IMG/VR virus record: IMGVR_UViG_3300017783_000103 | Location: 1 to 33,041 of that record | Length of the DNA: 33,041 nt | Strand: one strand, 5' to 3' | From: a virus | Shown here: positions 1-33,041 of the stretch, piece by piece | Layout: every line of letters begins with the position of its first letter | How positions within the stretch are numbered: the first letter of the stretch is position 1 | Made by a program: the position numbers and the translations under genes | The notes under the pieces: model-generated | Seen by the model: only the letters and a program-made list of their open reading frames with translations | Told to the model about the DNA's origin: nothing | Databases searched by the model: none

Positions 1-73
1 ACCACAGCAAGGTCAAGGTGAAGAAGGTGCGCCTGCACCTGTAACACCACCTCCACCACCTCCACCACCACCA
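1..73. repeat. Terminal overlap, left copy (circular closure)
   Basis: These bases are repeated at 32892-32964. The copies agree until one ACC unit is added in the right copy. Reading frame 2 here is the same frame that runs off the right end, so the repeat behaves as an assembly overlap of a circular or circularly permuted genome with a unit length near 32.9 kb. A true short direct terminal repeat is possible but less likely, because the break lies in low-complexity sequence within a gene. Confidence 0.85.
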
Positions 74-1660
74 CCCCCCCCTCCTCCTCCGCCGCCGCCC
101 CCTCCGCCGCCGCCCCCTCCTCCGCCTCCACCGGAAGATCCGCCGCCGCCTGTAGAGGAGCCGCCAGAAGCGCCTCCTGCCGGTGAGGCACCTGCCGGTG
201 AGGCACCTGCCGGTGAGGCACCCGCACAACCTCCTGTTGATCCATCTACAGGACAACCGGTTACTGGACAGCCTTCTGCACAACCAGTTGAAGGGCAACC
301 TGTAGAAGGACAGCCAGTTACTGGAGAGCCTACATCTGGTGCGGGGCAACCTGCTGACACAGGAGCGGCAACAGGAGAGCCTCCTGCACAACCGCCTGCG
401 GATCCAATTCAAGAGGCTATTGATGCGGCGACACAAACCGATGTAGGTACAGGCCAAGGAACTGGAGTTCCGGCAGGGGAACAAGCTACAGGTCAGGAGT
501 CAGATACTCCAATTACAGATGCGTTATTCCCTGAATACGCTACTGAACCTCCGCCCGCTCAACCTACCGAGCCTGTGCCATCTACTGAGCCTCCTAAAGA
601 TGAAGGAATAGGAGTGCCTACACCTGTAGAACAGCCTTCAGGAGTAACAACAGAAGATGTAACTAATATTGTTAATGAGGCAGTTAGTAACATTCCTCCT
701 GGCATGACATCAGACGATGTTAGAACAATAGTTAATAACGCTATTGGCAACATCGAGTTTCCAGAGGGCATGACTGAGGATCAGGTTGGAGAGATTGTAA
801 AGACTGCTATTGGAAACATAGAGTTCCCGCCATCTGTAAGCGAAGATCAAGTCAATGAGATTGTTGGGAATGTTCAACAAGATTTAAGTGACGCAATAAC
901 TCTTGGTCAGGAAGCGGCGGCAGAAGAAAGGCTAGAGTTACAAGAAGCCATCATTGCTGTTGGCGGAGATATAACAAAGCTTGACGAGGCAACACAGAAG
1001 CAGTTTGAGGAGTTTGGCGAAAGCATTGATGAACTATTTGAAGGTGTTGGTGTTGATATTGAAGCTTTGCAGGAAGGCCAAATTAGCCAAGCAGAAGCGT
1101 TTGCCGAATACCAAGAAGATGCACTAGCACAAGCTGAAGAAGCGGCAGAAGAAAGAGCTGATCTGCAAGAAGCCATTATTGCTGTTGGTGGCGACATTAC
1201 TGCATTAGATGAATCTACTAAGAAGCAATTTGAAGAGTTTGGCGGCACCGTTGATGATCTGTTCTCGGATGTAAACGTCGATATTGAAGCACTACAAGAA
1301 GGTCAGATTAGTCAGGCTGAAGCACAAGAAGCATTCCAGACCAGTGTTGCTGAACAGTTTGGTGATGTTACTGGACAGCTAGGTCAGATAGGCGGTCAGG
1401 TTGGTGGATTGATGTCTGAAGTGTCTGGCATCGGTCAAGGCTTGGAAGGTCTTGGTCAAGGCATTGCTGGCATCGGAGAAGGCTTGGGCGCAGGACTTAT
1501 GGGTCTTGCGGCACAGCAAGCTATGTTGCCAGGTCAGATAGCGGCGGCTACACCTATCCAACCTCAAAAGTTTGAGAAGTTCCAGCGAGGTTTAACACGA
1601 CGTAAGTTGGCTGACCCGTTACGGATTGGAATGTTTACTGGAGGCGCTAGAAGCGTATGA
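2..1660 (+). CDS. Giant proline-rich virion protein, C-terminal part (continues from 30784)
   Basis: The frame is open from base 2, so the in-frame ATG at 575 is only an internal methionine. Joined to the fragment starting at 30784, the protein would be about 1255 residues. The order here is a polyproline run, three 15-bp AGEAP repeats (179-223), and a Gly/Gln/Pro-rich linker. Next come repeats of about 25 residues of the type DDV..IV..AI.NI.FP (about 650-880), and two near-identical 75-residue helical repeats (923-1147 and 1148-1372). A Gly-rich repeat segment (about 1370-1500) precedes a basic C-terminal tail. The stop overlaps the next start as ATGA, so it is translationally linked to the adaptor gene. 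Position just upstream of the tail genes suggests a structural tail or ejection protein. No catalytic domain is recognised, so the role is inferred from context. Confidence 0.8.
   Translation, partial: PQQGQGEEGAPAPVTPPPPPPPPPPPPPPPPPPPPPPPPPPPPPEDPPPPVEEPPEAPPAGEAPAGEAPAGEAPAQPPVDPSTGQPVTGQPSAQPVEGQPVEGQPVTGEPTSGAGQPADTGAATGEPPAQPPADPIQEAIDAATQTDVGTGQGTGVPAGEQATGQESDTPITDALFPEYATEPPPAQPTEPVPSTEPPKDEGIGVPTPVEQPSGVTTEDVTNIVNEAVSNIPPGMTSDDVRTIVNNAIGNIEFPEGMTEDQVGEIVKTAIGNIEFPPSVSEDQVNEIVGNVQQDLSDAITLGQEAAAEERLELQEAIIAVGGDITKLDEATQKQFEEFGESIDELFEGVGVDIEALQEGQISQAEAFAEYQEDALAQAEEAAEERADLQEAIIAVGGDITALDESTKKQFEEFGGTVDDLFSDVNVDIEALQEGQISQAEAQEAFQTSVAEQFGDVTGQLGQIGGQVGGLMSEVSGIGQGLEGLGQGIAGIGEGLGAGLMGLAAQQAMLPGQIAAATPIQPQKFEKFQRGLTRRKLADPLRIGMFTGGARSV
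923..1372 (+). repeat. Two tandem 225-bp units coding 75-residue helical repeats
   Basis: Units 923-1147 and 1148-1372 lie within the giant virion protein. Both encode LQEAIIAVGGDIT, then a KQFEEFG segment, then VDIEALQEGQISQAEA. The amino-acid match is much closer than the nucleotide match, because many third positions differ. The pattern is helical and Glu/Gln-rich, as in fibrous or coiled-coil virion proteins. Confidence 0.85.
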
Positions 1661-2304
1661 CATATTTAAACCTAATGAATAGCGTACTGCGTCGTCTTCG
1701 AGAAGAAGAGACCACATCCGTTACAAGCACTACCTACAACAAGATGGTGGGTGACTTTATTAACGATGCTAAGACCTTGGTAGGTCAGGCAACAGATTGG
1801 TCTGCACTTCGGGAAACACTCACGATCTCAACGACTGCTTCGGACAACACCTATTCACTAACAGGTGGTGGCGATAACGTAAAAGTTATGTCAATGCTCA
1901 ACGATACTCAAAACTGCTTTATGGAGTATCAAACTAAAGATTGGTTTAACGATGCGCTGTACATTGCTAATGCTTCTGAGGGTGCGCCTAAGTACTTTAC
2001 TTACAACGGTCTAGACGGTAACGGCGATACTCAAATCTTGGTTGGCCCTACGCCTGATGGCGTGTACAGCATTCGGGTTGATCTTGTTAAACGACAGGCA
2101 GACCTTTCAGCAAACACTGACTCACTGCTTATTCCTGCTCAGCCTGTCATTCACTTGGCAGTAGCGTTACTTGCGCGTGAGCGTGGTGAGACAGGCGGTA
2201 CATCAACTGCGGAATACTTCCAGATTGCTAACCAGTATCTATCAGATGCCATAGCAATTGATGCGGCAAAGCACCCAGAAGAAATGGTATTTAGGACGGT
2301 TTGA
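1657..2304 (+). CDS. Head-tail adaptor protein (podovirus gp4/gp11-type)
   Basis: This 215-residue protein has the features of small podovirus adaptors that sit between the portal and the tail nozzle. It has a helical N-terminus (LNLMNSVLRRLREEE), a following DFINDAKTLVGQATDWSALR helix, a beta-rich centre and a C-terminal helical HLAVALLARERGE region. Adaptors of this kind bind the portal ring and receive the nozzle. It is followed two bases later by the nozzle-type gene, the usual order in T7-like and P22-like phages. The start overlaps the upstream stop by ATGA. Assignment rests on pattern, size and order rather than on a diagnostic motif. Confidence 0.7.
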   Translation: MTYLNLMNSVLRRLREEETTSVTSTTYNKMVGDFINDAKTLVGQATDWSALRETLTISTTASDNTYSLTGGGDNVKVMSMLNDTQNCFMEYQTKDWFNDALYIANASEGAPKYFTYNGLDGNGDTQILVGPTPDGVYSIRVDLVKRQADLSANTDSLLIPAQPVIHLAVALLARERGETGGTSTAEYFQIANQYLSDAIAIDAAKHPEEMVFRTV

Positions 2305-2305
2305 T

Positions 2306-3829
2306 ATGGCTCAACAACTGCAAAGCATCAATCTTGTAGCTCCGGCCTTTAAGGGTGTTAACACCGAAGACTCTCCGTTGGCACAAGATCCATCTTTTGC
2401 TGAGATTGCAGATAACGCTGTAATCGACAAGCGAGGACGTATTGCCGCACGTAAGGGTTATGCGGCTGTTACGACTAACAAGACTGTGCTTGGCACTGAC
2501 TCTTTACGAGCCATTAAAGAGTTCAGGGATGATGCCGGTAACACTAAGATCTTTTCTGTAGGTAACAACAAGATTATTAGTGGCACAACTACATTGGCTG
2601 ATGAAACGCCTGGTAGCTACACAATCAATGCTAACAACTGGAAGCTTGTAGATTTTAACGACAAGATCTATTTCTTCCAGCGCGGGTTCCAACCGCTTGT
2701 CTATGACAACGCAGGAGGCTCTGTAATTACGCTCAGTAGCGTTTCTGGTGCGGCTGGTGTTACGAGTGCCATGTACGGCAATGAGGTTCTGGCGGCCTAT
2801 GGTCGGCTCTGGACGGCTGACTTTAGCACTAACAAATCTACTATTTACTGGTCTGATCTACTTATTGGGCATAACTGGTCTGGTGGTACTAGCGGCAATA
2901 TTGATATCTCAAAGGTATGGCCTGACGGCTATGACGAGATAGTTGCGCTGGCGGCACACAACGGCTTACTAATTATCTTTGGTAAGCACAGCATCGTTGC
3001 GTATCAGGGAGCAGAGGCTCCTGCCACCATGTCACTTGCCGATACCGTAGCGGGTGTTGGTTGTGTTGATCGAGATACGGTGCAGTACACCGGCACAGAC
3101 GTATTGTTCTTGTCGCACACAGGACTCAAAAGCTTTGGTCGGACAATCCAAGAAAAGTCTTTGCCGATTAGCAGTCTGTCTAACAACATCACAAAAGACA
3201 TTATTGCCGCGCTACAAAATGAAAGTGAGTTTTTTAGGTCGGTATACAGCCCAGAAGAAGGCTTTTACTTACTGACCTTTACAGGGCAAGACGTAACGTA
3301 CTGCTTTGATGTGCGAGGCACGTTGGAGAATGGCTCATATCGTGTGACACGTTGGCCCTCTACAGGCTTTACTGCATACACAAGACTCGATAATGGCACT
3401 CTTCATGTCGGTACTACTGATGGCATTAGTACATACACGGGATACAGCGATAACGGATCTGGCTATCGGTTTAAGTATTACAGCCCAAGTCTGACCTTTG
3501 GCGATAGCTCACGAATTAAGATCCTTAAAAAACTAAAGCCCACATTGGTAGGCGCTAACAACGCGACAGTCTTTATGAAGTGGGCGTATGACTTTGATAC
3601 GACATACGCTACGGCAGAGTTTACGGTAGGTACGCAGATTACTGGGTTCTACGGTGAAAGTGAGTACACGACAGTAGAGTTCACAGGTGGACAGCTAACC
3701 AACCAACGTAGCTTAAACACCACAGGATATGGCACTAGTGTTCAGGTAGGTCTGGAATCAGAAATTGATGGATCGCCCTTATCACTACAAGAAATTAACG
3801 TAATGGCTTTGATAGGTAAGCTACTTTAA
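2306..3829 (+). CDS. Tail nozzle / tail tubular protein B-like
   Basis: A 507-residue, beta-rich protein. Its N-terminus (FKGVNTEDSPLAQDP, then FAEIADNAVID, then GRIAARKGYAA) is the pattern I associate with short-tail nozzle proteins related to T7 gp12 and P22 gp10. Those form the tube through which DNA leaves the capsid. Repeated short beta segments with G/W/Y residues fit a propeller-like fold. The frame extends upstream to 2258, but ATG 2306 is chosen because it follows the adaptor stop by one base and begins the recognisable N-terminus. It is co-transcribed with the adaptor and the internal virion proteins. No truncation is apparent. Confidence 0.75.
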   Translation: MAQQLQSINLVAPAFKGVNTEDSPLAQDPSFAEIADNAVIDKRGRIAARKGYAAVTTNKTVLGTDSLRAIKEFRDDAGNTKIFSVGNNKIISGTTTLADETPGSYTINANNWKLVDFNDKIYFFQRGFQPLVYDNAGGSVITLSSVSGAAGVTSAMYGNEVLAAYGRLWTADFSTNKSTIYWSDLLIGHNWSGGTSGNIDISKVWPDGYDEIVALAAHNGLLIIFGKHSIVAYQGAEAPATMSLADTVAGVGCVDRDTVQYTGTDVLFLSHTGLKSFGRTIQEKSLPISSLSNNITKDIIAALQNESEFFRSVYSPEEGFYLLTFTGQDVTYCFDVRGTLENGSYRVTRWPSTGFTAYTRLDNGTLHVGTTDGISTYTGYSDNGSGYRFKYYSPSLTFGDSSRIKILKKLKPTLVGANNATVFMKWAYDFDTTYATAEFTVGTQITGFYGESEYTTVEFTGGQLTNQRSLNTTGYGTSVQVGLESEIDGSPLSLQEINVMALIGKLL

Positions 3830-3842
3830 TCGGGAGATAACG

Positions 3843-5306
3843 ATGACTACCCCAGCAGACTTCACCCCAGCAGGCATTGCCGCCGCAAATGCCGCCCAAA
3901 AACAACTGGATGACCAGATGTTAAAAGCATTTGGTACTTATACGGGGCCTTCAGGACTTACTCCACAACAAGTAACCAATATGGTTATGGGGGCCAATCC
4001 TGCTACAGCGTCTACAACTTCTTCTGGTGGGGCCGGAAATTTTTTAGGTGGATTGGGTGATATATTTAGCGGCCTAATGGGAGCCGGACAATCCATCTTG
4101 TCTTCCCCTGATGCGCTTACAGGTATTGCTGGTGGCTTGCTAACCAGAGAAGCGTATGACCGCCTCAGTGGTGTTGGCGAACAGGCTAGGCGCGAGGCAA
4201 TGGGGATTGCAGAGCGTGGTCAAGCAGAGTCGCAGTTCCGGCCATTTACGGTAACAACTCCTACCGGCGCTATGTTTACTGCACGCATGGGCAGTCGGCC
4301 ACAACCGTTTACACCAACGCTATCAGGCCCGATGCCAATTAGACCAACAATATCGGGGCCAATGCCAGCACCTAGAATTACAGATCAACCCTCTATGGGA
4401 TTACCGCCAGCAACAGATACTGCGGCAAAACCAACAGGAAGAATGGTTGGTCAGCCGGTAGGCATGGGCCAAGCAATACAAGCTCCAATGGTGTCTTCAT
4501 TGCCAATGACAGGTCAGCCTGTACCAACTGGGTATACAGACGTTATAGATATGACTCCGCCTCCTGGGGCATTTCAACCACAAGTACCCGTAGCGCCTGC
4601 CGGTGAAGGTCTTGAAATAGGCATGACGCTTTCTCCTGAAGAACAAGCACTGCAACAACAGTTGTTAGGTGGTGCTGGTGGATTCTTCGGTCAAGCAATG
4701 CAACCTACTGTAGATCGTGAGCAGACTGTATTTGATCGCATACGGGCCGCACAGCGTCCTGAAGAAGAAAGGCAACGTCTAGCACTCGAAGAGCGTTTAG
4801 CGGCTCAGGGGCGATTAGGAACGTCCTCAGCGGCCTTTGGTGGTGCTACGCCAGAACTTATGGCACAACAAACAGCCATTGGTGAAGCGCGTAATCGAGC
4901 AATGTTGAGCGCAATGCAACAGGCGCAAGCAGAGCAAGCACAGCAAGCGGCACTAGGCGGTCAGTTCTTGGGTGCTGGTTACTTGCCACAGCAACAATTG
5001 ATTGCGGCATTACAGCCTGGTTTGATTCAGCAGGAGCTTGCACAGCAGGCACAACAGTTTGGTACAGGACTCTTTGGTGAGACTGCACTGTCTGGTATCG
5101 AAGCGCAGTTACTTGCAGAACAGGCACGAGCTAATCTACTGGGCGGTGTTGGTAGTAACCTAATTACTGGTCTTATGAACCAACAACGTGCCGCCGCCGC
5201 ACAACCTTCGGGTGGTGGTAGCTCAGGTTTAGGTGGCTTGTTTGGTGATATCGTTGATGACCTTGGTACTGTAGGCTCGGGCATCAGACGACTTTTTAAT
5301 TTCTAA
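3843..5306 (+). CDS. Internal virion (ejection-type) protein, 487 aa
   Basis: The N-terminus contains a Gly-rich, moderately hydrophobic segment (FLGGLGDIFSGLMGAGQSIL, about residues 66-85). A Pro/Gly/Met-rich spacer with SGPMP repeats follows (about residues 155-250). The C-terminal half is strongly helical and Gln/Ala-rich (LAAQGRLGTSSAAFGG, QAEQAQQAALGGQFLGAG). This build and its place between the nozzle gene and two more large helical genes match the internal core proteins of podoviruses that are ejected into the host. A GGGAGA ribosome-binding site lies just upstream of ATG 3843. No enzymatic motif was found, so the role is inferred from context. Confidence 0.6.
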   Translation: MTTPADFTPAGIAAANAAQKQLDDQMLKAFGTYTGPSGLTPQQVTNMVMGANPATASTTSSGGAGNFLGGLGDIFSGLMGAGQSILSSPDALTGIAGGLLTREAYDRLSGVGEQARREAMGIAERGQAESQFRPFTVTTPTGAMFTARMGSRPQPFTPTLSGPMPIRPTISGPMPAPRITDQPSMGLPPATDTAAKPTGRMVGQPVGMGQAIQAPMVSSLPMTGQPVPTGYTDVIDMTPPPGAFQPQVPVAPAGEGLEIGMTLSPEEQALQQQLLGGAGGFFGQAMQPTVDREQTVFDRIRAAQRPEEERQRLALEERLAAQGRLGTSSAAFGGATPELMAQQTAIGEARNRAMLSAMQQAQAEQAQQAALGGQFLGAGYLPQQQLIAALQPGLIQQELAQQAQQFGTGLFGETALSGIEAQLLAEQARANLLGGVGSNLITGLMNQQRAAAAQPSGGGSSGLGGLFGDIVDDLGTVGSGIRRLFNF

Positions 5307-5317
5307 GGGGCTTAACC

Positions 5318-6505
5318 ATGGCTAAGTTTTCAGAATCATTTTTACGGTCAATGACTCAGCCCTCGTTTCAAGAGGGGTTGTTTACTGCGGCTCGAGGTCT
5401 TGGCGAAACCCCAGGATTGCTAAGACAGCAACAACAGCAACGAGAAGAAATGCAAAAGCTTCGCGGGATGGGTGCTGTCGAGCGTGCAGAGTTTATGGCG
5501 GAAAGAGCAAAAACGCCTGAAGAGTTAATGCAGGCAGAAGCATCAAAAAATGCCGCCCTTAAACAAAGCGGTCTTGAAAGTCTTCGCGGCCTTGAAGCGG
5601 CTAGACAGGCCGCAGAAACAATTGAAGAAAAAGAACGCATAGAAAACATAATGGCAAGAGTCGCCGTGCAAGCTGGCGTAGATCCAGCCAGTATTTCAGG
5701 GCGAACCCAAGCAGAGCAGGTTAGAGAGCTAAACTTAGAAGAGGCTATGGCCGCTCAAGAAAAACGATTAGATGCTGAACGATCTAAGAGTTTAATTTCT
5801 GCTTGGACTCGCATGGGCGACAAAGACAGAAAGCTGTTTAAAGATAATTTATCTGCGGATGATCAGTTGTTAATTGATAATGCAGAGCTAAAAGATCTCG
5901 AAAGACAAAAGCGTATTGAAGAGATTGAGGCTTGGCAGGTCTCAAAAGACGCTCCATTACCCGTAACGTCTGTTGAGGGCATCATTGATAGCTTGACTGA
6001 CGGTAATGTAAAAAAGGCCTTGAAGGCTGATCTAAAGGCGGTTTCTGATTTAATACCAGCCAAGGGCAAAGAATACAGTTACGCAGGACAGCGAGCAAAG
6101 CTTGCCGCCCAACTCAAAGCAATAAATGAAAAGGCTTTTAGGGCTGTTGTTGCAGAAGACTCCGCCAGAATAGCTGATGAAAGGTTTGATAGAAACGTCA
6201 TCAGGCAAGTTGAGTCTGACATTGCCACCTATCGCCCCACTAAGGCTCAAGTAACTGCAAAAGCACAAGAGCTAGAAGACGCGCTAGATAGTCCGTTTAT
6301 TCCTGGATTTTTTGAGACAAAAGCAGAAAGCCTTGAGGTTCAAGCAGAAAAGCTACTAATTGAGGAGTATGAAGAACGTCAAGAGGACAGACTGAAAATA
6401 CTGGTGCCTTCTTATGAAAGAGCTGAGTCTTCAGAAAAAACTGAAACTAGCACAGAACAAGAAACGCAAACGACAGGCAGATTCACAGTTCGAGAAGTTA
6501 AATAA
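5318..6505 (+). CDS. Internal virion protein, 395 aa, coiled-coil rich
   Basis: The protein starts MAKFSESFLRSMTQPSFQEG and is then almost entirely Glu/Lys/Ala/Gln-rich and helical, with a polyglutamine-like stretch (LLRQQQQQREEMQKLRG, about residues 34-50). The central and C-terminal parts read as long coiled coils. The last 30 residues are Ser/Thr/Glu-rich and probably disordered. It sits between two other internal-protein candidates, and its stop overlaps the next start (TAATG). The composition fits a core or ejection protein packed in the head. It could also be a chaperone for the large downstream protein. No specific family was recognised. Confidence 0.6.
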   Translation: MAKFSESFLRSMTQPSFQEGLFTAARGLGETPGLLRQQQQQREEMQKLRGMGAVERAEFMAERAKTPEELMQAEASKNAALKQSGLESLRGLEAARQAAETIEEKERIENIMARVAVQAGVDPASISGRTQAEQVRELNLEEAMAAQEKRLDAERSKSLISAWTRMGDKDRKLFKDNLSADDQLLIDNAELKDLERQKRIEEIEAWQVSKDAPLPVTSVEGIIDSLTDGNVKKALKADLKAVSDLIPAKGKEYSYAGQRAKLAAQLKAINEKAFRAVVAEDSARIADERFDRNVIRQVESDIATYRPTKAQVTAKAQELEDALDSPFIPGFFETKAESLEVQAEKLLIEEYEERQEDRLKILVPSYERAESSEKTETSTEQETQTTGRFTVREVK

Positions 6506-9213
6506 TGCCTACTTATGAAGTAACAGACCCGACCACTGGACGTACCTTATCTTTAACCGGTAATTCGCCGCCTACCGAAGCGGAGCTTGAAGAAATTTTT
6601 GGTACTTATGGACTTGCTGAAGAGGATGAGCAAAACACTCTTCTTGACAATTATCAGGCGGCTAACCAAAAAGTATTGGATGGTTTGTTCCTTGGCTTTG
6701 GTGATGAGTTTATTGCGGCTACCCAAGCAACGCATGAAGAGTTTTTTGATGCCTTTAAAAAAGCTCCTGGCATGATTCCAACAAAAATAATGGCGGGCCT
6801 CGGTGCTTCCGCCTTATCGTTTTTTCAAGATGAAGACACGCTCAAAGATTACGAAGACCGCCTTGAGAAAGGTCGAGCTATAGAAGAAAGGTTTGAGCGC
6901 GACAACCCAATTGTCTCTACCGGCCTTGAAATAGCTGGCGCATTAGGCGCAACAATCGGCACAGGTGGCTTGGCTGGCGCTGGCATGGCCGCAACACGAG
7001 TCGGAAACGTAGCAAGGCTCGGGGCAACATCTGCCGCTGAGGTTGCAGTTTACGAGATAGGCGAAGGCGAAGGCGGAATACAAGCCAGAGTTGAAGGTAT
7101 AAATCCTGCGTCTGTGCTTCTAGGCTTAGGCATTGGCGGAATTGGCGGCGCTTTTCTTAGAGGCATTGCTGAAACCCCACAGCAAAAACAAATCTTTGAC
7201 AGAGCGGTTGCAACAAAAAAAGATACCATTGTCAGTGAGGCTTCTGCCGCCGCAACTCGTGGCGCATTAGGGCCAAGACGACAAGTTGTTACAGATCCTG
7301 GAACATCAATTACTGAAAAACTAAAAAGAACAACAGATGCCCTGGGTCTTAGGTCTAAAAACTGGCACGCAGAAAATGTAAGTGAAGCCAGCGCAAGAAA
7401 GATGGTTGATTCAGATGGTCAAACCATGAGGGCGATGGCGGAAACAATACAGCGCCTAGACAACTCTTCTGGTAAGAAAGACTCTCTTGCTCGTTTAAGT
7501 GATTGGTTTGAAACCACAGATGCGGGCGACAGAGCTAAACAGGCTTTGGCAGATGCAGGAAAAACTGGAAAGTATGGGGTTGTAGATGATCCTGCTGTTC
7601 GGCAAAGCAACTTCAACAAGGCTTACAACATTATTCGCTACGAAGCTCCGACTGAAATGCGTAAGATTTTCGACTCTATTAACCAAGAGCTAAGAATGGT
7701 TAAAGAGCTAGACCCTAGCAACAGGGCGACGGGAGATTATTGGCACTACGGCCTTGTTGATGGTGTTGAGTACGCCGCGTCCACCTCTTCATACAAATCC
7801 CCAGTAGCATCAGCACTGGAGTACATAGAAGATGTTCGAGTAGCCCATACATTAGCCAAAAACTACGGGGTTGATGTTAGAAAGTTGCGCCCCATGAGAA
7901 GCGCCAATGATGTTAGGAAGTATGCTCTGTCTTTGGAAAAGCAAGGGCTAAGTGAAAAAGAAATAATTGACAAGGTTTCCAATCAGCTTAGACAAATACC
8001 CAAGTCCAATACTGAGGAAGTCATTAGCGCCATATACAAACTTGATAACGGTCTTAACGAGGCGCAAAAAGCAAACCAAAGAGAGATACTTACGACCACA
8101 TTCATAAACGGAAGAAAAAGCGCAAACAGCTTCCTTGATGGAGTCCGAGTTGTTGTAACCACGTCTCAACTTGCAAAGCTTTCAAACACCATACTAAGCC
8201 TTTCTGAGCTTGGCATTGCGGCAACTAATTATGGAACTATAAATGCTCTAAAGGCTTTGCCAGGATCTATTAGGTCAATGTTGTTAACCAACGGTGACAC
8301 TATTGTTGATGATTTTGGAAACCATCTTCGCGCCCCAGACTTGGGTGTAGTCAATCAGTTCTTAGGAGAAATAAAGCAAAAAGGATCTGGTTTTGTTGAT
8401 AAGTGGTCAGATCGGTTGTTCTCTGTTGCTGGCGTCAGAAAAATAACCAGGCTTGGTCAAGAGGTGGCAATCAATGCGGCTCTGAATCAAGCCAAGTCCT
8501 TAGCAAAGAAAGGCAAGCTGTCTGAATTCAAGTCTGCAAAAGGCCTGAGTGAGGCTGAAATCAAACAGATCGAGCAACAGCTAAACAATAACAACATTCG
8601 CCATCCCTTGGTTAAAGACTTAATCTTTAGGGATCTGACAGATGTAGCTCCAGTCTCCAGAGCCTCAATGCCTAAAGCATTCAATGAGCATCCTGATGGC
8701 AGAGTTTTTTACAGCATGCTTTCTTTTATGATTCAACAGCAAAACTTGCTTCGAGAAAACGTAGGAAGAAATGTTGTTCAGGGTTACAAAAAAGGTCTGA
8801 ACACAAAAGAAGGCAGGGCGCACTTTAGAAAAGCAGGAGACTACGGGCTTCGATATGTCGTATTTACCGCAGGAATGGCAGGTCTATTTGATGACGGAAG
8901 AAAGATATTGCGAGGAGAAGAGGGCGCCGAATATGACCCCGTTGAATCAACAGCAAACCAACTTGTCCAACTAGGAACCTTTGGTATGGTTCAGCCAAGA
9001 GCGCAACAATACGGTCGCCCTGTATTTGACCCACTAAACCCGCCACAGCTTTCGATAGCCAGAGACTTAGGAAGCCTTACATACGAAACAGCCACGGGCC
9101 AATCAGAGGTGGATGATTTTGGCAAAGCGATACAAAGATGGGTGCCTGGAGTCAGTACGCTAGACGACTTTCTCCGATACATGGACGGCGAACGGCTGTT
9201 AACTGACGACTAA
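6505..9213 (+). CDS. Large internal virion / DNA ejection protein, 902 aa
   Basis: This is the largest protein of the tail/core block. The N-terminus (MPTYEVTDPTTGRTLSLTG, then TEAELEEIF) resembles short modules that start many large ejection proteins of marine podoviruses. A Gly/Ala-rich hydrophobic region at about residues 140-225 (IAGALGATIGTGGLAGAG and VLLGLGIGGIGGAFLRG) could be membrane-active. A long helical remainder follows. I see no lytic transglycosylase motif, so a T7 gp16-like enzymatic role is not supported. The gene ends the late block: its TAA (9211-9213) overlaps the stop of the convergent NinG-like gene, with no terminator between. Confidence 0.65.
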   Translation: MPTYEVTDPTTGRTLSLTGNSPPTEAELEEIFGTYGLAEEDEQNTLLDNYQAANQKVLDGLFLGFGDEFIAATQATHEEFFDAFKKAPGMIPTKIMAGLGASALSFFQDEDTLKDYEDRLEKGRAIEERFERDNPIVSTGLEIAGALGATIGTGGLAGAGMAATRVGNVARLGATSAAEVAVYEIGEGEGGIQARVEGINPASVLLGLGIGGIGGAFLRGIAETPQQKQIFDRAVATKKDTIVSEASAAATRGALGPRRQVVTDPGTSITEKLKRTTDALGLRSKNWHAENVSEASARKMVDSDGQTMRAMAETIQRLDNSSGKKDSLARLSDWFETTDAGDRAKQALADAGKTGKYGVVDDPAVRQSNFNKAYNIIRYEAPTEMRKIFDSINQELRMVKELDPSNRATGDYWHYGLVDGVEYAASTSSYKSPVASALEYIEDVRVAHTLAKNYGVDVRKLRPMRSANDVRKYALSLEKQGLSEKEIIDKVSNQLRQIPKSNTEEVISAIYKLDNGLNEAQKANQREILTTTFINGRKSANSFLDGVRVVVTTSQLAKLSNTILSLSELGIAATNYGTINALKALPGSIRSMLLTNGDTIVDDFGNHLRAPDLGVVNQFLGEIKQKGSGFVDKWSDRLFSVAGVRKITRLGQEVAINAALNQAKSLAKKGKLSEFKSAKGLSEAEIKQIEQQLNNNNIRHPLVKDLIFRDLTDVAPVSRASMPKAFNEHPDGRVFYSMLSFMIQQQNLLRENVGRNVVQGYKKGLNTKEGRAHFRKAGDYGLRYVVFTAGMAGLFDDGRKILRGEEGAEYDPVESTANQLVQLGTFGMVQPRAQQYGRPVFDPLNPPQLSIARDLGSLTYETATGQSEVDDFGKAIQRWVPGVSTLDDFLRYMDGERLLTDD

Positions 9214-9635
9214 TCCCAACTAACAAACTCTAACCAACCTGCTACCCCTGAGGCTCGTTCGTTCTCCATACGTGCGGCCTCAGTTTTATAGTGTTTAGCG
9301 ATTAGCTTCTGTTCCTTGTTCATCCTCTTGCCGAGGTTGATGTCCTCTGCCTTTTCCCTGATCAACTCCAAGGCGCCTTCGCCATAGGTATCAATGTAGT
9401 GACGGACAAAGTAATCAGGGTTGCTACCGTACTTCTGGTGACAGCCGTAGCAGTGAGCAAAGGCATTCATGCCATCGTAACGGATTCCTTTTTTTGATCG
9501 GCTAAAGTAGTGGGAGCAGTGCAATCCTGTACTGTTTGACTCGTACTGTGCGCCACACCCCTGGCACTTGAAGTCGTTGCGTAGCCTGACGCATCTACTG
9601 AACCAATGATCTGCCGCTGTTCTTTTTAACTTCAC
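9210..9635 (-). CDS. ninG: NinG-like recombination nuclease (HNH-type zinc protein)
   Basis: The 141-residue protein carries the NinG signature. CQGCGAQY (about residues 20-27) is a zinc knuckle, followed by LHCSHYFSRSKKGIRYD and NAFAHCYGCHQKYG, giving paired Cys pairs and His residues typical of the HNH/Rap fold. Lambda NinG (Rap) is a structure-specific endonuclease that cuts branched recombination intermediates. The gene follows the NinB-like gene with a 4-base overlap, the same pairing as in the lambda nin region. That supports a role in resolving replication or recombination joints before packaging. Its 3' end overlaps the convergent late gene by four bases. Confidence 0.85.
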   Translation of the reverse strand: MKLKRTAADHWFSRCVRLRNDFKCQGCGAQYESNSTGLHCSHYFSRSKKGIRYDGMNAFAHCYGCHQKYGSNPDYFVRHYIDTYGEGALELIREKAEDINLGKRMNKEQKLIAKHYKTEAARMENERASGVAGWLEFVSWD

Positions 9636-10057
9636 TTCAATTCATCCTTTAGTTGTTGAGGGAATGGCACATAGACCTGCTTGTTCTCTGAGAGCCACCT
9701 AACAAGCACCTCAGCGGCTTCTGATAATTCAGCAGGGGTAAGCTTGGTGGTGGTCTCTTTGTTGAACATGGCCTTTGCAGTGGGCTTGTAGAGCATCTCC
9801 TTTACCAGCACCTCAGTAAACGGTATCTCAAAGTTATCACTGAATGGATGTCGCACCCAGTAGCCAGCATCGTTTAGCTCGATAGCTATCTGCCTGAACC
9901 ACAAGTGCATGGCGTTGTTCTGCCGGTCACTGCGTGTGGTGTCCTTAATCGAGTACATGACGTGCTTGCCATCCTCGTACTGCTTTTGCACGAAGCTAAT
10001 AAAAAACTTCAGCTTGTTTTTGTTATCGACTATCCAGCGATGTGCAGGGTCTGTCAT
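9632..10057 (-). CDS. ninB: NinB-like recombination protein
   Basis: A 141-residue protein with the core RSDRQNNAMHLWFRQIA (about residues 42-58), followed by helices ending in VYVPFPQ. This matches the NinB (lambda Orf) pattern of a polar SxxQN segment leading a helical domain. Lambda Orf binds single-stranded DNA and replaces RecFOR functions in phage recombination. It is translationally coupled to the NinG-like gene. GGAGA lies just upstream of ATG 10057, and the region upstream holds the inverted 9-bp arrays. NinB assignments are usually based on weak similarity, so confidence is moderate to high. Confidence 0.75.
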   Translation of the reverse strand: MTDPAHRWIVDNKNKLKFFISFVQKQYEDGKHVMYSIKDTTRSDRQNNAMHLWFRQIAIELNDAGYWVRHPFSDNFEIPFTEVLVKEMLYKPTAKAMFNKETTTKLTPAELSEAAEVLVRWLSENKQVYVPFPQQLKDELK

Positions 10058-10069
10058 ATTATCTCCATT

Positions 10070-10206
10070 CAGTTTGCCCAGTTTGCCCAGTTTGCCCAGA
10101 AATCCCCCAATGCCTTAGTTTTAGGGGGCGGGTTAGGTGGTAATCCCGCTAGGGGTGGGGGGTTAAACAAGGGCTTTAGGGGCTAACGGGGCATTCTGGG
10201 CATTCT
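10070..10206. repeat. Inverted arrays of a 9-bp unit (AGWWTGCCC)
   Basis: Three head-to-tail copies of AGTTTGCCC lie on the + strand at 10071-10097. Two copies of AGAATGCCC lie on the - strand at 10189-10206. They face each other across about 90 bases rich in G-runs (GGGGG, GGGTTAGG, GGGGTGGGGGG). No gene covers the 150-base gap 10058-10207. Iterated sites facing each other suggest binding sites for a regulator or replication initiator between an unknown gene and the ninB-like gene. Confidence 0.75.
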
Positions 10207-10207
10207 G

Positions 10208-10492
10208 TTAAAGCTTGTTTTGTATCCACTCGTTATATATTTGGTAATCTGACGGCCTTGACTGTCCGGCCTCATCAACACGCATGAGCCAATTTGCAGT
10301 TTCTTCACTAAGAATGCTTTCAGAAAACTCATGCCACATTCGCCTTGCTTCCCATGCGGCACGTCCATAAACATCGTCAAGGGGAAGCTCTTTATCTGTC
10401 TCCAGCACAATGTCAATTGCCTTTAAATAAAGCCTAAACTTTTCTTCTCTAAACTTAAGCTTTACTTGTTTTTTAAATTGATATTCGTTCAT
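10208..10492 (-). CDS. Unknown protein, 94 aa, helical
   Basis: I do not recognise this protein. It has a Lys-rich helical N-terminus (MNEYQFKKQVKLKFREEKFR) followed by amphipathic helices with the segment YGRAAWEARRMWHEFSESIL. AAGGAG lies upstream of ATG 10492, a good ribosome-binding site. It begins ten bases after the helicase-type ATPase stop and precedes the NinB/NinG pair, so it is likely part of the replication and recombination operon. Loader or DNA-binding accessory protein is a possible role by position only. An overlapping frame ending at 10183 lacks a good ribosome-binding site and is treated as spurious. Confidence 0.75.
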   Translation of the reverse strand: MNEYQFKKQVKLKFREEKFRLYLKAIDIVLETDKELPLDDVYGRAAWEARRMWHEFSESILSEETANWLMRVDEAGQSRPSDYQIYNEWIQNKL

Positions 10493-10502
10493 TTCGCTCT
10501 CC

Positions 10503-11657
10503 TTACATTGGGTTCCATCGGTAATACTTCTTTCCGTGTGCGCCTCTACGCTCCAGCGTGAGGTTGTTTCCCTTCAGAAGATCAATGCAGTTGCGAAGCA
10601 TCTTCCTTGTACAGCCGTTGGGATTCACCTCATGGTCGCTCAGCAGGTCAAACAACTCTGACTGCGCCCATAGCTTGCCTTCCTTCATCACACTACTCAG
10701 CAGGATGTACTCATCTTCGTACTTGGTCATGGCCTTGCCGATGTTGATTTGAGACTTCTGCTTCTCTTTTAGCTCGCTGATGTCATCGGTACTCATGAAC
10801 TGGACAGAATCCACGGACTCTTCGTAATGAACAACTGCGCTAGTTTGCTTGTACTTGAACCCACCCTCGAAGCTGATCTGACTACGATCTTTTTCATTGA
10901 TTACTAGAAGTTCTTGATAGGCGGCGAACTTATCGTTTACTGGGTCAAGGCCAAACATATTGTCTACGTCTGACTTCAGATCCCCTACACCTTCATAGAT
11001 CAAGCGACCGTCCATGCTTCTGTGCTTGTTGCAGTGGCCTAATAGAATGACTGTACCACCTGCCGCCGCAAACTCACGAAAAACGTGTAGCACGTCCCGC
11101 ATATCACCCTTGTTTAACACTGGCGCAAACTTCTTTAGCGTGTCACAGATGACGATCTTGCCATCGGCTTGACCCTCTTCGCGTATTGCACTGAGTAGCC
11201 GTAGCGCATCATCGGTGTTTCTCAGCATAGGATCTGGCGAGTTAGCCAAGGTGATCATGGTCATCCCGTGCTTCCTGCCCATCTTCGCCTTCTGGAGTAC
11301 ACCCTTAGCACCGTCGTCTTCGTTGAAATAGATCACGTCGGAACCTTTTATGAGGTTATTCCGAATGCTCTGAAATAGGTTGCCCAGTATCCATACTGTC
11401 TTACCTGCGCCGCTAGGTGCGTACACAAGGGTGACTGTGCCGGTCGTAATCATGCCTGGAATCACGTCTCGCTCTTTAGCAAGGCGCTCCTCCATCTCTT
11501 CAATGCGGTCATTGACTGCCGCGAACATGAGTTTTGATAGTGCTGATGACGTTCCGTTTTGGTGGGTGGCTCCGTTGATATTCGGGGTGGGTATTTGAGT
11601 GGGGTTTACTTGGATTTTATTGAGTTCTTCGCAGTACATTGCCCAATCATCCTGCAT
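10503..11657 (-). CDS. RecA-fold ATPase, RepA/DnaB-type helicase
   Basis: A 384-residue P-loop ATPase. Walker A is APSGAGKT (residues 80-87), and Walker B is the hydrophobic strand KIVICD ending at D172. The segment TVILLGHCNKH (about 202-212) is the sensor-like strand of RecA-fold ATPases. This arrangement, with the fold starting near residue 60 and a C-terminal winged-helix-like region (about 300-384), matches AAA_25/RepA-like hexameric helicases used in phage replication. It lies alone with NinB/NinG and faces the annealing-type protein across a regulatory gap. With no DNA polymerase or primase recognised, it is the best candidate for the phage replication helicase. AAGGAG precedes ATG 11657. 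Confidence 0.85.
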   Translation of the reverse strand: MQDDWAMYCEELNKIQVNPTQIPTPNINGATHQNGTSSALSKLMFAAVNDRIEEMEERLAKERDVIPGMITTGTVTLVYAPSGAGKTVWILGNLFQSIRNNLIKGSDVIYFNEDDGAKGVLQKAKMGRKHGMTMITLANSPDPMLRNTDDALRLLSAIREEGQADGKIVICDTLKKFAPVLNKGDMRDVLHVFREFAAAGGTVILLGHCNKHRSMDGRLIYEGVGDLKSDVDNMFGLDPVNDKFAAYQELLVINEKDRSQISFEGGFKYKQTSAVVHYEESVDSVQFMSTDDISELKEKQKSQINIGKAMTKYEDEYILLSSVMKEGKLWAQSELFDLLSDHEVNPNGCTRKMLRNCIDLLKGNNLTLERRGAHGKKYYRWNPM

Positions 11658-11734
11658 TGGTGTCTCCTTTTTTGGCCCAGAAAGCCTTTAACTTTGGCCT
11701 AGTTTTTCCTAACTGTCAAACATGATCTGACTGT

Positions 11735-11784
11735 TGTTACAAATGTTTACAGATGTTTACATCTTTATACAACTTTAGTACACT
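11735..11784 (+). promoter_or_regulatory. Sigma70-type promoter overlapping TGTTTACA operator repeats
   Basis: TTTACA (11756-11761), a 17-base spacer and TACACT (11779-11784) form a reasonable sigma70 promoter for the rightward gene at 11818. The -35 box is the end of the second of two direct TGTTTACA repeats (11744-11751, 11754-11761). A weaker TGTTACA lies at 11735-11741. GATGT..ACATC at 11752-11763 is also an inverted repeat. Overlap of repeats with the -35 box suggests repression by a bound regulator. A TTGACA box on the minus strand (11714-11719) may serve the divergent helicase gene, but I see no convincing -10. Confidence 0.55.
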
Positions 11785-11817
11785 CCATTACATCTCAACA
11801 CAACAAAGGAGAGAGAG

Positions 11818-12423
11818 ATGACAGGAACCGTCAAGATTCATGGCAAGGAATACAAGACTGTAGCCTTGCGTATTCAGGAGTTCAGGGAGAAGCATCCCGA
11901 CTTCACCATTCAGACAGAGCTGGTTGAGGCTAACGATACCTTGGTCGTCATGAAAGCCACGATATCTGCCGGTGGCATGGTCATTGCCACAGGCTATGCC
12001 GAAGAGGTTAGGACAGCCAGCAAGATCAACCGCACTTCAGCGTTAGAGAATGCAGAGACCAGCGCAGTAGGAAGAGCCTTGGCGTTCTTTGGATTGGGTG
12101 GCTCTGAAATAGCCTCAGCGGATGAGGTGGCCAACGCTATCAGTCAGCAGAATAGTCAAGGTTCCAACGAGGAAATGGAAAGGCTGGTGGCCCATAACGA
12201 AGCATGGCGAAACAACTCAGCCTCAATCTACTTCATCAAAGAGTACATCAACATGGATGAGCCTAAGTGGGAGAACGTGGCTGAAGCATGGGCTGAGATT
12301 CCAAATGAAGACAAGCAAGCCTTGTGGCTGGCTCCTTCAAAGGGCGGGGTATTTACTACGGCTGAACGTGCCGCGCTCAAATCCGATGAGTTCAATGCCG
12401 CAAGAAAAGTAATGGGAGAGTAA
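11818..12423 (+). CDS. Single-strand annealing recombinase-type protein (ERF/Rad52-like)
   Basis: A 201-residue protein with a short beta-rich N-terminal half (VKIHGKEYKTVALRIQEFRE, then LVVMKATI). The diagnostic helix RTSALENAETSAVGRALAF (about residues 72-90) follows, then FGLGGSEIASADEVANAI. In ERF and related phage annealing proteins this S/T-x-x-E-x-E-T-x-x-x-GRAL helix is conserved. The C-terminal third is acidic and probably disordered. Such proteins anneal complementary strands during recombination-dependent replication. The gene has a strong purine-rich ribosome-binding site (AAGGAGAGAGAG) and its own promoter. The exact subfamily (ERF, DdrA, Rad52-like) cannot be decided here. Confidence 0.7.
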   Translation: MTGTVKIHGKEYKTVALRIQEFREKHPDFTIQTELVEANDTLVVMKATISAGGMVIATGYAEEVRTASKINRTSALENAETSAVGRALAFFGLGGSEIASADEVANAISQQNSQGSNEEMERLVAHNEAWRNNSASIYFIKEYINMDEPKWENVAEAWAEIPNEDKQALWLAPSKGGVFTTAERAALKSDEFNAARKVMGE

Positions 12424-12425
12424 CC

Positions 12426-12698
12426 ATGAGTGAAGAGAAAGTGTTTGTTGATGGCATGATCATCAAAAGCAAGTCAGAAGGCACACCGGACTGGGTGAAA
12501 GAGAAGATCTCTCTCAAGCTCGATGAGTTTGGTGCATGGGTTGCCGCACAGAAAAAGGCAGAGCCTGACCTTGAATGGATCAACATTGACATCAAGCAGT
12601 CTCAGGGTGGCAAGCTGTACGCAGAGCGCGATATGTGGAAGCCGCAAAAGCAAGAGAAGCCCAAAGATGATTCAATGCCGGAGTGGATGAAAGGTTAA
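12426..12698 (+). CDS. Small protein co-expressed with the annealing protein, 90 aa
   Basis: It starts two bases after the annealing-protein stop, so the two genes share a transcript. The sequence shows MIIKSKSEGTPDWVKEKISL, then LDEFGAWVAAQ, then EWINIDIKQSQGGKLYAERD, and ends in a charged, Pro/Lys-rich tail (EKPKDDSMPEWMKG). The pattern of beta strands around WINIDIKQS followed by a disordered acidic C-terminus could fit a ssDNA-binding or annealing partner, and position supports that. No family is confirmed. A terminator hairpin follows at 12732. Confidence 0.75.
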   Translation: MSEEKVFVDGMIIKSKSEGTPDWVKEKISLKLDEFGAWVAAQKKAEPDLEWINIDIKQSQGGKLYAERDMWKPQKQEKPKDDSMPEWMKG

Positions 12699-12731
12699 GT
12701 CCGTTGGTCTGGTTCCGTACCAACGTCCATT

Positions 12732-12756
12732 GCCCCGTTTAGTGCGGGGCTTTTTT
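12732..12756 (+). terminator. Rho-independent terminator after the recombination pair
   Basis: GCCCCG (12732-12737), a seven-base loop and CGGGGC (12745-12750) form a six-pair GC-rich stem followed by TTTTTT. A second stem, GTTGGT/ACCAAC, lies just upstream (about 12703-12725). The U-tract runs directly into AGGAGA, the ribosome-binding site of the next gene, so read-through would be needed to express it unless another promoter exists. Confidence 0.85.
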
Positions 12757-12767
12757 AGGAGATTAAA

Positions 12768-12950
12768 ATGACAGAGCAAACTGAATACCTGTACTACCGC
12801 GACCTGTTTGACATCTTCAAGGTGTACCAGGTGCCAAAGCTGATCCGTATTCTCGATGAGCAAGGCATTAATTACTTCAAGGATGCCAGCGAGAAACCCT
12901 TTACAACAAGGGCCGCTATCGATGGTGCGTTAGAAGGGGGCAGTAATTAG
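12768..12950 (+). CDS. Small DUF4224-like protein, 60 aa
   Basis: The core is YYRDLFDIFKVYQVPKLIRI, then LDEQGINYF, then KPFTTRAAIDGAL. This resembles the DUF4224 pattern of a helix-turn-helix-like segment, an L-x-x-x-G-I strand and a P-x-x-T/R-A tail. Members are small phage proteins often found near recombination or excision genes. Their function is not established as far as I know. The start is supported by AGGAGA six bases upstream of ATG 12768. It could act as a small DNA-binding regulator, but the sequence alone does not prove this. Confidence 0.6.
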   Translation: MTEQTEYLYYRDLFDIFKVYQVPKLIRILDEQGINYFKDASEKPFTTRAAIDGALEGGSN

Positions 12951-12952
12951 TC

Positions 12953-13144
12953 ATGAGTAAAGTCTATCGAATATCAAACTCGCAAAATAACACTCTGGCA
13001 TTGATTGAGTTTGTTGAAATTCCTACTGAAGACGACATTCAAGATATCCTTGAGGGCTTCTTTGAGTTCTGGCATGACGCCGATGGGTGGCAGAGAATCC
13101 ATGACGGAGAAGAAGGGGTGCAGGAAATGCATCTTGATCTCTAA
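12953..13144 (+). CDS. Unknown acidic protein, 63 aa
   Basis: I do not recognise this protein. It is acidic, with TLALIEFVEIPTEDDIQDIL, then EGFFEFWHDADGWQRIHDGE, and reads as a small alpha/beta domain. Composition is regular and the gene starts two bases after the preceding stop, so it probably belongs to the same short transcript. It is the last rightward gene before the convergent leftward accessory block. The following 78 bases contain short GC stems but no T-tract terminator and no recognisable RNA gene. Confidence 0.65.
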   Translation: MSKVYRISNSQNNTLALIEFVEIPTEDDIQDILEGFFEFWHDADGWQRIHDGEEGVQEMHLDL

Positions 13145-13222
13145 GTAAGGGTGCCGCGATTTCGTCTACCGGAACGCGGCCAACCGGCCAACAGGCAAGA
13201 GAATGCCTTAGACTGCATCATC

Positions 13223-13507
13223 TTAGCAGTCACCATGCTCTCTTATGTACTGTTTTTCGTATCGGCAGTCTTGATAACCCTGCATATACGCATCAGACGT
13301 ACATAGATTCGAGCGATTCTTCATGCAATCAGACCAGCCATGCTTGTAATCACGCTCGATCATGTCGAGATAATCGTTCATGTAGAACTCGCACGATCCT
13401 AGTTCTGGTTTCTGATCTACTTCATTGACTACCTTGATGTCTCTTAACATCTGAAGCGACTGCTCCAGCGAATCCATCGGTAGTTCCTTTGGTGCTTTAA
13501 ACTTCAT
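13223..13507 (-). CDS. Unknown Cys/Tyr-rich protein, 94 aa
   Basis: I do not recognise this protein. It is the last gene of the leftward accessory block. It has four Cys residues (GSCEFYMNDYLDMIERDY, SDCMKN, LCTSDAY, YQDCRYEKQYI), plus a final HGDC. The pattern YKHGWSDC followed by YMQGYQDC is a duplicated aromatic-G-W/Y-x-D-C unit. ATG 13507 is preferred over an ATG 24 bases upstream, because it starts the conserved-looking segment and gives a short overlap with the upstream gene. The repeated unit suggests a small helical hairpin module seen in many phage proteins. Confidence 0.65.
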   Translation of the reverse strand: MKFKAPKELPMDSLEQSLQMLRDIKVVNEVDQKPELGSCEFYMNDYLDMIERDYKHGWSDCMKNRSNLCTSDAYMQGYQDCRYEKQYIREHGDC

Positions 13508-13802
13508 AGTGGTGCAACCTCTCGCATACATCTTGATTGTTAATAATTTCGTAGCCGTTCCATGTGCAACTAACTGGCTCTATCCACGTGTGCGGCAGTG
13601 TCGCCACGTTCCCGTGAAACTCAGTCGTATCCCAATCTTGATGTAGGATTTCATCGTGTTGTATCTCATCTGCATCAACGATCAGTGACGCGACTCCTGT
13701 CTTGCGGTCGAAGTCATCGATCTGTGCGCCCATGAAGTCGTCAGCGTCGTCATGTACAAGCGCCACGATGTTGATTAGTGCTTTACCTCTTGGTAGGTTC
13801 AT
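13497..13802 (-). CDS. Unknown acidic protein, 101 aa
   Basis: I do not recognise this protein. It is acidic and shows a likely beta-rich N-terminal part (GKALINIVALVHDDADDFMG, then AQIDDFDRKTGVASLIVDAD) and a His-rich segment (EIQHDEILHQDWDTTEFHG). It overlaps the preceding gene by about 20 bases and the following gene by 11, as expected for tightly packed phage operons. The several Asp/His pairs could bind metal, but no known catalytic pattern is evident. Confidence 0.65.
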   Translation of the reverse strand: MNLPRGKALINIVALVHDDADDFMGAQIDDFDRKTGVASLIVDADEIQHDEILHQDWDTTEFHGNVATLPHTWIEPVSCTWNGYEIINNQDVCERLHHYEV

Positions 13803-13977
13803 CGCCCTGCTTCCTTTTTATGTAGTCCGTTATGGTCTCGTAGTGAGGGCCGGACTTGTAGCATCCGGCGATCTCTTCAGCGAACTTGTTTAACCCTTCA
13901 ACTGTGGGCCGCTCATCATCGAACTTGCACTTGTTGAAGTAGATTTGCAACAGTGTTTCGGGATATAGCCTTTCCAT
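13783..13977 (-). CDS. Unknown small protein, 64 aa
   Basis: I do not recognise this protein. The start at 13977 (MERLYPETLLQIYFNKCKFD) is chosen over one at 14019, because GGGGAGGA lies eight bases upstream of it, an unusually strong ribosome-binding site in this genome. The remainder is helical (EGLNKFAEEIAG and HYETITDYIKRKQGD). It overlaps the next gene by 20 bases. Confidence 0.7.
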   Translation of the reverse strand: MERLYPETLLQIYFNKCKFDDERPTVEGLNKFAEEIAGCYKSGPHYETITDYIKRKQGDEPTKR

Positions 13978-13996
13978 AAAGTCGTCCTCCCCTTCC

Positions 13997-14434
13997 TCAT
14001 TTGCAGAGGTTATGAGCAATGTTGTATTGGGGCTTGTAAGCCTTGATTAGCTTCTCTTCCCAGTGTCTAAGGCGTAGCTTCCTACATGACATGATGCGTA
14101 TATGCGTGAAGCGCTTGTCCTTCAGGTGTTGCGACATCCTTGCATACGGGTTGATAGACTGCCCAACATAGACCACCACATCATCACGAAATAAAAGATA
14201 AATCGACGGCCTTGCTAGGTCTGTCACCCTTACTTCCTTGCGATGGCGACGGGTAGTCTCCGAGGGAGGCCACATCTTGCTGAGATTCTCTCGACAGATA
14301 CGACGGCGGGCCTGCTTTCCAGTCTCTACAATACGACGGGGCGGTGTAAAAACACGGAAGCCCGTGTTTGAACCTTTGCCGCCGACATTTACCCAGCCGC
14401 CAGAAGTAGAAGAGGAGTCAAGAAAGATATTCAT
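13997..14434 (-). CDS. GIY-YIG family endonuclease
   Basis: The C-terminal half carries the GIY-YIG fold: SIYLLF (residues 77-82, the GIY position), VVVYVGQS (87-93, the YIG position), ARMSQH with Arg99 and His103, WEEKLI with the catalytic-position Glu around 126-127, and YKPQYN ending at Asn138. The first ~70 residues are basic and without a recognised domain. They may bind DNA. Such enzymes are either free-standing homing endonucleases or nucleases acting on host DNA. It lies among accessory genes with no intron visible, so the target is unknown. It abuts the next gene without a gap. Confidence 0.85.
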   Translation of the reverse strand: MNIFLDSSSTSGGWVNVGGKGSNTGFRVFTPPRRIVETGKQARRRICRENLSKMWPPSETTRRHRKEVRVTDLARPSIYLLFRDDVVVYVGQSINPYARMSQHLKDKRFTHIRIMSCRKLRLRHWEEKLIKAYKPQYNIAHNLCK

Positions 14435-14764
14435 CTACGCCTCCCCGATCTCTTTCTTCAGCCAAACAATGTTGTTCTTTATTTCGATCTCAGTTCGCGC
14501 CATTTCATCGGTTTTATTTGGCACCCTTGACACTAAACTCGCTGATCGCTCCATCAGTTCGATGGCCTCACGGACGTGCTGGTTAGTCACTGCCTCTCTG
14601 TGCCTGTAGATATCAGGAAAGATCTGACGTGCAAGCTCCTGAATACCGCTCGCTGTAGCTGAGTCGTATCGAGAGTCTGAGCGCAGATGGTCAATTAGCA
14701 CCTCGATCTCAGCCTTGGTTAACTCAGGACACGCGGCAGATACATACTTAAAATCCCAACTCAT
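14435..14764 (-). CDS. Unknown helical protein, 109 aa
   Basis: I do not recognise this protein. It reads as mostly helical, with LTKAEIEVLIDHLRSDSRYD, then GIQELARQIFPDIYRHREAV, and a final helix (TEIEIKNNIVWLKKEIGEA). The leader upstream contains CAACAAAAGAGGGTAACA, the recurring purine-rich motif of this genome, and a palindrome at 14790 lies further upstream. This means the gene may have its own promoter inside the operon. The stop is directly followed by the GIY-YIG start. Confidence 0.65.
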   Translation of the reverse strand: MSWDFKYVSAACPELTKAEIEVLIDHLRSDSRYDSATASGIQELARQIFPDIYRHREAVTNQHVREAIELMERSASLVSRVPNKTDEMARTEIEIKNNIVWLKKEIGEA

Positions 14765-14789
14765 ATTGTTACCCTCTTTTGTTGATGTT

Positions 14790-14803
14790 TGTAAAAGTTT
14801 ACA
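14790..14803. promoter_or_regulatory. Palindromic TGTAAA-AG-TTTACA operator candidate
   Basis: A perfect 6-2-6 inverted repeat lies in the 43-base gap between two leftward genes. Its half-site TTTACA is the same as in the repeats in front of the annealing-protein gene (11744-11761), which suggests one regulator for both places. No -10/-35 pair is obvious beside it. Confidence 0.5.
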
Positions 14804-14807
14804 GAAG

Positions 14808-15002
14808 TTATTGATTCTGTTCCAGCTTTTCCTTTTTCATTTCAGCGACAATTAACCAAGCATCATCAAAATCAAACATCGCAGTGCCATTGCTCCGTTG
14901 TTGCATTCGTCGCCTTCTGAACTCCTCCCAGTCCAAGCGTGACGCATAGATTTCGTTATGCAACGTATCCCACTCGCAAACTATTGCACCCATCTTGCTC
15001 AT
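14808..15002 (-). CDS. Unknown small protein, 64 aa
   Basis: I do not recognise this protein. It has MSKMGAIVCEWDTLHNEIYA, a basic-acidic helical segment (WEEFRRRRMQQRSNG), then FDFDDAWLIVAEMKKEKLEQ. It starts with a 4-base ATGA overlap on the upstream gene, which strongly supports the start and implies translational coupling. Confidence 0.7.
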   Translation of the reverse strand: MSKMGAIVCEWDTLHNEIYASRLDWEEFRRRRMQQRSNGTAMFDFDDAWLIVAEMKKEKLEQNQ

Positions 15003-15172
15003 TTGTTTTTCTCCTGTTCGATTACCTTCGCGATCTCATCATCTGACATGCCGATGTCGATTGCTGACCAGATAAAGCCGACCTCATCCCATTGGTTAAT
15101 CAAGTGATGCTCGACCAGCGTCAAGAGATGCTCACCGACATCGCCTCGTGCGTACCACTCTGGCTCCATCAT
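14999..15172 (-). CDS. Unknown small protein, 57 aa
   Basis: I do not recognise this protein. The frame is open upstream to 15475, but the long version overlaps a well-formed gene in another frame, so the start at 15172 (MMEPEWYARGDVGEHLLTLV) is chosen. It is supported by a GGAGGGTGGA ribosome-binding site and an ATGATGA overlap with the preceding stop. The product is helical and acidic, ending in SAIDIGMSDDEIAKVIEQEK. Confidence 0.65.
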   Translation of the reverse strand: MMEPEWYARGDVGEHLLTLVEHHLINQWDEVGFIWSAIDIGMSDDEIAKVIEQEKNK

Positions 15173-15417
15173 TCCACCCTCCAGACCACCACACCTTCGG
15201 CAGTCGTTTGTGATTTGACCTTGTGGCCCAATGTAGTCGCCGCTGTGCGTAGACTTCGAGCCGCATTGCTTCGCGCTGTCTCGCCTTTTAGGAGTACGCC
15301 AGGGCCGTTTACCTCCATACCCTGGGCAATCTCTTTCCAGCGTCCTAACTTGCCGACTTTCTGCGTAGGCACCGGCACCCCCGTTTCTATTTCTACTGAC
15401 ACTTTTACACCTCCCAT
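15169..15417 (-). CDS. Small beta/alpha phage protein, 82 aa
   Basis: The sequence GVPVPTQKVGKLGRWKEIAQ, then GPGVLLKGETARSNAARSLR, then TTLGHKVKSQT, ending in VVVWRV, follows a pattern seen in many small phage proteins: a short proline-led segment, an exposed basic helix, then a C-terminal beta strand with V-W-R-V. Function is not established. It is a real gene, because it overlaps its neighbours in the ATGATGA style and its composition is regular. It is in a different frame from the spurious extension of the downstream gene. Confidence 0.7.
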   Translation of the reverse strand: MGGVKVSVEIETGVPVPTQKVGKLGRWKEIAQGMEVNGPGVLLKGETARSNAARSLRTAATTLGHKVKSQTTAEGVVVWRVE

Positions 15418-15794
15418 GTTTTGCTGATGTCTTCGAGACTCTCATCCCATAGCCACACTTCGAGACTGCCGCCATTTAAATCGCACAGCGAATAATCTCC
15501 GGCGCGTTCTGCTTCCTTGTAGCTGGGATATTCAGGGTCTGACGTGAACATCTCGCCGCCATCGCGGTCGATGACAGTAAAGCCGAATAACTCTTTAGAT
15601 CCCCATTGATCGGCCATAGCATCCGCTATGCCTTGGAATGTGGTGCTTCTGATCTTCCATCTGTCCGCGCTAGGCGGTAGGTAATGCAGTCTCTGCTGTT
15701 TATTCTTCGGTAGCTTGTCCATCTCTGCCTTGACGTTGTTTGTCTCAGTCAATGGCGGCAGATTGTGCAACCAAAGGCTTTTCGGCTTGCTCAT
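15405..15794 (-). CDS. Unknown protein, 129 aa
   Basis: I do not recognise this protein. The start MSKPKSLWLHNLPPL at 15794 is preferred over an upstream ATG at 15881 that would deepen the overlap with the preceding gene. Its middle (STTFQGIADAMADQWGSKEL, then FGFTVIDRDGGEMFTSD) and end (DYSLCDLNGGSLEVWLWDES) suggest a beta-rich small domain. It overlaps the preceding gene by 50 bases even with the shorter start, more than usual here, so the start remains uncertain. Confidence 0.6.
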   Translation of the reverse strand: MSKPKSLWLHNLPPLTETNNVKAEMDKLPKNKQQRLHYLPPSADRWKIRSTTFQGIADAMADQWGSKELFGFTVIDRDGGEMFTSDPEYPSYKEAERAGDYSLCDLNGGSLEVWLWDESLEDISKTWEV

Positions 15795-16128
15795 CCCAGC
15801 ACCATCCCCACCAAATCGCATAAAGTCCGCACTCAGTGTCCGGCTTATCGTCGGCGCTTGGAATGCCGTTAACGTAGTCATCGCCCTCGAACCACTCGAA
15901 CATCAACTCTTTTTCGCTGGGGATATCCATCACTGGAGTAATGCACTCCGCTATGATCTGAAGGAAAGTCTCCCGCGTGACGTAGGGTTGTAACCAACCA
16001 TTCCAGCGACGGCCCTCGATGTGGAAGCCATCAAAGCCGGTGCAATCGTGTGCATCATCAATCGAGAATGTAACTGGCTTAGCTTCAGCCTCGCTTCCGT
16101 TTTTGAATTTGATTGTTTTGGTTTCCAT
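15745..16128 (-). CDS. Unknown acidic protein, 127 aa
   Basis: I do not recognise this protein. It is acidic and aromatic-rich, with METKTIKFKNGSEAEAKPVT, then FHIEGRRWNGWLQPYVTRET, and a Trp/Cys-rich end (ECGLYAIWWGWCWDEQAEKP). The Trp-rich stretch near residues 106-113 is conspicuous and could be a surface-binding patch. It starts three bases after the stop of a small membrane gene (upstream, 16131-16289) and overlaps the next gene. Confidence 0.65.
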   Translation of the reverse strand: METKTIKFKNGSEAEAKPVTFSIDDAHDCTGFDGFHIEGRRWNGWLQPYVTRETFLQIIAECITPVMDIPSEKELMFEWFEGDDYVNGIPSADDKPDTECGLYAIWWGWCWDEQAEKPLVAQSAAID

Positions 16129-16130
16129 GA

Positions 16131-16289
16131 TTAAAGCCCTCCATTGATAGCTTCTAGGCTAAATAAGCCTAAGAGTCCGCCGGTAAGGAACGCGAACGCT
16201 CCTAGCCATTCGAAGTTAAGCGCTAACATTGCGCCGGTTAGTAAAAGGGCCGCCGTGATAGCGGCCAGAGTGACGTTTGCTTTGCTCAT
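16131..16289 (-). CDS. Small two-helix membrane protein, 52 aa
   Basis: The frame gives MSKANVTLAAITAALLLTGA, then MLALNFEWLG, then AFAFLTGGLLGLFSLEAI, with two hydrophobic stretches (about residues 6-24 and 29-46) separated by a short polar loop. The start overlaps the upstream stop as ATGA, and its stop lies two bases before the next start, so it fits exactly into the operon. No holin or known membrane family is assigned. An inner-membrane accessory role (holin-like, or interference with the host envelope) is possible. Confidence 0.75.
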   Translation of the reverse strand: MSKANVTLAAITAALLLTGAMLALNFEWLGAFAFLTGGLLGLFSLEAINGGL

Positions 16290-16489
16290 GATTGAACCCG
16301 CCTTTCGATGAATTGCCTGTCTAGTTCTGCGTTCGTTTCATTTCTCCCATAAGCGCCATAAAGCGCGGAAAGATATTCATCTGAAAAAAGCACTCGACCA
16401 TCACTAAATTTTATGTAGTGCCGCCCGTTGCCATTGGGTGGAGACTCAAGGCATTTAATGTATGTGGCTACGCTTTTCTGTAAATTCAT
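16286..16489 (-). CDS. Unknown protein, 67 aa
   Basis: I do not recognise this protein. It has a polar/helical start (MNLQKSVATYIKCLE), then GRHYIKFSDGRVLFSDEYLS, suggesting a short beta hairpin, and a helical end rich in Glu and Arg. It overlaps both neighbours by four bases (ATGA), giving tight translational coupling with the membrane gene downstream. Confidence 0.7.
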   Translation of the reverse strand: MNLQKSVATYIKCLESPPNGNGRHYIKFSDGRVLFSDEYLSALYGAYGRNETNAELDRQFIERRVQS

Positions 16490-16824
16490 GCGGCATATTC
16501 CTCGTAAATGACATCTACCTCTTTAAATGTTTCGGCTTTGCGTTGTAGCCAATCGCGGACGTATGGCGTGTAGTAATCAGAATCACGATCCCAGAATCCC
16601 GTGCCGTGTCCGTTACGTGAAAACCAAAAGTCGTGTCCAGCTTGCTCGATGTTGTCGTCGCTCAAGTAGCACTCAGCGTAAACAAAGAACGCTAGACACT
16701 CGATAACTTGCTCTCTTTTGAATACCTCGCACAGTTCGCGCCCCTGAGAATCTTCCGTGAAGTCGAGCGCGTCAAAGTACGCGGACACAAAGATCTTCTC
16801 TTTTCTTGTCAGTTCAATAATCAT
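16486..16824 (-). CDS. Conserved small phage protein (GHDFWFSRNGHGTGFWDR motif), 112 aa
   Basis: The centre contains GHDFWFSRNGHGTGFWDRD (about residues 63-81), a pattern I recall from hypothetical proteins in many unrelated phages. N-terminal helices (TRKEKIFVSAYFDALDFTED, then ECLAFFVYAECYL) precede it, and an acidic end follows. Function is unknown. The dense His/Asp/Asn/Arg motif suggests a conserved functional or binding site. It overlaps both neighbours by four bases, which supports the start at 16824. Confidence 0.75.
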   Translation of the reverse strand: MIIELTRKEKIFVSAYFDALDFTEDSQGRELCEVFKREQVIECLAFFVYAECYLSDDNIEQAGHDFWFSRNGHGTGFWDRDSDYYTPYVRDWLQRKAETFKEVDVIYEEYAA

Positions 16825-17087
16825 GAGATCGCCTCCCGCGCTTCGATAATGCGCTCCGCTGTATTCTCTAGGTTGTAGCTCATACCTACAAAGCCGCCAC
16901 CAAAATCGCGCCCACGGTATACCCGAAAGCCGATAGAGTTAGCTAAGACCTTCGCTGTGTCGTAGTCGCTGTCGAATGCTAAAAAGTGGATGACGTAACG
17001 CGGGTTGCCGTTCGCGTCGTTATTGACGCGGAAGAAGTCATGGCCGAATTTTTCCGCTGTTTTGCGGTCTAGATGACATTTGTTCAT
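16821..17087 (-). CDS. Unknown protein, 88 aa
   Basis: I do not recognise this protein. It shows FGHDFFRVNNDANGNPRYVI, then HFLAFDSDYDTAKVLANSIG, then FRVYRGRDFGGGFVGMSYNL, an alpha/beta arrangement. Its opening (GHDFF..) loosely echoes the GHDFW motif of the next gene, which may reflect composition rather than homology. The recurring leader CAACAAACAGAGAGAG lies directly upstream. Confidence 0.65.
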   Translation of the reverse strand: MNKCHLDRKTAEKFGHDFFRVNNDANGNPRYVIHFLAFDSDYDTAKVLANSIGFRVYRGRDFGGGFVGMSYNLENTAERIIEAREAIS

Positions 17088-17169
17088 TGGTTAACTCTCT
17101 CTGTTTGTTGGGTTGATGATGCAAAGCGCACCCGAAAAGCCACCCGAAGATGGCTAGTCGGCTATGCTC

Positions 17170-17388
17170 TCAGTAAGAACCCCTCCCATTGAAGATGCCG
17201 AATTTGCTCGCGACGTTCATTTCTGGGACAGTCTCGCCACGTGACTCCAGCTCCTCCGCGTAATGCTTGGCATACGCTTTGTTGTAGTGCGTTTTGCCAT
17301 GCCCGCCCGCGAAGTAATAGGTGTTGCAGGCGTTGGCGTAGCGTTTAAATAACTCGCTGGTTTCAATTTCGGTGATGTTGTCGATCAT
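17170..17388 (-). CDS. Unknown protein, 72 aa
   Basis: I do not recognise this protein. It contains ETSELFKRYANACNTYYFAG, then GHGKTHYNKAYAKHYAEELE, a helical Tyr/His-rich segment. The leader CAACCAAAGAGGGTAACG lies just upstream. An 82-base gap follows before the next gene, with no recognisable element except the leader of that gene and a short repeat of CACCCGAA. Confidence 0.65.
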   Translation of the reverse strand: MIDNITEIETSELFKRYANACNTYYFAGGHGKTHYNKAYAKHYAEELESRGETVPEMNVASKFGIFNGRGSY

Positions 17389-17409
17389 GTCGTTACCCTC
17401 TTTGGTTGA

Positions 17410-17601
17410 TTAGATGTATCGGTGCGATGGCTTTAGCTCTTCGAGAGCTACTTGTATTCCCATCTTCTTAATTAGTCTGATCGCGTGATCAGTGAACGTC
17501 TTAGTGCCTGCAAGCTCTGCCAGCATTTGAGCGTGTTCACATACTGGGTAGATCTTGTCCTGTCCGTAGACGTTCCGCTTTGTAACGATGATTGCTTTCA
17601 T
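17410..17601 (-). CDS. Unknown small protein, first gene of the leftward block, 63 aa
   Basis: I do not recognise this protein. It starts MKAIIVTKRNVYGQDKIYPV and continues with two helices (EHAQMLAELAGTKTFTDHAI, then RLIKKMGIQVALEEL). The strand-then-helices plan is common among small phage regulators and inhibitors, but no function can be assigned. Its leader has the recurring CAACAAACAGAGAGA motif. It would be the first gene transcribed leftward from the 17602-18046 control region. Confidence 0.65.
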   Translation of the reverse strand: MKAIIVTKRNVYGQDKIYPVCEHAQMLAELAGTKTFTDHAIRLIKKMGIQVALEELKPSHRYI

Positions 17602-17665
17602 TGTGTCGTCTCTCTGTTTGTTGATGACAGGTACAAGCTACTATGGGACAGCTCCGGATTTTCAG

Positions 17666-17705
17666 AATGTGACAAAACTTTTTTTGTTTTTTTGCAAATG
17701 TGACA
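17666..17705 (+). repeat. Direct repeat AATGTGACA, 31 bases apart
   Basis: AATGTGACA occurs at 17666-17674 and 17697-17705, three helical turns apart, flanking a T-rich run. The second copy is inside an AAATG-TGA-CATTT inverted repeat (17696-17708). TGTGA is the half-site of CRP/FNR-type regulators, although no full palindromic CRP site is present. Position suggests an operator or activator site for the leftward accessory block. Confidence 0.5.
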
Positions 17706-17769
17706 TTTTGGGTTGGGTTGGCTGATTGGTCTATGGGGGTACTTCATCCACTCTCACTCTTCTCATTCC

Positions 17770-17830
17770 GCATCGCATCCTGCCTTGCATATTGCATCGC
17801 ATATCGCTTTGCAATTTGCCTCGCATTTTG
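17770..17830 (+). repeat. Three-copy 24-bp iteron-like array
   Basis: Copies begin at 17770, 17794 and 17818. The first two start with GCATCGCAT and the third with GCCTCGCAT. Copies one and two match at about 18 of 24 positions, and the third is partial. The exact period places sites on a similar face of the helix. A G-run/CG-rich tract follows. Tandem iterons in the main noncoding region suggest an initiator-binding site or regulatory array. Confidence 0.65.
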
Positions 17831-18046
17831 GGACGGGGGGAGGGGGTTGCGTGCGCGCGCAGGCGCGGGTTGCCACCCAGACACAAAAAAAAGTCATTTA
17901 CGCCTTATTCCAACTCTTTGATCCACCTCATGTTTTTATAACTGTTTTGCATTAGCATTCTTATCAGGTAAGGTGAGGGTTGTAGAGTCCGTAGTATATA
18001 GTTAGGATAGGGAGGGCGGGTTGGTTAAGTACAGCCTTAAAAATTT

Positions 18047-18505
18047 ATGACAGACAAGAGAGTAGAAGTACCCAAAGACGATGGTTTGACTTACAAGCAA
18101 CGTCGTAAAGCGCAAATAAAAGAAGAAAAGAAACGCACCAAACCCAGCAGGCAAGCATTAGCCGCTAACTCTAAAGGTGGTAGGGGTAAACCAGGCCGTC
18201 CTAAAGGTGATGCGGGTATAATTAACGAGTACAAGGCTCGTATGCTGGCCTCTCCTAAATCCAAACTAGTCTTAGACACCATATTTGATGCCGCGTTAGA
18301 TAATGACCACAAGAATCAGTCCGCCGCATGGAAGTTAGTCATGGATCGGATATTGCCTGTAGCCGCATTTGAAAAAGATGTCGTGCAAAATGGCGGTAAA
18401 TCTGCTATTCAGATCAACATTACTGGGGTTGGCACGGCAGATGTTAAAGAAATTGACCCTAACACTATCCAACCTACAATTATTGAACAGATACCAGAGG
18501 ATTAA
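18047..18505 (+). CDS. Putative terminase small subunit
   Basis: The 152-residue protein has a very basic N-terminus (YKQRRKAQIKEEKKR, then GGRGKPGRPKG) followed by NEYKARMLASPKSKLVLDTI, then helical segments ending near WKLVMDRILPVAAFEKD. The basic GRPKG-type segment plus a helical domain, first in the packaging block and 0.96 kb upstream of the large terminase, fits small terminase subunits that recognise the packaging site. It could instead be a DNA-binding protein of the same block. No strong ribosome-binding site is visible upstream of ATG 18047. Confidence 0.6.
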   Translation: MTDKRVEVPKDDGLTYKQRRKAQIKEEKKRTKPSRQALAANSKGGRGKPGRPKGDAGIINEYKARMLASPKSKLVLDTIFDAALDNDHKNQSAAWKLVMDRILPVAAFEKDVVQNGGKSAIQINITGVGTADVKEIDPNTIQPTIIEQIPED

Positions 18506-18508
18506 ATT

Positions 18509-18790
18509 ATGGCTAATACAAAGAAATCCACTAGAAAAGCAAATATGAAACCGGGGGATGTAATTGTTACCCCTAATGGTGCCTACGAAGTAAATAAAGA
18601 CGGCAAGCCAATCAAAATGAGCGAAGCTAATCGTGTGCGCGCTGGTTTTCCTCCGGGTGATACTGGCCTACCGGTAAGTGTTAGACAGCAAACAATCCAG
18701 CAAATGCTAGATAAAAAAGAAAATTCAAAAAAACCAAAGCCGAAGCCAAAAGCGAAAGCAAAGGCGGCACCTAAGCGTAAGAAAAAGTAA
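18509..18790 (+). CDS. Basic protein with Lys-rich tail, 93 aa
   Basis: The N-terminal part (KPGDVIVTPNGAYEVNKDGK) reads as a small beta-rich unit. A central stretch contains NRVRAGFPPGDTGLPVSVRQ. The last 25 residues are almost all Lys, Pro and Ala (KPKPKPKAKAKAAPKRKKK). It overlaps the endolysin start by one base and follows the putative small terminase. The Lys-rich tail suggests nucleic-acid binding. I do not recognise a family. Confidence 0.75.
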   Translation: MANTKKSTRKANMKPGDVIVTPNGAYEVNKDGKPIKMSEANRVRAGFPPGDTGLPVSVRQQTIQQMLDKKENSKKPKPKPKAKAKAAPKRKKK

Positions 18791-19134
18791 TGAAATACTT
18801 TAAAAGAGAAGAGTTTAACTGTACGCACACTAACAAGAATGAAATGGATGACGCATTTCTGGAGAAGTTGGATCAGTTGCGTGAGTTATGTGGCTTTCCT
18901 TTTAAGATTACATCGGGTTACAGAGATGAAACCCACCCCAATGAGGCCCGAAAAGAAGTTCCTGGCACACACAATCAAGGTATCGCGGCTGATATCGCGG
19001 TATCTAACGGTGCAGAACGCATGAAGATTGTAAGGATGGCGGTTGCCCTGCGATTTAATGGCATAGGTATTGCCAAAACATTCGTACACGTGGATACCCG
19101 TACAACAACTCCCGTTTTGTGGACATACGCATGA
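18790..19134 (+). CDS. Peptidase M15-type endolysin
   Basis: The 114-residue protein has the M15 zinc peptidase pattern: TSGYRDETHP (residues 41-50), GTHNQGIAADI (59-69, with His61 and Asp68 as ligands), and FVHVDTR (98-104, with His100). M15A enzymes cleave peptide cross-links in peptidoglycan. No signal peptide is present, so export would depend on a holin. The holin candidate is 11.6 kb away in the tail region. Size and order with the terminase genes match many marine podoviruses, where the endolysin precedes the large terminase. Confidence 0.9.
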   Translation: MKYFKREEFNCTHTNKNEMDDAFLEKLDQLRELCGFPFKITSGYRDETHPNEARKEVPGTHNQGIAADIAVSNGAERMKIVRMAVALRFNGIGIAKTFVHVDTRTTTPVLWTYA

Positions 19135-19472
19135 AGTTTTCTCACGGTGACGCCCTAACCGCAGGGTCAAGTAACACGATATTAGACGTACCAACAGGCT
19201 ACGATGCTATTGTTAGCTATCTGTTTATCTCAAATACCACAGGTAGCAGTAAAAGCATTGATGCTCGTTGGGTTCATAACAGTGTAAACATTGATTTTCT
19301 ATCTGGAAAAAACGTTGGCTCAAAAGATTTCTTAGAATTTGGCGGTCAGTTTGGTGAGTTCCTTGTTGCAAAAGAGGGTGACACCCTAAGTCTTACTCCG
19401 GAAGCAGGATCTACGTTTGTTAGCATCATTTCGTTTGAGCTAGTTACGGCAACACCAAGGTTGAACTTTTGA
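19131..19472 (+). CDS. Conserved small beta-rich protein, 113 aa
   Basis: The sequence is beta-rich with alternating hydrophobic residues: SNTILDVPTGYDAIVSYLFI, then NTTGSSKSIDARWVHNS, then EGDTLSLTPEAGSTFVSIIS. This is a pattern of small virion-associated or decoration-type proteins. ATG 19131 (MKFSHGDAL) is preferred over a GTG twelve bases upstream because it overlaps the endolysin stop as ATGA. The stop overlaps the terminase TTG start. The role is unknown. It could be a head decoration protein or a tail accessory, but no motif settles it. Confidence 0.7.
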   Translation: MKFSHGDALTAGSSNTILDVPTGYDAIVSYLFISNTTGSSKSIDARWVHNSVNIDFLSGKNVGSKDFLEFGGQFGEFLVAKEGDTLSLTPEAGSTFVSIISFELVTATPRLNF

Positions 19473-20722
19473 GTGACCTAAATATCGAATTACTGCCTTG
19501 GCAACAACAGGTTTGGGCAGACGATACTCGTTTTAAAATCGTAGCCGCCGGTAGACGAACAGGTAAGTCACGTCTTGCGGCATGGATGTTGATTGTTAAT
19601 GCACTTCAAGCCGATAGAGGTCATGTATTTTATGTTGCACCAACCCAAGGACAGGCCAGAGACATCATGTGGCAGACCCTTCTTGAGCTTGGTCATCCTG
19701 TTATTGCTGGTAGTCACATCAATAATCTACAGATCAAACTGGTCAACGGTGCAACCATCAGCCTCAAAGGTGCCGACCGACCAGAAACCATGCGAGGTGT
19801 CTCGCTAAAGTTCCTTGTTCTAGATGAATACGCGGACATGAAGCCCGAAGTATTCGAGCAAATTTTAAGACCTGCCCTTGCTGACCAAAAGGGATGTGCA
19901 ATGTTCATAGGCACACCTATGGGCAGGAACCATTTTTACGAATTGTACAAATATGCGGAGTTAGGGGATGATCCGACGTACTGTGCTTGGCACTTTACTT
20001 CTTATGACAATCCACTATTGGACAAGAATGAAATTGATATCGCTAAGAGGAGTATGTCTAGTTATGCGTTCCGTCAAGAATTTATGGCATCATTTGAAGC
20101 TCGTGGGTCAGAAATGTTTAAGGAAGATTGGGTTCGGGTCGAAGCTGATAAAGATCCGACCGGAGACTACTACATCGCCATCGACCTCGCCGGCTTCGAA
20201 GAAGTCAACAAAAAGCGCACCAAAAGCTCAAAGCTCGACGAAACGGCAATCGCCGTCGTCAACGTCTCGGAAGAAGGCTGGTACGTCGAAAACATCATCC
20301 ACGGCAGGTGGACGCTCGACGAAACCGCGATCAAAATCTTCCAAGCAGTAAGGGACTACAAGCCTATATCGGTGGGTATTGAAAGGGGCATAGCCAAGCA
20401 AGCGGTTATGTCTCCCTTGACTGACTTACAAAAAAAGTACGGCACGTTTTTTCGGGTGCAAGAACTAACCCACGGCAACAAAAAGAAGACCGATCGGGTC
20501 ATGTGGGCGCTACAAGGTCGTTTTGAAAACGGCTATGTCACATTAAACAAAGGCGATTGGAACGTAAGATTCCTTGACCAACTGTTCCAATTCCCTGATC
20601 CTTTGACGCATGACGACTTAGTGGACGCTTTAGCGTACATTGACCAATTGGCTCAAGTAGCTTATGACTACGAATACGAAATAGACGACCACGACATCTT
20701 AGACATAGTGGCGGGATACTAA
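19469..20722 (+). CDS. terL: Terminase large subunit (packaging ATPase-nuclease)
   Basis: A 417-residue protein. The ATPase has GRRTGKS (residues 28-34, Walker A), LKFLVLDEYAD (113-123, Walker B with Asp119/Glu120) and FIGTPMG (146-152). The nuclease half has IAIDLAG (236-242, Asp239), VGIERG (302-307, Glu305) and HDDLVDALAY (381-390). The start is TTG, overlapping the upstream stop. It packages genome DNA into the head by ATP hydrolysis and cuts it. From 20159 to about 20357, every pyrimidine-ending codon ends in C, unlike the codons on either side. That tract codes for the first nuclease motif and the inter-motif region. Confidence 0.95.
   Translation: MSDLNIELLPWQQQVWADDTRFKIVAAGRRTGKSRLAAWMLIVNALQADRGHVFYVAPTQGQARDIMWQTLLELGHPVIAGSHINNLQIKLVNGATISLKGADRPETMRGVSLKFLVLDEYADMKPEVFEQILRPALADQKGCAMFIGTPMGRNHFYELYKYAELGDDPTYCAWHFTSYDNPLLDKNEIDIAKRSMSSYAFRQEFMASFEARGSEMFKEDWVRVEADKDPTGDYYIAIDLAGFEEVNKKRTKSSKLDETAIAVVNVSEEGWYVENIIHGRWTLDETAIKIFQAVRDYKPISVGIERGIAKQAVMSPLTDLQKKYGTFFRVQELTHGNKKKTDRVMWALQGRFENGYVTLNKGDWNVRFLDQLFQFPDPLTHDDLVDALAYIDQLAQVAYDYEYEIDDHDILDIVAGY
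20159..20357 (+). other. Intragenic tract with exclusively C-ending pyrimidine codons
   Basis: From ACC at 20159 to TAC at 20355-20357, counting codons that end in C or T, 41 in a row end in C. The codons just before (GCT GAT AAA GAT) and after (CCT, GGT, ATT) use T freely. The tract is in frame within the large terminase gene (residues 231-296) and contains Asp239. Recombination with a genome of different codon preference, an assembly chimera, or selection on the DNA/RNA itself could cause it. Confidence 0.9.
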
Positions 20723-20723
20723 T

Positions 20724-22736
20724 ATGGACGAGATATACGAGCAGGATCCTTTGATGGCTGAACAATCCGTAGAGGATTGGGTGATAACAAAGTGCGAAAA
20801 CTGGCGGGATTACTATGAATCTAACTATGAAGCGCGTTTTGAAGAATACTATCGGCTTTGGCGTGGGATTTGGGATCCTGCTGATAGCGAGCGTCGGAGT
20901 GAGCGTAGCCGTATTATTTCTCCTGCTTTACAACAAGCTGTTGAATCCAACGTGGCAGAGCTGGAAGAAGCTACATTCGGTAGAGGAAAGTGGTTTGATG
21001 TCTCCGATAATCTAGGTGACACCTCTAGGGACGACGTTCTTTTCCTAAGAAACAAACTCACCGAAGACTTTGAAGACTGCATGATTCGCAAGTCTGTTGC
21101 GGAATGTCTTATCAATGCCGCCGTATTTGGCACAGGAATTGGCGAAATCGTCATTGAAGAAATGAAAGAAATGGCACCTGCTACTCAACCCATTATGGAT
21201 GGGGATCTTCAAGCTGTAGGCGTCAATGTCCAAGATCGAGTCAAAGTAAAGCTACGCCCTGTCTTACCTCAAAACTTTTTGATTGACCCTGTAGCCACTA
21301 GTGTTGATGAGGCTATGGGTGTTTGCATTGATGAGTTTGTTAGTAAGCACCAAGTCGAGCTTCTTCAAGAGCAAGGTGTATATCGTGATACCTATGTAGG
21401 ATCTGCGGCTCCTGATACTGACCTGGAACCCGATCAAGACATTACAATTTACAACGATGACAAGGTTCGACTCACTAAATACTACGGCCTCGTTCCTAGA
21501 GAACTTCTTAGCGAAGCTATGGATGAGGAAGTTGAGGAAGAAGGTAAGTATGTAGAAGCCGTTATTGTTGTTGCTAACGGTGGCACACTTCTAAAAGCGG
21601 AAGCTAATCCGTACATGATGGGCGACAGGCCTGTTGTAGCATTCCCGTGGGATGTAGTGCCTGGACGTTTTTGGGGAAGAGGCGTCTGTGAAAAAGGCTA
21701 TAACAGCCAAAAGGCTTTGGATACAGAACTTAGAGCGCGTATTGATGCACTAAGCTTAACGATTCACCCAATGATGGCGCTTGATGCAACTCGATTGCCA
21801 CGAGGCGCAAAGCCAGAAATTCGTCCTGGCAAGATGATTCTTACGAATGGAGATCCCCGTGAAGTACTTCAACCGTTTAACTTTGGTCAGGTTAGCCAGA
21901 TTACGTTCGCGCAAGCCGGAGCGTTACAACAGATGGTTCAACAAGCCACCGGTGCAGTTGATTCTGCTGGCATCGCTGGACAAGTTAATGGGGAGTCAAC
22001 AGCGGCTGGTATTAGTATGTCTCTTGGTGCTCTTATTAAGCGTCATAAGCGCACCCTTATTAACTTCCAACAGTCTTTCCTAATCCCATTTGTTAAGAAA
22101 GCCGCACATCGGTATATGCAGTTTGATCCTGAAAACTATCCGGTTGCGGACTACAAGTTCAATGCAAGCAGTACACTAGGCATTATTGCTAGGGAATACG
22201 AAGTTACTCAGTTGGTACAGTTATTGCAGACTATGGGCAAAGACTCACCACTTTATACAACGCTAATCCAGTCGGTTGTAGACAACATGAACCTGTCTAA
22301 CCGTGAAGAATTGTTAGCGGCAATGTCTCAGGCAATGCAACCCAACCCACAAGCACAGCAAATGCAAATGGCGGCTCAACAAGCGCAGTTGCAGTTCCAG
22401 CAGTCACAAACTGAGGCCCTATCTGCACAGGCGCAAGAGTCTTCGGCCAGAGCGCAGAAGCTTGCGGCTGAAGCGGCGGTCGTACCGCAAGAGCTTGAGA
22501 TTGACAGAATCAACGCTGTTACACGAAACTTGCGTGAAGGCGACCAAGACGACAAAGAGTTTGAACGTCGTATGCAGGTTGCTGATCGCTTAATCAAAGA
22601 GAAACAAATCCAAGGGAAAGAGAATGCTAACCGACAGAGAATTCCAAATGCTACTGAACAGGCTCAACGCCCAAGTGGAGCCGCTCCGACGCCAAATCCA
22701 AGAACTCCAGTCCAAGGTGGAGGCTTTAACCAATGA
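20724..22736 (+). CDS. Portal protein (head-tail connector)
   Basis: A 670-residue portal of the large podovirus type. The N-terminus (WRDYYESNYEARFEEYYRLW, then RSRIISPALQQAVESNVAEL) and the central FPWDVVPGRFWGRGVCE segment match portals that form the dodecameric ring at the packaging vertex. The C-terminal 150 residues are Gln/Ala-rich and helical (QAMQPNPQAQQMQMAAQQAQ), ending in a Pro-rich tail, typical of the barrel and crown. It lies two bases after the terminase stop. The last 113 bases are also covered by a coiled-coil ORF in another frame. Confidence 0.85.
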   Translation: MDEIYEQDPLMAEQSVEDWVITKCENWRDYYESNYEARFEEYYRLWRGIWDPADSERRSERSRIISPALQQAVESNVAELEEATFGRGKWFDVSDNLGDTSRDDVLFLRNKLTEDFEDCMIRKSVAECLINAAVFGTGIGEIVIEEMKEMAPATQPIMDGDLQAVGVNVQDRVKVKLRPVLPQNFLIDPVATSVDEAMGVCIDEFVSKHQVELLQEQGVYRDTYVGSAAPDTDLEPDQDITIYNDDKVRLTKYYGLVPRELLSEAMDEEVEEEGKYVEAVIVVANGGTLLKAEANPYMMGDRPVVAFPWDVVPGRFWGRGVCEKGYNSQKALDTELRARIDALSLTIHPMMALDATRLPRGAKPEIRPGKMILTNGDPREVLQPFNFGQVSQITFAQAGALQQMVQQATGAVDSAGIAGQVNGESTAAGISMSLGALIKRHKRTLINFQQSFLIPFVKKAAHRYMQFDPENYPVADYKFNASSTLGIIAREYEVTQLVQLLQTMGKDSPLYTTLIQSVVDNMNLSNREELLAAMSQAMQPNPQAQQMQMAAQQAQLQFQQSQTEALSAQAQESSARAQKLAAEAAVVPQELEIDRINAVTRNLREGDQDDKEFERRMQVADRLIKEKQIQGKENANRQRIPNATEQAQRPSGAAPTPNPRTPVQGGGFNQ

Positions 22737-22815
22737 GCAACAGGGATCCCCGACTAGAGCGCGTAGGCGTAAGCGGGTACAACAAGCCGAAGAAAACTCC
22801 CAACCATCCCACTAA
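22624..22815 (+). CDS. Out-of-frame overlapping coiled-coil ORF, 63 aa (candidate)
   Basis: It overlaps the portal 3' end and the start of the next gene, in a third frame from both. The translation MLTDREFQMLLNRLNAQVEP, then LRRQIQELQSKVEALTNEQQ is a clean heptad coiled coil, while the portal frame there is low complexity and Pro-rich. A purine-rich AAGGGAAAGAGA lies just upstream of ATG 22624. This composition is protein-like. No family is known to me, and expression is unproven. A portal accessory role is possible because of location. Confidence 0.5.
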   Translation: MLTDREFQMLLNRLNAQVEPLRRQIQELQSKVEALTNEQQGSPTRARRRKRVQQAEENSQPSH

Positions 22816-23017
22816 ATCGCACGTTGTTGTAGCGAAACAGGGTGATAAGATCAAAACAATTCGTTTTGGTCAGCAGGGAGTTAAAGGTGCAGGCAAGAAT
22901 CCTAAAACCGCAAAAGATAAAGCGCGAAAAAAGAGTTACTACGCCCGTCACAATGCTCAAGACGCAAATCCCAGTAAACTATCTGCGCGTTATTGGTCGC
23001 ATAAGGTTAAATGGTAA
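22733..23017 (+). CDS. DUF6321-like conserved protein, 94 aa
   Basis: The core SHVVVAKQGDKIKTIRFGQQ, then GVKGAGKNPKTAKDKARKKS, then YYARHNAQ and the ending SARYWSHKVKW match a small conserved phage family I recall as DUF6321. It is highly basic. In related phages similar genes occur near portal and coat genes. Function is unknown. The start overlaps the portal stop by four bases (ATGA), and the 3' end overlaps the next small gene. The Lys-rich centre suggests nucleic-acid or virion binding. Confidence 0.75.
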   Translation: MSNRDPRLERVGVSGYNKPKKTPNHPTKSHVVVAKQGDKIKTIRFGQQGVKGAGKNPKTAKDKARKKSYYARHNAQDANPSKLSARYWSHKVKW

Positions 23018-23175
23018 ACACAATGAAAGTTCCAGCACCCAAAGGTTATCACTGGATGAAGTCCGGTAAAGAGTATAAGTTAATGAAAGACCCTGCTGAA
23101 GGCTACAAGCCACACAAAGGTGCATCTAAGTCAGCAGACTTTGCAGTTCAAAAAGTACATGGAGGTAAGAAGTGA
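23011..23175 (+). CDS. Small basic conserved protein, 54 aa
   Basis: Reads MVNTMKVPAPKGYHWMKSGK, then EYKLMKDPAEGYKPHKGASK, then SADFAVQKVHGGKK. The HWMK..(Y/F)KLMK and KPHKGAS elements are shared by small phage proteins I remember from many genomes. The function is unknown. The start overlaps the upstream stop by seven bases, and an alternative ATG lies at 23023. It is basic, like the other genes in this cluster. Confidence 0.7.
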   Translation: MVNTMKVPAPKGYHWMKSGKEYKLMKDPAEGYKPHKGASKSADFAVQKVHGGKK

Positions 23176-23354
23176 AAGACAAAGACCACACAGTTAGTTA
23201 CACGCCTCTTGAGTATTACTCTATGTGCGAATCGTCTAAACGTCGTGTTAAGGAAATGCAAGATCAAGGATTTCCTACTAAGTACGATGCAAAAGACAAA
23301 CCAGAAGATGTTGGCAAAATGGAATCATTTACTGTAATGATGTTTGGTAAATAA
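23172..23354 (+). CDS. Small protein with GTG start, 60 aa
   Basis: The GTG start overlaps the preceding stop (GTGA). The sequence SYTPLEYYSMCESSKRRVKE, then MQDQGFPTKYDAKDKPEDVG is helical and polar, less basic than its neighbours. I do not recognise it. It lies in a compact group of tiny genes between the portal and the coat modules. Confidence 0.65.
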   Translation: MKDKDHTVSYTPLEYYSMCESSKRRVKEMQDQGFPTKYDAKDKPEDVGKMESFTVMMFGK

Positions 23355-23369
23355 ATTAAGGAGAATGTT

Positions 23370-23489
23370 ATGCCTGGTTATGGAATGAAGACACCCAAAA
23401 AAACGCCCTCATCAAAACCAAGAGGCAAATCGCCAGCCATGCCTAAGCGTGGTCAGCGCACAATGACTAATCGAAAGAAAAAGAAGTAG
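23370..23489 (+). CDS. Very basic micro-protein, 39 aa
   Basis: MPGYGMKTPKKTPSSKPRGK, then SPAMPKRGQRTMTNRKKKK is almost entirely Lys, Arg, Pro, Ser and Thr. AAGGAG lies seven bases upstream of ATG 23370, a good ribosome-binding site, so it is likely translated. It resembles short protamine-like tails. The MPxYGMK start is common among tiny phage proteins next to portal or scaffold genes. Confidence 0.65.
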   Translation: MPGYGMKTPKKTPSSKPRGKSPAMPKRGQRTMTNRKKKK

Positions 23490-23491
23490 TC

Positions 23492-23617
23492 ATGCCAAAG
23501 GCTAAAGGTAAGGGTTATAGCCCTAAGCAAAAAAAGATAGCCCGTGTTGCGGCTCCAAGAAATAAAATCACGGGCGCAGACTTTAAAGGATTACGTCGTG
23601 GCAAAGGCAAAAAGTAA
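23492..23617 (+). CDS. Very basic micro-protein, 41 aa
   Basis: MPKAKGKGYSPKQKKIARVA, then APRNKITGADFKGLRRGKGK is Lys/Gly/Arg-rich with a GYSPKQKKIAR motif that recurs in small phage proteins. It starts two bases after the preceding stop and overlaps the next gene by 20 bases. Function unknown; nucleic-acid binding is a reasonable inference from charge. Confidence 0.65.
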   Translation: MPKAKGKGYSPKQKKIARVAAPRNKITGADFKGLRRGKGKK

Positions 23618-23777
23618 ACCTAAAAAGAAAAGTACGATACCTGCGAATGTAAAGAACAAAGCTCTTTATTCGCGGGTAAAGTCTGAGGCTAAACGTAAAT
23701 TTGATGTATATCCCTCAGCGTATGCTAATGCCTGGTTAGTTAAGACCTATAAAAAACGTGGTGGCACGTATGGCTAA
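23598..23777 (+). CDS. Small basic protein with YPSAYANAWLVKTYKKRGG motif, 59 aa
   Basis: The GTG start at 23598 is preferred over a TTG upstream at 23544, because it limits overlap with the preceding gene to 20 bases. The segment ALYSRVKSEAKRKFDVYPSA, then YANAWLVKTYKKRGGTYG (residues 22-59) is a conserved-looking motif that I recall from both phages and giant viruses, usually next to the family encoded by the following gene. Function is unknown, though the basic charge suggests nucleic-acid association. Confidence 0.7.
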   Translation: MAKAKSKPKKKSTIPANVKNKALYSRVKSEAKRKFDVYPSAYANAWLVKTYKKRGGTYG

Positions 23778-24024
23778 AACGAAAGGCGGTCTTACTAAGT
23801 GGTTTAAAGAAGAATGGGTTGACGTTAAAACAGGCAAGCCTTGCGGTCGTAAGTCTGCTAAGAAAAGTAAACGCCCTTATCCTTCTTGTAGGCCAAAAGC
23901 AGTAGCGGCTAAAATGACTGCGGCAGAAAAACGATCTTCGGCAAAGCGTAAGACTGGCCCTGCCAGGATTAAACATGCTGTTACAGCGTCAGGTCGTCGC
24001 AGGAAGACAACCAAAAAAGCCTGA
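23770..24024 (+). CDS. DUF5872-like basic protein, 84 aa
   Basis: The sequence GGLTKWFKEEWVDVKTGKPC, then GRKSAKKSKRPYPSCRPKAV, then KMTAAEKRSSAKRKTGPA fits the DUF5872 pattern (LTKWFKEEWVD, CGR, YPSCRP with two conserved Cys). That family is known from giant viruses and from phages. It is strongly basic and overlaps the preceding gene by eight bases. ATG 23770 is chosen over GTG 23758 for its fit to the pattern. Function is unknown. The two Cys could bind a metal or form a disulfide. Confidence 0.75.
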   Translation: MAKTKGGLTKWFKEEWVDVKTGKPCGRKSAKKSKRPYPSCRPKAVAAKMTAAEKRSSAKRKTGPARIKHAVTASGRRRKTTKKA

Positions 24025-24049
24025 CATTTTTTAAAAACCGTGCTACAAG
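24021..24049 (+). promoter_or_regulatory. Sigma70-type promoter before the scaffold/coat genes
   Basis: CTGACA (24021-24026), a 17-base spacer and TACAAG (24044-24049) form a plausible promoter in the gap before the gene at 24082. A short GTGC/GCAC stem overlaps the -10. It would give extra transcription of the scaffold and coat genes. It is a pattern call only. Confidence 0.45.
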
Positions 24050-24081
24050 GCACATAATCAACGAAAGAGAGATGGGAATTT

Positions 24082-24336
24082 ATGACACCTGAACTTGAGG
24101 AGTACTTTACTAATTACAATGAACTGTTTAACCATGCTGGGTTTAAGCAGTTGACAGAAGAGTTAGCTAACAACGCAAGACAGTTAGCAGACCTTCAAAC
24201 AGTTAAAGATCAGGAGGAGTTGTTCTATCGCAAAGGCCAGGTTGCCGCTCTAGCTACAGTAATTAACTTAGAGGCAACGATTACTGCGGCGCGAGACCAA
24301 GCCGAAGCGGAAGGGCAAGAAGAATTAGATGTATAA
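24082..24336 (+). CDS. Small helical protein before the scaffold gene, 84 aa
   Basis: The sequence MTPELEEYFTNYNELFNHAG, then FKQLTEELANNARQLADLQT, then VKDQEELFYRKGQVAALATV is helical, acidic and typical of small proteins found just upstream of scaffold genes in podoviruses. The recurring leader CAACGAAAGAGAGATGGG is directly upstream of ATG 24082. Function is unknown, but its place suggests a role in head assembly. The stop overlaps the next start by eight bases. Confidence 0.7.
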   Translation: MTPELEEYFTNYNELFNHAGFKQLTEELANNARQLADLQTVKDQEELFYRKGQVAALATVINLEATITAARDQAEAEGQEELDV

Positions 24337-24559
24337 GATATATGACTTTCGCTGTGATTGCGGTCGTATATTTGAAAGAATGGTACGCAGTGGAGAGACA
24401 GTCAGTAGGTGCGACTGTGGCTTGACTGCTACTAAAATGCTGTCAGCGCCTAAATGCGTACTCGACGGATCTAGTGGAGACTTTCCAGGTCGCCACATGA
24501 AGTGGGTACGGGAACATGAAGAAGGTGGCAGAAAACGTAAATCTCCAAACGGAGTTTAA
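24329..24559 (+). CDS. FmdB-like zinc-ribbon protein, 76 aa
   Basis: The N-terminus YDFRCDCGRIFERMVRSGET, then VSRCDCGLTATKMLSAPK shows two CxCG knuckles (C9/C11 and C28/C30), the pattern of FmdB-type zinc ribbons. The rest is short and basic (HMKWVREHEEGGRKRKSPNG). Such phage proteins may regulate transcription or assist assembly. The start overlaps the preceding stop (ATG at 24329). It is linked to the scaffold gene two bases downstream, so it probably belongs to the head module. Confidence 0.75.
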   Translation: MYKIYDFRCDCGRIFERMVRSGETVSRCDCGLTATKMLSAPKCVLDGSSGDFPGRHMKWVREHEEGGRKRKSPNGV

Positions 24560-24561
24560 TT

Positions 24562-25377
24562 ATGTCTAGAGCAACGATGGTTGATCCTCACCTCGAAGAA
24601 GAGGGGAATGCGGAAAACATCGAAAACGAAGCCGAAGAGACTCAACAAGCTGAAGCCGTTGAGCAGACTCAAGACGCGGTAGAGACCGACACTAACAACG
24701 ATATTCCAGAGCAATACCGAGGTAAATCTCTGAAAGAAGTTGTTCAGATGCACCAAGAAGTTGAAAAGGTGATGAGTCGGCACTCTAACGAGGTCGGGGA
24801 GCTTCGTAAGATAGTGGATGAGTACATTACGACTCAAACACCATCGCCAGCACCTCAACAGAATGTTGAGCCTGAAAGCGATATTGATTATTTTACGGAT
24901 CCTCAAGGGGCTGTTAATAGGGCAATTGAGAACCATCCTAAGATTAGGGAGGCTGAGAGATACACTGAGGACTATAGGAAACAAGCGGCGTTAGCATCTT
25001 TGGGTAACAAACACCCAGATATGCAAACAATTCTTAAAGATCCTAAGTTCGCAGAGTGGATATCAGGCTCAAAGATTAGGACTCAATTATTTGTAGAAGC
25101 TGACCAACAGTATAATGCTGACGCGGCTGATGAACTTTTTTCTCTCTGGAAAGAAAGAAAGGTAGTTGCTCAGCAAACCGCTAATGTTGAAAAACAGGTG
25201 CGTAAGCAACAACTAAGGGCGGCTAATACGGGTAAAGCTCGAGGCAGTGCAGAGTCAACCGCAAGAAAACAGTATCGCAGGGCCGACATCATTAAACTGA
25301 TGAAAACTGACCCCGAGCGTTACCAAGCCCTGTCAGGTGAAATCCTTCAGGCATACGCAGAGGGTCGAGTCAAATAA
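24562..25377 (+). CDS. Capsid scaffolding protein
   Basis: The 271-residue protein has an acidic N-terminus (LEEEGNAENIENEAEETQQA), followed by helices (LKEVVQMHQEVEKVMSRHSN), then LRKIVDEY, and a basic C-terminus (YRRADIIKLMKTDPERYQAL). This plan matches podovirus scaffolds, whose basic C-terminal helices bind the coat protein. It immediately precedes the major coat gene. GGAGT near 24551 serves as the ribosome-binding site. Confidence 0.8.
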   Translation: MSRATMVDPHLEEEGNAENIENEAEETQQAEAVEQTQDAVETDTNNDIPEQYRGKSLKEVVQMHQEVEKVMSRHSNEVGELRKIVDEYITTQTPSPAPQQNVEPESDIDYFTDPQGAVNRAIENHPKIREAERYTEDYRKQAALASLGNKHPDMQTILKDPKFAEWISGSKIRTQLFVEADQQYNADAADELFSLWKERKVVAQQTANVEKQVRKQQLRAANTGKARGSAESTARKQYRRADIIKLMKTDPERYQALSGEILQAYAEGRVK

Positions 25378-25394
25378 TCCTATAGGAGATTGAC

Positions 25395-26369
25395 ATGGCT
25401 ACTGCAACATACCCAGGCGCGGCTGGTAATACCGCGAAGACAGAAGCGGCTACGTTTATTCCAGAGATCTGGAGTGATGAAATTATTGCCGCTTATCAAA
25501 AGAACCTGAAGATGGCTCCGCTTGTTAAAAAGCTTGCTATGTCAGGTAAGAAAGGCGATAAGCTTCACATTCCAAAGCCTACTCGTGGCGATGCGAATGC
25601 TAAAGCGGCTGACACTGCGGTTACTATCATCGCAAACACCGAAAGCGAATTGACAGTTGATATCGACCGTCACTTTGAGTACTCACGTCTTATCGAAGAC
25701 ATCGTAGAAGTTCAGGCTCTTTCTAGTCTCCGTCAGTTCTACACTGAAGATGCGGGTTACGCGCTTTCAGTGCAGGTTGACAATGACCTTCACGCGGCGG
25801 GTACTGGTTTTGGTGATGGCGGTGCTGTCGTATTTAGCCCAGCGGCTACTGACTATCAGCACACTGGTTGCTTCTTTAATGACGCTGGTACTACTACTCA
25901 GTATACCGACGACACTATGGTAGCGGCTGACGTGTTTACTGATGCTTTCTTCCGCAACATGATTCAGAAGCTTGATGACAACAACGTACCTATGGATGGA
26001 CGTTCGCTTGTTATTCCTCCTTCTGTTCGTAACACCATCATGGGTATTGATCGTTACGTGTCTTCTGACTTCGTAACTGGTCAGGCTGTGAACTCCGGTC
26101 TTATCGGAAACTTGTACGGTGTAGACATCTACGTTTCAGCTAACTGCCGAACTATTGAGGCGGCGGGTGACAACACTGCGTCTTCTATCGATACTCGTGC
26201 GGCACTTCTGTTCCACACTGACGCTATCGTCATGGCAGAACAGCAGGCTGTTCGTTCACAGACTCAGTACAAGCAGGAATACCTCTCGACTCTGTACACG
26301 GCTGATTGCCTGTACGGTGTTCAGGTATACCGTCCTGAAGCTGGTTTCGTACTCGCAATCGCTGAGTAA
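25395..26369 (+). CDS. Major capsid protein
   Basis: A 324-residue coat-type protein with the pattern FIPEIWSDEIIAAYQKNLKM, then APLVKKLAMSGKKGDKLHIP, then VDIDRHFEYSRLIEDIVEVQ. This is characteristic of the HK97-fold coat proteins of marine T7-like podoviruses. It follows the scaffold gene and is followed by a strong terminator, as expected for a highly expressed coat gene. The start is supported by AGGAGA seven bases upstream. No split or fusion is apparent. Confidence 0.85.
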   Translation: MATATYPGAAGNTAKTEAATFIPEIWSDEIIAAYQKNLKMAPLVKKLAMSGKKGDKLHIPKPTRGDANAKAADTAVTIIANTESELTVDIDRHFEYSRLIEDIVEVQALSSLRQFYTEDAGYALSVQVDNDLHAAGTGFGDGGAVVFSPAATDYQHTGCFFNDAGTTTQYTDDTMVAADVFTDAFFRNMIQKLDDNNVPMDGRSLVIPPSVRNTIMGIDRYVSSDFVTGQAVNSGLIGNLYGVDIYVSANCRTIEAAGDNTASSIDTRAALLFHTDAIVMAEQQAVRSQTQYKQEYLSTLYTADCLYGVQVYRPEAGFVLAIAE

Positions 26370-26378
26370 TGATACCTG

Positions 26379-26406
26379 GCCCCCTTCGGGGGGCTTTTCT
26401 TCTTTT
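26379..26406 (+). terminator. Rho-independent terminator after the coat gene
   Basis: GCCCCC (26379-26384), a TTCG tetraloop and GGGGGC (26389-26394) form a six-pair stem capped by an unusually stable loop. It is followed by TTTTCTTCTTTT. It would limit read-through from the coat gene into the tail-fibre gene. Confidence 0.9.
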
Positions 26407-26426
26407 ATCTGCTATAGGAACCTCAG

Positions 26427-29231
26427 ATGTCTAACTACACTAAAACCACAGACTTTGAAGCTAAAGACTCGTTACCAACGGGTGATTCAGGAAAGATCAT
26501 TCGGGGTTCTGAATTTGAAACCGAGTTCGATGCAATCTCTACAGCTATTGCAACTAAAGCAGATACCGCAGGGCCAACGTTTACCGGAACCCTTACCTTT
26601 GAAACTATTTCTGATGGAACTATAAACGTCACTGCATTCGTTGATGAAGACAATATGTCGTCTAACAGTGCAACCTTGGTTCCTACACAGCAGTCCGTAA
26701 AAGCGTACGTTGACTCCGTAACCACAGAACTCCAAGCTCAAGACCTAGACTTTCAAGCAGACTCTGGTGGTGCATTAAGCATTGACCTAGACACTGAAAC
26801 TATGACGTTTACTGGTGGTACTGGTATTGATACGTCTGGCTCAGGCAATGCTGTTACCTTTGCTATTGACTCTACCGTTACCACACTGACTGGTACACAA
26901 ACGCTTACTAATAAAACTCTGACTACGCCTGTTATCTCAAGCATTAGCAATACAGGCACACTAACGCTTCCAACATCAACAGATACACTAGTTGGTCGAG
27001 CGACTACAGATACGCTGACAAACAAAACATTAACGTCACCTGTTATTAGCACAATCAGTAACACAGGTACGATTACACTTCCGACCTCTACGGATACGCT
27101 GGTAGGTCGTGCAACCACTGACACACTGACTAACAAGACGCTGACATCTGCTGTACTAAACACAGGTGTATCAGGTACGGCTGTGCTTGATGAAGACAAC
27201 ATGGCGTCTAACTCAGCTACACAACTAGCTACTCAACAGTCAATTAAGGCGTATGTTGATGCAACTGTAGCGGCAACCAATGAAGTTGTAGAAGACACTA
27301 CGCCACAGCTAGGCGGTAATCTTGATACCAACGGTAGTGACATTCTGTTTGCTGACAACGACAAGGCTGTCTTCGGTGCTGGCTCTGACCTACAGATTTA
27401 CCACACAGGCTCAGTATCTGTAATTGAAGATTCTGGTACAGGCAACCTGCTTATTCGCGGGACAGACATGCGCCTGCAAAATGCGGCAGGAGATAATAAC
27501 TACCTTAAAGCAATAGACGGTGCAGAAGTTGAGCTAATGTATGGAGGGGCAACCAAACTAGCCACGACGAACACAGGCATCAACGTTACTGGCACAGTGA
27601 CTGCTGATGGTTTGACTGTTGAAGGAACCAATGGAAACTTTGAAGTAGCCACAACAGGTAATTCAGTCAATATGACAAGGGCAGGTAATAACTTTATTAC
27701 AGCCTCAGATTCATCTGGTGATTTATATTTAGGTGCTGGTGGAGCTTCATTTTTAAAAATTGATAATGGCGGCGACATCAGCTTCTACGAAGACACGAGT
27801 ACAACTGCGAAGTTGTTCTGGGATGCTTCTGCGGAACGACTAGGAATTGGTACCAGTAGTCCGTCTGATGAATTAACCATTAGAGGCGCACAATTCAATA
27901 CAACGACCGTTTCTATTGGGGACAACTCTGATAGATTGCGTTTAGGCTATCTTCATAGTGGCGGATTAACCTCCTCTACGGCGGCTGGACAGATTGGAAC
28001 AACTTCATCTTCCCAATTAGACTTAGCGGCACCATCTAATGCCGCTTCAACGATGCGTTTCTTTACTAACGCTTCTAGTGGCGCACCAACAGAACGCATG
28101 CGTATCGACTCTAGTGGTCAATTAGGTATTGGTACTACCAGTCCAAGTAGTGAATTGCATGTTAAATCATCAGATAGCGAAGTAGCACTAAACTTAGAAG
28201 CTACTACTGCTCGATTAAAAATTAATACCAATAACTTCATTTCTGCAACAAGCTCTGTAACTACTTTTGGTGTTAACGGCACAGAAGCAATGCGCCTTAA
28301 CTCCAGTGGTCAATTAGGTATTGGCACTACCAGTCCAAGCCGTCTTTTAAACGTAGTAGGAACAGACACTATTGTTTCTCAGTTTGAAAACACCACCGCC
28401 ACGGGAAACGCTAGAATTTATGTAACAGCAGGCACTGCAAACGGAATACTTTCGCAGTATGGGCAAAGCCACGCAACACTGGCAAATGTAACCCAACTTT
28501 CGTCACCGTCAGAGACTAGATTTGTAAACGGTGGCGTTACGATTGCTACGATGAAATCTAGCGGGAATGTTGGTATTGGTACTAGCACTCCAGCAAATAC
28601 AGTCCATGTAAAAACTGATACTGATGGCAATGGAATCACAATTCAACGTAACAGCACTACAGAAAATACTTATGGGCAGTTAGCGTTTTCTGCAAGTACA
28701 AATGATACTGGAACGCCTAATCTTTGGATCCGTGGTTACAGAGGCAGTTCTTTTACCGAAAACTATTTGACATTCGGTACTGGCTCAACTACTGGAATCG
28801 AGCGCATGCGTATCGACTCTAGCGGCAATATTTTAGCAGGTACAGACGATGCACAAGATATAGGAAGTGGAAGCAAGCGTTTTGATGATATTCACGCTAC
28901 CAACGGAACTATTCAAACTTCTGACCGCAACGAAAAACAAGACATTGAAGAACTGTCTGACGCAGAGCAACGTGTAGCTGTAGCGTGTAAAGGTTTGCTT
29001 CGTAAGTTCCGTTGGAAGTCAGCAGTTGCTGAAAAAGGCAACGACGCACGTATTCACTTCGGCATTATTGCTCAAGACTTACAAGATGCATTTACTGCTG
29101 AAGGCTTAGACGCTGGACGCTATGCAATGTTTATTTCAACAACTTGGACTGATGAAGAAACTGGCGAAGAGCGTACACGAATGGGTGTGCGTTACTCTGA
29201 GTTACTTGCCTTTATCATAGCCGCTATTTAA
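26427..29231 (+). CDS. Tail fibre with C-terminal S74 self-cleaving chaperone
   Basis: The 934-residue protein has a beta-rich, Thr/Ser-rich shaft. Features include two DEDNM.SNSAT...TQQS.KAYVD units, two near-identical 37-residue units (26904-27125), and repeats with GIGT(T/S)SP. The end carries an S74 domain of about 103 residues. Ser832 and Lys837 in SDRNEKQDIEEL (832-843) form the conserved S-x4-K dyad that cleaves the chaperone after trimerisation. It would bind the host surface. It follows the coat terminator and precedes a 101-residue gene 14 bases later. No truncation is seen. Confidence 0.9.
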   Translation: MSNYTKTTDFEAKDSLPTGDSGKIIRGSEFETEFDAISTAIATKADTAGPTFTGTLTFETISDGTINVTAFVDEDNMSSNSATLVPTQQSVKAYVDSVTTELQAQDLDFQADSGGALSIDLDTETMTFTGGTGIDTSGSGNAVTFAIDSTVTTLTGTQTLTNKTLTTPVISSISNTGTLTLPTSTDTLVGRATTDTLTNKTLTSPVISTISNTGTITLPTSTDTLVGRATTDTLTNKTLTSAVLNTGVSGTAVLDEDNMASNSATQLATQQSIKAYVDATVAATNEVVEDTTPQLGGNLDTNGSDILFADNDKAVFGAGSDLQIYHTGSVSVIEDSGTGNLLIRGTDMRLQNAAGDNNYLKAIDGAEVELMYGGATKLATTNTGINVTGTVTADGLTVEGTNGNFEVATTGNSVNMTRAGNNFITASDSSGDLYLGAGGASFLKIDNGGDISFYEDTSTTAKLFWDASAERLGIGTSSPSDELTIRGAQFNTTTVSIGDNSDRLRLGYLHSGGLTSSTAAGQIGTTSSSQLDLAAPSNAASTMRFFTNASSGAPTERMRIDSSGQLGIGTTSPSSELHVKSSDSEVALNLEATTARLKINTNNFISATSSVTTFGVNGTEAMRLNSSGQLGIGTTSPSRLLNVVGTDTIVSQFENTTATGNARIYVTAGTANGILSQYGQSHATLANVTQLSSPSETRFVNGGVTIATMKSSGNVGIGTSTPANTVHVKTDTDGNGITIQRNSTTENTYGQLAFSASTNDTGTPNLWIRGYRGSSFTENYLTFGTGSTTGIERMRIDSSGNILAGTDDAQDIGSGSKRFDDIHATNGTIQTSDRNEKQDIEELSDAEQRVAVACKGLLRKFRWKSAVAEKGNDARIHFGIIAQDLQDAFTAEGLDAGRYAMFISTTWTDEETGEERTRMGVRYSELLAFIIAAI
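26904..27155 (+). repeat. Tandem 111-bp repeats in the tail-fibre shaft
   Basis: Units 26904-27014 and 27015-27125 encode nearly identical 37-residue sequences (LTNKTLT.PVIS.ISNTGT, then TLPTSTDTLVGRATTDT). A partial third unit starts at 27126. The nucleotide sequences differ at many third positions, while the protein is nearly the same. Confidence 0.85.
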
Positions 29232-29245
29232 CTAGGAGAAAACTA

Positions 29246-29551
29246 ATGGCTACATGGACTATAGCTAACCTTGAGCATAACGTTGCAGACGGCGGTGTAA
29301 CCGTTGCACACTGGCATGTTACTGAATCTGAAACTGTTGGCGACGACACATTCACTGCTTCTGCATATGGCACTGTAGGTTTTACACCTGACGCTTCTGC
29401 TAGTGACTTTGTTGCATACAAGAGCCTGACAGAAGAAGTTGTTATGGGCTGGGTACACGCAGACGTAGACAAGGACGCTACTGAGGCGGCACTAACAGCA
29501 AACATCGAAGTACAGAAAAACCCTGTGTCTGCTGATGGTATGCCTTGGTAA
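29246..29551 (+). CDS. Conserved small protein after tail fibre, 101 aa
   Basis: The pattern MATWTIANLEHNVADGGVTV, then AHWHVTESETV, then SAYGTVGFTPDASASDF, ending in NPVSADGMPW, is one I recall from a family common after tail-fibre genes in environmental phages (possibly DUF7936). It is beta-rich with an acidic helix (DVDKDATEAALTANIEVQKN). A virion or fibre-associated role is likely by position. A clear AGGAGAAAA site precedes ATG 29246. Confidence 0.75.
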   Translation: MATWTIANLEHNVADGGVTVAHWHVTESETVGDDTFTASAYGTVGFTPDASASDFVAYKSLTEEVVMGWVHADVDKDATEAALTANIEVQKNPVSADGMPW

Positions 29552-29730
29552 AAACGCTTGTTTTGGTTCTGGTGTTAGAAGGAGGTACTTCAGCATACAT
29601 AGGCAGACGAGTCGTTTACCACACAGTATGTGAATACAAAGAAATCTACACAGAATCAGATAAGCGGTATCGGTGGTATGTCCCAGGAATTTATGATTGC
29701 CCACCGTATGTGAGATTTAAAGATGATTGA
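29545..29730 (+). CDS. Short hydrophobic-start protein, TTG start, 61 aa
   Basis: The sequence MVKTLVLVLVLEGGTSAYIG, then RRVVYHTVCEYKEIYTESDK is a short hydrophobic start followed by a polar, Tyr-rich tail. The TTG at 29545 overlaps the preceding stop. It could be a short membrane or secreted protein, but the hydrophobic stretch is short for a TM helix. No family known to me. Confidence 0.55.
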   Translation: MVKTLVLVLVLEGGTSAYIGRRVVYHTVCEYKEIYTESDKRYRWYVPGIYDCPPYVRFKDD

Positions 29731-30181
29731 TCCGGTAACTGCCATCGCTGGAGCAACTAAAGCCTTTACGATAGTTAAGGCAATGGTAGAAGCCGGAAAG
29801 TCTGCTGAAGATACAATGATGCAGATAGGCAAGTGGTACGGTCACGCTTCAGATGTAATGTACGCTGAAAAGAAAGTTAGAAATGTAAATCCTTTTAAGC
29901 GGGTTGTTTTTAGCGGGAGTGTACAGCAAGAAGCAATGCAGGCATTTGCCGCAAAGAAAAAGATGGAGGCTCAACAAAAAGAATTACTTTCCATAATAGG
30001 AATGGTCTATGGGAAAGAAGGATTGCAAGAGTTTCGCGATATGAGAAAGCAGATTGCAAGGGAGCGAGCAGATACGATTTATCGCCAGCAAGAAGCAAAA
30101 GAGCAAATGCTTGCGGGGCTTTTAGTTTTGTTAGCGATTGCAATAGTGGTAGGTACAGCAGTATTTATAGTGAGCGGTTAA
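29723..30181 (+). CDS. Conserved podovirus membrane-anchored protein, 152 aa
   Basis: It starts MIDPVTAIAGATKAFTIVKA, a pattern I recall from podovirus genomes, and continues with a basic helical section (RDMRKQIARERADTIYRQQE). A C-terminal TM helix (LAGLLVLLAIAIVVGTAVFI, about residues 129-148) follows. It lies just upstream of a coiled-coil/TM gene and the holin gene, so a lysis-accessory or virion-membrane role is reasonable. The start overlaps the previous stop by eight bases. Confidence 0.65.
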   Translation: MIDPVTAIAGATKAFTIVKAMVEAGKSAEDTMMQIGKWYGHASDVMYAEKKVRNVNPFKRVVFSGSVQQEAMQAFAAKKKMEAQQKELLSIIGMVYGKEGLQEFRDMRKQIARERADTIYRQQEAKEQMLAGLLVLLAIAIVVGTAVFIVSG

Positions 30182-30388
30182 ATGACACCAGCAGAAGAGG
30201 CATTAAAGCGTATCGACATACATCAGGCAGAGTGCGAGATTCTTCGTAAGTCTATTGACGATCGGCTAGACCGTATCGAAAAAAGACTAGACGATGGCGG
30301 CTTACAGTTTAAAAGGCTAGAAAAAATGATTCTTGCTAACAGCTTGTTAATTGTAGGTGTGCTTAAAGGTGCGGAGTACTTTGCATGA
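30182..30388 (+). CDS. Coiled-coil protein with C-terminal TM segment, 68 aa
   Basis: A coiled coil (ILRKSIDDRLDRIEKRLDDG, about residues 20-39) is followed by a hydrophobic C-terminus (MILANSLLIVGVLKGAEYF). It lies between the preceding membrane-anchored gene and the holin, adjacent on both sides, and its stop overlaps the holin start as ATGA. A holin-accessory or spanin-like role is possible. No lipoprotein signal is present. Confidence 0.65.
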   Translation: MTPAEEALKRIDIHQAECEILRKSIDDRLDRIEKRLDDGGLQFKRLEKMILANSLLIVGVLKGAEYFA

Positions 30389-30783
30389 TTGATGCATTGA
30401 TTGGCCCAGTAACGGGCCTCCTTGATAAGTTCATTGAGGACAAAGATCAGAAGGCTAAGTTGGCACATGAGTTGTCAACAATGGCTGAACGACACGCTCA
30501 AGAACTGTCTAAGGCTCAACTAGAGATCAATAAAGTAGAGGCGGCACATAAGTCGCTTTTTGTTTCTGGCTGGAGACCAGCGGTAGGTTGGTGCTGTGTA
30601 TTGGGTATGGTGGGTAACTTTATGGTTATTCCCTTTACTAACTTTGTTTTGGCACTGCTTGCTGTAGAAGTTGTTATACCGCTGATTGACTTAGAGACCA
30701 TGATGCCTGTATTGATGGGTATGCTGGGATTGGGTGCAATGCGCTCTTATGAAAAGACTAAGGGCGTATCGAGGGAAAAGTAA
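30385..30783 (+). CDS. Holin, 3-TM family (GTA-type)
   Basis: The 132-residue protein has an amphipathic N-terminus, then SGWRPAVGWCCVLGMVGN, a second hydrophobic stretch (NFVLALLAVEVVIPLI), and a final one (MMPVLMGMLGLGAMRS) followed by YEKTKG. This is the pattern of the 3TM holin family first described for gene transfer agents (PF11351). It would form the inner-membrane lesion releasing the M15 endolysin, which is encoded about 11.6 kb away. The C-terminus is basic and cytoplasmic in the model. Confidence 0.85.
   Translation: MIDALIGPVTGLLDKFIEDKDQKAKLAHELSTMAERHAQELSKAQLEINKVEAAHKSLFVSGWRPAVGWCCVLGMVGNFMVIPFTNFVLALLAVEVVIPLIDLETMMPVLMGMLGLGAMRSYEKTKGVSREK

Positions 30784-33041
<2,258 letters not shown>

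Follow-up and report, generated by a model that had tools for sequence, protein, structure and literature searches.

A 12-bp tandem array as the exchangeable core of a probable genome-end module in an uncultured phage

Introduction

Short-repeat arrays, SRL and SRR, lie near the terminal repeats of phages T7 and T3. In the iteron origins of plasmids and phages such as RK2, F, P1 and R6K, direct repeats of constant period occupy a non-coding region. Lambda-type cosB and P22-type pac sites lie beside terminase genes and carry repeats near the cut site, and clusters of canonical host sites are known from datA-like loci that titrate DnaA and from transcription-factor decoys. Direct terminal repeats of 180-183 bp are on record for T7-type phages, and assembly from short reads often removes such repeats or linearises the genome at another place, so that the repeat ends up in the middle of a contig (PMC10438801).

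Here we analyse an array of short direct repeats in a marine phage contig of about 33 kb from IMG/VR (33,041 nucleotides in all, hereafter the window). As in T7-type phages, a short repeat of about 130-180 bp appears to be present at both genome ends, together with short tandem repeats and podovirus-type genes. Unlike in those phages, the array of the window lies inside the putative repeat rather than beside it, the type of array changes among relatives, many relatives' arrays copy sites of host proteins, and a T7-like RNA polymerase did not turn up in the set of genes searched. The array is similar to the iterons of RK2, F, P1 and R6K in being a non-coding, constant-period set of direct repeats, but it has no recognised adjacent initiator gene, its sequence is not conserved, it is located at a probable terminus, and the window has another iteron locus beside an ATPase gene. 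Like cosB and pac, the region adjoins terminase genes and has repeats near a predicted cut; its core, however, does not co-vary with the small terminase. With datA-like clusters and decoys it has in common, across the family, clustered canonical host sites that are expected to exist in many copies per infected cell, whereas the location at phage genome ends and the alternating target proteins set it apart, and titration is hypothetical here.

Results

The window ends at 1-132 and 32890-33041 overlap. Both lie in a single proline-rich gene of CCACCT repeats, and towards the 3' end the sequence degenerates into poly-C; the contig is thus a circularised assembly whose break falls within this low-complexity gene. 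Rightward genes encode, in order, a TerS-like protein, an M15-type peptidase, TerL and an SU10-type portal protein; leftward genes start at 17601, and the array region is flanked by divergent genes (Table 1). Against the NCBIfam T7 terminase model the TerL scores 14.9, far below the cut-off of 150. No meaningful DNA match was found in a collection of cultured phages, to which TerL and the portal protein are only distantly related. The closest matches in a host search via genome contigs were contigs of metagenome-assembled genomes with conflicting labels and 62-83% TerL identity. At the array region there was no detectable sigma-70-like promoter and no Rfam or tRNA match. The two TGTGACA repeats, also present in several of the window's nearest relatives, could serve the leftward genes as a regulatory pair.

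Table 1. Coordinates of the features discussed, in window positions
Feature	Position	Strand	Remarks
Alternative origin candidate	10067..10207		inverted 9-bp iteron clusters: GGGCAAACT x3 (minus), GGGCATTCT x2 (plus)
First leftward gene, 63 aa, conserved	17410..17601	-	74.6% identical homologues in L319, L410 and L263
TGTGACA direct repeats x2, 31 bp apart, around T-runs	17659..17705		between module and leftward genes
Probable left cut (genome terminus), GGGGGT^ACTTCATCC	17741..17741		from contig starts of relatives; 8 nt ahead of [G/C]ACTC
Left border motif, N8-[G/C]ACTC(T)CACAC	17741..17758	+	present in relatives with unrelated module interior
12-bp array x5, variable core of the module	17770..17829	+	consensus roughly TGCnTYGCATnT
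G-run, GGGACGGGGGGAGGGGG	17830..17846	+	starts 44-52 bp ahead of the right-block anchor in about 125 units
GC-alternating spacer, closing the putative terminal repeat	17847..17870	+	by-eye alignment to the end of the 146-bp repeat of G001
Right border block, TGCCACCCAGACACAAAAAAAAG	17871..17893	+	conserved among relatives
Conserved leader with AGGATAGGGAGGGCGGGTTGG, upstream of the TerS-like gene	17894..18031	+	near relatives largely 80-95% identical in DNA
Small terminase-like gene	18047..18505	+	without family match; assigned by position ahead of peptidase and TerL genes
Terminase large subunit gene	19469..20722	+	Pfam Terminase_6N/6C, several PHROG terminases

The three near-copies that the initial annotation had reported 24 bases apart do begin at 17770, 17794 and 17818. 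Together the stretch from 17770 to 17829 comprises five tandem units of 12 bp, in order GCATCGCATCCT, GCCTTGCATATT, GCATCGCATATC, GCTTTGCAATTT and GCCTCGCATTTT. The constant period is thus real, but its true unit is 12 bp, and the 24 bp first proposed are two such units. At shifts of 12 and 24 bp the array matches itself at 33 of 48 positions; with the low-complexity proline-rich ends set aside, no self-match in the window is stronger. When the 445-bp region was dinucleotide-shuffled 500 times, this value was not reached at any period from 6 to 30 (maximum 28), and in composition-matched shuffles of an 81-bp stretch the local 12-bp value was reached once in 2000. The 12-mer forms no second array elsewhere in the window. 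The array also reads in frame within an open reading frame at 17713-17955 (ASHPALHIASHIALQF); a coding role is unlikely because the length and sequence of the corresponding region differ among relatives. We likewise rejected a hairpin function, as z-scores for single-stranded DNA folding were inconsistent, ranging from -2.2 in the window to about +0.6 in relatives (L251:3780-3915 left out).

The array lies within a module of about 130 bp (17741-17870) and of fixed borders. This module is common to about 100 distinct, dereplicated relatives, which were gathered by TerL, TerS and DNA patterns. Its frame has a left motif, GGnT^N8-[G/C]ACTCTCACAC, and on the right a conserved block containing CCCACCCAGAYACAAAAAAAG, with the variable core and then a G-run between them; parts of the frame are traceable even where TerL identity is only 65-73% (L420 and L423). 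Downstream of the right block, the window and its nearest relatives are largely 80-95% identical in DNA, yet their cores are unrelated. Two phages with a TerS 94% identical to that of the window (L082 and L083) have wholly different cores. Most relatives have unrelated sequence in place of the 12-mer array. Upstream of the TerS operon, GGATAGGGAGGGCGGGTTGG at 18005-18025 is among the most conserved stretches in the window's clade.

Contig ends of the relatives locate one border of this module to the base. Among 100 contigs whose upstream end is a contig end, the left motif is recognisable in 43, and seven of these, from seven metagenomes, start at most one base from a single point in it (six exactly there, the seventh one base inside). 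The background of contig ends near the left motif is 1-2 per 100 bp. A fixed left physical end, as is typical of T7-type genomes, is therefore seen in 7 of 43 contigs, as judged from contig ends, not virion DNA. One of the seven, G001 (35,752 bp), has the module at both ends as an identical direct terminal repeat of 146 bp, and, having passed the same cut a second time, it runs on for 146 bp and stops at the right block's edge. The full terminal repeat was seen in this contig only; the comparison gave three other exact terminal overlaps (127, 127 and 141 bp), which have the sizes expected of assembler k-mers and fall at arbitrary gene positions.

Right ends are more scattered. The contig L412 ends about 9 nt beyond the end of G001, and two near-full contigs, L362 and L146, begin 13-14 nt short of it, whereas G022 begins at the same cut and extends about 2.1 kb past the second copy of the module. 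A search with a leftward gene for right-end contigs returned mostly other phages, and a further left-motif pattern added little. Most contigs, including that of the window, were assembled straight through the module, since assemblers often delete terminal repeats or open the genome elsewhere. Breaks at strain variation are an unlikely source of the shared contig ends; such contigs should overlap the conserved flank by the k-mer length and not all begin at a single base.

Given the shared start point and the terminal repeat of G001, the array most likely lies inside the physical end of a linear genome. The terminus is well supported by these contig ends, and a T7-style short direct terminal repeat moderately so. 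By alignment, the terminal repeat of the window would be 17741-17870, with its right end less certain.

The contents of the core were counted in 100 dereplicated modules and compared with shuffles. DnaA boxes (TTATCCACA) occur at 42 sites in 12 of the 100 cores (0.1 in shuffles), in some relatives in tandem at 11 bp, the sigma-54 pattern at 35 sites in 17 cores (0.03 in shuffles), and Fur-type boxes at 25 sites in 6-7 cores (0.1 in shuffles). In a panel of 23 consensus motifs these three alone were clearly enriched, 45- to 73-fold, and the other 20 occurred about as often as expected by chance. The choice of patterns drew in part on the sequences in which they were counted, and cores from one clade are only partly independent of one another; the three consensus sequences themselves, for DnaA, sigma-54 and Fur, come from independent prior knowledge. 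The sites are strongly biased in strand (39:3 for DnaA, 28:7 for sigma-54 and 23:2 for the 12-mer).

The enrichment of canonical sites concerns the relatives only; the window's own array is assigned to none of the 23 panel motifs. Core classes are mostly mutually exclusive, and 55 of the 100 cores fall in some recurring class. The class of the window (TTGYAWNYTGC) has 11 dereplicated cores in two clades with different flanks (L005, L019, L030/L378, L095, L096, L249/L316, L251/L255/L256, L311, L318, L323 and L329), and no relatives of its 12-mer were found among plasmid iterons. A further class of site is seen in the cores of L165, L118 and L124, which have palindromes of the ACTTGTT-n3-AACAAGT type. 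Repeats of GTTCTRTTTTGG at 22-bp spacing recur in L113, L153, L306, L338 and others, sometimes alongside DnaA boxes.

A second repeat locus was found at 10067-10207, between a NinB-like gene and the gene for a helicase-type AAA_25 ATPase (10503-11657). Its arrangement beside the ATPase gene is kept in all seven readable relatives (L002, L007, L019, L198, L200, L207 and L254), and we consider this locus a strong candidate for the replication origin, better than the array. Similar 9-bp repeats of GGGCATTCT occur again between the module and TerS in many relatives (L007:8640-8680, L011:4159-4200, L100-L107, L200:12172, L201 and L204) and are absent there in the window.

Discussion

The explanation that we favour, and hold to be probable, is that the 12-bp array is the interchangeable core of a phage genome-end module that comprises a terminal repeat and sites for a host protein. 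In this scenario, the terminase would make one cut in the concatemer at GGGGGT^ACTTCATCC and, most likely, a second one near 17870; both ends of the packaged linear genome would then have a repeat of about 130 bp with the array in it, as in the T7-style arrangement. The border motifs and the G-run may be part of the signal for cutting and packaging. The core would then consist of tandem, same-orientation putative sites for a DNA-binding protein. Given that the slot is filled in relatives by DnaA boxes, Fur boxes or promoter elements for sigma-54, this is most likely a host protein, one of the binders that the initial annotation had considered. The first leftward gene would have one genomic copy, the right-hand one, about 140 bp upstream of it. 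We suspect that the sites could recruit host factors to the incoming DNA end, or shield it, and could affect the earliest transcription. By analogy with other tailed phages, packaging from the TerS end, if it occurs here, would make the right end the first to enter the host.

The array had originally been read as iterons of a replication origin, where an initiator would bind (or would bind the DnaA boxes of relatives) and open the DNA near the G-run or an A-run. As a constant-period, protein-site-like array in a non-coding control region the initial description holds up, and the 12-bp period of the array recurs in about ten relatives that share its class, while most relatives have other cores and the array as such is not conserved. 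DnaA boxes in 12 of 100 relatives, some in tandem, would also suit an origin. However, in the other relatives the slot contains sites for sigma-54 or Fur, or none that can be recognised, it is located at a base-precise contig terminus, and what is conserved instead is the iteron locus beside the ATPase gene. The neighbours of the array are a small conserved gene and terminase genes, not an initiator gene, and the ATPase gene is about 6 kb away. A local minimum in cumulative GC skew does exist near 17 kb, as an origin there would predict, but gene direction switches at the same place, so the minimum is not independent evidence. We conclude that the array is unlikely to mark a replication origin. 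A role in packaging only, with the array as a terminase-binding element of a pac (headful) or cos site, as in cosB, is unlikely, too. The TerS-like and TerL genes adjoin the module, the left end is precise to the base, and the extension of G022 past the second copy would also fit headful packaging from a pac site. Yet the core can be wholly different where TerS is still 94% identical, as in L082 and L083 compared with the window, so TerS is unlikely to read the core; the conserved part is the border motifs, and the motifs enriched in the core match host proteins.

The divergent genes on either side, and sigma-54-like elements that mostly face the leftward genes, could indicate a promoter or operator region in which the core is a set of host-regulated sites for these genes and the contig termini are unrelated. 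We regard this as very unlikely, since several such sites in an array would be unusual for a promoter, the sites for Fur and DnaA share no regulatory logic with sigma-54, and no sigma-70-like promoter was detectable. Least probable of all, and to be given hardly any weight, is that slippage or recombination at genome ends maintains the core as neutral, satellite-like DNA. Its fast turnover and its tandem, divergent copies would be in keeping with such DNA, but not the enrichment of just three canonical host motifs in a panel of 23, nor the recurrence of the same 12-mer in two clades with different flanks.

Returning to the genome-end module with host-protein sites, a more general reading is possible, which we put forward tentatively and regard as somewhat short of an even chance. 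A widespread group of uncultured aquatic phages may possess a terminal repeat with a rapidly exchanged cassette of tandem host-protein sites that capture host proteins at DNA ends. The targets would be DnaA, sigma-54, Fur and others, such as the protein that may bind the window's 12-mer, and the ends could be those of incoming or of replicating DNA. End protection, entry, early transcription or titration are roles that such a cassette might play. Literature searches returned, among searchable papers, no precedent for arrays of such sites in phage termini and no description of a genome-terminus cassette.

From the perspective of method, contigs from unrelated samples that share one start base offer a way to locate physical genome ends in metagenomes. 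If the cassette reading is correct, the ends of phage genomes would be more than packaging landmarks and would carry exchangeable sequences aimed at host proteins. These would provide a testable link from uncultured phages to the regulators of their hosts and could hint at host identity. They would also provide a new answer to the question of how linear phage DNA survives and starts its expression on entry into the cell.
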